Of a stretch of 64,000 nucleotides of DNA, positions 1-64,000 are shown piece after piece. A program made the translations under genes and the position numbers. The DNA is from Aciduricibacillus chroicocephali (lineage in GTDB: Bacteria; Bacillota; Bacilli; Bacillales; Amphibacillaceae): positions 634,001 to 698,000 of the forward strand of contig NZ_CP129113.1 in NCBI RefSeq assembly GCF_030762805.1, in the 5' to 3' direction. The first letter of the stretch is position 1, and every line of letters starts with the position of its first letter. The notes beneath the pieces are model-generated. The model saw nothing but the letters and a program-made list of their open reading frames with translations. It was not told where the DNA came from and made no database searches.

Positions 1-975
1 CCAACCTTTTTTTATTGTTAGTTCAAGGCCTTCTTTGGAATAGGAGGCGATTTCGGCTGCAAACTTTGTATACTTTGCCTGTATGTCCATCCTCATTGAC
101 TGAGTGAGGCTTTGGCCAAGTGCGGTAAGACCGACGCTCGCCATACCATTAGCTTCATAAAGCATCAGCTTATCGGAATAAGGGGGAATAAGATTGGAAT
201 CGGTGACGAGTGAATTCGGGAATGAAGGGACGGGCACCTGGAATTCCTGTAGTAGCTTTCCGTATGCTTCTATTTGCTTTTCTGCAAGCCTGATCCCTTT
301 AACTAAAAATTGCCGAACTTCATCATCCTTTGCAACTTGGCTGAATGCTGTATTCATCATGCTGCCGATGGTGTTATGAATAATGTTCATATGCAGATAG
401 CTTATTTCAGTTGCCAATAGTGGTCTTTTCTGACGTCCAAAGGTACCTGAAGATATGAACTTATCATCTTCCACATAATCACGCTTATATGGATACGGGA
501 CAATGGGTGCAGGGACATACATGCCTTTATTAAGTGCCAGTTCAACAGACTGCTTGTGCAATTTGTTCGTTGCAGTGAGTGATTCGCTGAACAGTTCATA
601 TAGATCAGACCTTGCTGCTCCACCAATCGCTGTTGCGAAATCTGCCATCGCTAGTCGGGAGAAATTCATAATGTTATGGACATAATATTCATCTACAAAA
701 AGACGAGGCGCCTTCAGATTCACATCGTTTGCGGTAAATCCAATTGGAATAGAGAGAGAAGCTTCGGACATGATTTTTACGGAATCGGATAAGAAGCTTC
801 TCACGAAACTGAGTGCATTTTTAACGAGATCAACGACTTCAGGGATTTCGACATGTACAGAGAATTGTTCAAAAACTCGTTCACTCAATGACATGTTCAT
901 ATAGTTCGCAAAAATTGAAGCAACCTCTGCAGAATTAAGCTGCTGCTCAACATTTTTATACGGTAAATCCGCCAT
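1..975 (-). CDS. DUF3231 family protein (3' part outside window)
   Basis: Reading leftwards from ATG at 975 gives 325 codons with no stop up to the window edge, so the C-terminus is missing. An AAGGAGGA ribosome site lies seven bases upstream. The protein begins MADLPYKNVEQQ and is helical, with two similar halves: one around residues 15-170 and another from about 180, with motifs such as EISYLHMNIIHNT and EANGMASVGLTALG. I recognise this as the DUF3231 family, common in spore-forming Bacillaceae and sometimes annotated as spore-coat related. The biochemical role is unknown. It diverges from the amidase gene on its right, with about 100 bases between them. Confidence 0.8.
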   Translation of the reverse strand, partial: MADLPYKNVEQQLNSAEVASIFANYMNMSLSERVFEQFSVHVEIPEVVDLVKNALSFVRSFLSDSVKIMSEASLSIPIGFTANDVNLKAPRLFVDEYYVHNIMNFSRLAMADFATAIGGAARSDLYELFSESLTATNKLHKQSVELALNKGMYVPAPIVPYPYKRDYVEDDKFISSGTFGRQKRPLLATEISYLHMNIIHNTIGSMMNTAFSQVAKDDEVRQFLVKGIRLAEKQIEAYGKLLQEFQVPVPSFPNSLVTDSNLIPPYSDKLMLYEANGMASVGLTALGQSLTQSMRMDIQAKYTKFAAEIASYSKEGLELTIKKGW

Positions 976-1077
976 GGCATAGTCCTCCTTCATAAAACAA
1001 TCGTGCTTCTAGTTTTGCCTCAACTTGCCAAAATATGCGGTCATGCTACACTTGAAGGAAAAAGGAGCGGTAGAAAT

Positions 1078-2568
1078 ATGAAACAGTCAGAATACATACA
1101 ACTGTCAGCATGCGAGCTTTCAGAACTGATAAGCAGTAGGGAAGTAAAAGCAGGAGAAATAGCAGATTTGGCCATAGGCCGTGCAAAAGAAGTAAATGCT
1201 GAATTGAATGCAATTGTCCATGAGCGTTTTTCAAAAGCTCTTAAAGAGACAGAGGAAATTGGTGAAGGCAGGTTCGCAGGTGTACCAATTCTTCTTAAAA
1301 ATATTTCACAGGCTTTGGCTGGCGAGCCGCTCACTTCCGGATCTATCCTTATGAAGGATGCCAGATCCGAAGCTGATTCCAACTATACTAAGAAGCTGAA
1401 GGAAGCTGGCTTTGTTGTAATGGGTCATACGAATACACCGGAATTCGGACTGAAAAATATTACCGAACCAAAGCTGTATGGTCCATCTCGTAATCCATGG
1501 AACCAAGATTTCTCTCCAGGTGGTTCAAGTGGCGGAGCGGCAGCAGCTGTAGCTTCTGGCATTGTACCTGTTGCTGGAGCAAGTGACGGTGGTGGATCCA
1601 TTCGTATTCCGGCTTCATTTACGGGGCTTGTCGGCCTGAAACCGACTCGCGGCAGAACTCCGGTTGGACCAGGAGTCGGCAGACAGTGGCAGGGAGCGAG
1701 TATCGACTTTGTGTTGAGCAGAACGGTGCCAGACAGCGCAGCATTACTTGATGAGTTGCAAGTTATAGAGGATGCAGCTGCTTTCCAGGTTCCGCTTTAT
1801 AATGGCAGTTATGAAGAGGAACTTTATACAGGCTTGCAAAAACCACTTAGAATCGGTTTCACAGTACAGTCACCAGTTGGTACACCGGTCGCTTCAGATG
1901 CTGTGGAGGCTGTTCATAAAATGGCAAAATGGCTTGAGTCGGAAGGTCATATCGTTGAAGAAGCTGATAATCATGTCGATGGATATGAGCTCATGCGTAA
2001 TTATTTCCTAATGAACAGTGGTGAAATGGCAGGAGTAGTCAAGGAAATGGAGGCGGCGTTTGGTCGGAAGCTACAGGCGCAAGATATGGAAATCGAGTCT
2101 TGGATTCTTAATATAGCGGGCCAGTCGGTTTCCGCTGCAGAGTTCACTGCGAGTCTAGCTTCCTGGGATAAGGCGGCAGCGCATATGGCTAAGTTCCATG
2201 AGAAATACGATTTGTATCTTACTCCATCGACTGCTTATCCTGCACCAAAAGTTGGTGAGCTGACTCATTCAAGAGAAAGTGAAGATCGTTTGCTTGAACA
2301 GATGGAAGGCGCATCAGCTGCCAAACAGCAGGAGATTATTTATGACATGTTCCTGCCAAGCTTGACTGTGACTCCGTTTACTCAATTGGCAAACCTGACA
2401 GGTCAGCCTGCAATTTCTCTGCCGGTACACTTGACTGAAGCGGGATTGCCTCTAGGTGTCCAATTAGTCGCACCGAAAGGGAGAGAGGATCTTCTTCTTA
2501 AGATCAGTGCATTAGCTGAGCAGTCTGATATTTGGCAAGGCATGAAAGGAAACCCTTACTTTAATTAA
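1078..2568 (+). CDS. Amidase signature family hydrolase
   Basis: A 496-residue amidase-signature enzyme that hydrolyses amide bonds; the substrate cannot be read from sequence. The Ser-cisSer-Lys triad is visible: Lys in PILLKN (about residue 74), Ser in GGSSGG (about 149) and the nucleophile in GGGSIRIPAS (about 174). I chose ATG 1078 rather than the upstream TTG at 1003 because AAGGAG precedes it and homologues start near here. It differs from GatA at 53.1 kb: there is no gatC or gatB beside it and the C-terminal half is divergent. It is a single gene between a divergent DUF3231 gene and a convergent yihY, closed by a shared terminator. Probably a cytoplasmic scavenging amidase. Confidence 0.85.
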   Translation: MKQSEYIQLSACELSELISSREVKAGEIADLAIGRAKEVNAELNAIVHERFSKALKETEEIGEGRFAGVPILLKNISQALAGEPLTSGSILMKDARSEADSNYTKKLKEAGFVVMGHTNTPEFGLKNITEPKLYGPSRNPWNQDFSPGGSSGGAAAAVASGIVPVAGASDGGGSIRIPASFTGLVGLKPTRGRTPVGPGVGRQWQGASIDFVLSRTVPDSAALLDELQVIEDAAAFQVPLYNGSYEEELYTGLQKPLRIGFTVQSPVGTPVASDAVEAVHKMAKWLESEGHIVEEADNHVDGYELMRNYFLMNSGEMAGVVKEMEAAFGRKLQAQDMEIESWILNIAGQSVSAAEFTASLASWDKAAAHMAKFHEKYDLYLTPSTAYPAPKVGELTHSRESEDRLLEQMEGASAAKQQEIIYDMFLPSLTVTPFTQLANLTGQPAISLPVHLTEAGLPLGVQLVAPKGREDLLLKISALAEQSDIWQGMKGNPYFN

Positions 2569-2571
2569 TAA

Positions 2572-2612
2572 AAAACGCCTTTGATCCTATTGTCTAGGAT
2601 CGAAGGCGTTTT
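2572..2612. terminator. Bidirectional terminator between amidase and yihY-like genes
   Basis: The arms AAAACGCCTTTGATCCT and AGGATCGAAGGCGTTTT form a long stem. It has A/T tracts on both sides, so it can end both convergent genes. It overlaps the last codons of the minus-strand gene. Confidence 0.8.
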
Positions 2613-3438
2613 CAGGTCTGATCGGGTTTTTTCTTTTATGATAGATTGCATTCACCTCAGCACCAATCATGAGAATGAGTCCTGTTAAGAAGAACCAAAT
2701 CATGAGGATGATGATTCCACCGAGGCTTCCGTAAGTGGCAGAATAGTTTCCGAAGTGGCTAATATAAAATGAAAAAACGAGTGAGATGAGTAACCACAAT
2801 GTGCTCGCTGTAATGGCACCTGGAAGTGTATGTTTAAAAGGCAGCTTCTTGTTCGGTGCGAAGCGATAAAGAATTAGAAGAATGCCCGTAATGACTACAA
2901 TGGCGATAATCCAGCGGCCAAATTGCAAATAACTGAGCAATTTTTCGTTGATTCCAAAGAAAGATTCCAGGAAATTGATGATTGCACTTCCCATGACAGG
3001 CAGCAGGATAGCGACGATTAATGACAAAACCATCCCAATTGTAAGTACAAGAGCAATTCCACGAACGACGAGGAAGTTTCTCGTTTCATCGACTTCATAT
3101 GCTTCATTCGATGCTTTGATAAAAGCATTGATACCGTTGGATGCTGACCAAAGGGCACCAATGATACCGATTGTCAGCAAGCCGCCCTTACGATCTTCCA
3201 CGATGCTGACGATATTCTCTCTTAGAAGACTTCCCATTTCAGAAGGAAGTGTCGAATAGATGAAGTTCATCGCCTCCTGTGGAGAGATGTTTAAATAAGG
3301 AATGATCGCGAATGCAACGACAAGCAACGGAACAATGGAAAGCATATAATAATAGGCCTGTGATGCGGCCAAAAGGGTAACATTATCTTTTTTAAATTGG
3401 CCTAAAACTTCTTTGGCGAAGCTGAAAAAAGCGGACAT
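2587..3438 (-). CDS. YihY/virulence factor BrkB family membrane protein
   Basis: An integral membrane protein of 283 residues with about six hydrophobic segments. It has the YihY/BrkB (formerly RNase BN) family signature AASQAYYYMLSIVPLL near the N-terminus, and TYGSLGGIIILMIWF and GAEVNAIYH near the C-terminus. The old link to tRNA-processing RNase BN is a known misannotation; the function is unknown, with a transport or envelope role proposed. I chose ATG 3438 because GGAGG stands nine bases upstream; a longer frame to 3531 has no ribosome site and a poor leader. The gene converges on the amidase and diverges from the yeaC operon. Confidence 0.85.
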   Translation of the reverse strand: MSAFFSFAKEVLGQFKKDNVTLLAASQAYYYMLSIVPLLVVAFAIIPYLNISPQEAMNFIYSTLPSEMGSLLRENIVSIVEDRKGGLLTIGIIGALWSASNGINAFIKASNEAYEVDETRNFLVVRGIALVLTIGMVLSLIVAILLPVMGSAIINFLESFFGINEKLLSYLQFGRWIIAIVVITGILLILYRFAPNKKLPFKHTLPGAITASTLWLLISLVFSFYISHFGNYSATYGSLGGIIILMIWFFLTGLILMIGAEVNAIYHKRKNPIRPENAFDPRQ

Positions 3439-3582
3439 GGCTAAACCTCCATCTTGGTGCGATTTGAATCTGTGTAGCTCTATATGTGATTCTGTTATTC
3501 CCGAAATGATTTTTTCTAACCCTTGATACATGTATATTCTGTACAGCGCAACGGCAATAATCTATGAAAAATGGATAGAACA

Positions 3583-3612
3583 TTGCATAGCAGTTTCACA
3601 ATTTAGTATGAT
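3583..3612 (+). promoter_or_regulatory. Candidate sigma-A promoter for the yeaC-yeaD-yebA operon
   Basis: TTGCAT at 3583-3588 and TATGAT at 3607-3612 are 18 bases apart and lie 44 bases before the yeaC start. This is a match by eye only. Confidence 0.4.
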
Positions 3613-3655
3613 TGTACCAGTATTCGATACAGGTCTACAGAAAGAAGGCGAAGGA

Positions 3656-4630
3656 ATGACGATTGCAAATGATCGCAATGGCAGTGCGAAATTGCGCTGT
3701 GTGCTTGATAATATGAAAAAAGTAATAATTGGCAAGGAAGAGGCTGCAGTTCTCTGTCTTACAGCATTGCTTGCGAAAGGACATGTACTCCTTGAGGACG
3801 TTCCAGGAGTAGGAAAGACGATGCTCATACGGACATTGGCAAGGTCCATTGGCGGTAAGTTTAATAGAATCCAGTTCACACCTGACCTTCTGCCGTCTGA
3901 TATAACAGGTGTTTCTGTCTACAATCCAAAGTCACTGGAATTTGAATTCCATAAGGGACCAATCTTTGGAAACGTTATCCTCGCCGATGAAATCAACCGG
4001 ACATCTCCGAAGACGCAGTCATCGCTTCTTGAAGCGATGGAGGAAGGAAGCGTAACTGTGGACGGGCAGACTTGGCGTCTGCAAAGCCCGTTTTTTGTAA
4101 TGGCGACTCAGAATCCAATTGAACATGAAGGGACATATCCGCTGCCGGAAGCTCAGCTTGATCGGTTTATTCTTAAGCTGAGAATGGGGTATCCTGACCA
4201 CGATGCTGAAATCGTTATGCTGGAGAACCAATCACAAGGAAATCCTCTAGCAGAGATAGAAACTGTCCTAGATGCTGCTGATCTAGTACTTATGCAGCAT
4301 GAAGCGAAGGAAGTACATGTTGAACGAAGTATTCTTGATCTAATTGTGTCCTGGGCCCAGGCAACGAGAAACGATCCTTCCATTGAGTTGGGGATCAGCC
4401 CGCGTGGGACGCTTGCCCTTATGAATGCAGCAAAGGCATATGCGTACATTGCAGGGCGTGATTATGTGCTGCCGGATGATGTGAAATACTTGGCTCCGCA
4501 TGTGCTTAGCCATCGCTTGATCCTTGCACCTGAAGCAAGATATGCACGCAAGAGCGCAGATGAAGTTCTTAAAGGCATTATTCATTCTATTGATATTCCA
4601 ATTGTAAGGAATTCTTATCATGAAGCATAA
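3656..4630 (+). CDS. yeaC: MoxR family AAA+ ATPase
   Basis: A 324-residue MoxR-type AAA+ ATPase. Walker A is PGVGKT (about residue 50), Walker B is ILADEINR (about 108), and the MoxR motif ATQNPIEHEGTYPLPEAQ comes at about 144-161. MoxR ATPases act as chaperones with DUF58/VWA-type partners, and a DUF58 gene follows directly, overlapping by 11 bases. ATG 3656 is chosen over the longer frame from 3530 because GGCGAAGG precedes it and the family length is about 320. It is the first gene of the yeaC-yeaD-yebA operon, in the same position upstream of guaA as in B. subtilis. Confidence 0.92.
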   Translation: MTIANDRNGSAKLRCVLDNMKKVIIGKEEAAVLCLTALLAKGHVLLEDVPGVGKTMLIRTLARSIGGKFNRIQFTPDLLPSDITGVSVYNPKSLEFEFHKGPIFGNVILADEINRTSPKTQSSLLEAMEEGSVTVDGQTWRLQSPFFVMATQNPIEHEGTYPLPEAQLDRFILKLRMGYPDHDAEIVMLENQSQGNPLAEIETVLDAADLVLMQHEAKEVHVERSILDLIVSWAQATRNDPSIELGISPRGTLALMNAAKAYAYIAGRDYVLPDDVKYLAPHVLSHRLILAPEARYARKSADEVLKGIIHSIDIPIVRNSYHEA

Positions 4631-5822
4631 AATCCGTCTAGTGGCAGGGGTACTATTCCTCATTGCCGCGGGGATTGCTCTTTTTTCTTTTGCGATGTTC
4701 CAGGGAGACAGGGTTAGCTGGTTCCTATTCTTCGGCTATATGCCAATTTTCTTGTACGAACTTTGCATGCTTATGTTCTCATTTCGTAATTGGAAAGTGG
4801 AGCGTATGCTGTCGCAATCGGTTGTTCAAGCAGGAGAAAAAGTTCATGTACGTCTGATTATGACGAGAAAATGGCCTTGGCCACTTTTTCTTTCTGTAGT
4901 GGAAGATTTGCTGCCGGAAAGCTTGCATCACAATTCAATATCGGGTGAATATATCCCGCAACGGATGAAGAGGCTGTTGTTTCCCGGATTTTCACGCAAG
5001 CTTGTCATATCTTATGAAATTGAATCTATTCCTCGTGGTACCCATGAATTGAATGGGGTGCGTCTCATGGCTTCTGATCTATTCGGTCTTATTAAAAAAG
5101 AATACACACTGTACGTAAAGGACGTAATTGTCTGTTATCCGAAGGCAAGACATCTTGCAGGGTACGAAAATGGATTGCTCTCGAGTGAAGGTGTCCAGGT
5201 CGGCGTCTTACCGGTACAGACCGGAAACATTGCTGCAGGTGCAAGGAATTATGTTGCAGGTGACAGGCTGTCCACTATTGATTGGAAGAAAACTGCCCGA
5301 CTTCAAGAGATGATGACTAAGGAATTTGAGCAGGAGACGGGCAGAGAAATAATGCTTGTTCTTGATGCATGTCCCTATGACAATATGGAACCATCCGCGT
5401 TCGAAATATCGATTGAAATTGTACTCGGGCTGATCCGAAAGAATGCGGGTAAAATGGACGGGTCGTTTCTTACAATTGGCAAAAGTACGGAAATGTTTAA
5501 TTTGGCACGCGGAGATTCAGAAACAGAGATTTTGCAGCATTTGGCGCAAATGAAACAGGATGCCCGCCGACCTTTTTATTCACAGTTGGAAGAAGCGGTG
5601 CTATTCAGCAAAGGTCGCAGAGATGTTACAATTGTTACGCCTAATTTGAACAGTTCACTGGAAAAGACAATTTCACAAATCCAGTTCCAGCATGGGAATG
5701 TCATTCTTGTTCTCGTTCAGCCTCGTAAAGAAATGTTATCTGTACAAAATAAGCTTGCCGAATCCAGGGTGCGTATTTTCATATATGATAACGAGCATAT
5801 GCATGGAGGTGACAGAGGATGA
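4620..5822 (+). CDS. yeaD: DUF58 domain protein
   Basis: A 400-residue protein with two N-terminal membrane segments (about residues 5-45), a beta-rich middle and a C-terminal VWA-like DUF58 domain. The hallmark NYVAGDRLSTIDWK lies near residue 210, followed by LVLDAC. The start overlaps the MoxR stop, and its own stop overlaps the next start in ATGA, so the three genes are translationally coupled. DUF58 proteins are the usual partners of MoxR ATPases and transglutaminase membrane proteins, and probably form one membrane complex with them. The substrate is unknown. Confidence 0.9.
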   Translation: MKHKIRLVAGVLFLIAAGIALFSFAMFQGDRVSWFLFFGYMPIFLYELCMLMFSFRNWKVERMLSQSVVQAGEKVHVRLIMTRKWPWPLFLSVVEDLLPESLHHNSISGEYIPQRMKRLLFPGFSRKLVISYEIESIPRGTHELNGVRLMASDLFGLIKKEYTLYVKDVIVCYPKARHLAGYENGLLSSEGVQVGVLPVQTGNIAAGARNYVAGDRLSTIDWKKTARLQEMMTKEFEQETGREIMLVLDACPYDNMEPSAFEISIEIVLGLIRKNAGKMDGSFLTIGKSTEMFNLARGDSETEILQHLAQMKQDARRPFYSQLEEAVLFSKGRRDVTIVTPNLNSSLEKTISQIQFQHGNVILVLVQPRKEMLSVQNKLAESRVRIFIYDNEHMHGGDRG

Positions 5823-8062
5823 TACGTCAAAGAACGATGCAGCCTGTCATACTCGAAGCCATTATGTATTTGTTTGCCTGGCTGCTCTTCCTGGAATGGA
5901 TTTATCCAGTTGGCAGAGTTGCTGAGCTTACAGGTATTCCAATTCTCATTATGTTCTCCGGCTGGTGTTTCTTGATTTCATTGCTATCAATTCGTTGGTG
6001 GCTTGGACTTATATTAAAAGGAGCGGCACTTATCTTCGCCCTTCAAAAAATATGCTACAAAGGCTCATTCCTGGAAGGTTCCTGGGTTGGGCGCTTTTCT
6101 GAAGAACTGAGTAATAATTTGAGTGTGCTTTTTTCGGGAACGTGGCAAAACTTGAATGAGATGTTCCGTGTGCTGCTTATTTTAGTCCTCATTTGGCTCA
6201 TGAGCTATTTGCTGCATTATTGGTTCGTACTTATGAAGCGTGTGCTCCTTTTCGTATTGGCGACGATTGTATACGTATCTTTGCTTTCCACGTTCCTTGA
6301 TTATGATGCGAAGATGGCTATCGTTCGGATTTTTATTTATTCAATTCTCGCATTTGGACTCGCCAACATATTGAAGACGGTTGATAAGGAAGTCGTTGCT
6401 TTGCCAGCGGGCAAACAGCTGTCCAAGGCATTGATTGCTTTACTAGCTTTTATGCTTGTAACACTTGGTGTAGCAGTCGCTTCTCCACAATTTGAACCGC
6501 AATGGACTGATCCGGTACCAGACGTGAAGCAATTTGCTCAAGAAAAATTAGGTGTTCGATTAGGCAGTCCAATGCGCCGTGTAGGTTATGGAGAAGATGA
6601 CAGACAGTTGGGTGGTTCCTTCGTTCAAGATTATTCACCAGTCTTCAAGGCGATTGTACAGACAGACAATTACTGGCGTATCGAGACAAAGGATTTCTAT
6701 ACAGGAAAGGGTTGGAAACGTTCTGTTGCCCGTCCGCTGGAAAAGCAAATGGATGGTTTCATTGAACTTACTGATTATGAGGCAGGAAGTGAACATGCTA
6801 AGCAGCAGATCGGCAAATTGGAGTTCGAAGATGACAAGGCTCTGGACAAGCTGCTCTATCCATATGGTGTGGAAAGAGTTGGAGGGGATGCGGATTTCTA
6901 TCTGGAGCCAATTTCAGAAGCCATCCATATTGAGAAAGATGGTAAGGATGCGCATCCAAAGAGCTACAATATTGAATATAGCTACCCTCAGTACGATGTG
7001 GGAAAATTGCAAAAAGCCCATGGCTCTGAGCCTGAAGCGATAGTTGATTTGTATACTCAGCTTCCCGCACAGTTGCCAGAGCGAATTGGAAAGCTGGCCA
7101 ATCAGATCATATCTGGAGAGAAGAACCGGTATGATCAGGCTAAAGCGATTGAACAGTATTTTCATCAAAATAGTTATTCCTATGAGACGGCCAATGTGCC
7201 AATCCCTAAGGATCGACAGGATTATGTTGATCAATTTTTGTTTAATTCCAAGGCAGGCTATTGTGATAATTTTTCGACGGCAATGGTTGTTATGCTGAGA
7301 AGCCAAGGGATTCCTGCTCGTTGGGCGAAAGGATTCACTAGCGGAGATAGGGTCGGCTCTGAGGAAGTCTCGGGAGAACGCTTTTATGTGTACGAGGTGA
7401 CGAACGCGAATGCCCATTCCTGGGTAGAAGTGTATTTCCCAGGAAGCGGCTGGGTGCCGTTTGAACCGACTCAAGGCTTTTCCAACGAAGCACAATTCAA
7501 TCAGTCAAGTCCGGAGCACCAGCAAACCCCGAATTTGAATGCTGAAAACAAAAGCGACGAACGGAGCGACACTAAGGAAAATAAAAAACGACCGGATACT
7601 TCTACCGCTGAACGGCAGCCTAAAGAGGAACTGGGCAATGATCAGGTGCATAAAAAAGCATCCCCTGCAATGAAAAAACCTGGCAAAGCATCCGGGAAAT
7701 CTTATTTGTTAGCTATCGTTATTGCGATTGTCGTTATTATAGCGGCAATTCTATACTATAAACGGTGGAGAATCCGAACAGCACTTGTCCGGAAAAAACT
7801 TCAGAAGCCTGACAGCATCGACTCAGAAGAGAAAGCATACAAGCACGTACTTGCACTTCTTTCCGCAAAAGGTTTGCCGAAAGAAAAGGGTCAGACGCTT
7901 CGCGAATATGCAGAACGAGTGGAACAGGCTGGCATCGGGAGTGAGTTCAAAGAGCTGACTGAGATGTATGAAGGACTGATCTACAGTGGTAAAAGTCGAG
8001 AAATGTCGAAACAAGCATTTATTTCATGCTGGGAACGGTTAACAAGTCGAATATTAGCTTGA
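5819..8062 (+). CDS. yebA: TgpA-like transglutaminase membrane protein
   Basis: A 747-residue membrane protein. It has an N-terminal hydrophobic part with about six segments (1-210, DUF3488-like), an extracytoplasmic transglutaminase-like domain, a charged linker (about 560-620), one more membrane helix (about 627-648) and a cytoplasmic DUF4129-like tail. Catalytic Cys is in AGYCDNFS (about 480), His is in NAHSWVEV (about 531), and a following Asp/Glu-rich strand ends WVPFEPT. It closes the MoxR-DUF58 operon directly upstream of guaA. The likely role is processing or crosslinking of envelope proteins, inferred from the family only. Confidence 0.9.
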   Translation: MIRQRTMQPVILEAIMYLFAWLLFLEWIYPVGRVAELTGIPILIMFSGWCFLISLLSIRWWLGLILKGAALIFALQKICYKGSFLEGSWVGRFSEELSNNLSVLFSGTWQNLNEMFRVLLILVLIWLMSYLLHYWFVLMKRVLLFVLATIVYVSLLSTFLDYDAKMAIVRIFIYSILAFGLANILKTVDKEVVALPAGKQLSKALIALLAFMLVTLGVAVASPQFEPQWTDPVPDVKQFAQEKLGVRLGSPMRRVGYGEDDRQLGGSFVQDYSPVFKAIVQTDNYWRIETKDFYTGKGWKRSVARPLEKQMDGFIELTDYEAGSEHAKQQIGKLEFEDDKALDKLLYPYGVERVGGDADFYLEPISEAIHIEKDGKDAHPKSYNIEYSYPQYDVGKLQKAHGSEPEAIVDLYTQLPAQLPERIGKLANQIISGEKNRYDQAKAIEQYFHQNSYSYETANVPIPKDRQDYVDQFLFNSKAGYCDNFSTAMVVMLRSQGIPARWAKGFTSGDRVGSEEVSGERFYVYEVTNANAHSWVEVYFPGSGWVPFEPTQGFSNEAQFNQSSPEHQQTPNLNAENKSDERSDTKENKKRPDTSTAERQPKEELGNDQVHKKASPAMKKPGKASGKSYLLAIVIAIVVIIAAILYYKRWRIRTALVRKKLQKPDSIDSEEKAYKHVLALLSAKGLPKEKGQTLREYAERVEQAGIGSEFKELTEMYEGLIYSGKSREMSKQAFISCWERLTSRILA

Positions 8063-8145
8063 CCTGAGCATCTCTCGTTGGGTAAAATAAACTAAAGCAA
8101 TTGATAGATGCGCACGGACGTCATACACACATTTGACTTTTTACG

Positions 8146-8180
8146 GGAATTGGCAGGCTCCTGCCGATTCCTTTCGTGTT
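8146..8180 (+). terminator. Hairpin between yebA and guaA, probable terminator
   Basis: GGAATTGGCAG and CTGCCGATTCC pair over 11 bases (one G-T) around a GCTC loop, then TTTCGTGTT follows. The T tract is weak. Most likely it ends the yebA operon; I see no riboswitch aptamer in this 183-base gap. Confidence 0.5.
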
Positions 8181-8245
8181 GAGAGCGCAAAAGGTTCATC
8201 CTTTTCCTTTATATATAACAATTTGACCAGATGGGAGACTGACTC

Positions 8246-9781
8246 ATGATCAATAACGAAATGATTCTCGTCCTGGACTTCGGGAGCCAGTACAATCAGC
8301 TGATTACTCGCCGTATCCGTGAATTTGGCGTGTACAGCGAATTGCATTCACACAAGATCACAATTGAAAAAATCAAGGAAATGAACCCGAAAGGTATCAT
8401 CCTTTCCGGTGGCCCGCACAGTGTTCTTGATGAGAACAGCTTCCGTTGCGACGAACGTATCTTTGAACTTGGCATTCCTGTATTCGGTATTTGCTACGGC
8501 ATGCAGTTGATGTCTGTACATTTCGGTGGACGTGTTGAGACTTCCAACCAGCGTGAGTACGGTAAGGCCGAAATCACACTAGGAAATAATGCTGAATTGT
8601 TCGCAGGTACACCTGATGGACAGACAGTATGGATGAGTCATGGTGACAAAGTTGCCGAAATTCCTGAAGGTTTCCAAGTGGATGCAACAAGCCCATCAAC
8701 ACCATTCGCAGCGATGAGCGATCCGTCTCGCAACCTTTACGGTGTTCAGTTCCACCCGGAAGTTCGTCACTCCGAGTATGGTAACGATGTGTTGAAGAAC
8801 TTTGTCTTCAACATTTGTAAAGCAACAGGCGACTGGACAATTGGCAACTTCATCGAAATGGAACTTGAAAAGATCCGTAAAGAAGTTGGCGATAAGAAAG
8901 TATTGTGTGCCTTGAGCGGCGGCGTTGACTCTTCTGTAGTAGCAGCATTGATCCACAAAGCAATCGGCGATCAATTAACATGTATCTTCGTAGATCATGG
9001 CTTGCTTCGCAAAAACGAAGGCGACGAAGTGATGAAAGTATTCGCAGAAGATTTCCATATGAACATCATTCGCGTGAATGCACAAGAACGTTTCCTTTCT
9101 AAGCTTGCTGGTGTAGCAGATCCAGAGAAAAAACGTAAAATCATCGGTAACGAATTCATCTATGTATTCGATGATGAAGCGTCTAAATTGAAAGACATCG
9201 ATTATTTGGCACAAGGTACGTTGTACACAGATATCATCGAAAGTGGTACTGAAACAGCACAAACAATCAAATCTCACCACAATGTTGGCGGCTTGCCAGA
9301 AGACATGCAGTTCAAATTGATTGAACCGCTTGACACATTGTTCAAAGATGAAGTACGTGCACTTGGTACAGAACTTGGCTTGCCAGATCATATCGTTTGG
9401 CGCCAGCCATTCCCAGGTCCGGGTCTTGCAATCCGTGTTCTTGGTGAAGTAACAGAAGAAAAGCTTGAAATCGTCCGCGAATCCGACTGGATCCTACGTG
9501 ATGAAATCGCAAAAGCTGGTCTTGAACGCGATATCTGGCAGTACTTCACAGTACTTCCGAACATCAAGAGTGTCGGCGTAATGGGCGATGGCCGTACGTA
9601 CGATCACACAATCGGTATCCGTGCTGTAACATCTATCGACGGTATGACTTCTGACTGGGCTCGTATCCCGTTTGAAGTATTGGAGCAAGTCTCCCGCCGC
9701 ATCGTTAATGACGTTCAGAACGTTAACCGCGTTGTGTATGATATTACTTCTAAGCCACCTGCGACTATTGAGTGGGAATAA
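8246..9781 (+). CDS. guaA: GMP synthase (glutamine-hydrolysing)
   Basis: Converts XMP to GMP with ATP and glutamine. The 511 residues match the family length. An N-terminal class I glutaminase domain has Cys in GICYGMQ (about residue 82) and FHPEV; the ATP pyrophosphatase domain has the loop LSGGVDSS (about 224); the C-terminal dimerisation domain ends [15 protein letters not shown] precedes the ATG. Codon use is strongly biased, as expected for a well-expressed gene. It stands alone with its own terminator, and no purine riboswitch or PurBox is visible before it, unlike pbuG and purE. Confidence 0.97.
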
Positions 9782-9796
9782 GAAAAATTAATTATA

Positions 9797-9847
9797 AAAG
9801 CTTGGGGAACCTATGTTTAATAGGTAATTCTCCAAGCTTTTTTGTTT
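9797..9847 (+). terminator. guaA terminator
   Basis: AAAAGCTTGG and CCAAGCTTTT form a stem with an inner AACCTAT/ATAGGTAA pairing, followed by TTTTTTGTTT. Confidence 0.85.
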
Positions 9848-10011
9848 GATAGTAAATTTGAAACCAAAAGAAATTTAATAGAGTTATAATTACATAAAAA
9901 AGGTAGTGATTTTTTATAATGTTAGATTCTGAAATAAATTATTGAGCGATACATTGCAGTTTTTTATTACAAACCCTAAGCGGAGCTCCTTTTTAGTGAC
10001 GGAGGTGCAAG

Positions 10012-10983
10012 ATGAAAAAGATTTTACGCGTCATCGGCCGGCTTATCGCGCTTATTCTGTTTTTCTTAGCATGCTGGGGGTCAGCATGGTCTCTGGGCTA
10101 TATGCACAGCGTTTGGGAAGATGGGCGGCAGCAGCCTGAGGAACACAAAGTAGAAGAAAAAACGGTTCTGCGCACAAGATCCGGGGTTATGACATATTTA
10201 GCCCTATTTGATAAGGAAGCAGCCAGAGAGGTTTTTGAAACCTTGGAGCCAAGCCGGTATGCGTACGTGTCCGCGTCGCAATTTAAACAGCTGCGTCCCG
10301 GAGACAGCATAGATGTGCGAAAAATAAAGGGCGAATACAGCGCCACGAGCAGAACGTTTATTTCTGATCTCGCCACTGCCTTCTTTCTGGTAGTCCTGAT
10401 TTTGTTGTATCCCGTTTTTTACCTGGCTTATTTGCTTGATAAATGGGTAGTAACCAGAGAGGTGATCGCACGGGTCAAGCCACTGCTTTTGTGGACTGGA
10501 ATCATATTGCCGTTTAGCCTGTTTGCGCTCTTTTGCTTTTTCTCCTTACTCGGCGGCATCCAAACAATATTCTCTGTGTCAGCGTCCTACACGGGGACAC
10601 AGATGGAGAAAGAAGCTGTTATCCTTGACAGTTATTCTTATATAGACAATTCGGGAAGACTGACCGTTCATTATTATTACAAGGCGATCGTATTCCAGGA
10701 CGAGTCAGCTGGAGATGTCTACATGACAAAAGGAATGTCCCGCGAAGAATTTGAAACGCATAAAATCACGCTGCCGGTTGCTTATCAGGAGGGAAAGCCT
10801 CTTGATCTCCACGTACGGGACTCTGAAACACACAATCTTTGGTATTATTTGTATGACCAAAGTGATTTGGTTGGCAGCCTGCTCGGGTTGTTGTTTCTTT
10901 CCTTTTATGGATTCTTGTTCTGGGAAATCTGGCGCTTGAAAAAAGGAGAGCACAGGAATCGCAAAAGCAAACGGCGGAACTGA
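10012..10983 (+). CDS. Unknown membrane protein with two extracytoplasmic loops
   Basis: A 323-residue protein I do not recognise. Hydrophobic segments occur at about 9-27, 121-143, 161-185 and 283-305. A hydrophilic domain sits between the first two and a second (about 190-280) between the last two. The second contains a strand-rich stretch, KEAVILDSYSYID, then VHYYYKAIVF, distantly like DUF3592 proteins, but this is weak. The tail is basic (RNRKSKRRN). ATG 10012 has ACGGAGGTG upstream. It is somewhat richer in G and C than the AT-rich genes to its right and sits at the start of the inserted segment between guaA and pbuG. It has its own strong terminator. Confidence 0.75.
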   Translation: MKKILRVIGRLIALILFFLACWGSAWSLGYMHSVWEDGRQQPEEHKVEEKTVLRTRSGVMTYLALFDKEAAREVFETLEPSRYAYVSASQFKQLRPGDSIDVRKIKGEYSATSRTFISDLATAFFLVVLILLYPVFYLAYLLDKWVVTREVIARVKPLLLWTGIILPFSLFALFCFFSLLGGIQTIFSVSASYTGTQMEKEAVILDSYSYIDNSGRLTVHYYYKAIVFQDESAGDVYMTKGMSREEFETHKITLPVAYQEGKPLDLHVRDSETHNLWYYLYDQSDLVGSLLGLLFLSFYGFLFWEIWRLKKGEHRNRKSKRRN

Positions 10984-11018
10984 AACACCCCTTCTGCCAA
11001 TGGCAGAAGGGGGTGTTT
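10983..11018 (+). terminator. Terminator after the unknown membrane protein
   Basis: AAACACCCCTTCTGCC and GGCAGAAGGGGGTGTTT form a near-perfect stem around AAT that starts inside the stop codon. The T tract is only TTT, so the stem strength carries the call. Confidence 0.7.
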
Positions 11019-11302
11019 GCGTTAATATCGGCAAATCTGCGGCCCACCGGAAAAATCCTAATCCTTGCCCACAGCGGGAAACGAGCCGTCCGCACTTGAG
11101 ATCAGAGTCCAGGAAAATCTGTTTGAAAGGGTTTGGGCTTGAATTCTTTTGGAGATACATCAACAGTTGTTGTACATATAAAACGCATATGAGAAAAGAT
11201 AGAGTTTGATCCTAAAAATCAGTATTGTTAGAAACAATCTGGGGGTCTGGATATCGATTTAATCATAACAAGTAAATACAGTTTCTAAAGGAGGTCACTG
11301 CT
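11019..11302. other. Intergenic stretch before the ankyrin lipoprotein gene
   Basis: The left half (to about 11130) is GC-richer and has an open frame on the minus strand, but no start with a ribosome site. It may be a gene remnant. The right half is AT-rich and must hold the promoter of the lipoprotein gene; no clear -35/-10 pair is visible. TTAGAAAC (11228) and GTTTCTAA (11281) form a spaced inverted repeat. Confidence 0.4.
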
Positions 11303-12091
11303 TTGTATTTCAAACATATTAACAGGCTGATGATGATTCTTGTGTTTAGTTTAATTATGGCAGCTTGTCAAAAACAGGGCATTATAGATCAGACAAATGA
11401 TGATACAAACGAAGAAAGTAGGGAAAAGCAAACAGTGAAGGATTCTAATGAAAATGAAAGGAGGTCTAAAGAAATGAAAAACAAAGCGAGCAATTATCTA
11501 GATGGAAGTCTACTAAAGGCAGTGAAAGATGGCAATCCAGAACTAGTGCGCTCAATACTGGAATCTGCTGATTACCAAGTTGATGAAAAGAACGGAAAAG
11601 GTGAGACTCCCTTGTTAATTGCCGTTCATAACAATTCTGTTAAGATCAGTAAGATGCTTATAGATCACGGGGCAGATATTAATGAACAGGATGATATCTT
11701 GGACAGTCCTTATCTATATGCTGGCGCCCTAGGCAGAACCGAAATATTAAAATATATGCTTGAAAAGGCTACCCCAGATGAGACCAAATTTAACCGTTAT
11801 GGAGGAAATGCTATAATCCCTGCTGCAGAAAAGGGACACTTGGAAAATGTTAAATTGCTTCTTGAGAAAAGTAAGAGTGATGTGAATCACCAAAATGACT
11901 TTGGATATACCGCGCTCATTGAAGCAGTAGCTCTAACAGACGGTTCTACAGTATATCAAGACATCGTTCAAGTTTTATTAGATGGTGGAGCAAATCCTAA
12001 TCTGAAAGATAACAATGGAAAAACTGCACTAGATTATGCACAAGAATTAAACTATACAGAAATGGAGCAGATCTTACTGAAATACAGATAA
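11303..12091 (+). CDS. Ankyrin-repeat lipoprotein
   Basis: A 262-residue predicted lipoprotein. The signal peptide ends in the lipobox IMAAC (Cys about residue 22), followed by a polar linker (about 25-65) and then about five ankyrin repeats. Visible repeat elements are GETPLLIAVHNNS, LIDHGADIN, AAEKGHLENVKLLLE, TALIEAV and LLDGGANPN. It should sit on the outer face of the membrane and bind a protein partner. The start is TTG 11303 with AAAGGAGG eight bases upstream. It ends only seven bases from the convergent paralogue gene at 12099, with no terminator between. Ankyrin lipoproteins are unusual in this position; function unknown. Confidence 0.85.
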   Translation: MYFKHINRLMMILVFSLIMAACQKQGIIDQTNDDTNEESREKQTVKDSNENERRSKEMKNKASNYLDGSLLKAVKDGNPELVRSILESADYQVDEKNGKGETPLLIAVHNNSVKISKMLIDHGADINEQDDILDSPYLYAGALGRTEILKYMLEKATPDETKFNRYGGNAIIPAAEKGHLENVKLLLEKSKSDVNHQNDFGYTALIEAVALTDGSTVYQDIVQVLLDGGANPNLKDNNGKTALDYAQELNYTEMEQILLKYR

Positions 12092-12098
12092 GCTGTGA

Positions 12099-12713
12099 TT
12101 ACTTAAGAAAGCTGTCTTTCTCAATTTTGACATCACCGAGATCCTCGATTGTGAACTTGCTGTCATAAGCATCAAACCAGTCGGGGAGGACTCTCTCGTA
12201 CAAGACTTTTTGAGAAATCTGTTTCAGTTCGGCTTCGCTAATTTTATATTCTTTTAAGTAGGTTTTTATAGCAGAAGGGCTAGAGACTGTAAATTCATCG
12301 AGATTTTCATCGTTAATCAGCACGTATTCTCTCAAGCTTTTGTTGGTAAAAGTATACTCATAACAAATGTTAAAGAAGATATTATACGCAAGCTTTTGAG
12401 AATAGGTTATGTTTAGTTGCCGATCGTCGAATAAGAACAAGAACCCTAGATGATCTCCTTTTTTAAACACAGGCGTTTTATATACCTCGCTGAACATATT
12501 TTCTACATAATTCACGTTATCTCTTGAATTCCGAACAAGATTATCCATGCGGGCAAAGCCAATATGTTTTTGCTTTTTTATTGTCTCAGCTTCAATTTGA
12601 TACATTTCTTCAAATACGTTTTTGGGTAATAAATTAATATTATTAATAAAAATCCATCCAAGCAAAACGAACAGTAAGCTGAACCTAACCATAAAATCGC
12701 GTTTATTTTTCAT
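12099..12713 (-). CDS. Small single-pass membrane protein, paralogue A
   Basis: 204 residues with one N-terminal membrane helix (about 8-25) and an extracytoplasmic domain. It is one of four paralogues in 3.5 kb. Shared motifs are PKNVFEEMY, GFARMDN, FLFLFDD, the stretch DWFDAYDSKFTIEDLG and a KDSFLK C-terminus. ATG 12713 has GGAGG five bases before; a start at 12731 has no ribosome site. It follows paralogue B (stop at 12743) by 30 bases, so the two form an operon. It has the same length as paralogue C (204 residues) and is its closest relative, including in the 3' DNA. I do not recognise the family. Confidence 0.8.
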   Translation of the reverse strand: MKNKRDFMVRFSLLFVLLGWIFINNINLLPKNVFEEMYQIEAETIKKQKHIGFARMDNLVRNSRDNVNYVENMFSEVYKTPVFKKGDHLGFLFLFDDRQLNITYSQKLAYNIFFNICYEYTFTNKSLREYVLINDENLDEFTVSSPSAIKTYLKEYKISEAELKQISQKVLYERVLPDWFDAYDSKFTIEDLGDVKIEKDSFLK

Positions 12714-12742
12714 GAGGACCTCCAAATACAAACAAGCCTTGA

Positions 12743-13408
12743 TTATTTAAGGAAGCTGTCTTTCTCAATTTTGACATTACCCAGATCCTCGACTGAGAAC
12801 TTGCTGTCATAAGCATCAAACCAGTCAAGAAGGACTCTATTGTATAGCACTTCATGGGCGATTTGTTTCAGTTTAGACTCTTTTATATTGTAACGATTTA
12901 AATATCTTCTTATTTCGTTTCGATTTTTAGTATTAAACTCCTCTAGATTTTCATCATAAATTGAAACATATTCATTTAATTTGCGTGATTTTTGGTCATA
13001 TACGTAACGGATATTTAGAGAAACGTCCATTTTTAAATCTTTGGAATAGGTAATATGAATCCTGTTTTTATCAAATAGAAAAAGAAAACGTATAGCTTCA
13101 TCTTTTTCTAAAACTGTCTCTTCGTAATCCTCTGCCGCCATATTTCCTAGCATCATTCCGGATTTCCGATTCCAATGCTGAATGTTTTCCATATTAGGAA
13201 ACCCGTCATCTGTATACTTGTTCATTGTCTTTTGTTCAGCAGTGTACATTTCATCGAATACGTTTTTAGGCACAAAAGCATCGCTAAGAATGATCCGGAA
13301 CAGCAAGAAGAGTAGGATGAATAAAGTGGCTAATAACATAATGTGTTTTTTGAATCGTGTCCTGGCTGTTCGCGTATTTGTTTCTGCAGAAAAGAAATCA
13401 ACGTTCAT
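12743..13408 (-). CDS. Small single-pass membrane protein, paralogue B
   Basis: 221 residues. It has a 20-residue polar N-terminal extension, one membrane helix (about 23-42) and the same outer domain as A, C and D: PKNVFDEMY, GFPNMEN, FLFLFDKN, DWFDAYDSKFSVEDLG and final KDSFLK. AAGGAGG precedes ATG 13408. It is the first gene of the B-A pair. The N-terminal extension is shared only with the broken copy D, so B and D are the 'first gene' type and A and C the 'second gene' type. Function unknown; no enzyme motif seen. Confidence 0.8.
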   Translation of the reverse strand: MNVDFFSAETNTRTARTRFKKHIMLLATLFILLFLLFRIILSDAFVPKNVFDEMYTAEQKTMNKYTDDGFPNMENIQHWNRKSGMMLGNMAAEDYEETVLEKDEAIRFLFLFDKNRIHITYSKDLKMDVSLNIRYVYDQKSRKLNEYVSIYDENLEEFNTKNRNEIRRYLNRYNIKESKLKQIAHEVLYNRVLLDWFDAYDSKFSVEDLGNVKIEKDSFLK

Positions 13409-13591
13409 TTGTCTCTACCTCCTTAAGCTGAAATTACTCCTTTTATACTGTATGTCCTTGATCAGCATTTTGTCTTTTTCTAATTACTTCTCTTTATAAC
13501 AGATTTATATGTTAATAGTTAATACGCTAATAGGTACATATGTTTCTATTTTGTTATATAGTATTTTAAAGTATTAAATAGGGGGGAAATG

Positions 13592-14155
13592 ATGAACGAT
13601 ATAAAAAGGTGTGACTGGGCAAACAAAAATGAGATAGAACAGGAATACCATGATCGAGAATGGGGCATTCCGGTTCATGATGATAGAAAGCTATTTAAGT
13701 TGTTAATGTTAGAAGGGAAGCAAGCTGGTCTTAGTTGGGTAACAATCCTGAAGAAAATGGATACACTTTGTGAGGCTTTCGATGATTTTGATCCAGAAAT
13801 CCTAATTACATATGACGATAAAAAGATAGCATCTCTTTTAGAAAATGAAGGCATCATTCGAAATAAGCTAAAGGTGAATGCTGTTATTAACAACGCCGCT
13901 GCGTATTTTAAGCTATGCGAAGAATTTAATTCATTGGATAATTACCTATGGGCTTACGTAGATTATAAAACAATTGTGAATGCATGGCAGCATTCTGAAG
14001 AGGTACCTGCTAGTACGCCGTTATCCGATGAAATCAGCAAAGACTTAAAAAAGCGAGGTTTCAAGTTTGTTGGTTCTACAACGATTTATGCATTTATGCA
14101 GTCGATTGGAATGGTAAACGATCATTTAACGTCCTGTGCTTTTTATCAGCGGTAG
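13592..14155 (+). CDS. tag: DNA-3-methyladenine glycosylase I
   Basis: Excises 3-methyladenine from alkylated DNA to start base-excision repair. 187 residues, typical length. The four zinc ligands of Tag are present: Cys in KRCDW and His in YHDREWG near the N-terminus, and His and Cys in NDHLTSC at the end. LEGKQAGLSWVTIL is the family's substrate-pocket motif. Two ATGs are adjacent; 13592 has better spacing (five to six bases) from the GGGGGG ribosome site than 13589. It is on the opposite strand to the four paralogues and sits exactly between the two copies of the duplicated module. Confidence 0.93.
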   Translation: MNDIKRCDWANKNEIEQEYHDREWGIPVHDDRKLFKLLMLEGKQAGLSWVTILKKMDTLCEAFDDFDPEILITYDDKKIASLLENEGIIRNKLKVNAVINNAAAYFKLCEEFNSLDNYLWAYVDYKTIVNAWQHSEEVPASTPLSDEISKDLKKRGFKFVGSTTIYAFMQSIGMVNDHLTSCAFYQR

Positions 14156-14173
14156 GAGCATAGAAATAACAAG

Positions 14174-14211
14174 AAGGACCTAACCGAAAGCAACAGTTAG
14201 GTCCTTCCTGT
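14174..14211 (+). terminator. tag terminator
   Basis: AAGGACCTAAC and GTTAGGTCCTT form an 11-bp perfect stem, followed by CCTGTTTT. Confidence 0.8.
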
Positions 14212-14237
14212 TTTCTGGGATTCTTCTTCAAGAGCAG

Positions 14238-14852
14238 CTACTTAAGAAAGCTGTCTTTCTTAAATTTCACACTACCCAGATCCTCGATTGTGAACTTGCT
14301 GTCGTTTGCTTCAAACCAGTCGGGGAGGACTCTTTTGTATAGAACATTATGTGCAGTGGATTTTAGTTCTTTTTCAGTAATCTTGTATGTTTTTAAATAA
14401 CCTTTTATTTGTTCTATTTCTTTTACTGTGAAAGTCTCTGGCAATTGTTCATCATTAATTGTAATAAACTGGTTTAATTGATTTTCCTCATTCTTATATT
14501 GGTAGCGAATCATCAGGAATATATCCTTTTTAAGCTCTTTTGAGTAAGTTATATGAAGTTCCTGGTCATCGTAAAGAAATAAAAAGCTTATCGATTCACC
14601 CTCATTTAAAACAGATTTTTTATAATGTTCGTTAATCATATTCCCATCATAGGTTACTAGCTCTCGGGATTTGTTACGTATATTTTCCATGTTGGCAAAG
14701 CCAATTTTCTTCTGTTCTTTTATTGTTTTTCTCTCGATGTGATACATTTCATCGAATACATTATTTGGGGAAAGAGCTTTGTAATAGTAGCTTCCAATAA
14801 TCAAGGACAGTAATAGGGTACACCCAATCATAAATCTTCGTTTATTTCTCAT
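14238..14852 (-). CDS. Small single-pass membrane protein, paralogue C
   Basis: 204 residues with one membrane helix (about 8-25). It has the family motifs PNNVFDEMY, GFANMEN, FLFLYDD, DWFEANDSKFTIEDLG and KDSFLK. ATG 14852 has GGAGG five bases upstream; an ATG at 14882 overlaps the stop of copy D but has no ribosome site. It is the partner of A in the other copy of the module: same length, same 30-base distance from the upstream gene, and nearly the same last 40 bases. Probably depends on transcription through the broken copy D. Function unknown. Confidence 0.8.
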   Translation of the reverse strand: MRNKRRFMIGCTLLLSLIIGSYYYKALSPNNVFDEMYHIERKTIKEQKKIGFANMENIRNKSRELVTYDGNMINEHYKKSVLNEGESISFLFLYDDQELHITYSKELKKDIFLMIRYQYKNEENQLNQFITINDEQLPETFTVKEIEQIKGYLKTYKITEKELKSTAHNVLYKRVLPDWFEANDSKFTIEDLGSVKFKKDSFLK

Positions 14853-14881
14853 GTGAACCTCCGAATACAAATAAACTGTCA

Positions 14882-15562
14882 TTATTTAAGGAAGCTGTCT
14901 TTCTCAATTTTGACATTACCAAGCTTATCGATTGAGAATTTGCTGTCATATGCTTCTAACCAATCGGATAGGACTCTTTTGTACAAAACATCATGAGCAG
15001 ATTGCATTAGTTCATTTTTATTTATTCTTTATCTATTCAAATAAGTTCTGATTGCTTGCTTATTTTTGACGGTAAAATTAGATAGATTCTCATCATGTAT
15101 AACAATATAGTTTTTTAAAGTTTTATTTGATACGCAATAATCATAACGTATATGCAGAGAAATATGATCTACTAATCGGATAGCGTAGGTTATATCTGCG
15201 GACTTTTTATTAAATAAAAATAAAAAACCTAAACTCTCCCCATCATTGAGGACGTTACTTTTGTACTCTTCAGAAAGGTAGAGTTCTTTATAGTTAGTAC
15301 GATTCCGATCCCTAGATACAATTTCCTCCATATTGGAAAAACCAATACGTTCCTGTTTTTTACTTGCCTTGATTTCCGAATAATACATTTCATCAAAAAT
15401 ATTCTTGGGAGTATAGGATTTCTTTAGAATTAAAATAGTTGCTACTGTAATGAATAATATGGCTAATAACATAATGTATTGCTGGAGTCTTGTTTTGCTA
15501 TTTTGCTTTTTTGTCTTTCCAGTTGAGGAATTGATATCTATTGTTTTCACCTCTTTAAGCAA
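14882..15562 (-). pseudogene. Paralogue D, broken by an in-frame TAA and lacking a clear start
   Basis: The frame matches paralogue B along its whole length: polar N-terminal extension, membrane helix, PKNIFDEMY, GFSNMEE and FLFLFNK. At 15029-15031 a TAA replaces the Tyr that follows YLNR in copy B. The frame then runs on as RINKNELMQSAHD to VKIEKDSFLK and ends at 14882, so a single nonsense change separates the two parts. The 5' end is also poor: aligned with B's ribosome site and start, the expected ATG is ATA (15541-15539), leaving only a TTG at 15562 with no good ribosome site. It would lack the last 50 residues. A sequencing error in the TAA is the alternative. Confidence 0.75.
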
Positions 15563-15593
15563 CTACTCAATAAACAATACTTTAACAGAAACT

Positions 15594-15611
15594 GTCAGTG
15601 TATACACTGAC
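15594..15611. promoter_or_regulatory. 18-bp perfect palindrome, candidate operator
   Basis: GTCAGTGTATACACTGAC is a perfect inverted repeat with no spacer, typical of dimeric repressor sites such as TetR-type. It lies 32 bases upstream of copy D and about 80 upstream of the pbuG riboswitch, and overlaps CTGACA, a possible -35 for the D-C operon. No cognate regulator is encoded nearby. Confidence 0.55.
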
Positions 15612-15649
15612 GAAAAATGAAAAAAGTTGTCGAGTTGAACACAATTCTG

Positions 15650-15658
15650 TGTTACAAT
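15650..15658 (+). promoter_or_regulatory. Candidate extended -10 of the pbuG promoter
   Basis: TGTTACAAT fits an extended -10 (TGn then TACAAT). It lies about 35 bases before the riboswitch aptamer, the right distance for the RNA start. The -35 is poor. Confidence 0.4.
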
Positions 15659-15690
15659 TGGGTCGAACTAATAAGTAAATTGAATAGAGC

Positions 15691-15760
15691 TGAGCGTATA
15701 ATTTCAGTAATAGGGTCTGAGAGTCTCTACCGAATCGCCGTAAATGGTTCGACTACGCAC
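15691..15760 (+). promoter_or_regulatory. Guanine riboswitch (purine class) upstream of pbuG
   Basis: All purine-aptamer elements are visible: P1 arms GCGTA (15693) and TACGC (15754), the TATAAT-like J1/2, a P2 hairpin, the J2/3 core TCTCTACC, the P3 loop CCGTAAAT, and the 3' core GACTACG. The base that pairs with the ligand (position 74 in xpt numbering) is C, so guanine or hypoxanthine is expected, not adenine. Binding should favour the downstream terminator and shut off uptake. Confidence 0.92.
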
Positions 15761-15819
15761 AGGAACAGCAGGATAGGTCTATACTTTATCTTGTTTGTTG
15801 TTATTGTTGTGCGGCATGC

Positions 15820-15858
15820 TCTTTGATGAATTCATCAAGGGTGTGTTTTTGTGTTTTT
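15820..15858 (+). terminator. Riboswitch expression-platform terminator of pbuG
   Basis: TCTTTGATG and CATCAAGGG pair around AATT, followed by TGTGTTTTTGTGTTTTT. It lies 60 bases after the aptamer and before the pbuG ribosome site, as expected for transcriptional attenuation. I could not define the antiterminator arm. Confidence 0.65.
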
Positions 15859-15933
15859 AAGGGGCTTTTTTGGAATTCCTTATAGATACATGGACAACAT
15901 GAGATACTGAGAATAGGAAGGGAAGATCAATCA

Positions 15934-17265
15934 GTGAAAAAGTATTTTCAGTTTGAAGAGCTTGGCACAAATTATAAAAGAGAGTTCCTTGCCGGGCTAA
16001 CAACATTCCTTGCGATGGCGTACATCCTGTTCGTTAATCCGCAGACACTCGGATTAGTAGGAATCGACCTGCCTAAAGGTGTAACGGGCATGGATCCGGG
16101 TGCGGTATTTACAGCGACAGCTTTGGCTGCGGCAGTAGGATCTTTATTCATGGGGATTGTAGCGAAATATCCTGTTGTATTGGCACCTGGTGTCGGTCTA
16201 AGTGCATTCTTCGCATTTACAGTAGTCCTTGGTTATGGAATTCCTTGGCAGACAGCTTTGTCAGGCGTTCTTGTATCTGGTATTTTCTTTATTTTACTTA
16301 CGATGACAGGTCTGCGTGAGAAAATCATCAACTCCATTCCTGCGAACTTGAAGCAGGCAGTTGGTGTTGGTATTGGTTTCTTCATCGCCTTTATCGGTTT
16401 GAAGAGTGCGGGCATTATTGTTTCCAATCCATCGACATTCGTTGCAGTTGGTGACTTTACGAAACCATCCGTATTGCTTGCAGTTTTCGGTATTGTCATT
16501 TCCATCGTCTTCTTGACATTGAAAATTCAAGGCGGTATTTTCTATGGCATGATCCTAACAGCTATTGCCGGTATGGTAACAGGTCTGATTGATCATCCGA
16601 AGGGGATCGGTGATATCGTTGGCAGTGTCCCAAGTCTAGCTCCGACTTTTGGACAAGCATTTTTCCATTTTGATGATTTGTTCACTATTCAAATGCTTCT
16701 CGTTATCCTGACATTCTTGTTCGTTGATTTCTTTGATACGGCAGGTACGCTTGTTGCAGTTGCTTCACAGGCTGGTCTCATGCGTGACAACAAATTGCCA
16801 CGCGCAGGCAGAGCTCTCGTAGCAGATTCCAGTGCTACAGTGGCCGGCGCAATCCTTGGAACTTCAACAACAACTTCATATATTGAGTCGACTGCAGGTG
16901 TTGCAGCAGGCGGACGTTCCGGTTTTACAGCTGTTGTGGCAGCTGGATTGTTCCTAATTTCTTTGTTCTTCTCCCCATTGCTTAGTGTAATCACACCAGA
17001 GGTGACAGCACCAGCACTCGTTATTGTAGGGATTTTAATGTCGACATCACTCGGCAATATCGAGTGGGATCGCTTTGAAGTGGCAGTACCATCATTCTTC
17101 ACGATTGTAGCTATGCCGCTCACATACAGCATTGCGACAGGGATCGCGATGGGATTTGTCTTCTACCCAATTACAATGATTTTGAAGGGTAAAGCAAAAG
17201 AAATCCATCCGATTATGTATATGCTGTTCGTGATCTTTATTCTTTATTTCATATTCTTAAGCTAG
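15934..17265 (+). CDS. pbuG: Guanine/hypoxanthine permease, AzgA-type NCS2
   Basis: A 443-residue multi-pass permease that imports hypoxanthine and guanine. It begins FEELGTNYKREFLAGLTTF and has the AzgA-group motifs MAYILFVNP, GVGLSAFFAF, FVDFFDTAGTL and GTSTTTSYIES. Start codon GTG at 15934 follows GGAAGGGAAG. Riboswitch control by guanine fits a purine importer. In B. subtilis pbuG lies next to guaA; here about 5.8 kb of accessory genes separate them. Confidence 0.93.
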   Translation: MKKYFQFEELGTNYKREFLAGLTTFLAMAYILFVNPQTLGLVGIDLPKGVTGMDPGAVFTATALAAAVGSLFMGIVAKYPVVLAPGVGLSAFFAFTVVLGYGIPWQTALSGVLVSGIFFILLTMTGLREKIINSIPANLKQAVGVGIGFFIAFIGLKSAGIIVSNPSTFVAVGDFTKPSVLLAVFGIVISIVFLTLKIQGGIFYGMILTAIAGMVTGLIDHPKGIGDIVGSVPSLAPTFGQAFFHFDDLFTIQMLLVILTFLFVDFFDTAGTLVAVASQAGLMRDNKLPRAGRALVADSSATVAGAILGTSTTTSYIESTAGVAAGGRSGFTAVVAAGLFLISLFFSPLLSVITPEVTAPALVIVGILMSTSLGNIEWDRFEVAVPSFFTIVAMPLTYSIATGIAMGFVFYPITMILKGKAKEIHPIMYMLFVIFILYFIFLS

Positions 17266-17275
17266 TGTGGTCTGA

Positions 17276-17316
17276 AAAGGGACCTGTACAATTCATGTAC
17301 GGGTCTCTTTTTGTTT
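17276..17316 (+). terminator. pbuG terminator
   Basis: AAAGGGACCTGTAC pairs with GTACGGGTCTCTTT, followed by TTGTTTT. Confidence 0.8.
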
Positions 17317-17370
17317 TGCCCATCCTTTGCAGTGGAATACGGATTGCAGAAGGATAAAGGAGGCAGTTCA

Positions 17371-18822
17371 ATGAAAACACATCAGCTTTATATTAATGGA
17401 GAGTATACAGATTCGACTGGCAATGAGTGGTTGGAAATTGCGAATCCTGCAACGGAAGAAATCATTGCGAAGGCACCTAGAGGAACGAAGGAGGATGTCG
17501 ATAAAGCAGTAAAAGCTGCTTTTGATGCTCAACGAGAGTGGGAATTGACGCCTAATATTGATAGAGGCAAAATTGTCCGGAGGCTTGGTGATGTCATTCA
17601 GGAGAAGCGGGATACGTTTGTAAAACTGTTACAAGAAGAGCAGGGGAAAAACCATGAACTTGCTCAAGGGGAGGTTCATCTTGCGATAGATTACTTCCAT
17701 TATATGTCCGAGTGGGCAAGGCGTATTGAAGGGGAAATTGTCCCGAGTGACAGACCGAATGAGAATATCTATATTTACAAGAAGCCGATTGGGGTCGTAG
17801 GTGGAATCGTTCCCTGGAACTTCCCGGTATTCATTCTTGCTCGCAAAGTCGCGACTGCACTTGTAGCCGGTTGTACTATCGTGTTGAAACCGAGTCAGAA
17901 GACACCGAATACTACAATGGAATTCACCAAAATTATTGATAGTATGGATGACATCCCTAAAGGTGTCTACAATGTCGTGACAGGTACGGGTTCTGAAGTT
18001 GGCAATGCACTTGCCGAGCATGAACATATCGGAATCATTTCCATGACCGGTAGCATAGCGGCGGGAACGAAGGTAATGGAAGCTGCTGCGAAAACAATTA
18101 CGAAAGTAAATCTTGAGCTTGGTGGTAAAGCACCAGCTATTATTACAAAAAATGCTGACCTTGATCTTGCAGCAGAGAATGTGGCTATTTCCCGGCTTGC
18201 TAATAATGGACAGGCATGTACAAATGCGGAACGTGTGTATGTGCATGAAGAAGTAGCTGAGCCATTTACAAATAAACTAAAAGAAATTTTTGAAGCGAAG
18301 AAAATTGGTGATCCTTCCAAAGATGAAAATGCAGATGTCGGTCCGCTGATCAGTTGCGATCGTTTGGAAAAGGTGGAAGAGGCGGTCAAAAAGGCAGTGG
18401 AAGAAGGTGCGGAAATTGTGACAGGTGGTGAAAGAGCCGATTTGCCAAGAGGCTATTTTTACAAGCCGACAATTTTAAAAAATGCACAGCATGGTTCCAG
18501 TATTATGAAGGACGAGATATTCGGACCGGTCATTCCAATTTCGACTTTCAAAACACTTGATGAAGCAATTGAGAAAGGGAATGATACAGAGTATGGCCTG
18601 TCCTCATCTGTTTACACAGAAGATATAAATGAGGCAATGCGTGTAATCAATGAGTTGAAGTTCGGTGAGACATATGTGAACAGGGAGAATTTCGAAGCAG
18701 TTCAAGGTTATCATGCGGGAATGCGCAAGTCAGGTCTTGGAGGCGCAGACGGAAAACATGGACTTGAAGATTTTCTCGTAACACAAGTCGTCTATATGCA
18801 ATATAAGAATGAAAAGAAATAG
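17371..18822 (+). CDS. aldA: Aldehyde dehydrogenase, lactaldehyde/glycolaldehyde type
   Basis: An NAD-dependent aldehyde dehydrogenase of 483 residues. Catalytic Cys is in GQACTN (about 282) and the general base Glu in LELGGKAP (about 249). Several stretches read like E. coli AldA (lactaldehyde/glycolaldehyde dehydrogenase): YMSEWARRIEGEI, PWNFPVFI, VNRENFEAVQGYHAG and the GGADGKHGL tail. Substrate assignment is therefore plausible but not proven. ATG 17371 has AAAGGAGG seven bases upstream; the longer frame from 17311 overlaps the pbuG terminator region. A single gene with no clear terminator of its own; the hairpin at 18833 serves the convergent carrier gene better. Confidence 0.85.
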   Translation: MKTHQLYINGEYTDSTGNEWLEIANPATEEIIAKAPRGTKEDVDKAVKAAFDAQREWELTPNIDRGKIVRRLGDVIQEKRDTFVKLLQEEQGKNHELAQGEVHLAIDYFHYMSEWARRIEGEIVPSDRPNENIYIYKKPIGVVGGIVPWNFPVFILARKVATALVAGCTIVLKPSQKTPNTTMEFTKIIDSMDDIPKGVYNVVTGTGSEVGNALAEHEHIGIISMTGSIAAGTKVMEAAAKTITKVNLELGGKAPAIITKNADLDLAAENVAISRLANNGQACTNAERVYVHEEVAEPFTNKLKEIFEAKKIGDPSKDENADVGPLISCDRLEKVEEAVKKAVEEGAEIVTGGERADLPRGYFYKPTILKNAQHGSSIMKDEIFGPVIPISTFKTLDEAIEKGNDTEYGLSSSVYTEDINEAMRVINELKFGETYVNRENFEAVQGYHAGMRKSGLGGADGKHGLEDFLVTQVVYMQYKNEKK

Positions 18823-18832
18823 TTAATAGAAA

Positions 18833-18868
18833 AGGCCCCCTCAAGGAACAATTTCCTCAAGGGGGCCT
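18833..18868 (-). terminator. Terminator of the AGCS carrier gene
   Basis: AGGCCCCC and GGGGGCCT form the outer stem and AGGAA/TTCCT the inner one. On the minus strand TTTTC follows, so it mainly ends the carrier transcript; on the plus strand an A-rich run follows. Confidence 0.7.
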
Positions 18869-18876
18869 AAAAACTG

Positions 18877-20292
18877 TTATTCGACAGCTTCTATCTTTTC
18901 ATCTTCTTCATAGAAAAGGACGGTTTTTTTATCTTTTGTTTTTCTCTTAAATACCCGATTTATATAATCCTGGGTTATATCGCGTACTTCTTTGTTTAAG
19001 AGCAATAAAGGTACAATGTTGATAATCGTAATTGCGGCAAGCAAAAGGTCTAAGAATTTCCAGATGAGTTGCAGACCACCGATTGCACCGATAAATATAG
19101 CTGCAAGATAGACGAAACGGCTAAATTTGGCAGGGCGTAATCCAAACAGATATTCAACTTGTTTCTCTCCGTAAAAAACAAGTACGAGCACTGTAGTGAT
19201 CACGAAGAGGAATAGGAAAATGGCGACAAAGACACTTCCATAAAAATCCCCAAACACTGTTGATAACGCATGGTCTACCATACTGGATGATTCTTTGGCA
19301 TTTACTTTCGTCCAAGCGCCAGTCGTAAGTACGGCAAGCCCAGATAATGAGCAAATGACGATTGTATCAATAAATACGCTTAGGACGCCCCACATCGCTT
19401 GTTTTGTTGGATGATCGGTCTGCGCAGCCGCATGTGCAAAAGGTGCGGTTCCCATGCCGGCTTCATTGGAATAAAGCCCGCGTGCAAGACCCCACCTCAA
19501 TCCTTGTGCGACTGCTGCCCCGGCAAAACCGCCCGTTGCAGAAATTGGTGTAAAGGCATGCGTGAAGATAAGAGCAAATGTCTCTGGAAGTTTATCAAAA
19601 TGTATAATGATGACAGCAACCGTTGCTGCGATATAAGTAAGAATCATGAAAGGGACAAGCTTATCACTTACTTTACCAATACGTTTAATACCGCCGAGTG
19701 CGATGATGCCGACAATGATCACAAGGACGATGCCGAGGATAATTGAGTTCCAGTTAAATGCACTTTTTAGCTGAGTTGTGATGGAGTTGGACTGGACCAT
19801 GATACTTGCGAAAATCTCTAACATTAGGAAGAAAGAAAATGCCCAAGCAAGCGGTTTCCAGCCAAGACCTTTTTTAATATAATACATCGGGCCGCCAACC
19901 CATTCTCCTTCTTTGTTCTTTTCACGATATTTCATACCTAGAATGATTTCTGAGTATTTTGTTGCCATACCAAGAAGTGCAACAATCCACATCCAGAAGA
20001 GAGCTCCTGGGCCGCCAAGTGCGATTGCGAGTGCAACACCAACAATATTCGTAGCACCAGCTGTCGTTCCAAGTGTTGAAGCGAATGCTTGAAACGGTGT
20101 AATGGTTCCTTTTTTATTATTTTTCTTGAACATCTGTCCGATTGTCATTTTCAAAATGTGAGGGAAGTAATGGAATTGGAAAAACTTTAAACGAAATGTG
20201 TAAAGTAGACCGGTGAAGATCAGCAATACGGAAACAATGTAAGTCATGGTAAAATCAGATAAAGACCCAACTGCATTTGTAAATGCATTCAT
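18877..20292 (-). CDS. Sodium:amino acid symporter, AGCS family
   Basis: A 471-residue secondary carrier of the alanine-or-glycine:cation symporter family, with about 11 hydrophobic segments. Family motifs are LGTTAGATNIVGVALAI, WVGGPMYYIKKGLG and RGLYSNEAGMGTAPFAHAAA. Members import alanine, glycine or glutamine with sodium (B. subtilis AlsT and GlnT are relatives), and the substrate cannot be decided here. The C-terminus is charged and acidic (YEEDEKIEAVE). It is monocistronic, convergent to aldA, and shares the hairpin at 18833. Confidence 0.9.
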   Translation of the reverse strand: MNAFTNAVGSLSDFTMTYIVSVLLIFTGLLYTFRLKFFQFHYFPHILKMTIGQMFKKNNKKGTITPFQAFASTLGTTAGATNIVGVALAIALGGPGALFWMWIVALLGMATKYSEIILGMKYREKNKEGEWVGGPMYYIKKGLGWKPLAWAFSFFLMLEIFASIMVQSNSITTQLKSAFNWNSIILGIVLVIIVGIIALGGIKRIGKVSDKLVPFMILTYIAATVAVIIIHFDKLPETFALIFTHAFTPISATGGFAGAAVAQGLRWGLARGLYSNEAGMGTAPFAHAAAQTDHPTKQAMWGVLSVFIDTIVICSLSGLAVLTTGAWTKVNAKESSSMVDHALSTVFGDFYGSVFVAIFLFLFVITTVLVLVFYGEKQVEYLFGLRPAKFSRFVYLAAIFIGAIGGLQLIWKFLDLLLAAITIINIVPLLLLNKEVRDITQDYINRVFKRKTKDKKTVLFYEEDEKIEAVE

Positions 20293-20390
20293 TAAATTTC
20301 AGCTCCTGTCGTGGCTTCTCTGTTTCAGTTCCCCGGTAGGCAGGTTGCTTAAACTGAAGTAAGAATATTCAGTACCTAGGGAGTGACTTA

Positions 20391-20810
20391 ATGCGGAATA
20401 TTATATTTAAAGGAACTATAGCTGGAATAGCTGGTGGACTTATACTTGGTTTCTTCCTAAAGTGGATGGAAGCATTGACCGGCGTGCGCGTTTATACATT
20501 GCTGCTAAATGTCGATTATATTCCAATCATCAATTTTAAAGAGACGGGTGACTTTTTACTCCATCTACTTGTATCTGTTCCACTTGCTATTGTGCTGCTA
20601 TGGATTGTTAGAAAGAAAGGTTGGGAAAAAGGCGTCGTATGTAAAATGGTCGTGGCAAGCATTATAGTCGGTGTTCTTCTTTATCCACTAACATTGCTGT
20701 CTGAACGGACACCTTCAATTAGTTCAATACAAGCTATTGTGCTTTGGCTAATTGGCCATGGAATATATGGAATGGTACTCGGACTTTTCTATAAGAACGA
20801 AATAGAATAG
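20391..20810 (+). CDS. Unknown four-helix membrane protein
   Basis: 139 residues with four hydrophobic stretches (about 7-25, 50-75, 82-103 and 115-133) and few polar positions. AGGGAGTG lies seven bases before ATG 20391. The stop is 11 bases from the dipeptidase start, so the two are probably co-transcribed. I do not recognise a family; it resembles small conserved membrane proteins of Bacillaceae in general composition only. Confidence 0.7.
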   Translation: MRNIIFKGTIAGIAGGLILGFFLKWMEALTGVRVYTLLLNVDYIPIINFKETGDFLLHLLVSVPLAIVLLWIVRKKGWEKGVVCKMVVASIIVGVLLYPLTLLSERTPSISSIQAIVLWLIGHGIYGMVLGLFYKNEIE

Positions 20811-20821
20811 GAAGTGTTTAT

Positions 20822-21760
20822 ATGTATTTGATAGATTGGCATTGTGATGCTTTATCCAAACTCGCTGCTGGAAAGGGTAAACTTGACTTCCGGAACGCTC
20901 CAGCTATTGATGCGAATTTGGAAAGATTGAAGAGAGGCGGCGTAAAAGTTCAGTGTTTCGCTGTTTTTATAGATCCGGAAGTACCGGTTGAATTGAAGTA
21001 TGAAGCAGCTCTTGAGCAGATCAGTTATTTTCATAGAGAGGTTATTGGTAACAACCCAGATGTGAAGCAAATACTGAATTGGAACGACTTTTTTAGCTTA
21101 CAAGATGGGGAGATTGGTGCCATGCTTACGCTTGAAGGTGCTGATCCAATCGGGAATGATCTTGGCAGGCTGGAAATCTTTTATCAGCTTGGTGTTCGCT
21201 CGATTGGTCTGACATGGAATCATGCGAATCTTTGTGCCGATGGAGCGGGTGAGCCGCGAGGGGCTGGTCTCACAGCGTATGGCAGAGATATGATTGAACA
21301 AATGAACAGAAGAAAAATGCTGGCAGATGTATCTCATTTGTCAGAACAAGCTTTTTGGGATGTAATGAGTGCAGCTGAATATCCATTTGCAAGCCATTCG
21401 AACGCTCGTGCACTTTGCGATCATCCACGTAATTTGAGTGATGATCAGGTTATAGCACTCTTTGAAAAGGGCGGGATGGTTCACGTTGTCTTTTATCCGG
21501 AATTCATACAAGGCAGAGAAGAAGCAGAGATAGGAGATTTGATTCGTCATATCGATCATCTCGTCTCGTTAGGTGGTCTTGATAAAATTGGTTTCGGTTC
21601 AGATTTTGACGGGATTGATTATCATGTTAACAATCTTGAACATGCTGGAAAATATGAGAATCTGATTAATGAATTGCTAAAGAAGTATTCATATAACGAG
21701 GTATTAGGATTTGCCGGTAGGAATTTCTACGATTTTTGTGTGCGTAAAGGGTTGCTTTAG
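20822..21760 (+). CDS. Membrane dipeptidase, renal dipeptidase (M19) family
   Basis: A zinc-dependent dipeptidase of 312 residues. The binuclear zinc ligands are visible: His and Asp in DWHCD (near residue 6), the bridging Glu in LTLEGADP (about 107), and His in ADVSHLS and ASHSNARAL. The family Asp is in GFGSDFDG (about 260). Despite the family name there is no signal peptide or membrane anchor, so it should be cytoplasmic. It likely cleaves dipeptides, including ones with D-residues, inferred from family behaviour. GGAAGTG precedes the ATG. Confidence 0.9.
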   Translation: MYLIDWHCDALSKLAAGKGKLDFRNAPAIDANLERLKRGGVKVQCFAVFIDPEVPVELKYEAALEQISYFHREVIGNNPDVKQILNWNDFFSLQDGEIGAMLTLEGADPIGNDLGRLEIFYQLGVRSIGLTWNHANLCADGAGEPRGAGLTAYGRDMIEQMNRRKMLADVSHLSEQAFWDVMSAAEYPFASHSNARALCDHPRNLSDDQVIALFEKGGMVHVVFYPEFIQGREEAEIGDLIRHIDHLVSLGGLDKIGFGSDFDGIDYHVNNLEHAGKYENLINELLKKYSYNEVLGFAGRNFYDFCVRKGLL

Positions 21761-21830
21761 TTAGAACAATTCAGCAAAGTCGCGCTTATTTCGTTATAAT
21801 AATGGAAGCATTTAGTAACAGGAGGGCATT

Positions 21831-22232
21831 ATGAAAAAGGATATATACGTTGTCGGAGCGGTCATTAAACGGGATGGGAAAATTCTTTGTGCTCAGCGTG
21901 GAAGTACAAAAACACTGGCACACAAATGGGAATTCCCTGGTGGGAAAATTGAAACAGGTGAGACTCCAAAAGAAGCCCTTGTACGGGAACTGAGAGAAGA
22001 GATGCTCTGTGACATAGAGGTCGGTGAGCAAGTTGATCATACGGTTTATGAATATGATTTTGGAATTGTCCACCTAACTACTTTCTTATGTGAAATTACG
22101 AATGGTGAGCCAGAACTTACTGAACATGCAGCAATTAAGTGGCTTCCACCTGAAGAGATCTCCTCACTCGATTGGGCGCCTGCTGATATCCCTGCAATTG
22201 AAGTTTTATCACAAATGGCAGGAAGAATTTAA
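21831..22232 (+). CDS. Nudix hydrolase, MutT-like nucleoside triphosphate pyrophosphohydrolase
   Basis: 133 residues. It starts with VVGAVIKRDGKILCAQR and carries the Nudix box from GGKIETGE to RELREEM (about residues 37-58), with all metal-binding Glu residues. The last Gly of the consensus box is replaced by Leu (REEMLCD). The W-x-F-P-G-G-K-I-E pattern is that of MutT/NudG enzymes, which remove oxidised or modified (d)NTPs. TATAAT at 21795 and an AGGAGG site precede it. It has its own terminator, so the helicase gene after it is separate. Confidence 0.88.
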   Translation: MKKDIYVVGAVIKRDGKILCAQRGSTKTLAHKWEFPGGKIETGETPKEALVRELREEMLCDIEVGEQVDHTVYEYDFGIVHLTTFLCEITNGEPELTEHAAIKWLPPEEISSLDWAPADIPAIEVLSQMAGRI

Positions 22233-22244
22233 TAAAAAAGCTAG

Positions 22245-22279
22245 AAAACCATCCGATTCGGGTGGTTTTTCTGCTTTTT
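22245..22279 (+). terminator. Terminator of the Nudix gene
   Basis: AAAACCATCC and GGGTGGTTTT pair around GATTC, followed by TTCTGCTTTTTG. Confidence 0.82.
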
Positions 22280-22343
22280 GTTGATCATGGTAATAATTGT
22301 TAGTAGAATTGCCTTAACTTCCTGGAAGAGAGACGGTGATTGA

Positions 22344-25217
22344 ATGGACCAATTCATAGAGAAGCTAAAGGAAAATCTGAATCATGGCTTTATTGATAGG
22401 AATCGTTATACTCACGGAAAATATGAGCCGCGTTTGTTAGTTAATAATGAGAAGAAGGGCGAATCTGTTCTTCTCCCTATATTGGAAGAATTGCAGACTT
22501 GCCGTAGTTTCTTATTTTCTGTTGCATTTATTACGGAGAGTGGCCTCGCTACGTTAAAAACGCAATTGTTAGAGCTCGCAGAGAAAGGAATTCATGGGCG
22601 TATATTAACATCAACTTATTTATCTTTTAACAAGCCCAAAGTATTTAAGGAACTCTTAAAATTAGAAAATGCAGAAGTTAGATTAACAGACTTGGAAGGT
22701 TTTCATTCTAAAGGCTATATTTTTGAACAAGATCGTTTCTATACTTTAATTGTAGGTAGTTCAAATTTAAGTGCCCATGCTTTAAAAGTTCATCATGAAT
22801 GGAATGTGAAACTGACTACTCATGAAAATGGAGATATTGTGCATCATTTTCGCGATCAGTTTGAGGAAGTGTGGTCAGATGCAAAGCCGCTTACCGAAAG
22901 TTGGATTCACGCTTATGAAGAGATTTACGAGGAACAGCAGCCTATGCAAGTGCGTGAATTTCCAACAGACTACAATACGGCAAAACGAGCAATTGAAATT
23001 GAGCCAAATAAAATGCAAGAAGTTGCTTTGAAAGAAATTGCCGCTGTACGTGAAGCGGGCCACAAGAAAGGGTTAATTATTTCAGCCACTGGAACGGGGA
23101 AAACATATCTTTCAGCATTTGACGTAAGGAGCTATAGACCGAAACGTATGCTGTTCATTGTTCATCGCGAACAGATTTTAAATAAAGCAAAGGATGATTA
23201 TCAAAAAGTACTAGGAGGACCGGACCGTGATTATGGAATTTTATCTGGGTCCAGTAGAGAAACCGATGCCAAGTATGTATTTGCTACGATCCAAACACTT
23301 ACTAAAGAATCGACGTTAGCACTTTTTAGTAAGGAAGCGTTTGATTATATATTAATCGATGAGGTGCATAAAGCGGGTGCAGCATCTTATCAGCGAGTAA
23401 TAGATTATTTTACACCGGCATTTTTAATGGGGATGACAGCAACACCTGAGCGAACAGATGATTTTAATATTTATGAGCTTTTTGACTACAACATCGCGTA
23501 CGAAATTCGTCTGCAAGAAGCATTAGAAGAAGATATGCTGGCACCATTTCATTATTTTGGTGTAACGGATCTTGATTTTGCTGGTGAAACGACTGAGGAT
23601 GCAACGGTTCTAGCAAGGCTTGTAACAGAGGAAAGAGTAAATCATCTTATTGAAAAGCTTAACTATTACGGTTATGCAGGAGAGACATTACATGGTTTAA
23701 TGTTCTGCAGCCGCAAAGAGGAAGCAATCCGTCTATCAAAAGCTTTGAATGAAAAGGGACTGCGGACTGCTCCTTTAACTGGAGATCATTCGCAACTAGA
23801 ACGGGAACAATGTGTAAATCAGCTTGAAAGCGGACTTCTTGATTATATTCTGACTGTAGATATTTTTAATGAAGGTATCGACATTCCATGTGTGAATCAA
23901 GTCGTTATGCTGCGACAGACTCAATCCAGTATTATCTTTATCCAACAGTTAGGCCGGGGTTTACGAAAGAATCCAGGAAAAGACTATGTGACGGTTATCG
24001 ATTTCATTGGCAATTATAAAACAAACTATTTAATTCCAGTTGCTTTGGCTGGAGATAACTCTCAGAATAAGGACAATATTCGCCGGCATACGCAGGACAC
24101 GAGCTTTATAAAAGGCGTCTCTACCATTAACTTTGAGCCGATTGCGAAGAAACGTATCTTTGAATCAATCAGTTCAAGTAATTTGACAGACCTGCGTATT
24201 CTTAGAGAAGCCTATCAAAATTTAAAAAATCGTCTCGGTCTTACCCCACAGCTGATCGACTTCATTGATCAACATTCAATCGATCCACTCGTTATTACGG
24301 ATAAGTATGGGAACTACTATCAATTCCTATTAAAAGTAGAGAGTGAATTGCCGGCTCTAACTGAGTATGAAGAGCAAGTTTTGACGATGTTATCAACTGA
24401 GGTGCTGAATGGAAAGAGGAAACATGAAATTGTTTTATTACAAGTATTATTAAATCAAGGACCGGTGAGTAAGAGAGATTTAGTCGATAAACTTGAGGAA
24501 GTGAATTGCCGTACCGATGAAGGTACGATTAAATCAATGGAGCGTGTACTAGATTTGACATTCTTTAAACAGTCAGATCAGAAGAAGTACGGAAACTTGC
24601 CGATTGTTACTTTTAACCAGGATACCTATACATGGAACGAGCGATTGCAAGAAAGGCTTTATGAAAACCCATATTTCTATAAACACGTTCAAGATTTGAT
24701 TGATACTGCTGAGAGAAAAAGTGGTAAATACAACTGTAGTCAAGAGTTGTCTTTGCATGAAAAGTATTCTCGTAAAGATGTCTGCAAGCTATTGAATTGG
24801 GAGCAGGATGAGAGTTCTACAATGTATGGTTATAAGCCGAAACATGGAACATGTCCAATTTTCATTACGTATCATAAACATGAAGATACTGAGTCTAGCA
24901 TTAACTATGAAGATGAGCTTCTGTCACCATCTACTCTTAAGTGGTTTACGAGGAGTAATCGGACTATTAATTCAGGAGAAGTACAAAAGATCATTCATGC
25001 TGAACAAGAAGGATATGATATTCATATTTTCGTGAAAAAAGACGATGATGAAGGCCGAGATTTCTATTACTTGGGAAGGGCTCTTCCGGATAGTCAAAGT
25101 GTTAAGCAAGAAGAGATGAACGATAAAAAGGGGAAACAGCTTCCTGTTGTTACGATGAATATGATGATGGAAAAACCTGTAGAGCACAAATTGTATCATT
25201 ATTTAATTGAAGCGTAA
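22344..25217 (+). CDS. PLD-nuclease / SF2 helicase fusion with DUF3427-type C-terminus
   Basis: 957 residues. The N-terminal phospholipase-D-like nuclease domain (about 40-185) has one HKD motif: HSKGYIF, then GSSNLS. The superfamily 2 helicase core has Walker A SATGTGKT (about 250), DEVH box LIDEVHK (about 339), MGMTATPER (about 364) and motif VI QQLGRGLRK (about 535). The last 300 residues match the DUF3427 arrangement as I know it. Such HKD-nuclease helicases (COG3886 plus COG1061) occur often in defence islands, and a solo anti-phage or DNA-repair role is an inference. It is monocistronic, AT-richer than its housekeeping neighbours, and no methylase or restriction gene is near. Confidence 0.88.
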   Translation: MDQFIEKLKENLNHGFIDRNRYTHGKYEPRLLVNNEKKGESVLLPILEELQTCRSFLFSVAFITESGLATLKTQLLELAEKGIHGRILTSTYLSFNKPKVFKELLKLENAEVRLTDLEGFHSKGYIFEQDRFYTLIVGSSNLSAHALKVHHEWNVKLTTHENGDIVHHFRDQFEEVWSDAKPLTESWIHAYEEIYEEQQPMQVREFPTDYNTAKRAIEIEPNKMQEVALKEIAAVREAGHKKGLIISATGTGKTYLSAFDVRSYRPKRMLFIVHREQILNKAKDDYQKVLGGPDRDYGILSGSSRETDAKYVFATIQTLTKESTLALFSKEAFDYILIDEVHKAGAASYQRVIDYFTPAFLMGMTATPERTDDFNIYELFDYNIAYEIRLQEALEEDMLAPFHYFGVTDLDFAGETTEDATVLARLVTEERVNHLIEKLNYYGYAGETLHGLMFCSRKEEAIRLSKALNEKGLRTAPLTGDHSQLEREQCVNQLESGLLDYILTVDIFNEGIDIPCVNQVVMLRQTQSSIIFIQQLGRGLRKNPGKDYVTVIDFIGNYKTNYLIPVALAGDNSQNKDNIRRHTQDTSFIKGVSTINFEPIAKKRIFESISSSNLTDLRILREAYQNLKNRLGLTPQLIDFIDQHSIDPLVITDKYGNYYQFLLKVESELPALTEYEEQVLTMLSTEVLNGKRKHEIVLLQVLLNQGPVSKRDLVDKLEEVNCRTDEGTIKSMERVLDLTFFKQSDQKKYGNLPIVTFNQDTYTWNERLQERLYENPYFYKHVQDLIDTAERKSGKYNCSQELSLHEKYSRKDVCKLLNWEQDESSTMYGYKPKHGTCPIFITYHKHEDTESSINYEDELLSPSTLKWFTRSNRTINSGEVQKIIHAEQEGYDIHIFVKKDDDEGRDFYYLGRALPDSQSVKQEEMNDKKGKQLPVVTMNMMMEKPVEHKLYHYLIEA

Positions 25218-25248
25218 AAGGAGGGGGCGAGCAATGCCCTCTTCTTTT
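25216..25248 (+). terminator. Terminator of the helicase gene
   Basis: AAAAGGAGGGGGC pairs imperfectly with GCCCTCTTCTTTT, which supplies its own T tract. Confidence 0.65.
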
Positions 25249-25342
25249 GATGTGGATTTTTATATTCACTTTTAAACTTATATATAAAATTGACTTCTCT
25301 TCCTTATGTTAGACTATATAAAAAAGAGGGGGAGTGTAGCGA

Positions 25343-26047
25343 ATGGATGAACCATATGTACATGAACTTTTTTCCGGGAAGGTAAGGAAACTGGGTGATG
25401 ATCAGGCGGAAAATCCAATGGAACGTTCCTGGGAAACGGGAATGTTTAAAGAGACAGTTGAAGGAAAACATTATCTGACGTTCACTGGATTAAGCGGGGA
25501 TGAAGTAGCGGATACGAAAAATCATGGTGGTCCAGATAAAGCCATCTTCGCATATCCAATCGGTCATTATACATATTTTTCCAATAACGAAAATCTTAAA
25601 ATGCCAGTCGGCGGAATGGGAGAGAATCTCGCCGTATTGGAAATGGATGAACTTACCGTATGTATTGGAGACAAATATAAATTTGGAGAAGCGATTATCG
25701 AGGTTTCTCAGCCGCGGCAGCCTTGCTGGAAGCCAGCGAGAAGGTTTAAGAGAAAGGAACTCGCTTTAAAAATCCAGGAAAGCGGGAAAACGGGATGGTA
25801 CTTTCGTGTGCTGAAGGAAGGAAATGTTCATTCTAAAGTAGACCTTCATCTTATTGAAAGGCCATATCCCCAATGGTCAATTGCGGCATGTAATGATATG
25901 ATGCATCGGCAGAAAGACAATCTTGTATTAATCGATGAACTTGCCTCTTGCCCGCCGCTTGCTGATAGCTGGAAAAAAACACTGAACAAGCTGCTTCTCG
26001 GGAAGAGCTCATCAATCGCTCCGAGAGTTTATGGTCCAAATGCATAG
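25343..26047 (+). CDS. MOSC domain protein (YiiM/YflK-like)
   Basis: 234 residues with one MOSC domain, the C-terminal module of molybdenum-cofactor sulfurases. The family core is present: NHGGPDKAIFAYP (about 60-72), GGMGENLAV (about 91), the strand IGDKYKFGEA, and the conserved Cys in SQPRQPCWK (about 132). Stand-alone MOSC proteins of this kind in E. coli (YiiM) reduce N-hydroxylated base analogues using Moco; the same activity here is inference. GAGGGGGAG precedes ATG 25343. A TTGACT/TATATA pair at 25290-25320 is a weak promoter candidate. Confidence 0.87.
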   Translation: MDEPYVHELFSGKVRKLGDDQAENPMERSWETGMFKETVEGKHYLTFTGLSGDEVADTKNHGGPDKAIFAYPIGHYTYFSNNENLKMPVGGMGENLAVLEMDELTVCIGDKYKFGEAIIEVSQPRQPCWKPARRFKRKELALKIQESGKTGWYFRVLKEGNVHSKVDLHLIERPYPQWSIAACNDMMHRQKDNLVLIDELASCPPLADSWKKTLNKLLLGKSSSIAPRVYGPNA

Positions 26048-26050
26048 AAG

Positions 26051-26080
26051 AAACCCGCCGGAAGTACTCCGAACGGGTTT
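26051..26080. terminator. Bidirectional terminator between MOSC gene and msrA
   Basis: AAACCCG and CGGGTTT form the outer stem, with CCGGA/CTCCG inside; TTATT follows on the plus strand and TTCTTC on the minus. Confidence 0.7.
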
Positions 26081-26090
26081 TATTACATGA

Positions 26091-26624
26091 TTATTTTGTC
26101 CAGTGTTCATCAATGAATTCATCACGGCCTGATTTGGCACGGTCGGCTGAATAATGTTCTGGTTTCTTTCTATAGTAATCTTGATGTTCCGTTTCAGCTG
26201 GATAAAATTCGCTAGCCGGCAAAATTTCCGTAACGATCGGCTTTTTGAATTTACCCGAATTGGCGAGCTGCTCACGAGACTCCAAGGCTGCTGCTTGTTG
26301 GGCATTGGAATGGTAGAAGACTGCAGTTCGATACTGAGGTCCTCGGTCGTGGAACTGGCCATCCGGATCGGTTGGATCGACCTGTTGCCAATATAATTTC
26401 AAGATGAGGTTGTAGTCAATTTTTCGATTATCATATGTAATCTGAACAGCTTCATAATGTCCGGTTGTTCCTGTTTTAACCTGTTCATATGTTGGATTGT
26501 CTATATGGCCGCCTGTATAGCCGGAGATGACACTTTGGACACCATCCCATTGATCGAAAGGCTTAACCATGCACCAGAAGCAGCCACCTGCAAAAGTTGC
26601 CTTTTCAATATATTGGTTATTCAT
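26091..26624 (-). CDS. msrA: Peptide-methionine (S)-S-oxide reductase
   Basis: Repairs oxidised methionine. 177 residues from ATG 26624, which has GGGAGG upstream; the frame from 26639 would start inside the ribosome site. The active-site motif GCFWC is at residues 14-18, with the catalytic Cys first. [15 protein letters not shown] and TGHYEAVQI follow, all typical of MsrA. No msrB is fused or adjacent, which is unusual among Bacillaceae, where msrA and msrB often neighbour each other. Confidence 0.93.
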
Positions 26625-26815
26625 TGTTTGTCCTCCCAAGATATATAATATTGTATGATGAAGCCATATCCTTTTCTATTTCGTGCAGAATGAATGGGAT
26701 TATATTCTATCTGAATAGGGAATGGAAAACCTATGGCATTATTCAATCTGCAGCTATCTTACCATGTTTTTGCCTAAAATCATTAATGAATAAGCTGCTG
26801 CAAGGAGGAAAAGCA

Positions 26816-27706
26816 ATGCTGCAAAATGTCTACACAGTCGTGCTGATCATCTTTTTTGTTAATATCATATACGTAACGCTTTCTACAGTACGGATGATAT
26901 TGACATTAAAAGGAAGAAGGTACATAGCGGCTGGAGTAAGTCTTGTTGAAATTAGTGTATACGTTGTCGGGCTTAGCCTCGTTCTGGACAACTTAAATGC
27001 AATCCAGAATGTTGTCGCTTATGCACTTGGATTCGGAATTGGTGTAATTGTCGGTACCAAAATTGAAGAAAAAATGGCACTTGGTTATATTACGGTAAAT
27101 GTCATATCTTCAGATCCAGATCTTGATTTCTCAGGTCGTCTGCGTGCGAAAGGCTACGGAGTAACAAGTTGGCTAGCAGATGGAAGGGACGGTCACCGTC
27201 TTGCTCTGCAGATTCTCACGCCGCGCAAATATGAGTTGAAATTGTATGAGGATATCAAAGAAATAGATCCGAAAGCTTTTATTATTGCTTATGAACCGAA
27301 ACAGATTTTTGGAGGTTTCTGGGTGAAACAGGTGAGGAGAGGACGTCTTTTCAACCATCATCGTAAAGCTGCTGCACAGGAAAAAGGTACAGATACTTTC
27401 GTCCCTGCAAAAGCTGAAACGATGGCAGAACCAGCACCTCATCCAGCTGATGACTTTACAAGTCCATTGAGCGAACATCAGGAAACAAATAAAGATAAAT
27501 CAAAACAGCCACTTGAAGCAAGAACGAATGAACGGGCAGATGGAGCAAGAGAAACAGATTCTTCAAAATTGCCGCCCCGTGTCCGTGTACAAACAGAACA
27601 AAACCAAGAGAGAGAAGTACGTGATGACCATAAACCGGAATCGGGACATTCCCCAGGGCCAGGTTCTTCGATGAAAGAACGTGAACATCCTAAATCACCA
27701 GAATAA
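26816..27706 (+). CDS. yebE: UPF0316 membrane protein YebE with a long C-terminal tail
   Basis: 296 residues from ATG 26816 (AAGGAGG upstream). The first 175 match the UPF0316 family: three membrane helices (about 5-90) then a small cytoplasmic DUF2179-like domain with [10 protein letters not shown] and [11 protein letters not shown]. The family is usually 170-185 residues. Here about 120 more residues follow, polar, rich in Lys, Glu, Pro and Ser, with no recognisable fold. The position between pbuG and purE is conserved with B. subtilis. Function unknown; the DUF2179 domain suggests ligand sensing or transport. Confidence 0.85.
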
Positions 27707-27714
27707 GTTTCTCT

Positions 27715-27747
27715 GAAGCACCTCGATTTTCGAGGTGCTTCTTTTTT
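27715..27747 (+). terminator. yebE terminator
   Basis: GAAGCACCTCG and CGAGGTGCTTC form a perfect 11-bp stem around ATTTT, followed by TTTTTT. Confidence 0.92.
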
Positions 27748-27938
27748 AGGTTAGTGGGCGTTTTATAGAGCAGATGGAATAATTGGAGTCACTGTCTATC
27801 ACGTTCACGAAATGAGTCGTTTAATGGCTTTAATAGGAGAATGATGAGAGTAGCTAAGGTTAAAGGCTAAGTCATCGATATCATGACTATGGAATCAAAA
27901 ATCATAAATATATGGATTTACAATTGGGTAATTAACCG

Positions 27939-27983
27939 AAAACCGAACATTAAATATAAAATCAATAATAAAGTTCGAAATTT
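27939..27983 (+). promoter_or_regulatory. Pair of inverted PurBoxes (PurR operator)
   Basis: AAAACCGAACATTA (27939-27952) and, inverted, AAAGTTCGAAATTT (27970-27983) both fit the B. subtilis PurBox consensus AWWWCGAACWWT. The first has a CC before GAAC. They are about 17 bases apart and the second ends two bases before the -35, as in known PurR-controlled promoters. PurR should repress when PRPP is low. Confidence 0.85.
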
Positions 27984-27984
27984 G

Positions 27985-28014
27985 TTGACATGCTTTGACG
28001 AAATTTGTTATGCT
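27985..28014 (+). promoter_or_regulatory. purE operon sigma-A promoter
   Basis: TTGACA (27985-27990) and TATGCT (28009-28014) with an 18-base spacer. The predicted RNA start near 28021 is about ten bases before the aptamer. Confidence 0.8.
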
Positions 28015-28030
28015 CTTATCAAGAAAAGCA

Positions 28031-28101
28031 TTCCTCGTATAATCTTCTGAATATGGCAGAAGAGTTTCTACCCAATACCTTAAATATTGGCCTATGAGGA
28101 G
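28031..28101 (+). promoter_or_regulatory. Guanine-class purine riboswitch upstream of purE
   Basis: P1 arms TCCTC (28032) and GAGGA (28096), P2 CTTCTG/CAGAAG, J2/3 core GTTTCTACC and P3 CCAATA/TATTGG are all clear. The 3' core reads GCCTATG rather than the usual GACTATG. The ligand-pairing base (74) is still C, so guanine is expected, but neighbouring position 73 is C instead of A. Confidence 0.92.
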
Positions 28102-28191
28102 ATGGAGGTACGGTTCGCCGTTCCTTTGCCGGAAAGAGATTTAGCCCTAATAAGGCTACCTTTAATTTCGGTACACAGATTCGGAATCCCG

Positions 28192-28238
28192 AGCCTGTTC
28201 ATCTTCTCTTTGCAGTTGATGAACAGGCTTTTTGTTTT
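28192..28238 (+). terminator. Riboswitch terminator of the pur operon
   Basis: AGCCTGTTCATC and GATGAACAGGCT form a 12-bp perfect stem, then TTTTTGTTTT. It lies 90 bases after the aptamer and 80 before purE, as expected for attenuation by guanine. Confidence 0.92.
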
Positions 28239-28320
28239 ATCGTTTTGCCATATTGAAAAAATGGGAAAAGCGGATATTAAAGAGAATGAATAATTTTAGC
28301 TGATAGAGATGGAAGGCGGG

Positions 28321-28818
28321 ATGATTTTGGCAGTTGTAGGCGTCATTATGGGAAGCATTTCAGATTGGGAAACGATGCAGCATGCATGCACAGTGCTGGA
28401 TGAACTTGAGATTACTTATGAGAAGGATGTTATCAGTGCTCATCGGACACCTGATGATATGTTCAAATATGCGAAGTCAGCACGCGAACGCGGCTTGAAA
28501 GTGATTATTGCTGGAGCAGGTGGCGCGGCACATCTTCCTGGGATGACAGCCTCCCAGACGACATTGCCGGTCATCGGTGTTCCAGTCCAATCGAAAGCAC
28601 TTAATGGCCTTGATTCACTTCTGTCAATCGTTCAAATGCCAGGCGGTGTGCCGACAGCAACGGTAGCAATCGGTAAGGCAGGAGCCACGAATGCAGGTTT
28701 GCTTGCAGCCCAAATCCTCGGTACTTCAGATGACTCAATTGCAGAGAAACTGCAAAAATATCAATCAGGCTTGAAAGATAAAGTTGCAGAAATGAGGGAT
28801 GATCTTGCAAACAGATAA
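28321..28818 (+). CDS. purE: N5-carboxyaminoimidazole ribonucleotide mutase
   Basis: Class I PurE, 165 residues, converts N5-CAIR to CAIR in IMP synthesis. [13 protein letters not shown] and SAHRTPD are the substrate-loop motifs, with [11 protein letters not shown] after. ATG 28321 has GGAAGG upstream with five-base spacing; ATG 28309 would add four residues but has no ribosome site. First gene of the pur operon; its end overlaps purK by 20 bases. Confidence 0.95.
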
Positions 28819-29947
28819 ACAGAAACTCACCATATTGCCACCTCAGACAATTGGAATTATCGGTGGGGGCCAGTTGGGAAGAATGATGGCCCTAGCTGCT
28901 CGTCATATGGGATATGGCATTGCTGTACTTGATCCGACTCCGAACTGTCCGACAGCACAAGTTGCGGACATTCATATAGAAGCTGCTTATGATGACATGG
29001 ACGGGATTCGCAAGCTTACGGAAGTGAGTGACGTCATTACATACGAATTCGAGAATGTTGACCTCGAAGCAGCGGCCTACATTGAAGCGCAGGGCAAACT
29101 TCCTCAAGGGGCGCGCGCGCTTGAAGTGACTCAGAATCGTAAGCGAGAAAAGGAATTGATCCGAGATCTCGGCCTTCCTGTTCCCGAGTTCGCGATTGTT
29201 GAAAGTGCTGAAGAGGCAAAAGAGGCACTCTCAACATTCGTACTTCCAGCAGTCATCAAGACTTGTCGCGGAGGGTATGACGGCAAAGGTCAAGTGAAAA
29301 TTGAATCAGCTCAGGACTTTGCTGAAGCAATTGAGCTTGCTGATAAGCAGTCACCATGCATCATTGAGCAGTGGATTCCTTTTGAACGTGAAATCTCTGC
29401 CGTATTTACGAGATCACAAGATGGTGACATTGAATTTTTCCCGATTGCGGAGAATGACCATCGCGACCACATCCTATATAAAACGACAGTTCCAGCTAAT
29501 GTGAGTGGACAAGTTATTGAACGTGCAAAAGCAGCAGCAGGTCTTCTTGCTGACGAGATGGATATCGTCGGGACATTTACTGTTGAGATGTTTGTGAGAG
29601 GCGAAGACATCTTCTTGAATGAGATGGCTCCGCGACCGCATAATTCAGGTCACTACACAATAGAAGCTTGCAATATATCACAATTTGCACAGCATGTTCG
29701 CGCTATCTGTGGATTACCGCTCATGCCGGTTCGACTTCTTGGTGACACTGTCATGATTAACGTTCTCGGAGAAGACTTGCCAGGTGTACTTCGGGCGATG
29801 CCGCTTTCTGAAGATGCTTTTGTCCATCTTTATGGAAAAGCGGAACCGAAAGATAAACGAAAAATGGGCCATGTCACGTTCCTGGCTGAAACAAAAGAAC
29901 AGCTGGAACGCATGATCAATGATTACGAGAAAGCAACACAAAATTAA
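28799..29947 (+). CDS. purK: N5-carboxyaminoimidazole ribonucleotide synthase
   Basis: ATP-grasp enzyme of 382 residues that carboxylates AIR to N5-CAIR for PurE. It has [18 protein letters not shown] at the N-terminus, [14 protein letters not shown] for ATP binding and [13 protein letters not shown] near the C-terminus. ATG 28799 overlaps the purE 3' end; an alternative TTG at 28805 lies six bases after GAGGG and could be the real start. The next gene in B. subtilis is purB; here a 116-base gap leads straight to purL. Confidence 0.95.
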
Positions 29948-30063
29948 TTAATAAAAAGTTTTGAGCGGATGATGTGCCAATGCACGGACGCTTGCAGCAG
30001 AGGCGGAAAAACGCCATTAAACATACAAAATCCATTCTTTTTCACTTAAAAGGAGAGCTAACG
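29948..30063 (+). other. purK-purL junction lacking purB, purC, purS and purQ
   Basis: Only 116 bases separate the purK stop from purL. In B. subtilis this place holds purB, purC, purS and purQ, about 3 kb. I see no recognisable remnant of any of the four in either strand, no terminator and no repeat at the joint. The right end contains AAAAGGAG, the purL ribosome site. Confidence 0.8.
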
Positions 30064-32283
30064 ATGACGAAAAATAATCAAATCCAGCCGGAACAGATTG
30101 AGCAGGACAAGATTTATGCGGAAATGGGTCTATCTGACAAGGAGTACAACCTGATTAAAGATACGCTCAAGCGTCATCCGAACTTTGTTGAAACAGGACT
30201 CTTCTCAGCAATGTGGTCAGAGCACTGCAGCTATAAGACTTCCAAGCCACTACTTAGAAAATTCCCAACGAAAGCACCTCAAGTTCTTCAAGGACCTGGT
30301 GAAGGTGCAGGTGTTGTTGATATCGGTGATAACCAGGCAGTGGTGTTCAAAATCGAATCTCATAACTCACCATCAGCTGTTGAACCATTTGAAGGTGCGG
30401 CAACTGGTGTTGGCGGAATCATCCGTGACGTCTTCTCAATGGGTGCGAAGCCGATTGCTTCTATGAACTCACTTCGTTTCGGAAACTTGGATAATGCTAA
30501 GGACAAGGAACTCTTCTCAGAAGCAATCCGCGGTATTGCATACTATGGCAACGCGATTGGTGTTCCAACTGTCGGCGGTGAAGTTGGCTTTGACGCTTGC
30601 TATCATGAGAAGCCACTTGTCAATGCAATGGTTGTTGGACTTCTAGATCATGATGGATTGCAAAAGGGTCTTGCTGACGGACCAGGCAACAGTGTTCTTT
30701 ATGTAGGTGCGCCAACAGGCCGCGATGGTATCGGTGGTGCTGCATTCTCCTCCAGTGAAGTTGATACGGAAGAGGACAACACATCTGCAGTTGCAATCGG
30801 TGATCCTGAAGTTGAGAAGCGCTTGATCGAAGCTTGCCTTGAAGTGTGCAAGAACGATGCTCTTGTCGGTATGCAGGACATGGGTGCGGCTGGTCTGACA
30901 TCTTCTTCAAGTGAAATGGCTTCTAAGTCCGGTACAGGGATTGAAATGAACATGGATCTAGTGCCGACTCGCGAAGAGAATATGGATGCGTATGAATTGA
31001 TGCTTTCAGAATCTCAAGAAAGAATGCTGCTCGTCGTCAAAAAGGATCGTGAACAAGAAATTATCGACATTTTCAAGAAACACGATATTCCAGCAGTCGT
31101 TATTGGTAAAGTCATCGAGGAGAAAGTACTTCGTCTGATCGAAAAAGGTGAAGTTGTATGTGACCTTCCTGTTGATGCACTTGCTGAAGACGTGCCGACA
31201 AACCACTTGCCATCAAAAGAGGCGGAATATTTCAAAGAGTTCCAGAAACATCCAGTCGCTATTCCGGAAGTGAAAGATCAGGCAGAAGCTTTGAAACAGT
31301 TGCTTCAACAGCCGACAATCGCTAGCAAAGAGTGGGCATATAGCCAGTTCGATGCTCCTGCAGATGACAGTGTCGTATTCGGCCCTGGTTCAGATGCGGC
31401 AGTTGTGAAGATCGAAGGCAAGGACAAAGCAATCGCGATCACTACAGACTGTAATGCACGTTACATCTACCTCGATCCGAACATGGGCGGTAAGATCGCA
31501 GTAGCTGAAGCAGCACGTAATATCGTTGCTACTGGAGCAAAACCAATTGCGCTTACAGATGGTTTGAACTACGGTGATCCAACAAATCCGGAAGTATTCT
31601 GGCAGCTTGAAGAGAGCATCAATGGTCTCTCAGAAGCTTGTGAAGTGCTCGAAACACCTGTTATTAGCGGTAACGTATCACTTTACAACCAGTCTAACGG
31701 CAAGCCAATCTTCCCGACTCCGATTATCGGTATGGTAGGTCTCTTCGAATCTCTTGATCATGTAACACCGAGCCACTTCCAGGAAGCTGGCGATGCAATC
31801 TATGTAATTGGTGAAACAAAAGCAGAATTCGGCGGATCTGAACTTCAGAAAATTGTTGATGGTGATTACAGTGGAAAAGCTCCGCACATCGATTTGCATA
31901 AAGAAGCAAAGCGTCAAGAACAGCTTCTTGAAGCAATCAAAAAAGGCCTTATCGAATCAGCACATGATCTTTCAGAAGGTGGTCTTGGTGTAGCACTTGC
32001 CGAAAGCACATTCGGAGGCAAAGGCCTTGGAGCTTCATGTGAACTTGCTGGTGATGCGACAACAGTTCTATTCAGTGAATCTCAGTCACGTTTCCTTGTG
32101 ACAGTGAAACTTGAGAACAAAGCAGAATTCGAAAAGCTTGTTGAAGCAGCACAGGAAATCGGAACAGTAGACGAAAAGCCGGAACTTAAAGTAACAATCG
32201 ACGGCAAACTTGTGATTGAGGAAGATGTTCAGCAACTCAATAAGCTTTGGAAGGAAGCAATTCCAAGCGTATTGAAATCCTAA
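30064..32283 (+). CDS. purL: FGAM synthase, small-type PurL subunit
   Basis: 739 residues, the small PurL form (about 740) that makes FGAM only in complex with PurS and the glutaminase PurQ. There is no PurQ domain fused, unlike the 1300-residue enterobacterial PurL. Visible motifs are [10 protein letters not shown] (about residues 46-55), [18 protein letters not shown] and a second AIR-synthetase-like repeat. The normally invariant HNHP core reads HNSP (about residues 100-103): the first His is kept and the second is Ser. AAAAGGAG precedes ATG 30064. The stop lies inside the start region of purF. Confidence 0.93.
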
Positions 32284-33668
32284 GCAAAAATGAGGAATGC
32301 ACTGTGTTTGGTATATGGGGTCACAATTCAGCAGCCGAAATCACCTACTATGGCCTGCATGCTCTTCAGCATCGCGGCCAAGACGGTGCCGGCATTGCAA
32401 CGACGAATGGCACTGAACTGAATATTCATAAGGGCATGGGCTTGCTGAACGATGTATTTGAGCGGGCAGAGTTCTCCAAGCTGCCCGGCCATGCGGCGAT
32501 CGGCCATGTCCGTTATCCGTCTGGTGGCGAAGGAAGCATTAATGACGTCCAGCCATTCCTTTTCCGTTCTCAGTCGGAGAATGTAGCCATCGCACATGAC
32601 GGCGCCATTATGAACAAGAATGAGCTTCGTACGGAATTGGAATCACAAGGAAGCATTCTGCAAACATCAGCCGATCCGGAAATCCTTGCCCATCTGATGA
32701 AACAGAAGGGCAGGAAGGTTTCCAGAGATACGATTATTGAGGCTCTTCGTAAAATTGTTGGAGCCTACGCGTTTCTCATCATGACAGATGACAAGCTGTA
32801 TGCAGCTCTCGGTTCACGAGGGATCAGGCCTTTGTCAATCGGTAAGCTGAAGGATTCATACGTCGTTGCATCGGAAACATGTGCCTTCGATATCATTGGA
32901 GCGAAGTTCGAAAGAGAAGTTATGCCTGGAGAACTTGTCGAAATCAGTGATGAAGGAATCAAGTCAACACGTTTCGCTTTACGTGAACAGCGTGCACTAT
33001 GTGCCATGGAATACGTCTATCTCTCAAGACCAGACAGTGATTTGAATCATGTGAATGTACATGCTTCACGAAAACGGATGGGAATTGAGCTTGCCAAAGA
33101 AGCGCCTATCGAAGCGGATGTAGTAACAGGTGTTCCGGATTCAAGCATCTCTGCAGCAATTGGGTATGCGGAAGAGAGCGGGCTTCCTTATGAAATCGGC
33201 ATTATTAAAAACCGTTACATCGGACGTACATTCATCCAGCCGACACAGGAATTGAGAGAACAGGGTGTTAAGATGAAGCTTTCTCCAGTTCGCGGAATTG
33301 TGGAAGGTAAACGTGTCGTCATGATCGATGATTCGATTGTTCGTGGTACGACAAGCAGACGGATTGTACGGATGTTGAAAGAGGCAGGCGCGAAAGAAGT
33401 ACATGTACGCATCGCTTCTCCACTCATCACGGATCCATGCTATTATGGAGTCGATATGTCGACAAAAGAAGAATTAATTGCAGCAAATCATACATTAGAA
33501 GAAATAGGACAAATCATCGAAGCAGACAGCATCGCGTTTCTTTCTGTAGATGGCCTTGAACAGGCGATTGTTAAAGACAAGACGATCAACCAGGGAATTT
33601 GCAATGCTTGCATGACTGGTAAATATCCGGTTACTTACAATCATGTGACCGAAACAGCAAGCAAATAA
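32247..33668 (+). CDS. purF: Amidophosphoribosyltransferase
   Basis: Makes phosphoribosylamine from PRPP and glutamine, the committed step. It has an Ntn glutaminase domain, with catalytic Cys in [11 protein letters not shown] exposed after propeptide removal; the PRPP site is [15 protein letters not shown]; and an iron-sulfur-cluster Cys lies in [10 protein letters not shown] near the end. No ATG is in frame before the Cys. The candidates are TTG 32247 (17 residues before Cys, inside purL) and ATT 32271 (nine residues, nearer the B. subtilis propeptide of 11). GGAAGGA at 32249 would suit the ATT better. Coordinates use the TTG. The start overlaps purL by 37 bases. Confidence 0.9.
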
Positions 33669-33688
33669 AGAAGAGGGAGCGGGAAACT

Positions 33689-34711
33689 ATGTCAGATGCA
33701 TACAGAGCGGCAGGCGTGGATGTCGAAAAAGGCTACGAAGCTGTAGAACGAATGAAAAAGCATATTGCAAAAACAAAACGCAGTGAAGTACTTGGAGGGA
33801 TCGGTTCTTTTGCGGGACTGTTTGAACTCACTTCTTTCAAATATGACGAACCTGTGCTTGTCTCCGGAACTGATGGAGTCGGTACGAAACTGAAGCTCGC
33901 CTTCCAGATGGACAAGCATGATACGATCGGCATTGATGTCGTTGCCATGTGTGTGAATGATATTGTGGCTCAAGGAGCAGAACCGCTCTTCTTCCTCGAT
34001 TATATTGCTTGTGGAAAGAATGACCCTGCTGTAATTGAACAAATTGTTGCTGGTATCTCTGAAGGCTGTGTTCAAGCTGGGGCAGCACTTGTCGGTGGTG
34101 AAACTGCGGAAATGCCTGGTATGTATTCCGAAGATGAGTATGACTTGGCAGGATTCACAGTCGGAATCGCTGACAAGCCGAAGCTCATTACAGGCGAACA
34201 TATCGAAGCTGGTGATGTTGTCATTGGTCTTGCTTCTAGCGGTGTTCATTCCAACGGGTTCTCACTCGTTCGAAAAATTACAGATAAGCTCGATTTAAAG
34301 AAAACATATGAAGGCTTCGATCGTCCGCTTGGTGAAGCTTTGCTTGAACCGACACGCATTTATGCGAAACAGATGAAGGCTGTTTTGCAAGAGGTAAATG
34401 TAAAAGGTGTTTCCCATATTACGGGTGGCGGTTTCTATGAAAACCTTCCACGTGTCGTGCCTGCAGGTCTCGGTTTTGAAATTGACCGTTCAGCTTGGGA
34501 AGTACCACATGTGTTCAACTTCTTGCAAAAAGAAGGCAACATCTCCGATAAAGATATGTTCGGCGTCTTCAATATGGGCATTGGCCTTGCGCTCGTCGTA
34601 GCTCCTGAAGACCAAGATAAAGTCCTCTATGCACTTGGACAGGCAGGCGAGAAAGCATCTGTCATTGGTAAAGTGACAGACACTGAAGGTGTGCAGTTCA
34701 TCAATGGCTAA
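33689..34711 (+). CDS. purM: Phosphoribosylformylglycinamidine cyclo-ligase
   Basis: Closes FGAM to AIR with ATP. 340 residues, typical. It starts [17 protein letters not shown] and has [27 protein letters not shown] and THITGGGF-like [22 protein letters not shown] precedes the ATG. The stop overlaps the purN start in ATGGCTAA, so the two are translationally coupled. It supplies AIR to PurK/PurE, whose genes open the operon. Confidence 0.96.
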
Positions 34712-35270
34712 AGTGAAAGCGGCGGTATTTGCTTCTGGTTCAGGATCAAATTTCGAGGCAATTATGAAAGCTGGAGAACTGCCTTGTGAGATTACCTTAC
34801 TTGTTTGTGATAAGCCTGGAGCTGGTGCCGTTGAACGGGCAAAGCGCCTTGGTGTGCCAGTGCTTGAACTTAGTCCAAAACAGTTTAAGGATAAAGCAGC
34901 TTATGAGCAAGCTTTGGTGAAACGTCTGCGCGAAGAAGGTATTGAATGGATTTTTCTCGCAGGTTACATGCGTTTAATCGGGCCTGATCTGCTTGGAGCT
35001 TATGAAAATCGGATACTGAATATCCACCCGTCCCTTCTTCCGGATTTCCCGGGAGCGGATGGAATTGGGGATGCCTTTAGAGCAGGTGTCAATAAGACAG
35101 GTGTTACCATTCATTATGTTGATGCAGGGATGGATACAGGACCTATTATTAAGCAGCGTGAAGTTGACATCTTGCCAAATGACACAATAGATACACTCGC
35201 GGAGCGGATTCACAAAGTGGAACATGAATTGTACCCTGAAGTGATTCGTGAAGTATTAACACATAAATAG
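34704..35270 (+). CDS. purN: Phosphoribosylglycinamide formyltransferase
   Basis: 10-formyl-THF-dependent GAR transformylase, 188 residues. It has [13 protein letters not shown] at the N-terminus, the folate-binding core [14 protein letters not shown] and the catalytic [15 protein letters not shown]. The start is ATG 34704, overlapping the purM stop; the upstream ATG at 34689 is inside purM without a ribosome site. In this family the Asp after GVTIHYVD is also catalytic and is present. Confidence 0.95.
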
Positions 35271-35284
35271 TTCAAAAACTTTCC

Positions 35285-35308
35285 AAGGGCCACTGTGCCC
35301 TTCTTTTT
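35285..35308 (+). terminator. Intercistronic hairpin between purN and purH
   Basis: AAGGGC and GCCCTT pair around CACTGT, then CTTTTTAC. This has terminator form but is short, so it may cut only part of the transcripts or stabilise an RNA end inside the operon. Confidence 0.5.
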
Positions 35309-35342
35309 ACATAACGGAGAATTGAGAAATGGAGGAGAAAGT

Positions 35343-36875
35343 ATGAAGAAACAAGCATTGCTTAGTGTTTCAGATAAAACAGGCATTACGGATTTTGCTG
35401 CAGGTCTTGTGAAGCAAGGTTTCGAGATCATCTCTACTGGCGGCACATTGAAGGCGATAGAAGAAGCAGGGATTCCTGTAAAAGCTGTCGATGAAGTGAC
35501 AGGTTTTCCAGAAATTATGGATGGACGTGTGAAAACGTTGCATCCAAAAGTACATGGCGGTTTGTTGGCAAAGCGTGACAACCCGGAACATCGCCAGGCA
35601 CTTGCTGATAATGAAATTGATACAATCGACCTCGTTGCTGTTAACCTTTATCCGTTCAAAGAGACTTTGGCAAAGCCAGGCGTCTCTGATGATGAAATTA
35701 TTGAGAACATTGATATCGGTGGTCCAACAATGCTGCGCTCAGCTGCTAAGAACTTCGCGGATGTACTTGTAGTCGTAGATCCTTCTGATTATCCAAAAGT
35801 GCTGGAAGCATTGGAGCAAGACCAGACAGACTATAAACTTCGCCACGGACTTGCAGCGAAAGTATTCCGTCATACAGCTCATTATGATGCTATGATTGCA
35901 CGTTATTTCACAGAGGCAACTGGCGAAGCTTTCCCTGAGAACTACACAGTGACTTATGAAAAAGTTCAAGATTTGCGTTATGGGGAAAATCCTCACCAGC
36001 ATGCAGCATTTTATAAAACACCTGTTTCTGCTGCATTCAGCCTTTCATCAGCGAAACAGCTTCACGGTAAGGAACTCTCTTATAACAATATTCAAGATGC
36101 CAATGCAGCACTTGAAATTGTTCGTGAATATGCAGAGCCGGCAGCAGTAGCGGTCAAACATATGAACCCATGCGGTGTTGGAGTCGGTGACAACATCGAG
36201 CAGGCTTTCCAGCGTGCCTATGATGCAGATCCTGTTTCTATTTTCGGCGGCATCGTTGCTTTGAATCAGCAAGTTGACAAAGCGACAGCCGAAATTCTAA
36301 GCGGTATTTTCCTTGAAATTATTATTGCCCCAGGATTTGACCAGGATGCACTTGATATCTTGACTCAGAAAAAGAACATTCGTCTCCTTGAGATGGACAT
36401 GGTCGATACGGAAGCACGCTCTCACAAGCTTACTTCTATTAATGGAGGAATGTTGATCCAGGATGCAGACCATGCAGAATTCAAGGATGATCAGCTTGCA
36501 GTCGTGACAAAACGTGCCCCTTCAGAAGAAGAAATGAAAGACTTGATCTTCGCTTGGAAGGCAGTAAAACATGTGAAATCAAATGCAATTGTCCTTGCTA
36601 AAGGTTGTCAAACAGTAGGAATCGGTGCTGGCCAGATGAACCGTGTCGGCGCAGCGAAAATTGCGATTGAACAGGCTGGAGAAGCAGCTGAGGGCGCAGC
36701 ACTTGCATCTGATGCATTCTTTCCAATGCCGGACACAGTCGAAGCAGCAGCTGCTGCAGGAATTAAAGCGATTATCCAGCCGGGTGGATCGAAGCGTGAC
36801 CAGGAATCAATCGATGCATGTGATAAACACGGAATCGCGATGGTGCTAACAAGCATGCGTCATTTCAAACATTAA
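35343..36875 (+). CDS. purH: AICAR transformylase / IMP cyclohydrolase
   Basis: Bifunctional enzyme for the last two steps to IMP. 510 residues from ATG 35343 (GGAGGAGAAAGT upstream); the frame from 35295 would run through the preceding hairpin. The N-terminal cyclohydrolase domain has [13 protein letters not shown] and GRVKTLHP. The transformylase domain has KHMNPCGVG with the catalytic Lys-His and ends [14 protein letters not shown]. Follows purN after a 72-base gap containing a hairpin. Confidence 0.96.
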
Positions 36876-36901
36876 TCTTTACTGCGAAAGGCGGAATTCC
36901 A

Positions 36902-38149
36902 ATGAACATACTTGTCATCGGACGCGGTGGCCGCGAACATGCCATTGTCCAAAAGCTTGCCGAGAGTGCACAAGCAGATACAATATATGCAGCACCAGGT
37001 AATGCAGGTATCGCAAACATTGCTACATGTGTCGCCATTGATGAAATGGATTTTGGTGCACTTATCGACTTTGCAAAGAATGAAAATATCGGTCTGACAA
37101 TTGTTGGACCGGAAGCACCGCTCAGCGCCGGTATTGTGGACAAATTCCAGCAAGCTGGTCTTCGTGTCTTTGGACCTTCGGAAGCTGCAGCTGCAATCGA
37201 GGGTAGCAAAAGCTTTGCGAAAGATTTCATGAAAAAACATGATGTTCCTACAGCTGCCTATGAAGTTTTTGCAGATCCTGAAAAGGCAAAAGCATATATC
37301 CGCAAGCAAGGTGCACCAATCGTAATTAAAGCGGATGGACTTGCTGCCGGAAAAGGTGTTGTCGTGGCAGAGACAGTTGAGGAAGCTGAACAAGCTGTAG
37401 ATGACATGCTTGTTTCCAAAGCCTTTGCTGAGGCAGGTGCAACGGTCGTTATTGAGGAATTCCTTGCTGGTCGTGAATTTTCATTGATGGCACTTGTGAA
37501 CGGTCGCAATGTATACCCACTTACAACAGCTCGTGATCATAAACGAGCGTTTGATGGGGATGCAGGTCCAAATACGGGAGGCATGGGTTCCTATGCTCCG
37601 GTTGATGATATTCCAAGTGATGCATATGATTTTGCGGTAAAGGAAATTGTCCAGAAGACTGCTGATGGCATGGCAGATGAGGGCGAGCCATTTACAGGTA
37701 TTCTCTACGCAGGTCTCATGATGACCGAACAAGGTCCTAAAGTGATTGAATTCAACGCTCGTTTCGGTGACCCTGAGACGCAAGTAATTTTGCCGCTTAT
37801 GCAAAATGATTTTGTTCAAGTTGTAAATGATGTCCTGGATGAGAAAAATCCTTCTTTGAAATGGAAAGATGGCTACTGCCTTGGAGTCGTTGTAGCTTCA
37901 GCAGGATATCCGGGAAGCTACGCCAAAGGCAAGGAACTTCCTGAATTGCATGAAAAGGCAGATACGTATTTTGTTCATGCAGGGACGAAGAAACAAGATG
38001 GAAATTTTGTCTCTGATGGCGGACGTGTTCTATTCGCAGGAGCTTACGGATCCACTTTTGCTGAAGCTCGTAAAAAGGCATATGATGCTATTTCGCCGTT
38101 TGAAGGAAACGAAGAATTCTTCTACAGAACGGATATTGGCGAAAAATAA
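36902..38149 (+). CDS. purD: Phosphoribosylamine-glycine ligase
   Basis: ATP-grasp GAR synthetase of 415 residues, the second pathway step. VIGRGGREHAI opens the protein; PIVIKADGLAAGKGV and GREFSLMAL are ATP-grasp motifs; EFNARFGDPETQ holds metal ligands. AAAGGCGGAATTCC precedes ATG 36902. It is the last gene of the operon and is followed by a strong terminator, as in B. subtilis. Confidence 0.96.
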   Translation: MNILVIGRGGREHAIVQKLAESAQADTIYAAPGNAGIANIATCVAIDEMDFGALIDFAKNENIGLTIVGPEAPLSAGIVDKFQQAGLRVFGPSEAAAAIEGSKSFAKDFMKKHDVPTAAYEVFADPEKAKAYIRKQGAPIVIKADGLAAGKGVVVAETVEEAEQAVDDMLVSKAFAEAGATVVIEEFLAGREFSLMALVNGRNVYPLTTARDHKRAFDGDAGPNTGGMGSYAPVDDIPSDAYDFAVKEIVQKTADGMADEGEPFTGILYAGLMMTEQGPKVIEFNARFGDPETQVILPLMQNDFVQVVNDVLDEKNPSLKWKDGYCLGVVVASAGYPGSYAKGKELPELHEKADTYFVHAGTKKQDGNFVSDGGRVLFAGAYGSTFAEARKKAYDAISPFEGNEEFFYRTDIGEK

Positions 38150-38185
38150 TATAAGTGTGTCAAGACTTCCCGCGTGATTATGCAG

Positions 38186-38237
38186 GGGCTGTTTTCTGAG
38201 AGTCTATTAGATCTCTTGGGGAACAGCTCTTTTTTGT
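38186..38237 (+). terminator. pur operon terminator
   Basis: GGGCTGTT pairs with AACAGCTC, with an inner GAGAG/CTCTT stem; TTTTTTG follows. Confidence 0.8.
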
Positions 38238-38328
38238 TTGGGAAGGGTATAGTGCTTTTATCATTTAGCTCTTTAACGTATAATAGTGTCAACATATGAT
38301 AACAGTTTGCGGAAGGCGGAGATGCGAG

Positions 38329-39324
38329 ATGAGAAGAAGTCTGCTGATCATTGCTTGTAGTTTAGTAGTACTTCTCGCTGCTTGTTCAGGCGACAAAGAA
38401 ACGAAAATGAAAGGTAAGGAAGGAATTTCCCCCCTAACAGGTGAGAAAACATCAAATGCCAATGCGCGCCCTGTCGCCATTATGGTGAACAACCACACGA
38501 AAGCTAGGCCACAGACAGGTCTCAGCAAGGCGGATATCGTTTTTGAGATTCTTGCAGAAGGGAATATTACGCGATTCCTTGCCATCTATCAAAGTGAAGA
38601 GCCAGACGAGGTGGGGCCTGTACGCAGCGCAAGAGAGTATTATTTTAAGCTTGCAGAAGGTTATGATGCGCTCTATGTCTACCATGGAGCGGCAAAGTTT
38701 GTGGATAAGTTGATTCAGGACGATGGCATTGACTACATTAACGGCGCCCAACATGATAATGACGGCAAACTCTTCATCCGTTCATCTGATCGAGAGGCAC
38801 CACATAACTCTTATGTTCAGTTCGGTGCAATCCAAGATGAAGCGAAACGAGAAGGATAAGCTTTGACGACAAACCAAAAGCCGCTTCCGTTTATAAAATC
38901 AGGAGAAGAACCTGAAGGCAAGGGAGTAAGCTCTGTCAAAGTGACCTATTCAGATAATGATGCTTATAACCCGGTCTTCCAATATAACTCAGAAGATAAG
39001 AATTATACACGTTCAGCAGGCGGTGAGCAGACAACAGATAAAGATACGGGAAATCCTGTATCTGTTGCGAATCTTCTTGTAATTGAAGCGCCACATGAGG
39101 TGTTTGACAATGAAGGACGCCGTAAGATTGACCTGGAATCAGGTGGTGTCGGTTATTTGTTCCAGAAGGGTAAAGAGCAGCGCATTCACTGGGAAAATGA
39201 GAATGGACGGATCATTGCTCTGAAGAACGGGAAAGAAGTCGGTTTCGTGCCAGGCAAAGCATGGATCAGTGTCGTTCCGGACAATCCTGGAGCAGAATCC
39301 GCAATTCAGACAGCAAACGAATAA
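38329..39324 (+). pseudogene. yerB: DUF3048 lipoprotein YerB, interrupted by an in-frame TAA
   Basis: The reading frame starts at ATG 38329 and gives a lipoprotein signal ending LLAACSG, then a DUF3048 domain with PVAIMVNNHTKARPQTG and GPVRSAREYY. At 38857-38859 TAA follows EAKREG. The same frame then continues without shift (ALTTNQKPLPFIKSGE) to the normal end at 39324, so one base change (probably TAT to TAA) splits a 331-codon gene. The 5' product would be about 176 residues. The 3' part has a possible TTG restart but no ribosome site. Position before yerC is as in B. subtilis. A sequencing error is possible. Confidence 0.82.
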
Positions 39325-39342
39325 GAAAGCGGGAGATCAACA

Positions 39343-39639
39343 GTGCAAATCGATAAATTACGTGGAGAACAGCTTGACCAGCTGTTTGATGCGATTCTAT
39401 CTTTGAAAGACAGAGAAGAGTGTTACAAGCTATTCGATGATTTGGCGACAATGAGTGAGATTCATTCCTTGTCTCAACGCTTCCAAGTTGCCAGAATGCT
39501 TACAGAAGGAAATACGTATAACCAGATTGAGCAGGAAACAAAAGCTTCGACCGCTACAATTTCGCGTGTCCGCCGCTGCATCGACTATGGCAGTGATGGT
39601 TATAAAATAGTTCTAGATAGGCTTAAAGAGAAAGAATAG
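39343..39639 (+). CDS. yerC: TrpR-like DNA-binding protein YerC
   Basis: 98-residue protein of the YerC/YecD family, related to the Trp repressor by its helix-turn-helix (about residues 40-85, with MSEIHSLSQRFQVAR and ASTATISRVRRCI). GTG start at 39343 with GGGAGA upstream. It lies 18 bases after yerB, as in B. subtilis, so the nonsense codon in yerB could reduce its transcription by polarity. The target genes are not known to me. Confidence 0.92.
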   Translation: MQIDKLRGEQLDQLFDAILSLKDREECYKLFDDLATMSEIHSLSQRFQVARMLTEGNTYNQIEQETKASTATISRVRRCIDYGSDGYKIVLDRLKEKE

Positions 39640-39647
39640 ATTGCAAG

Positions 39648-39677
39648 AGCACATTGCCAAGGGCGATGTGCTTTTTT
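39648..39677 (+). terminator. yerB-yerC terminator
   Basis: AGCACATTGCC and GGCGATGTGCT pair around AAG, followed by TTTTTC. Confidence 0.88.
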
Positions 39678-39829
39678 CTTTGACTAAGTGCTTATTTCTG
39701 TATTATTACTTACAAAATTTAATGGGGAGCGTTATAAATACGCCTCAGGTCCTAGTCAGATTATAACCAAGGTACGTTATCGAAAAGTGCGTGCCAAGGT
39801 AAGATAAATACAAGGAAGGAGGCGAAGAG

Positions 39830-40168
39830 ATGAAAAAATTCCTCTTGTTTCTAGCAGGACTTACAGCACTAATTGTTGCCTTCGCGATGATCGGTCCGAT
39901 GGTTCTATTGGGAGTCAGTGTATGGCTGCTTTATATTGTGTTCAAACAGTTCATGAGAAGTGGCTCTGTAATTGGAAAAATCGCTTGGCTTATTATTGGG
40001 CTTGTCATTCTAAGCATGGCAGTTTCCCATATTTACGCTTTGATCGGACTGGCTGCAGCATACGCTGTCTATTACATCTACAAACAACTGAGAAAGCCTG
40101 AGCCTGAAATTGTAAAGGATCCATTCACAAATTTTGAAAAAGAGTGGAATGAACTGCACCATTATTAA
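39830..40168 (+). CDS. Small membrane protein, LiaI-like position
   Basis: 112 residues, with three or four hydrophobic segments and a polar C-terminal tail (about 88-112, DPFTNFEKEWNEL). It precedes the PspA/LiaH gene by 24 bases and probably anchors it at the membrane, as LiaI does for LiaH in B. subtilis; the sequence itself does not prove this. AAGGAGG precedes ATG 39830. The promoter region (39678-39829) must hold the LiaR site; GGTCCTAGTC at 39748 is the best-looking candidate but is not a firm match. Confidence 0.72.
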   Translation: MKKFLLFLAGLTALIVAFAMIGPMVLLGVSVWLLYIVFKQFMRSGSVIGKIAWLIIGLVILSMAVSHIYALIGLAAAYAVYYIYKQLRKPEPEIVKDPFTNFEKEWNELHHY

Positions 40169-40192
40169 TGAATTGAAAAGGGGACATGAAAA

Positions 40193-40819
40193 ATGCCAAA
40201 TCTATTCCAACGTATTAAAGAATCCATTTCTTCTGATATTCACCAGCTGCTTGATCAAAAGGAACAGAAGAATCCACTTGGAGCACTGAACCATTATTTG
40301 CGCCAGAGTGAGCAGGAAAAGGAAAAGGTTCGCAAGCTGATTGAACGCCAATTCAAATTGAAAGATGAATTCACAAGAGAATATCATAAAGCGGATGATC
40401 TTGCGAAAAAACGCCTGAAGCAAGCTGAAATTGCAGAACGCGCAGGTGAAAAGGACATGTATGATTTCGCGATGCAAGAGTATGAGGAATATAAGGCACG
40501 AGCAGATCGTATGCAAGCCTCGCGTGAAGAAGCTGTAGAACAGCTCGCCCGTCTTGAAGAGAAATTCGAGCAGATGAAACACAAGCTGAAAGACATGCAT
40601 TTGCGCCGAATGGAACTAATGGGAAGAGAGAATATCGCTCGAGCCAATTATCGTATGGACAAGGTTATGGACGAATCAGCAGATAAGCCATTCTCAAGAT
40701 TTGCAGAAATCGAATCTTATATCGAAGGTCTTGAATATAAGGTGGAGCATGCGTACAAGCGCAGTACATTCGACCAGAAGATTGCCAGACTGGAAAGAGA
40801 ATTTGAAAAGGCAGAGTGA
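40193..40819 (+). CDS. liaH: PspA/IM30 family phage-shock protein, LiaH-like
   Basis: 208 residues, almost entirely coiled coil (about 25-205), starting NLFQRIKESISSDIHQLLDQ, the PspA N-terminal amphipathic helix and linker. PspA/LiaH proteins form large rings that bind stressed membranes. LiaH in B. subtilis is the main target of LiaFSR and responds to lipid-II-binding antibiotics. Here the gene is directly followed by liaF, liaS and liaR, which supports LiaH rather than another PspA. Confidence 0.88.
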   Translation: MPNLFQRIKESISSDIHQLLDQKEQKNPLGALNHYLRQSEQEKEKVRKLIERQFKLKDEFTREYHKADDLAKKRLKQAEIAERAGEKDMYDFAMQEYEEYKARADRMQASREEAVEQLARLEEKFEQMKHKLKDMHLRRMELMGRENIARANYRMDKVMDESADKPFSRFAEIESYIEGLEYKVEHAYKRSTFDQKIARLEREFEKAE

Positions 40820-40894
40820 AATTAAATCATGATATAATGGGAGGCGCGAATTGATCGTGTCTCTTTATTTTTAGTACGAGCAGGGAGGTGCCCC

Positions 40895-41632
40895 GTGTTC
40901 AATAGACTATCAACAAATACAGTTAGCTGGATTCTCATCATTGGGGTGATCCTCCTTGCTGTCGAAGTGTTCTTTTTCAGAGGAGGTATGATTGTTACGG
41001 CTTTCATCGCAGGCCTGATCACCTACTTTGGCTGGAAGCATTTCAACCGGACGACTGGTAAAGTCATCTTTTGGATTGGCCTTGCATGGCTTGTTTTCTC
41101 CGTCCTGAATACACTCGCGGTAAGGTTTATTCTTGTTGCTTGCATTGTCCTCTTTATCCTTGATTACAACAAATCCAGGAAATTAAAGGAGCGGTTAAAT
41201 CCAAATCGGTTCCAGAATGCGAGTGAGGAAGATTCAGAGAAACTTGTCAAGGTGGAGCCTTTGATTGACAGCCGCCTATTCGGAGAGGAACGGACAGATG
41301 ATCAGCCATACAAATTCCGTGATATCAATATACACAGTTTATATGGAGATAAAATCATCGATCTTGGCAATACGATTTTACCTGATGATGTAGCTGTTAT
41401 CTCGATTCGCCAGCTTGTCGGGAATATTGTAATCTACGTACCTTATGATGTTGAAGTGAGCATCCATCATAGTTCCGTTTTTGGAAGGGCTTATATTTTT
41501 GGTGAATTCAATGGGAGTCTTGTGAACAAGTCCTTACAATATGAAACGGAGCGATATGGCGAGAATATCCTGCCAAGGGTGAAAATCATCACTTCGCTCA
41601 TCTCCGGAGATATTGAGGTGAGACGAATATGA
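40895..41632 (+). CDS. liaF: Envelope-stress negative regulator LiaF
   Basis: 245 residues. An N-terminal membrane part has about four helices (10-95), followed by a beta-helical C-terminal domain with KIIDLGNTILPDDVAVISIRQ-type repeats (about 145-240). In B. subtilis LiaF keeps LiaS inactive without stress. GTG start at 40895 with GGGAGGTG upstream. The stop overlaps liaS in ATGA. Confidence 0.9.
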   Translation: MFNRLSTNTVSWILIIGVILLAVEVFFFRGGMIVTAFIAGLITYFGWKHFNRTTGKVIFWIGLAWLVFSVLNTLAVRFILVACIVLFILDYNKSRKLKERLNPNRFQNASEEDSEKLVKVEPLIDSRLFGEERTDDQPYKFRDINIHSLYGDKIIDLGNTILPDDVAVISIRQLVGNIVIYVPYDVEVSIHHSSVFGRAYIFGEFNGSLVNKSLQYETERYGENILPRVKIITSLISGDIEVRRI

Positions 41633-42675
41633 AACAGATCTTCCGGCAGTTTCTCGCGAGTATTCTATATAGTGCCCTCATCATGATTGGGGCAGCTGTC
41701 ATTCTATTTTTCTTTTTCCCGCTGGAGGACTGGACACTTCTATATAAAAAAGTTTTATATGATGTGCCATTCATTATCTGGTTCCTCAGTATTGCTGTTA
41801 TGATCGGTGGGATTGCAGGATTGATCATAGGGATCCGTGATAGAACAAAGATCCATAAAGTTGAAAAAGGTCTGGATGACCTGATACGTGAACAAAAAGT
41901 TTCAACTTCATTTGATAAAGTGAAGGAACTTGAAGCGATCCAGTATCGTTTGCATCAGTTGCAGGAAATTTTCCGTTTACATGCGGAACAGTCGCAGAAG
42001 CTTGCAACAAAACGAAGTGAATCTAGAGAACAGAGTCTTCAGGAAGTCGTCATACAGGAACGGAATCGACTGGCGCGAGAACTCCATGACTCGGTGAGCC
42101 AGCAGTTGTTCGCAGCTTCAATGATGATGTCAGCATTTAATGAAATGAATCATCTTGAAAATGAAACAGGCAGAAAGCAACTGCAGATGATTGAGAATAT
42201 GATCCAGCAATCCCAGATGGAAATGCGTGCTCTGCTTCTGCATCTTCGTCCTGTACCACTGAAAGGTAAATCGCTTCAGGAAGGTACGAGAGAGCTACTT
42301 ACAGAATTAAAGCAGAAAATCGTACTTGAGATTGATTGGAAGATAGAAGATTTTCCAATTGAAAAAGGGATTGAGGATCAGCTGTTCCGCATCCTTCAAG
42401 AATCGGTTTCGAATACTTTGCGTCATGCAGAGGCGACCCAGTTGCATGTTTTGCTCATTCAGCGCGATGAATGGATCATCTTGCGTGTTACCGATGACGG
42501 TAAAGGCTTCGATGTGAATGAGGCGAAGACGACATCATATGGGCTAAGCAATATGAATGAACGGGCTTTTGAAGCCGGCGGTACATTCAAAGTTGTCAGC
42601 CTTCCTGGCGATGGAACGATTCTTGAAGTGAAGGTCCCGATATTTGCAGACAAAGCAGGTGAATTAGATGATTAG
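41629..42675 (+). CDS. liaS: Sensor histidine kinase LiaS
   Basis: 348 residues. It has two N-terminal membrane helices with a short outer loop (about 10-65), typical of intramembrane-sensing kinases. The HisKA_3 dimer domain has the phosphorylated His in RELHDSVSQQL (about 155) and the ATPase domain has VTDDGKGFD and YGLSNMNER. It works with LiaF and LiaR to sense cell-wall damage. The four-base overlap with liaF and eight-base overlap with liaR show tight coupling. Confidence 0.92.
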   Translation: MKQIFRQFLASILYSALIMIGAAVILFFFFPLEDWTLLYKKVLYDVPFIIWFLSIAVMIGGIAGLIIGIRDRTKIHKVEKGLDDLIREQKVSTSFDKVKELEAIQYRLHQLQEIFRLHAEQSQKLATKRSESREQSLQEVVIQERNRLARELHDSVSQQLFAASMMMSAFNEMNHLENETGRKQLQMIENMIQQSQMEMRALLLHLRPVPLKGKSLQEGTRELLTELKQKIVLEIDWKIEDFPIEKGIEDQLFRILQESVSNTLRHAEATQLHVLLIQRDEWIILRVTDDGKGFDVNEAKTTSYGLSNMNERAFEAGGTFKVVSLPGDGTILEVKVPIFADKAGELDD

Positions 42676-43297
42676 CATTTTGATTGCGGATGATCATGAA
42701 ATGGTGCGGATTGGTGTCTCTTCCTATCTTATGGCTCAGCCGGATATGGAAGTGATCGGTGAAGCGGATGACGGAGGGCCGGCTGTAAAACTGGCTCTTG
42801 AGCTGAAACCTGACATCATTCTGATGGATCTTGTCATGAAACAGATGGATGGTATTGAAGCGACCCGGCAGATTATTGAATCATGGCCAGAGGCGAAGAT
42901 TATTATTGTCACAAGCTTCATAGATGATGAAAAAGTCTATCCGGCGCTTGAGGCAGGAGCGGTCAGCTATATGCTGAAGACTTCCAAAGCAGGAGAAATT
43001 GCCAAAGCAATCAGGTCTACATATGACGGACAATCCATTCTGGAACCTGAAGTGACGGGGAAAATAATGAACCGTGTCCGTAAACCCGCTGAAGCGAAGC
43101 ATGACCAGCTGACAGCGCGAGAGACGGAAGTGCTCCAACAAATGACGAAAGGCAAGACGAATCAAGAAATTGCGGATGAATTATTCATCTCGCTCAAAAC
43201 GGTTAAAGTACATGTCAGTAATGTACTTGCGAAACTTGAAGTCCAGGATCGGACACAAGCAGTTATCTATGCGTTCAACCATGATCTCGTCGAATAA
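42668..43297 (+). CDS. liaR: NarL-type response regulator LiaR
   Basis: 209 residues. The receiver domain has acidic ADDHE near the start, phospho-acceptor Asp in ILMDLVM (about 55), Thr/Ser in VTSF and Lys in MLKTSK. The C-terminal LuxR-type helix-turn-helix (about 145-205) has LTARETEVLQQM and TVKVHVSNVLAKL. Last gene of the lia-type operon, with its own terminator. Expected to activate the 39830-43297 operon itself. Confidence 0.94.
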   Translation: MISILIADDHEMVRIGVSSYLMAQPDMEVIGEADDGGPAVKLALELKPDIILMDLVMKQMDGIEATRQIIESWPEAKIIIVTSFIDDEKVYPALEAGAVSYMLKTSKAGEIAKAIRSTYDGQSILEPEVTGKIMNRVRKPAEAKHDQLTARETEVLQQMTKGKTNQEIADELFISLKTVKVHVSNVLAKLEVQDRTQAVIYAFNHDLVE

Positions 43298-43300
43298 TAG

Positions 43301-43334
43301 GCCGGACTGCCCTAATAGGCAGCCGGCTTTTTCT
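43301..43334 (+). terminator. lia operon terminator
   Basis: GCCGGACTGCC pairs with GGCAGCCGGC around CTAATA (one bulge), followed by TTTTT. Confidence 0.88.
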
Positions 43335-43449
43335 GGTTGATAAGAAAATTTGCAAAGTTATAGGAACGTATGTACTATTAAGGTAGCTGAAGGATAAGCA
43401 ATATGCAAGCTGCCAAATTCATCTCTTGAAGATTTTGCAGAGGTTTTTT

Positions 43450-43458
43450 TGCTATAAT
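43450..43458 (+). promoter_or_regulatory. Extended -10 promoter of pcrB-pcrA-ligA-camS
   Basis: TGCTATAAT is a perfect extended -10 located 34 bases before the pcrB start. No good -35 at standard spacing. Confidence 0.6.
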
Positions 43459-43491
43459 GGATGAACGATTGATTGTTAGGGGGAGGATACA

Positions 43492-44187
43492 TTGCTATTT
43501 TCGATGAAAGAATGGAAACACGCTTTCAAGCTTGACCCAGCTAAGGAAATTGATGATACGGATCTTGAGAAAATTTGCGAATCCGGAACAGACGGAATCA
43601 TTGTCGGTGGAACGGATAATGTAACGCTTGATGGTGTGCTTGATTTACTTGCGCGCGTTCGTCGCTATACTGTTCCATGTGTGCTCGAAGTGTCTGAATT
43701 GGATGCTGTGACACCAGGATTTGAAGGCTATCTTATTCCGATGGTGATGAATTCACAAGTTAAAAAATGGATGATGGATCTGCAGCATGAAGCAGTGAAA
43801 CAATATAAAAATGTAATGAATTGGGAAGAAATGTTCGTTGAAGGATATTGCATACTCAATCCTGAAGCGAAGGCATACAAACAGGCAGATTGCCGCATGC
43901 CGGATGCAGATGACGTACTTGCCTATGCATACATGGCCGAGCATTTTTACCACCTGCCGATTTTTTACTTGGAATACAGCGGTACATATGGTGATCCAGA
44001 CCTTGTAAGACGAGTGAAGGGAGAACTGGAATCGACGCAGCTCTTCTATGGAGGAGGCATTGAGACGCCAGAGCAGGCTAGAGAAATGGCCGAGCATGCT
44101 GATACAGTCGTAATTGGCAATGTTGTTTATACCAATCTGAAGCAAGCTATTAAGACAGTGAAAGCTGTCAAAGAAATTACGAAATAA
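43492..44187 (+). CDS. pcrB: Heptaprenylglyceryl phosphate synthase
   Basis: Transfers heptaprenyl from its diphosphate to sn-glycerol-1-phosphate, an archaeal-type ether-lipid step found in Bacillales. 231 residues with a TIM-barrel phosphate site: CESGTDGIIVGGTDNVT near the N-terminus, the conserved EGYCILNP, FYLEYSGTYG, FYGGGI and VIGNVVY. TTG start at 43492 follows GGGGGAGG; an ATG at 43504 is possible. First gene of the pcrB-pcrA-ligA-camS operon, in the same order as in B. subtilis. Confidence 0.93.
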   Translation: MLFSMKEWKHAFKLDPAKEIDDTDLEKICESGTDGIIVGGTDNVTLDGVLDLLARVRRYTVPCVLEVSELDAVTPGFEGYLIPMVMNSQVKKWMMDLQHEAVKQYKNVMNWEEMFVEGYCILNPEAKAYKQADCRMPDADDVLAYAYMAEHFYHLPIFYLEYSGTYGDPDLVRRVKGELESTQLFYGGGIETPEQAREMAEHADTVVIGNVVYTNLKQAIKTVKAVKEITK

Positions 44188-44202
44188 AGGCGGTATCTTA
44201 AA

Positions 44203-48444
<4,242 letters not shown>

Positions 48445-48445
<1 letters not shown>

Positions 48446-49665
48446 TGAAAAAGGCAGCCGCCATTTTGCTGTCGGTGCTGCTTCTTGCAAGCTGTGCACC
48501 GAACAAAAATGATGAACTTGTCCAGAACAAGGACTCAAAAGAGAAAAAAGAAACACCGTCAATCGTGCCGAGCTACCAGCTTTCTGACTCAACGTACAAA
48601 ATCATCCTTCCATTCCGACCGAGCAAAGCGCGCGGCGTCATTGATAACCAGATTGCCAACCGTGTTGATATTGATGAACTGGAAGAAGGTCTGAAGCGTC
48701 ATTCCACTGACGAATTCAGTCCGGATGATTATTATTTTGAAGAAGGCCAGTATTTGACTGAGGACATGGTTTACGATTGGCTTGGGCGCAATCTGACTAA
48801 AAAACAAATAGATAAAGAAGTGAAAGAAACAGCAGATAAAAAACGCAAAGAAGGATATACGGTCGACGAGCAGGAAATTCGTGATGGTCTGCAAAATGGC
48901 CTCAATCCTCCGATTGCAGAAGATGCGAAAGAAAAAGATTACCGTGACCATCCGCGCTACCTTTCCCATATTCTAGAGCAAGATTATTTGCGCAAGAAAG
49001 ATGATGACACTGTTGAACTTGCGGGTATTTCCATCGGTCTTGCCTTGAAATCGGTCTATCGTTTCCAGACAGAGATTGGCGGACCTTACTATTATGAAAA
49101 AATTCCTAAAGCTGAAATGGAGAAAAACGGTAAGGAAATCGCTCAGAAAGTTGTAGATCGTGTTCGCAAAATCAAAGGGTTGAAGAATGTGCCAATCGTC
49201 ATTGCGTTGTACCGGGAAGAAGCCCAGGATTCTCCTGTTGCTGGCGACTTTGTTTCCAAAACGATTGTTGACGAAGGGGAAACACAAATTGGCAAGTGGA
49301 ACAAGATTGATGAAAAGCATGTATTGTTCCCATCCGACAATGCAAAGAAAAATCATTTTGATGATAATCAGGCGATCAAGAGCTTTGGTGATGATATAGC
49401 GAAGTATTTCCCTAACTATGTCGGTATTGTCGGTGAAGGCTTCTATGTTAATAAGGACCTTCAACGTCTTACAATCCGTGTGCCGATTGAGTTTTACGGA
49501 AAGAGTGAAGTGACCGGATTTACGCAGTATGCTTATGGGCTGATTCAGGAGAAGTTCCCTGAGCATTATGATCTTGAAGTTCAGATTTCTTCAAATGAAA
49601 AGCTTGAAAGTTTGATTACAAGAGAAAAAGGGGATAAGAAACCTGTCGTGCATATACTCCATTAA
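48445..49665 (+). CDS. camS: CamS family sex-pheromone-like lipoprotein
   Basis: 406 residues with a lipoprotein signal ending LLLASCAP (Cys about 17). The CamS/YerH family is named for Enterococcus/Staphylococcus pheromone precursors, whose signal peptides release the peptide; that role is not shown in Bacillaceae. The mature protein has a linker, then a repeated alpha/beta domain with VPIVIALYREE and FVSKTIVDEGE. Translationally coupled to ligA. B. subtilis YerH occupies the same place. Confidence 0.9.
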
Positions 49666-49683
49666 GGCCCCTTTTTGAGATAT

Positions 49684-49756
49684 AAGGACAAAAACCAGAA
49701 AGTCGTGTTCCTGCTTCGCCAGGGCGCCAAAGGCCTGGTTTTTGTCCTTTTCTTTA
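49684..49756 (+). terminator. Large-loop terminator after camS
   Basis: AAGGACAAAAACCA and TGGTTTTTGTCCTT form a perfect 14-bp stem closing a 38-base loop with internal GC-rich pairing, followed by TTCTTT. Confidence 0.75.
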
Positions 49757-49790
49757 AGTGTGCCGAATTCAGGCAGGAGGTTGTTATGTT

Positions 49791-51338
49791 ATGAGAACGC
49801 CTTATCGTCATGAACCTTTCACAGACTTTGAAAATGAAGACAATCGGAAAGCGATGCTGCAAGCACTTGATCAGGTCAAGGGAGAATTGGGGAAAACGTA
49901 CCCACTCATCATTGGTGGAGAACGGGTTGAAACTGAGGACAAAATTGTTTCAGTCAACCCAGCGAACCCGGAAGAGATTATCGGTTACGTTTCCAAGACA
50001 GACAGGGAGCTGGCTGAAAAGGCAATACAAGTAGCAGATGAAACATTTAATGAATGGCGTAAATCAGACCCTGCTGTAAGGGCGGATATTCTATTCAAAG
50101 CAGCAGCCATTGTCCGTCGGCGCAAAACAGAATTCACTGCATGGGCAATTAAAGAAGGTGGCAAGCCGTGGAAAGAAGCGGATGCCGATGTTGCTGAAGG
50201 AATTGATTTTCTAGAATATTACGGTAGAGAAATGCTTCGCCTTAAAGATGGCGGGCATGTGATCAGCCGTGAGAATGAATACAATCAGTATCATTACATC
50301 CCGCTCGGTGTAGGTATCGTTATTTCCCCATGGAATTTCCTATTTGCCATCATGGCTGGTACTTGTGTCTCTGCTCTTGTGACGGGTAATACAGTGTTAC
50401 TTAAGCCAGCAAGTGCAACACCTGTCATTGCTTACAAGCTGTTAGAAGTTCTCGAGGAAGCAGGTTTGCCAAAGGGGGTTGTCAACTACGTTCCAGGACC
50501 TGGGCGCGAAGTCGGTGACTATCTCGTTGAGCATCCGCGCACACGCTTTGTCAGCTTTACGGGGTCGCGTGCAGTCGGTACAGGGATTTTCGAGAAAGCC
50601 GCGAAAGTACAGGAAGGGCAGAAATGGCTGAAACGTTCGGTCATTGAAATGGGTGGAAAGGACACAATTGTTGTGGACAGCGATGCTGACTTGGAACTTG
50701 CTGCTGAATCAATCGTACAATCAGCATTCGGTTTCAGCGGTCAGAAATGTTCCGCTTGCTCGCGTGCTGTAATTGTTGGCGATGCTTATGACGAAGTGAA
50801 GCGTCTCGTCGTGGAGAAAACGAAGAAAATCAGCGCTGGTGACCCCCATGACAACAGCTATTTCACAGGGCCGGTCATTGAGCAAAAGGCTTATGACAAA
50901 ATTATGGAGTACATCGAAATCGGAAAGAAAGAAGCAAACTTGCTCATCGGTGGCGATGGGGATGATTCAAATGGGTGGTTTGTGCAGCCGACTGTATTCG
51001 GTGAAGCAGATCAGCAGGCGAAAATTATGCAAGAAGAGATTTTCGGACCTGTTGTTGCCCTGACAAAAGCTAAAGATTTTGATGATGCTATTGAAATTGC
51101 GAACAATACCGATTATGGTCTTACAGGAGCGGTCATTTCCCGTGATCGGGATCACATTGAAAAGGCCAGACGTGATTTCCATGTAGGTAATCTATACTTC
51201 AATCGTGGTTGTACTGCTGCAATTGTCGGTTACCAGCCATTTGGCGGTTTTGATATGTCCGGCACGGATTCGAAAGCGGGCGGACCGGATTATTTGTTGC
51301 AATTCATGCAGGCGAAGACGACTTCAGAAATGTTTTAG
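49791..51338 (+). CDS. rocA: 1-pyrroline-5-carboxylate dehydrogenase
   Basis: Oxidises pyrroline-5-carboxylate to glutamate in proline/arginine catabolism. 515 residues, the same length as B. subtilis RocA. It begins [10 protein letters not shown], a RocA/PutC signature, with catalytic Glu in IEMGGKD (about 286) and Cys in GQKCSAC (about 320), and ends [14 protein letters not shown] 49791 has AGGAGG upstream. There is no proline dehydrogenase next to it, so the partner enzyme is elsewhere. It lies between camS and gatC, where B. subtilis has other genes. Confidence 0.93.
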
Positions 51339-51347
51339 TAAAGTTGA

Positions 51348-51384
51348 AGAAGCGGAGGGCTCATATGCCTTTCGCTTCTTTTGT
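51348..51384. terminator. Bidirectional terminator between rocA and the monooxygenase gene
   Basis: AGAAGCG and CGCTTCT form the outer stem with a pairing AGGGC/GCCTT inside; TTTGTTT follows on the plus strand. Confidence 0.68.
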
Positions 51385-51395
51385 TTAAAGATAAA

Positions 51396-52436
51396 TTAAT
51401 CAATCTCTTTAGCAAGATAAGCCGCATCGTCTCCAACTCCGAGAAGTAAAGCAGAACCCCGTCTGTGCTGCCAAGGTAGCCCGAGGAAATATAATCCTTT
51501 TTCCTCTGTAACCCCACGTTTATGTATAGGTTGGCCTTTATTATCGAAAATGTGTGGCAGCTTAATCCAATTATAATCAGAACGGTACCCTGTAGCCCAT
51601 ATAATATTAGCAGTCTCGATTCCTTCGTTGTTTTCAAAAAGAAGTTTGTCCGCTTTGGCTGATATGGTTCTTGGCAACAATGTTATATTTCCGGAACGGA
51701 TCAGTTTTTGAGTTTCGAGCCCTATAATAGGATCTCTTTCTCTCAAGAATTTGCCCAACCGTGAGTTAACAGAAACATTCAAGATTCCGATAGACTTAAA
51801 CCACCAGAAAATGTCCTTTTTGAATAAGGAGTCAGGTATGAAAATTGGTCGTTTGCTAATGGATAAATAGACTTCTCGAGTAGCAGATAGTTCAGCGGCA
51901 ATCTGCATCCCCGAATTTCCACCGCCAATAATTACTGTTGGTCCACTGTTCAATTGTTCGGGATTACGGTAATAGGCAGAATGGATTTGGAATACACCAT
52001 CAGAAAGGTTATTGGAAAACGACGGAATTGCCGGCTGTTGAAAAGGCCCAGTAGCAATAACAACATTGTTTGCCGTATATGCTTCTTCAGTGTTCGTCGC
52101 AATAGTGAAGATTCCCTCACTTTTCGATAAGTTCTCAACTTTTGTATTTAGCTTTACCGGAATTTCATAATGTTGAGCGTATTCTTTTAGATAAGTGGCA
52201 ATCTCATCTTTAGTCGGGTACCCATCCGGAGCGCCGGGAACCTTCATCCCTGGCAAACAACTATTAGCTCTCGAGGTGAAGAGAATAAGAGAATCGTATC
52301 TGTTGCGCCAAGAATCTCCTATGGATTGGCTGTTATCCAGAATGAGGAAATGTTGATTCCTCTTTTTTAGATAATACCCCATTGCCAAACCGGCTTGGCC
52401 GGCACCGATGATGATCGTTTCATAATGTTCCCTCAT
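51396..52436 (-). CDS. Flavin-containing monooxygenase-like NAD(P)H/FAD protein
   Basis: 346 residues of the FMO/CzcO-type oxidoreductase group. FAD-binding motif IIGAGQAGLAMG is at the N-terminus (about 9-20), then SWRNRYDSL, the NADPH-binding IIGGGNSGMQIA (about 168-179), and WATGYRSDY (about 285) typical of this group. Members oxygenate small molecules or act on metal-resistance and thiol chemistry; the substrate is unknown. It is a single gene facing rocA, AT-richer than its neighbours, and absent from this place in B. subtilis, so possibly acquired. Confidence 0.85.
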   Translation of the reverse strand: MREHYETIIIGAGQAGLAMGYYLKKRNQHFLILDNSQSIGDSWRNRYDSLILFTSRANSCLPGMKVPGAPDGYPTKDEIATYLKEYAQHYEIPVKLNTKVENLSKSEGIFTIATNTEEAYTANNVVIATGPFQQPAIPSFSNNLSDGVFQIHSAYYRNPEQLNSGPTVIIGGGNSGMQIAAELSATREVYLSISKRPIFIPDSLFKKDIFWWFKSIGILNVSVNSRLGKFLRERDPIIGLETQKLIRSGNITLLPRTISAKADKLLFENNEGIETANIIWATGYRSDYNWIKLPHIFDNKGQPIHKRGVTEEKGLYFLGLPWQHRRGSALLLGVGDDAAYLAKEID

Positions 52437-52801
52437 TGTTCACCTCATTAATCTAATTCAGCCCTTTTTCTGAATTATCGGCTTTAAATTCTGTTTCAGT
52501 AAGCAGAAACTTGATAAAATTCCTTTCAAATACAGATTACTGAAAAAAATCAATTTTAATGTGAAAAGAAATTGAGGAGCGGAAGAGGAGACTGAGTAAA
52601 GAGATCGCCGTCGGCTTGTACTATACAGCTATATATTTGGTGAACGATCAATGAAGCTGACTAGACTTTAATTTGATAATTCTTCTCCAATAACTTAATG
52701 ACTCCGGCAGTTGCCTATATGCAACCTGTTCTGCTATTATTAGTAGTATTGTTGCACTTTTTTACCTGTGCGAAAAAACAGAACCATGGAGGTGCTCGCT
52801 C
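52437..52801. other. Intergenic region before gatC with candidate promoter
   Basis: 365 AT-rich bases between divergent genes. TTGCCT (52712) and TATTAT (52736) with an 18-base spacer could start gatCAB. No aptamer, T-box or repeat was found, and I see nothing coding. Confidence 0.45.
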
Positions 52802-53092
52802 GTGGCAGATATTACGAAGGATCAGGTGAAGCATGTTGCTCATCTGGCGCGACTAGAAATCACGGAAGAAGAAGCAGAGCAGTTTACTGAACATCTCAGC
52901 GCAATCATTACATATGCAGAGAAGCTGAATGAATTGGATACAGAAGGCATCGAGCCAACTACACATGTGCTCGATTTGAAGAATGTTTTCCGCAAAGACG
53001 AAGCAAAGCATACGATTACCCAAGAAGATGCAATGAAGAACGCACCGGACTCAGAGGACGGCCAGTTCCGCGTGCCATCAATTTTGGAATAG
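52802..53092 (+). CDS. gatC: Asp/Glu-tRNA amidotransferase subunit C
   Basis: 96 residues, stabilises GatA in the GatCAB complex that converts Glu-tRNA(Gln) and Asp-tRNA(Asn) to the amidated forms. It has the family pattern [16 protein letters not shown] at the N-terminus and the C-terminal [11 protein letters not shown] start at 52802 with GGAGGTG upstream. First gene of gatCAB; 13 bases separate it from gatA. Confidence 0.95.
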
Positions 53093-53105
53093 GGAGGGAA
53101 TCTGA

Positions 53106-54572
53106 ATGTCACTTTTGGATCATACGATCAAAGAACTTGAAGCCAAGCTTGCAGCGAAGGAAATCACTGTTGAAGACCTCGTGAAAGCTTCATTCGACCG
53201 AATTGGCGAAGTGGACGGCGAAGTCCAGGCTTTCATTACATTGAACGAAGAAAAAGCGCTTGAAGCGGCAAAGGAACTTGATGCTTCAGACGATAAGGAC
53301 GCAAAACTGTTCGGGATTCCATGCGGGATCAAGGACAATATCGTAACTAAGGAATTGCGTACAACTTGTGCAAGCCAATTCCTACGCAACTTCAATGACC
53401 CCCTTTACAACGCGACAGTCGTTGAAAAGCTTGGCGCCGAGAAGGCGGTAAACGTTGGTAAATTGAACATGGATGAATTCGCAATGGGTTCTACAAACGA
53501 GAACTCCAGCTTTGCTGCGGTTAAAAACCCATGGAACACAGACTATGTACCAGGTGGTTCTTCAGGCGGCTCAGCAGCAGCTGTGGCAGCAGGCGAAGTA
53601 CTGTTCTCACTCGGTACGGATACAGGTGGTTCAATCCGCCAGCCAGCTTCATTCTGTGGCGTAGTCGGCTTCAAGCCTACATATGGTCTTGTATCACGTT
53701 ACGGCCTTGTTGCATTCGCTTCTTCTCTTGATCAGATTGGACCGATCACTAGAACAGTTGAAGACAACGCACGCGTGCTTGAAGTTATTGCTGGCAATGA
53801 CAAGATGGACGCAACAAGCGCGAACCTTGATATTCCTGAATATACGAAGGCACTTACAGGCGATGTAAAGGGCCTGAAAATTGCTGTACCGAAAGAATAT
53901 ATCGGTGAAGGCGTCGATCCAGAAGTAAAAGAAGCAGTCATGAATGCACTCAAAGTGTATGAATCACTTGGCGCTACTTGGGAAGAAGTTTCTCTTCCAC
54001 ATTCAGATTATGCCGTTGCAGCTTACTATCTGATTTCATCTTCAGAAGCATCTGCGAACCTTGCTCGTTTTGATGGTGTACGTTATGGCGTACGTTCTGA
54101 AAACGCTGAGAACATGATCGATATGTTTAAGAAGTCACGTTCAGAAGGCTTCGGTGAAGAAGTGAAGCGTCGTATCATGCTCGGTACGTTCGCGCTCAGC
54201 TCTGGATACTATGATGCTTATTATAAAAAAGCACAGCAAGTTCGTACATTGATCAAGAACGACTTCGAGAACATTCTTGAGAAGTTTGATGTCATCATGG
54301 GACCAACTTCACCAACACCAGCTTATAAAATTGGCGAAGTAATTGATGATCCGATGACAATGTACGCAAACGATATCATGACTGTACCAGTGAACCTTGC
54401 AGGCGTACCGGGAATTTCCGTACCATGTGGTTTCTCTTCAGAAGGCATGCCAATCGGATTGCAGATCATCGGTAAGCACTTTGATGAATCAACTGTATAC
54501 CGTGCTGCACATGCATTTGAACAGGCAACAGATCATCATAAGAAACGCCCTGCTCTTGGAGGTGCGAAATAA
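53106..54572 (+). CDS. gatA: Asp/Glu-tRNA amidotransferase subunit A
   Basis: 488-residue amidase that frees ammonia from glutamine for GatB. The triad is Lys in PCGIKDN (about 78), cis-Ser in [10 protein letters not shown] (about 152) and nucleophile Ser in GGSIRQPAS (about 177). GGGAGGG precedes ATG 53106. The stop overlaps gatB by one base. Codon bias is strong. The amidase at 1.1 kb is a different branch of the same superfamily. Confidence 0.97.
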
Positions 54573-56002
54573 TGAATTTCGAAACTATCATTGGACTTGA
54601 AGTCCACGTTGAACTTAAAACAAACTCTAAAATCTTCAGCTCAAGCCCGAATGAGTTCGGTGCTGAGCCAAATACAAATATCCACCCGATTGATCTTGGT
54701 TATCCGGGCACATTGCCAGTGATGAACGAAGAAGCAGTCAACTTTGCGATGAAAGCTGCGATGGCTCTTAACTGTGAAATCGCGACTGACACGAAGTTCG
54801 ACCGTAAGAACTACTTCTATCCGGACAACCCGAAAGCTTACCAGATTTCCCAGTTTGACAAGCCAATCGGTGAGCATGGCTGGATCGATATCGAAGTCGA
54901 TGGCAAGACGAAGCGTATCGGCATTACACGTCTTCACCTTGAAGAGGATGCTGGTAAGCTGACACATGGTGACTATGGTCATTCTTATGTCGATTGCAAT
55001 AGACAGGGTACACCGCTTGTTGAGATCGTTTCTGAGCCAGATATCCGTACACCGGAAGAAGCATATGCTTACCTTGAAAAACTTAAGAACATCATCCAGT
55101 ACACTGGCGTTTCCGATTGTAAGATGGAGGAAGGTTCACTTCGTTGTGATGCGAACATTTCCCTTCGTCCATACGGTCAGGAGAAGTTCGGTACAAAGGC
55201 AGAGCTTAAGAACTTGAACTCATTCGCATACGTGCAAAAGGGTCTTGAATTCGAGGAGAAGCGTCAGGAGAAAGTCTTGCTTTCAGGCGGTATCATCGAA
55301 CAGGAGACACGCCGCTACGATGAGAAGACGAAAGAAACAATCCTCATGCGTGTCAAAGAAGGTTCAGAGGACTACCGTTACTTCCCAGAACCGGATCTTG
55401 TTCCACTTTACATTGATGATGCTTGGAAAGAGCGCATCCGTGCAGAGATTCCTGAACTTCCAGACGCTCGCCGCAAGCGTTACGCTGAGGAATATGATCT
55501 TTCAGCTTATGATGCAGGGGTTCTTACGAGCTCTAAAGAGATGGCTGATTTCTTTGAAGCGACAATTAATAATGGCGCTGATGCGAAACTGGCTGCTAAC
55601 TGGCTTCAAGGTGAGATTTCTGGTTACATGAACAAGAACCAGAAGGAATTGCATGATCTTGCAATTACACCTGAGGGACTTGCGAAAATGATCAAACTGA
55701 TCGGGGACGGAACAATTTCTTCCAAGATTGCGAAGAAAGTATTCGCTGAACTCGTTGAAAACGGTGGCGATCCTGAACAAATCGTCAAGGATAAAGGGCT
55801 TGTCCAGATCTCTGACGAAGGCCAGTTGACTGAGATCATCACAGCGATCCTTGATGCGAACGAACAGTCAATCATTGACTATAAAAATGGTAAAGACCGT
55901 GCCCTTGGTTTCCTAGTAGGTCAGGTCATGAAACAGACAAAAGGCCAGGCGAACCCGCCAATGGTTAACAAGATTCTTGTTCAGGAAATGGACAAGCGAT
56001 AA
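54572..56002 (+). CDS. gatB: Asp/Glu-tRNA amidotransferase subunit B
   Basis: 476-residue kinase-transamidase subunit that phosphorylates and amidates the misacylated tRNA. It has [11 protein letters not shown] at the N-terminus, the metal and substrate motifs [12 protein letters not shown] and DCNRQGTPL, and a C-terminal YqeY-like tRNA-binding tail (about 325-476). The start ATG 54572 shares a base with the gatA stop. Confidence 0.97.
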
Positions 56003-56022
56003 TAGCAACACCCGGTTTGGAA

Positions 56023-56050
56023 GGCTACCGTCTCTATTGGCGGTAGTCTC
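56023..56050 (+). terminator. Weak hairpin after gatB
   Basis: GGCTACCG and CGGTAGTC pair around a 10-base loop; no T tract follows, so termination is uncertain and dgkB may be partly co-transcribed. Confidence 0.4.
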
Positions 56051-56146
56051 CATTTGATTAAACAGCCCGGTAGAGAGTATGATAGAGAACAGTGCTGTAA
56101 TGATTCGAACGATTAAGTAGCAATCAGATTAAGGGGGATGATGTCC

Positions 56147-57064
56147 ATGCAGAAGGCCCGGATCATTTACAATCCGACTTCCGGACGTGAGGTTTTCAAA
56201 AAGGAATTGGCAAATGTGCTGCAAAGTTTCGAGCAGGCTGGTTACGAGACGTCGGCTCATGCCACGACTTGCGAAGGCGACGCGATCGAAGCGGCAAGCA
56301 AGGCAGTCGAAAATGGTTTCGATGTTGTCGTAGCGGCTGGCGGCGATGGGACGATTAATGAAGTGATCAATGGAATCGCACCAGCAGAGAATCGTCCACG
56401 ACTTGGCGTCATTCCGACTGGAACGACGAACGACTTTGCCCGGGCGCTGGGCATCCCCCGCGATATTAAGAAGGCAGTCCAGATTATCGTCGAAGGAGAA
56501 TCGATGCCGCTTGATATAGGGAAGGTCAACGAACGCTACTTCATGAATATTGCTGGTGGTGGTAAATTGACAGAACTGACATATGAGGTTCCGAGCAAGC
56601 TGAAGACAATGCTTGGACAGCTCGCATATTATATGAAAGGTATTGAAATGCTCCCTTCACTGAAGCCGTTATCCGCACGCATTGAACTGGATGATGAAGT
56701 CATTGAAGAGGACATCATGCTTTTCCTCGTCGGTAATACGAATTCCATTGGCGGTTTTGAAAAATTGGCTCCAGACGCAGATTTGGAAGATGGCCTTTTT
56801 GATGTGCTGATTCTCAAGAAGACGAATCTGGCGGAATTTATCCATATCGCTTCACTTGCCCTGCGTGGCGCCCATTTAGGTGCCAAGCAGATCATCTACC
56901 GCAAGTCGAGCCATGTGAAGGTGACAGCTGAAGATAAGATGCAGCTTAACATTGACGGTGAGTATGGTGGATTGCTGCCAGGAGAATTCAACAATCTCAA
57001 CAAACATATTGAGTTTTTTGTTCCAGCTGAGTTTAAAGGGAACAAAGTCTTGGCTGAAGATTGA
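56147..57064 (+). CDS. dgkB: Diacylglycerol kinase, YerQ type
   Basis: 305-residue soluble lipid kinase that returns diacylglycerol from lipoteichoic-acid synthesis to phosphatidic acid. It has nucleotide motif VVVAAGGDGTINEVINGI (about 61-78), PTGTTNDFARALGIP and the C-terminal VKVTAEDKMQLNIDGE. Three ATGs are close together; 56147 has the best spacing from AAGGGGG. In B. subtilis dgkB (yerQ) also lies downstream of gatCAB. Confidence 0.92.
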   Translation: MQKARIIYNPTSGREVFKKELANVLQSFEQAGYETSAHATTCEGDAIEAASKAVENGFDVVVAAGGDGTINEVINGIAPAENRPRLGVIPTGTTNDFARALGIPRDIKKAVQIIVEGESMPLDIGKVNERYFMNIAGGGKLTELTYEVPSKLKTMLGQLAYYMKGIEMLPSLKPLSARIELDDEVIEEDIMLFLVGNTNSIGGFEKLAPDADLEDGLFDVLILKKTNLAEFIHIASLALRGAHLGAKQIIYRKSSHVKVTAEDKMQLNIDGEYGGLLPGEFNNLNKHIEFFVPAEFKGNKVLAED

Positions 57065-57082
57065 TAGATACTTAAAACTTAG

Positions 57083-57125
57083 AGACTGTGCTGAGAGTCC
57101 TGATGGGCTGTCGGCACAGTCTATT
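57083..57125 (+). terminator. Hairpin after dgkB
   Basis: AGACTGTGC and GCACAGTCT form a perfect 9-bp stem with a 22-base loop; only ATTTG follows, so it is a moderate terminator candidate. Confidence 0.5.
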
Positions 57126-57180
57126 TGAATTTCCGTATACATGAAGTTTTCAGCACAACGAGCGCGATTGAATTTACGTA

Positions 57181-58068
57181 TTATTTGACTGAAACGGCCA
57201 TACTCAAAGCATCAAGTGGCACTTTGTTCGTGTTCAAACGATAGATCATATCATTCTCCTGCCAGCGGATGTCAACATCGACGGAGTTTGCCCCTTGTGG
57301 ATAGTTTATCGCAACAATTCCTTTATCTTTAGGCGCGGGCAGTTTATGTTTCTCAAGATAATTAACGATTTCCTTGGCAATGGCAGGGCTGTTCAATTTA
57401 TCTTCAGTTATATAGGTAATGTTGAATGTCCAATTGCCTTCTTCCCAGCCGAAGTAACCGTGACCGGCAGCACCTTCACTATAACCTCTGATGCCATAGC
57501 CTAAGTCTGTTGCAGTTTCTATATTTTTCGGTACTTCTTTTCCATTCATGAATTCTTTCAAATCTTTTGCAGCGGCATCGGCTGAAGGGAAACGTATTCC
57601 AGAGAACGTTGCGACGAGGTCGTCCGCTTTTGTCCTGTAGTCAACAGAGTAGAAGGATGATGTATCTTTGGTGACATTTGTAGTGACATCACCGTTAACT
57701 GGGAAAGCAGTCGGACGTTTAACGAGAGAATTGTTCATTTTCAATGTATTAGCTAAAGTTTTTGGCTCAATTTGATTTGATTCCGTATCCTTGCTTTTGT
57801 CAGATGCAAGTTGTTGGTTTTTTGTGCCGGGGTTCTTATTAGCTGCTTTCTGTTGATCTTGTTCGTTTTCGTTCTGTTTTTGCTTATCATTTGTTTCTTT
57901 TTGTACATTGGTTGCATTATCATCATTGCTGTTCTTCTCTTTGGAAGCAGTCGGATTCTGGCTGGACTCATCCTTCGTTCCCTTTGAAGAGCCGTCATTT
58001 GAAGAGCAACCAGCAATAAGTCCGGCACATAGTAAGACAGACAGCAATGTGTATACTTTTCTATTCAT
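57181..58068 (-). CDS. Unknown lipoprotein, paralogue of the 62.8 kb lipoprotein
   Basis: 295 residues with a lipoprotein signal ending LIAGCSS (Cys about 21). A low-complexity linker rich in Lys, Asn, Gln and Glu follows (about 25-105), then a folded C-terminal domain (about 120-295). The domain contains DLGYGIRGYSEGAAG, GWEEGNW and YLEKHKLPAPK, which recur in the lipoprotein at 62819. ATG 58068 has GGAGGAG upstream; the frame from 58104 has none. It follows the DUF421 gene on the same strand by 87 bases and may share its transcript. Function unknown. Confidence 0.82.
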   Translation of the reverse strand: MNRKVYTLLSVLLCAGLIAGCSSNDGSSKGTKDESSQNPTASKEKNSNDDNATNVQKETNDKQKQNENEQDQQKAANKNPGTKNQQLASDKSKDTESNQIEPKTLANTLKMNNSLVKRPTAFPVNGDVTTNVTKDTSSFYSVDYRTKADDLVATFSGIRFPSADAAAKDLKEFMNGKEVPKNIETATDLGYGIRGYSEGAAGHGYFGWEEGNWTFNITYITEDKLNSPAIAKEIVNYLEKHKLPAPKDKGIVAINYPQGANSVDVDIRWQENDMIYRLNTNKVPLDALSMAVSVK

Positions 58069-58155
58069 TATGTATCTCCTCCTGTTATCTATTACATTGT
58101 TCACATTCCCTCCATGAAATGGTAAAAAACGAATTTAACTGTAATTCTTATCCAC

Positions 58156-58854
58156 TTATTTAAGCTCTTCCCCCGTATAATCCACATGTAAAGAGCCATC
58201 TTCCTGAACTTCTGCATAAAACACATCATCATATGATTGTACGCCTGCCATTTGGAGCTGCTGATCAAGCCATTTGCAGTCAATATCGAGTTTTTCCAAA
58301 TTGCCGGTAAGTACTTGACCGTCTGTAATGACACTGGTCGGGATTGGGAAAATCTTTTGCTTTGAAGGCTGCTTATTGAAATCCTTTTGAACGAGAGGCT
58401 GTTTCTCCTGCTTTTTCAAGACAGAGAGTTTACCGTCTGTTTCAAAAATGGCATAGTCAACATCTTTAAGAGAAAATACGTTGTTTTCCCGCAAAAGGCT
58501 GTTCAGACTTTCCATATCGAGACGCATCGTTTTCAATTGTTCTTCCATGATTTTTCCGTCTTTGATGACGATGACGGGTTGTCCACTGATGATTTTGCGT
58601 GCTGCTTCTGATTTGATATTGAGCCAGCCAAGCAACAAGGTGAAAATCGCCCAGCCAAAAAGTGCAAGGAGACCATTGCGCATGCTGATACTACTGTCAA
58701 TCGCGAGCGATGCACCAATTGTTCCAATAGAGATAGCTGAAACAAAGTTAAAGAATGTCATTTGTGATATTTCTTTGCGTCCCATAATGCGTGTAAGCAG
58801 AAAAAGTACGATAAAAGAGAGACCGAGACGAAGCAGTAGGGTAGTTATGGACAT
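58156..58854 (-). CDS. DUF421 membrane protein (YetF/YrbG type)
   Basis: 232 residues. Three N-terminal membrane helices (about 2-85) contain RIMGRKEISQMTFFNFVSAI, the DUF421 hallmark. A cytoplasmic part has the repeated YDF-like fold: VIKDGKIMEEQLKTMRLDMESL, then VITDGQVLTGNLEKLDID. ATG 58854 has AAAAGGAG upstream. Family members are common in spore formers, and some affect germination or spore membranes; the role here is open. Confidence 0.88.
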   Translation of the reverse strand: MSITTLLLRLGLSFIVLFLLTRIMGRKEISQMTFFNFVSAISIGTIGASLAIDSSISMRNGLLALFGWAIFTLLLGWLNIKSEAARKIISGQPVIVIKDGKIMEEQLKTMRLDMESLNSLLRENNVFSLKDVDYAIFETDGKLSVLKKQEKQPLVQKDFNKQPSKQKIFPIPTSVITDGQVLTGNLEKLDIDCKWLDQQLQMAGVQSYDDVFYAEVQEDGSLHVDYTGEELK

Positions 58855-58959
58855 AATCAAACTCCTTTTTTTCTTAGCGTCTGCAATTTTCACAAAAATT
58901 ATTAGACATAAGGATAGAAAAAGCTAAATTCACCCATACTGCAAATAGAGGTGAATCGT

Positions 58960-60144
58960 ATGTTCAAATTGCTTACACATAATGACTTGGATGGAGTGAG
59001 CTGTGGCATTTTGGCAAAGCTCGCTTTCGGTAAAAAGGCGCAAGTTCGTTACAATTCCGTCGCCGGCCTGGACCGGGAAGTTGCTTGGTTCCTTGAAAAT
59101 GGGGATCCAGAGACATTTCTGTTCATAACAGACCTTTCCGTAAATGAAGAAAATGAGCTCGCATTGCAGGCCTTCCATGAGCGTGAGGGACGTGTGAAAC
59201 TGCTTGATCACCATAAGACATCCATGGATTTCAATAAATACGACTGGGCTAAAGTCGAGGTTGAAGACGAAGCAGGGAAACTGAAATGTGCTGCTTCCAT
59301 CTTCTATGAATATCTCGTTGAAGAAGGTCTGCTTGAGAAGCGTGCAGCGATTTCCGACTATATCGAGCTTGTCCGTCAATATGACACTTGGGAATGGGAA
59401 AAACAGAACAATCAGATGGCACGCCGCCTGAATGCTTTGTTCTACCTTTTGTCGATTGAAGAGTTCGAGGAGAAAATGCTGGAGCGGCTTAATGGGAATG
59501 AGCCATTTTATTTCAATGATCTTGAAAAAGAAATTCTCAAGATGGAAGATAAGAAAATGGAGAGCTACATACGCCGTAAACGCCGTGAACTCGTCCAACT
59601 GAAGGTTGGTGGGCTTTTCGCTGGTGTCGTGCATGCTGAATCATACCACTCGGAGCTTGGCAATGAACTAGGTAAAGAATATCCGCATCTCGACTATATT
59701 GTGATCATCAACATGGGTGGCAGGCGTGCCGGTTTCCGCACAATCCATGACCATGTCGATGTGTCAGATGTGGCCAGCCAGTTTGGAGGTGGTGGTCATG
59801 CAAAAGCATCCGGCTGTGCGATGTCGGATGAAGTGTACGAGCATTATGTTTCGCGTGCTTTTGCTGAGGAACCGCTTCGTGAAGATGCACGGCGCAATCG
59901 ATTCAATTTGAAAAATGCAGAAAATGGTTCACTGTATCGCAATCGCGCTGGTGATCGATTCTTCCTGCATCCTGGTGGAGAAGACAGATGGATTATTGAA
60001 ATGAATGGCCGGGATTTGGAGCGTGAGTTCACGAGCTTTGAGAATGCTGAGAGATATGTGAAACGAGCTGAAGCTGCATGGCTAGCGTTCGATGAAGATC
60101 TAGTTGATTATTTGCATATGGATCGCCGAGGAAGAAAATCTTAA
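58960..60144 (+). CDS. nrnB: DHH-family oligoribonuclease, NrnB-like
   Basis: 394-residue DHH-DHHA1 phosphoesterase. The metal-binding motifs are HNDLDGVSCG at the N-terminus, FITDLSVN (about 52) and LLDHHKTS (about 83). The DHHA1 substrate motif is GGGGHAKASG (about 276). B. subtilis NrnB (YngD) shares length and motifs; it degrades 2-5 nt RNA. ATG 58960 after AGAGGTGA is preferred to GTG 58951, which lies inside the ribosome site. Confidence 0.87.
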   Translation: MFKLLTHNDLDGVSCGILAKLAFGKKAQVRYNSVAGLDREVAWFLENGDPETFLFITDLSVNEENELALQAFHEREGRVKLLDHHKTSMDFNKYDWAKVEVEDEAGKLKCAASIFYEYLVEEGLLEKRAAISDYIELVRQYDTWEWEKQNNQMARRLNALFYLLSIEEFEEKMLERLNGNEPFYFNDLEKEILKMEDKKMESYIRRKRRELVQLKVGGLFAGVVHAESYHSELGNELGKEYPHLDYIVIINMGGRRAGFRTIHDHVDVSDVASQFGGGGHAKASGCAMSDEVYEHYVSRAFAEEPLREDARRNRFNLKNAENGSLYRNRAGDRFFLHPGGEDRWIIEMNGRDLEREFTSFENAERYVKRAEAAWLAFDEDLVDYLHMDRRGRKS

Positions 60145-60158
60145 AGGAAGCGCTTACC
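60145..60158. promoter_or_regulatory. Candidate CcpA cre site
   Basis: AGGAAGCGCTTACC matches the B. subtilis cre consensus at most positions, including the central AAGCGCTT. It sits directly after the nrnB stop and before the HIUase-like gene, so catabolite control of that gene is possible. Confidence 0.4.
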
Positions 60159-60224
60159 AAAGTTTCTTGCTTTGAATAGACGGGTATCTCTTTGAACATA
60201 AACAATTAAGGGAGGCTCCTCAAT

Positions 60225-60740
60225 TTGAAGAAATCATGGATTGGTGTTATCGGATTTGTTCTAATCGCAGTTGTGGCATTCCTGTCATTCGAGATGGGAA
60301 CAAATTCAATGAAAAGCGCTGAAAGCAAAAAGACTTCAGAAGAAAAGACAGAACAGCAATCAAAGATGGATAAGAAGAGTGGCTCAGGTCAGATGCAAGG
60401 CGGCCTTTCTACACATGTGCTTGATCAGGCACAAGGTAAACCTGCAGAGGGCATACCAGTCACTTTGTATAAGGTTGATCATTCAGGAAAGAAAACCAAA
60501 ATCAATAAGGCAAAGACAGCAGAAGATGGTCGTGTGAAAGAATTGCTTGCACCTTCTAAAGTAAAGGAAGGCGATTATGAAATCGTCTTCTCTGTGGGCA
60601 AATATTTTAAGAAGTCGGGTGCGAAGACAGAATTTCTTAATGAAATCCCAGTCCGTTTTCATGTAGAGGATGCAAGCAAACATTATCATGTGCCGATTGT
60701 AGCAGCACCAGGTGGCTATAGCACATATCATGGCAGTTAA
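60225..60740 (+). CDS. Membrane-anchored transthyretin-like / 5-hydroxyisourate hydrolase-like protein
   Basis: 171 residues. An N-terminal membrane helix or uncleaved signal (about 5-25) and a Lys/Ser/Gln-rich linker (26-58) lead to a domain with the HIUase order of motifs: LSTHVLDQAQGKPAEG (about 60-75), TAEDGRV (about 100) and HYHVPIVAAPGGYSTY. The catalytic His, Arg and His of 5-hydroxyisourate hydrolase are present, but the C-terminal tetrapeptide YRGS reads YHGS. Usual bacterial HIUases are about 115 residues and cytoplasmic or periplasmic. The TTG start has GGGAGG upstream. No uricase or other ureide gene is near. Either an exported purine-degrading enzyme or a repurposed transthyretin fold. 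Confidence 0.82.
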   Translation: MKKSWIGVIGFVLIAVVAFLSFEMGTNSMKSAESKKTSEEKTEQQSKMDKKSGSGQMQGGLSTHVLDQAQGKPAEGIPVTLYKVDHSGKKTKINKAKTAEDGRVKELLAPSKVKEGDYEIVFSVGKYFKKSGAKTEFLNEIPVRFHVEDASKHYHVPIVAAPGGYSTYHGS

Positions 60741-60754
60741 GAATTTTGAATAAA

Positions 60755-60788
60755 GAGCGTGCAGGTACATATCCTGCACGTTCTTTTA
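60755..60788 (+). terminator. Terminator of the HIUase-like gene
   Basis: GAGCGTGCAGG and CCTGCACGTTC form an 11-bp stem (one G-T) around TACATAT, followed by TTTTAAT. Confidence 0.85.
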
Positions 60789-60789
60789 A

Positions 60790-60817
60790 TTGACATATTA
60801 CCCATGGGGTATATTAT
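60790..60817 (+). promoter_or_regulatory. Promoter of the rhodanese gene with CsoR/CstR-like operator
   Basis: TTGACA (60790) and TATTAT (60812) are 16 bases apart. Between them lies TTACCCATGGGGTATA, which resembles the ATACCN(n)GGGTAT operators of CsoR-family repressors, including the persulfide sensor CstR. A repressor bound here would block RNA polymerase. Confidence 0.6.
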
Positions 60818-60852
60818 GAAGTTATAATCCATTAAAACGAGGTGCAGAGAAT

Positions 60853-61221
60853 TTGATTTTCTTGGTACTCATCGGTGTGCTCGTAATTGTTTTTGTTTAC
60901 CAGACATTCTTTATGAATAAGAACATTCGTAATATACCGGCAGAACAGCTAGACAACTTGATTCGGGATAAGAAGGACAAGCAGCTGATTGACGTTCGGA
61001 ATCCAGGTGAATTTGCAAGCGGACATGTTAAGGGTTTTCAGAATATCCCTTTGAACGACTTGCCAAAGTATTTGGACACAATGCCCCGTGATAAGGAGAT
61101 TATCGTCATGTGTGAGAGTGGCTCACGGAGCAATAAGGCATGCAGTCTTCTTAATCGAAGCGGTTTTGAAAAAATTACGAATGTGCAAGGCGGCATGAGC
61201 AAGTATCGAAAAAGTAAATAA
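60853..61221 (+). CDS. Membrane-anchored single-domain rhodanese
   Basis: 122 residues. An N-terminal membrane helix (about 2-17) is followed by one rhodanese domain with LIDVRNPGEFASGHVKG (about 41-57) and active Cys in VMCESGSRSNKA (about 88). Rhodaneses move sulfane sulfur between thiols. The TTG start at 60853 has AGGTG upstream. The promoter contains a CsoR/CstR-like operator, which fits a sulfur-stress role, although no csoR/cstR gene is in the window. Monocistronic. Confidence 0.87.
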   Translation: MIFLVLIGVLVIVFVYQTFFMNKNIRNIPAEQLDNLIRDKKDKQLIDVRNPGEFASGHVKGFQNIPLNDLPKYLDTMPRDKEIIVMCESGSRSNKACSLLNRSGFEKITNVQGGMSKYRKSK

Positions 61222-61231
61222 AAATAGTTGA

Positions 61232-61269
61232 AGAGCGGACTGGCCTGGGGGGGCTGTCCCGCTTTTTTG
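61232..61269 (+). terminator. Terminator of the rhodanese gene
   Basis: AGCGG pairs with CCGCT with a bulged inner stem, followed by TTTTTTG. Confidence 0.68.
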
Positions 61270-61357
61270 TTTGCACCTAAAAAACAGTTCTTAAGAGCTG
61301 AGATGGTGTGTACCGTTTAGTACGTAGAGTGTAACTACAGCAGTTAAGCAAACAAAA

Positions 61358-61395
61358 AAGACGCTCCACTCTCACAAGGAGAATTGAAGCGTCTT
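61358..61395 (-). terminator. Terminator of the symporter gene
   Basis: AAGACGCT and AGCGTCTT form the stem; on the minus strand TTTTTTG follows. The stem also contains an inner CTC/GAG pairing. Confidence 0.78.
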
Positions 61396-61403
61396 GCAAG
61401 GAA

Positions 61404-62615
61404 TTATCTCTCTAATTCTCTTTCCGATCCAGCGACAACAACTGCTGCTGATGCGTCACCGATGATGTTGACAAGAGTTCTTAACATATCAAGAATCCGG
61501 TCAATTCCAGCGATAAGCGCGATGCCTTCAAGCGGCAGACCGACAGAGGATAGGACCATCGTCAGCATAATCAGCCCAGCACCAGGAACTCCCGCTGTGC
61601 CTATGGAAGCTAGCACTGTTGTCAGCACGACAGTCAAAAGTTGCATCATGCTCAGATCCAAATTGAAGAACTGGGCGATGAACACGACAGAAACCCCTTG
61701 ATAAATGGCAGTTCCGTCCATATTAATTGTCGCGCCAAGTGGCAAGACAAAGCTGCTGATCTTCTTCGGAACGCCAAGGTTCTCTTCGACATTTTGAATC
61801 GTTACAGGGAGCGTACCGGCACTGCTTGCTGTACTGAACGCGACCATGCCAGCTGGTGTCATCCCTTTAAAAAATCTGATTGGATTCATCTTTGCGAAAA
61901 CACGTACTGCAGATGAATAGACAAATATCATATGAAGAATGCATGCAACAAGTACCGCGAGAATGACTTTCAGAAGCGGCAACAGAACACTAAGGCCATA
62001 TGCGCCGACAACTGGTGCTACGAGACCAAGAATCCCGATCGGAGCGACTTTCATGATCATGCCAGTAACTTTGTACATGATTTCTGAAAACGCGTCAAAA
62101 AATGTTAATACTGGCTGAGCCCGTTTTCCAACAATTGTAATGGCAATACCGATAAAGATTGCGAAGAAGATGATTTGCAAAATATTCGCAGTCGCCAACG
62201 CCTCGAATGGATTCGTCGGAACAATCTCAAGCAATGTCTGAATTGCTCCCGGCGCTTTCTCTGCGCTAGCAGCTTCTGCCGCTTGTGACGCATCAAGCTT
62301 AATATCAAGACCTTTACCTGGTGAGAACATGAGTGCCACAGCCAGCCCAATGATGATAGCAAGTGCAGTGGTAATGAGGTAGTAGACGATTGTCTTCATT
62401 CCGATTCGTCCGAGTTGCTTCGGATCTCCCGTACTTGCAATCCCGACAACGAGCGTAGACAGGATGAGCGGAGCGATAATGAACTTGATGAGACGCAGGA
62501 ACAGATCTCCAAGCGGCTTAATGACTTCAATAGATTTGCCAAAAATCAAACCAAGAATGATGGCAACAACAAAAGCGATGAAAATCTGTGTGACAAGATT
62601 GAACTTGAGTTTCAT
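61404..62615 (-). CDS. Dicarboxylate/amino acid:cation symporter (glutamate transporter type)
   Basis: 403-residue DAACS (GltT/GltP/DctA) carrier with about eight membrane helices and two re-entrant loops. Diagnostic motifs are FSTASSAGTLPVTI (serine-rich first loop), GATINMDGTAIYQG, AGVPGAGLI and DRILDMLRTLVNIIGD near the end, where substrate and Na/H bind. It likely imports glutamate, aspartate or C4-dicarboxylates. ATG 62615 lies 11 bases after AGGAGG; the frame from 62657 lacks a ribosome site. Confidence 0.92.
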   Translation of the reverse strand: MKLKFNLVTQIFIAFVVAIILGLIFGKSIEVIKPLGDLFLRLIKFIIAPLILSTLVVGIASTGDPKQLGRIGMKTIVYYLITTALAIIIGLAVALMFSPGKGLDIKLDASQAAEAASAEKAPGAIQTLLEIVPTNPFEALATANILQIIFFAIFIGIAITIVGKRAQPVLTFFDAFSEIMYKVTGMIMKVAPIGILGLVAPVVGAYGLSVLLPLLKVILAVLVACILHMIFVYSSAVRVFAKMNPIRFFKGMTPAGMVAFSTASSAGTLPVTIQNVEENLGVPKKISSFVLPLGATINMDGTAIYQGVSVVFIAQFFNLDLSMMQLLTVVLTTVLASIGTAGVPGAGLIMLTMVLSSVGLPLEGIALIAGIDRILDMLRTLVNIIGDASAAVVVAGSERELER

Positions 62616-62818
62616 TTCAAAGCGAGCCTCCTTTAATAGTGAACATTCCCCTGACACTATGAATTACTGCTGCTCTGATGTATGAATCCGTGATGTCTTT
62701 TAGTGATGAAGCAGTCTGAATGGGACAATCTACATCACTGTTATTCCATGTTTTACCCTATTCACCAAAAGGGAAAAGTATCCTGGACTGAACAGAATTC
62801 GGCAAAGGAGAGAACATC

Positions 62819-63646
62819 ATGAAGAAACCACGCAAATGGCTCGCAACTAGCGCAGCCTTGTTTATTATACCAGCACTTGCAGCTTGCTCAAGCAGTAATG
62901 GAAGTGATACCGGTAAACAGGAGCAGCCCAAGACAGAAATGAGTTCAAAAGCCAATACATCCTCTGATCGTAAATCTGATCAAGAATCCAAAAAAAGCCA
63001 GACTCAAAATAAAGAAATGCCGCAAGCCCAAGTGTTGCAAGCAATAAAAAAAGACTTAAAAACTAAGATTCCAATAAAATTGCCCACACAGCTACCAGTT
63101 GATGAAGGAAAGCATCTGACAGCTATCACATCATCAGGGGACACGAGCTATCAGATTCAGTTTTACGAAACGGATACACCTGTAGCGGTGAATGATCCAA
63201 GTGTGCCAGGTAAAAGGAAAGATGCTGTGAAAATTGCCGACATGCAAGTGAAAAAGTTTGATTCTGTAAAGAAGGCACAGGAACAAATCGGTTATCAGAA
63301 TTACAGCAAAATCGGCGGTAAGAAAATGGATCTAGGACATGGGGTCTCCGGGTATCGGGATGCTGGAGCAGGATCTGCGAATATCGGCTGGAATGAAGGC
63401 AGATGGGATCTTGTTTCAAGAGCGCGTACTAATAACGCGAAGGCAGGAGAGCAGCTGGCTTTAAAGACAGTCGATTATCTGGAAAAACATACATTACCGG
63501 CGCCAAACAAATACGGATCCTTCCATCTCGATGCTGAAGATAAAGGAACGAGCTGGGTTCTATGGCAGGACGGAGATACTGTTTATAACTTCAACAAAGT
63601 CGATGATCCAATGAATCTATTGGCAATTGTTGAGGAGATGAAATAG
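62819..63646 (+). CDS. Unknown lipoprotein, paralogue of the 57.2 kb lipoprotein
   Basis: 275 residues. The lipoprotein signal ends PALAACSSS (Cys about 22), a polar linker (25-65) follows, and then a domain (about 75-275). It shares with the lipoprotein at 57181 the pattern DLGHGVSGYRDAGAG, GWNEGRW, YLEKHTLPAPNK and a final WQ-x-G-D-x-V-Y-N strand. AAAGGAG precedes ATG 62819. The two copies face opposite ways about 4.8 kb apart. No function known to me; likely an envelope protein. Confidence 0.85.
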   Translation: MKKPRKWLATSAALFIIPALAACSSSNGSDTGKQEQPKTEMSSKANTSSDRKSDQESKKSQTQNKEMPQAQVLQAIKKDLKTKIPIKLPTQLPVDEGKHLTAITSSGDTSYQIQFYETDTPVAVNDPSVPGKRKDAVKIADMQVKKFDSVKKAQEQIGYQNYSKIGGKKMDLGHGVSGYRDAGAGSANIGWNEGRWDLVSRARTNNAKAGEQLALKTVDYLEKHTLPAPNKYGSFHLDAEDKGTSWVLWQDGDTVYNFNKVDDPMNLLAIVEEMK

Positions 63647-63663
63647 TAGTGCCATTGTTAAGC

Positions 63664-63695
63664 AAGTGCCTAGGCAGGAAGCCTGGGCACTTTTC
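63664..63695 (+). terminator. Terminator after the lipoprotein gene
   Basis: AAGTGCCTAGGC and GCCTGGGCACTT pair around AGGAA, followed by TTCGTG. Strong stem, short T tract. Confidence 0.72.
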
Positions 63696-63739
63696 GTGCT
63701 ATCTTAATCTATAGATTGTTACCGAAAGGAAAGATACTA

Positions 63740-64000
63740 ATGGACTTTAATATAGAAGAAGCAGTTCAAATATTGGAGAGGACGCCAAAAACATTAGCGT
63801 CATTTTTGGCGGGCTTGTCTGTTAGTTGGCTGCACTGTGATGAAGGAGAAGATACATGGAGTTCTTATGAGGTGATCGGTCATTTAATTGATGGAGAAAG
63901 GAACAATTGGATTCCGAGATTGAAGCACATACTGCAAGAAGGGGAGAGAAATCCTTTTCCTCCATTTGATCGATTTGCTCATTTGCAGGATGATATGAAA
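63740..64000 (+). CDS. DinB family protein (5' part; runs off the window)
   Basis: 87 codons are visible from ATG 63740 (GAAAGGAAAG upstream) with no stop. [18 protein letters not shown] (about 48-65) is the DinB-like four-helix-bundle motif whose His residues usually bind a metal; two further His lie near KHIL and FAHLQ. DinB-family proteins include thiol-S-transferases and damage-induced proteins; the subfamily cannot be told from this fragment. Confidence 0.8.

Follow-up and report, generated by a model that had tools for sequence, protein, structure and literature searches.

A purine operon lacking purB, purC, purS and purQ in Aciduricibacillus chroicocephali, and a possible change of nitrogen donor from glutamine and aspartate to ammonia

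Few pathways are as conserved across life as de novo purine synthesis, which takes its nitrogen from glutamine and aspartate. The window considered here, a stretch of 64,000 nucleotides from Aciduricibacillus chroicocephali, carries a purine operon in which purL follows purK after 116 bases, at the place where relatives have purB, purC, purS and purQ. The question raised by this locus is whether such an operon can still make purines and, if so, from what. The answer favoured on balance is that de novo synthesis still works and now draws its nitrogen from ammonia in place of glutamine and aspartate, and that a distant PurC paralogue, termed divPurC, makes AICAR from CAIR.

The operon and its control elements

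Eight pur genes, purE to purD, span positions 28309-38149, all pass the NCBIfam cut-offs, and outside the gap they stand in the Bacillus-type order, purE-purK-purL-purF-purM-purN-purH-purD. The features of the window are as follows.

8246..9781, forward strand: guaA, with the glutaminase motif GICYG intact
15674..15775, forward strand: second purine riboswitch (Rfam RF00167, 77.8 bits), upstream of a permease-like gene
15934-17265: the permease-like gene, named by eye and without an NCBIfam match
27940..27952, forward strand: PurR box (PurBox) upstream of purE, an exact match to WWWCCGAACAWTW
28015..28114, forward strand: purine riboswitch aptamer ahead of purE (Rfam RF00167, 77.4 bits)
28309..28818, forward strand: purE (TIGR01162, 226.1 bits)
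28799..29947, forward strand: purK (NF004675, 500.7 bits)
29948..30063, forward strand: joint where relatives have purB, purC, purS and purQ
30064..32283, forward strand: purL, small type, 739 aa (NF002290, 972.8 bits), whose PurS and PurQ partners were not found in the genome
32292..32303, forward strand: GAGGAATGCACT, once the PurF codons Glu-Glu-Cys-Thr and now a GAGGA of Shine-Dalgarno type followed by a spacer
32304..33668, forward strand: purF, 454 aa, with a proposed GTG start right after the lost Cys1; the old ATG is a Lys codon
33689..34711, forward strand: purM (TIGR00878)
34689..35270, forward strand: purN (TIGR00639), the ORF taken from its first possible start
35295..36875, forward strand: purH (NF002049), the ORF taken from its first possible start
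36902..38149, forward strand: purD (TIGR00877)

A sequence-only reading of the window had described purE-purK, a gap of 116 bases and then purL-F-M-N-H-D, together with a small PurL; coordinates and NCBIfam matches bear out the former, and NF002290 the latter. In an exact-match scan of the genome WWWCCGAACAWTW, which we take to be the PurBox consensus, occurs at eight sites versus one for the reversed control; four of the eight lie within ORFs and the other four precede purE, divPurC, a permease-like gene and an allantoin-type operon. The riboswitch before purE has C at its specificity position and presumably reads guanine.

Two further observations concern the surroundings. At 12099-15562 of the window four small minus-strand ORFs with a common P(K/N)N(V/I)F(D/E)EMY motif form a local paralogue family, and elsewhere in the genome (G000:C1:1939000-1949000, L168) allantoin-breakdown-like genes, recognised by eye, lie with a uracil/xanthine-type permease and a PurR-box-like site.

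Genes missing from the genome

Family profile searches covered the whole genome, one contig of 2,730,537 bases that is 97.29% complete. They returned zero matches to PurS, nothing above cut-off for PurQ or PurB, and no PurA. Two weak PurQ matches proved to be HisH, which sits inside the his operon, and a PdxT-like ORF; two weak PurB matches, a FumC-like protein and ArgH (which adjoins ArgG), were rejected by gene context. Relocation of purB, purS, purQ or purA is ruled out by the same genome-wide searches. In two other genomes (G014 and G005; gene names there were read from the sequences) purA lies between dnaC and walR, an interval that holds no gene in the window's genome. With PurQ and PurS both absent from these searches, the components of a PurLQS-type, glutamine-dependent FGAM synthase are incomplete. 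The sole PurC match, at C1:2335629-2336273, reaches 114.8 bits versus a cut-off of 189.9 and is divPurC. Thus, of the four genes previously reported as missing between purK and purL, none lies there and B, S and Q were found nowhere else in the genome, but C persists as a distant paralogue.

A search of the window joint for relics of the lost genes gave nothing convincing (best score 29, purQ). In another genome, G023, the purK-purL joint (L259) measures 314 bases as far as the first PurL motif. It contains an inverted-repeat element that looks like a small mobile element, and in or beside this element lies a 21-residue purC-like stretch (score 43) that is possibly a relic.

The loss of PurB is coupled to that of PurA. 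Both are absent above cut-off from the same 5 of 41 genomes surveyed, and among 17 named genomes the same six lack both and the other 11 have both. Two genomes, recognised by identical coordinates, fall in both samples, so that nine distinct genomes are without PurA and PurB, all of them with divPurC; the absences are weak in L056 and G024 because the former is a MAG of 1.6 Mb and the latter is 90% complete. The sequences establish the gene losses, and also that PurA and PurB are repeatedly absent together. In Paenibacillus ginsengarvi (G074) two PurA matches exceed the cut-off (604.5 and 430.5 bits), and divPurC is present alongside a weakly similar PurC in the operon.

PurF without a translatable Cys1

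The Cys of Glu-Glu-Cys-Gly-Val-Phe-Gly in B. subtilis PurF becomes residue 1 after processing, as described in extracts of PMC3261824. In canonical operons the PurF start lies about eleven residues ahead of this Cys. The comparison comprised 67 PurF rows, of which L070 is unreadable; L060, without purF in its locus sequence, was not counted. Where canonical purC is present, an in-frame start codon precedes Cys1 in every one of the 51 rows; in all 15 readable rows without canonical purC the Cys1 position lies ahead of the likely start codon. Zero in-frame starts precede Cys1 in 13 of these 15, where translation can begin only at an ATG or GTG two codons past the Cys position; that position is still Cys in seven, another residue in four and a stop in two, and L095 retains the EECG codons downstream of a stop. 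In these relatives the loss of a translatable Cys1 is plain from the reading frame.

The window and L048 have a Lys codon in place of the old ATG, and the one start left to them upstream is a distant TTG among the Leu-Trp codons that end purL, a weak candidate; whether Cys is lost in these two rests on which start codon is used. The window TTG, at 32247, is the sole in-frame upstream start, and no ribosome-binding site is evident by eye. The former Cys1 codon is 32298-32300 and is followed by Thr, in place of the Gly of most relatives; GAGGAATGCACT followed by GTG looks like former codons that now serve as a ribosome-binding site. The window PurF is very likely devoid of a translatable Cys1, and with the proposed start at GTG 32304 it has no N-terminal catalytic Cys of the kind found in glutamine-dependent PurF. 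According to work cited in PMC3261824, E. coli PurF with Cys1 replaced still uses ammonia.

The remainder of the glutaminase domain has eroded as well. Measured against 37 outside rows, the mean loss of conserved sites in this domain is 0.113 in 12 Cys-less Amphibacillaceae-type rows versus 0.047 in 14 control rows, and in the transferase domain 0.041 versus 0.040; Siminovitchia rows give a weaker contrast (0.077 and 0.059). Of the 15 Cys-less rows 6 have Asn101, presumably part of the glutaminase site, versus 51 of 51 others. Siminovitchia has lost PurF Cys1 and keeps PurS and PurQ. Five genomes with divPurC retain a full operon and a PurF with Cys (L037, L038, L107, G008 and G213, the last with a canonical pur operon), so Cys loss tracks the absence of canonical purC, not the presence of divPurC.

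A divergent PurC

The paralogue lies at a separate locus:

G000:C1:2335593-2336273, reverse strand: divPurC, a distant PurC paralogue away from the pur genes, with a PurR box upstream

Of the named genomes searched, all 12 that have no canonical purC in their operon carry it, as do 3 of the 23 others; in the 41-genome survey it occurs in all seven PurS-less genomes and in 2 of the remaining 34, all nine copies being confirmed. Among 398 Bacilli genomes drawn, 37 carry it at E 1e-40, and in 19 of 20 contexts (from 20 of those 37 genomes) it is not adjacent to pur genes. In a distant lineage, G341, the operon reads divPurC-purL(large)-purE-purF-purM-purN-purH-purD, and among 24 upstream regions inspected by eye a PurR box precedes divPurC only in the window's genome and L033; this operon position and the PurR box place divPurC in purine synthesis. 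No neighbour family is shared by more than 3 of 9 divPurC loci, no Rfam element reaches the gathering threshold near divPurC in 20 sources, and in searches of plasmids and phages (the best 15 of 35 and the best 15 of 188 records) all matches are below 60% identity. In two further divPurC genomes, G459 and G101, no pur operon was found in the 200 kb covered of each. Many genomes, among them those of Siminovitchia, Cerasibacillus and Pseudogracilibacillus, have the paralogue together with PurB and PurA.

For the active site, 76 divPurC matches of at least 200 bits were reduced to 53 distinct proteins, and 87 canonical PurC matches of at least 120 bits to 76 distinct proteins of 225-290 residues; both sets were aligned with E. 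coli PurC and human PAICS, whose residue numbers are used here. Against the SAICAR synthetase family TIGR00081, divPurC scores 115.3 bits, below the equivalog cut-off of 189.9. Of 24 positions named in PMC9376930, 12 are unchanged in 53 of 53 divPurC, namely the ATP, Mg and CAIR positions G16, K17, K19, T40, E97, K131, D133, D137, K191, E193, D207 and R215, and several others differ. In human PAICS the carboxylates of aspartate are held by R232, K228, T40 and K191, as extracts of PMC9376930 describe. This set is incomplete in divPurC: T40 and K191 are kept, and Lys stands in the K228 column in 38 of 53, an uncertain figure in a gappy part of the alignment, but Arg stands at 232 in 0 of 53 versus 76 of 76 canonical PurC. 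Gly takes the place of D212 in all 53. The chain ends some 18-19 residues past the conserved Arg of the loop and so has no DKDxFR segment of the canonical kind, and a 7-residue insertion lies near the N-terminus. The replacement of canonical PurC by divPurC and the absence of Arg from the aspartate site are thus well documented at the sequence level. The functional meaning of the latter is suggestive, not proof, because E. coli Arg215, the equivalent of R232, is a CAIR contact according to PMC3261824, and because archaeal PurCs truncated before the Arg215-equivalent region may, in extracts of the same source, be active.

A possible ammonia-driven route, and its rivals

The loss of PurQ and PurS, the loss of PurF Cys1 and the partial loss of the aspartate clamp together point to ammonia replacing glutamine and aspartate. 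In the distant lineage G341 the glutaminase functions likewise look dead by their motifs: PurF starts MSGILG, with Ser in place of Cys, and PurL, of 1231 residues, has in its C-terminal glutaminase domain neither the GVCNGCQ nor the HPE motif that E. coli PurL carries. In such a route PurF without Cys1 would form phosphoribosylamine from PRPP and NH3, PurL without PurQ and PurS would convert FGAR and NH3 to FGAM, PurK and PurE would yield CAIR, divPurC would turn CAIR, ATP and NH3 directly into AICAR, skipping SAICAR, and PurH would then lead to IMP. Ammonia use by PurF and PurL is likely; direct AICAR formation by divPurC is less certain. PurB would be dispensable because AICAR would arise directly from CAIR, and if divPurC does amidate CAIR, PurB would be free to go once AMP was obtainable without PurA, a loss that indeed recurs.

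Several observations weigh against this route. T40 and K191 are kept, the R232 equivalent touches CAIR and truncated PurCs may be active. Five divPurC genomes have a full operon and a Cys-bearing PurF, many others carry divPurC beside PurB and PurA, and divPurC lies mostly away from pur genes with few PurR boxes. Siminovitchia keeps PurS and PurQ, the glutaminase Cys persists in GuaA and HisH, the branch of L048 is long, and for the window and L048 the loss of Cys hinges on the start codon. The route moreover runs only to IMP, the supply of AMP without PurA and PurB falling outside its reach and calling for adenine salvage or another enzyme. We know of no route to AMP for genomes without PurA and PurB, which likewise counts against it.

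The most durable alternative, credible although rather unlikely, is that divPurC is an ordinary SAICAR synthetase and that, where PurB is missing, SAICAR is cleaved by a different lyase, be it ArgH, FumC or some unrelated enzyme, with PurF and PurL perhaps using ammonia all the same. It draws support from the retention of most catalytic residues, from the occurrence of divPurC with PurB in many genomes and from the presence in the window's genome of ArgH and FumC, the weak PurB matches. Since divPurC stands beside PurB and PurA in many genomes, SAICAR production by it could persist there. The loss of the aspartate-holding Arg232 from every divPurC argues otherwise, and the lyase family is represented among the PurB matches of the window's genome only by FumC- and ArgH-like proteins. 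PurA is, furthermore, gone every time with PurB, which suggests that adenylosuccinate cleavage was abandoned and not handed over. Were SAICAR the product of divPurC, cells without PurB and without some other lyase would be preserving a well-conserved enzyme whose product leads nowhere.

Pathway decay is an improbable alternative. The cells would be auxotrophs for purines, or at the least for adenine, that lost PurQ, PurS, PurC, PurB, PurA and PurF Cys1 one after another and kept the remainder for thiamine, which draws on AIR, and for recycling of the AICAR that histidine synthesis yields. Several pathway steps are indeed missing, permease-like genes named by eye lie behind a purine riboswitch or PurR box, and L048 evolves about twice as fast as its sister L038 (branch lengths 0.22 versus 0.099), which could reflect relaxed selection there. 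Against this, purE and purK, unnecessary for thiamine, are kept in 7 of 7 BCSQ-less operons with the front end covered (the window, L039, L041, L048, L049, L056 and L259), the PurF transferase domain is as conserved as in controls, and Cys-less PurF and divPurC recur jointly in separate lineages. Selection on the remaining genes was estimated from L091, in which B, C and A are missing, and L093, which keeps B and A; for seven pur genes dS is 0.91 and dN 0.038 (dN/dS about 0.04), and for divPurC dS is 1.27 and dN 0.030, values that average PurB-less and PurB-bearing branches. The window itself offers comparisons only at saturated dS. Purifying selection is apparent in this one pair, the closest comparable one, and simple decay fits poorly with it. 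The dependence on external purines proposed in the sequence-only reading is thus not the best interpretation, given purifying selection in a comparable pair and the replacement of PurC, although a need for adenine alone may exist.

A separate glutaminase or amidase partner that channels ammonia to PurF, PurL and divPurC, so that the donor would not be free ammonium, overlaps with the preferred route and is likewise improbable. GuaA and HisH retain the glutaminase Cys, indicating that glutamine is still in use, and the intact GICYG of guaA suggests that GMP synthesis still depends on it. At conserved sites PurL shows 18 changes in SQ-less genomes versus 3 in the control group, a count that includes as changes the gaps of two truncated rows, and these sites could mark a new interface. 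No such partner, however, was noticed in the operons, and none occurs in more than 3 of 9 divPurC neighbourhoods.

Order of the losses

The joint was compared by a PurK search of named genomes, with 80 loci among the matches listed, the closest being Oceanobacillus profundus (PurK 68% identical). Among these listed matches purL directly follows purK in 5 of 80 loci (Virgibacillus indicus, Oceanobacillus chungangensis, Oceanobacillus sp. Castelsardo, Ornithinibacillus gellani and one MAG), the same E-K-L joint as in the window; G023 has an arrangement identical to the window's, and in G024 the contig stops within purL. A further 4 of the 80 listed loci are without C, S and Q and keep B (Pseudogracilibacillus auburnensis, two Pseudogracilibacillus MAGs and Cerasibacillus terrae), and 3 of 80 are without C and keep S and Q (Siminovitchia fordii, S. 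thermophila and Bacillus sp. HF117_J1_D, the last also without B). On quick trees built from the pur genes themselves, not species trees, the state of B changes six times with 67 rows of seven concatenated Pur proteins and five times with 84 rows, canonical C three times on both, and S/Q two and three times, respectively; an independent-pairs test comprised only three pairs, so significance was out of reach. The single deletion of one contiguous four-gene block that had been envisaged is not the pattern seen among relatives, where C, S and Q are lost with B kept and B changes separately on the trees; the partial-loss patterns and the shared joint imply stepwise losses. An assembly collapse at 29948-30063 can be discarded as having a negligible chance, the identical joint recurring in other genera in independent assemblies, and B, S and Q not being found elsewhere in the genome.

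Some loci depart from these patterns. In Pontibacillus (L089, L090 and L097) purB lies several kilobases upstream of purE, not after purK, and in the pur tree a record titled Roseburia sp. 1XD42-34 (L061) clusters with Oceanobacillus jeddahense; its name is perhaps wrong. One assembly, G031, contains two pur operons, on contigs C2 and C23 (L267 and L266), one with S, Q and a Cys-bearing PurF, the other E-K-B-L-F-M-N-H-D with a Cys-less PurF; this CSQ-less operon (L266) repeats the pattern of Cys loss described above. As the assembly has 3% contamination, a mixture is possible.

Implications

Should the conversion to ammonia be confirmed, a group of Bacillus-like bacteria would possess a new version of one of biology's most universal pathways; ammonia could drive the purine route, there would be a shorter way to AICAR, and the source of AMP in these cells would come into question. 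A tentative and rather doubtful extension is a full purine pathway on free ammonia without SAICAR, adenylosuccinate, PurB or PurA, in which the PurC paralogue would amidate CAIR directly to AICAR and an unknown ammonia-using enzyme would convert IMP to AMP. Automatic annotation can mask such a change, purC falling under the cut-off and purF being named amidophosphoribosyltransferase. In the literature searched an AICAR synthetase of the PurC-paralogue type is not described, and no description of a purine-pathway variant with divPurC and without PurB/C/S/Q/A was recognised, the nearest account being in the extracts of PMC3261824.

Relation to known systems

The window operon resembles the Bacillus-type purEKBCSQLFMNHD in its order outside the gap, in the PurR box and riboswitch upstream and in the families of its eight genes. 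Unlike that operon, it is without B, C, S and Q in a genome also without A, its PurF very likely has no Cys1, and PurC has given way to a paralogue encoded elsewhere. That paralogue belongs by sequence to the same superfamily as the SAICAR synthetase PurC (TIGR00081), of which 1kut is the solved chain that scores best, and keeps twelve ATP, Mg and CAIR positions; it differs in its score under the cut-off, in the loss of the Arg232 and Asp212 equivalents and of DKDxFR, and in the 7-residue insertion.

Extracts of PMC3261824 describe a crenarchaeal PurF', likewise a PurF homologue without the N-terminal Cys, for which ammonia-dependent activity was proposed as a prediction only. There a Cys-bearing PurF is also present, whereas the present operon has no PurF other than the Cys-less one and the pathway seems to bypass SAICAR as well. 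The NAD synthetases, as outlined in extracts of PMC3376133, offer a parallel in a family with glutamine-using and ammonia-using members, but they concern a single enzyme, and not a pathway.
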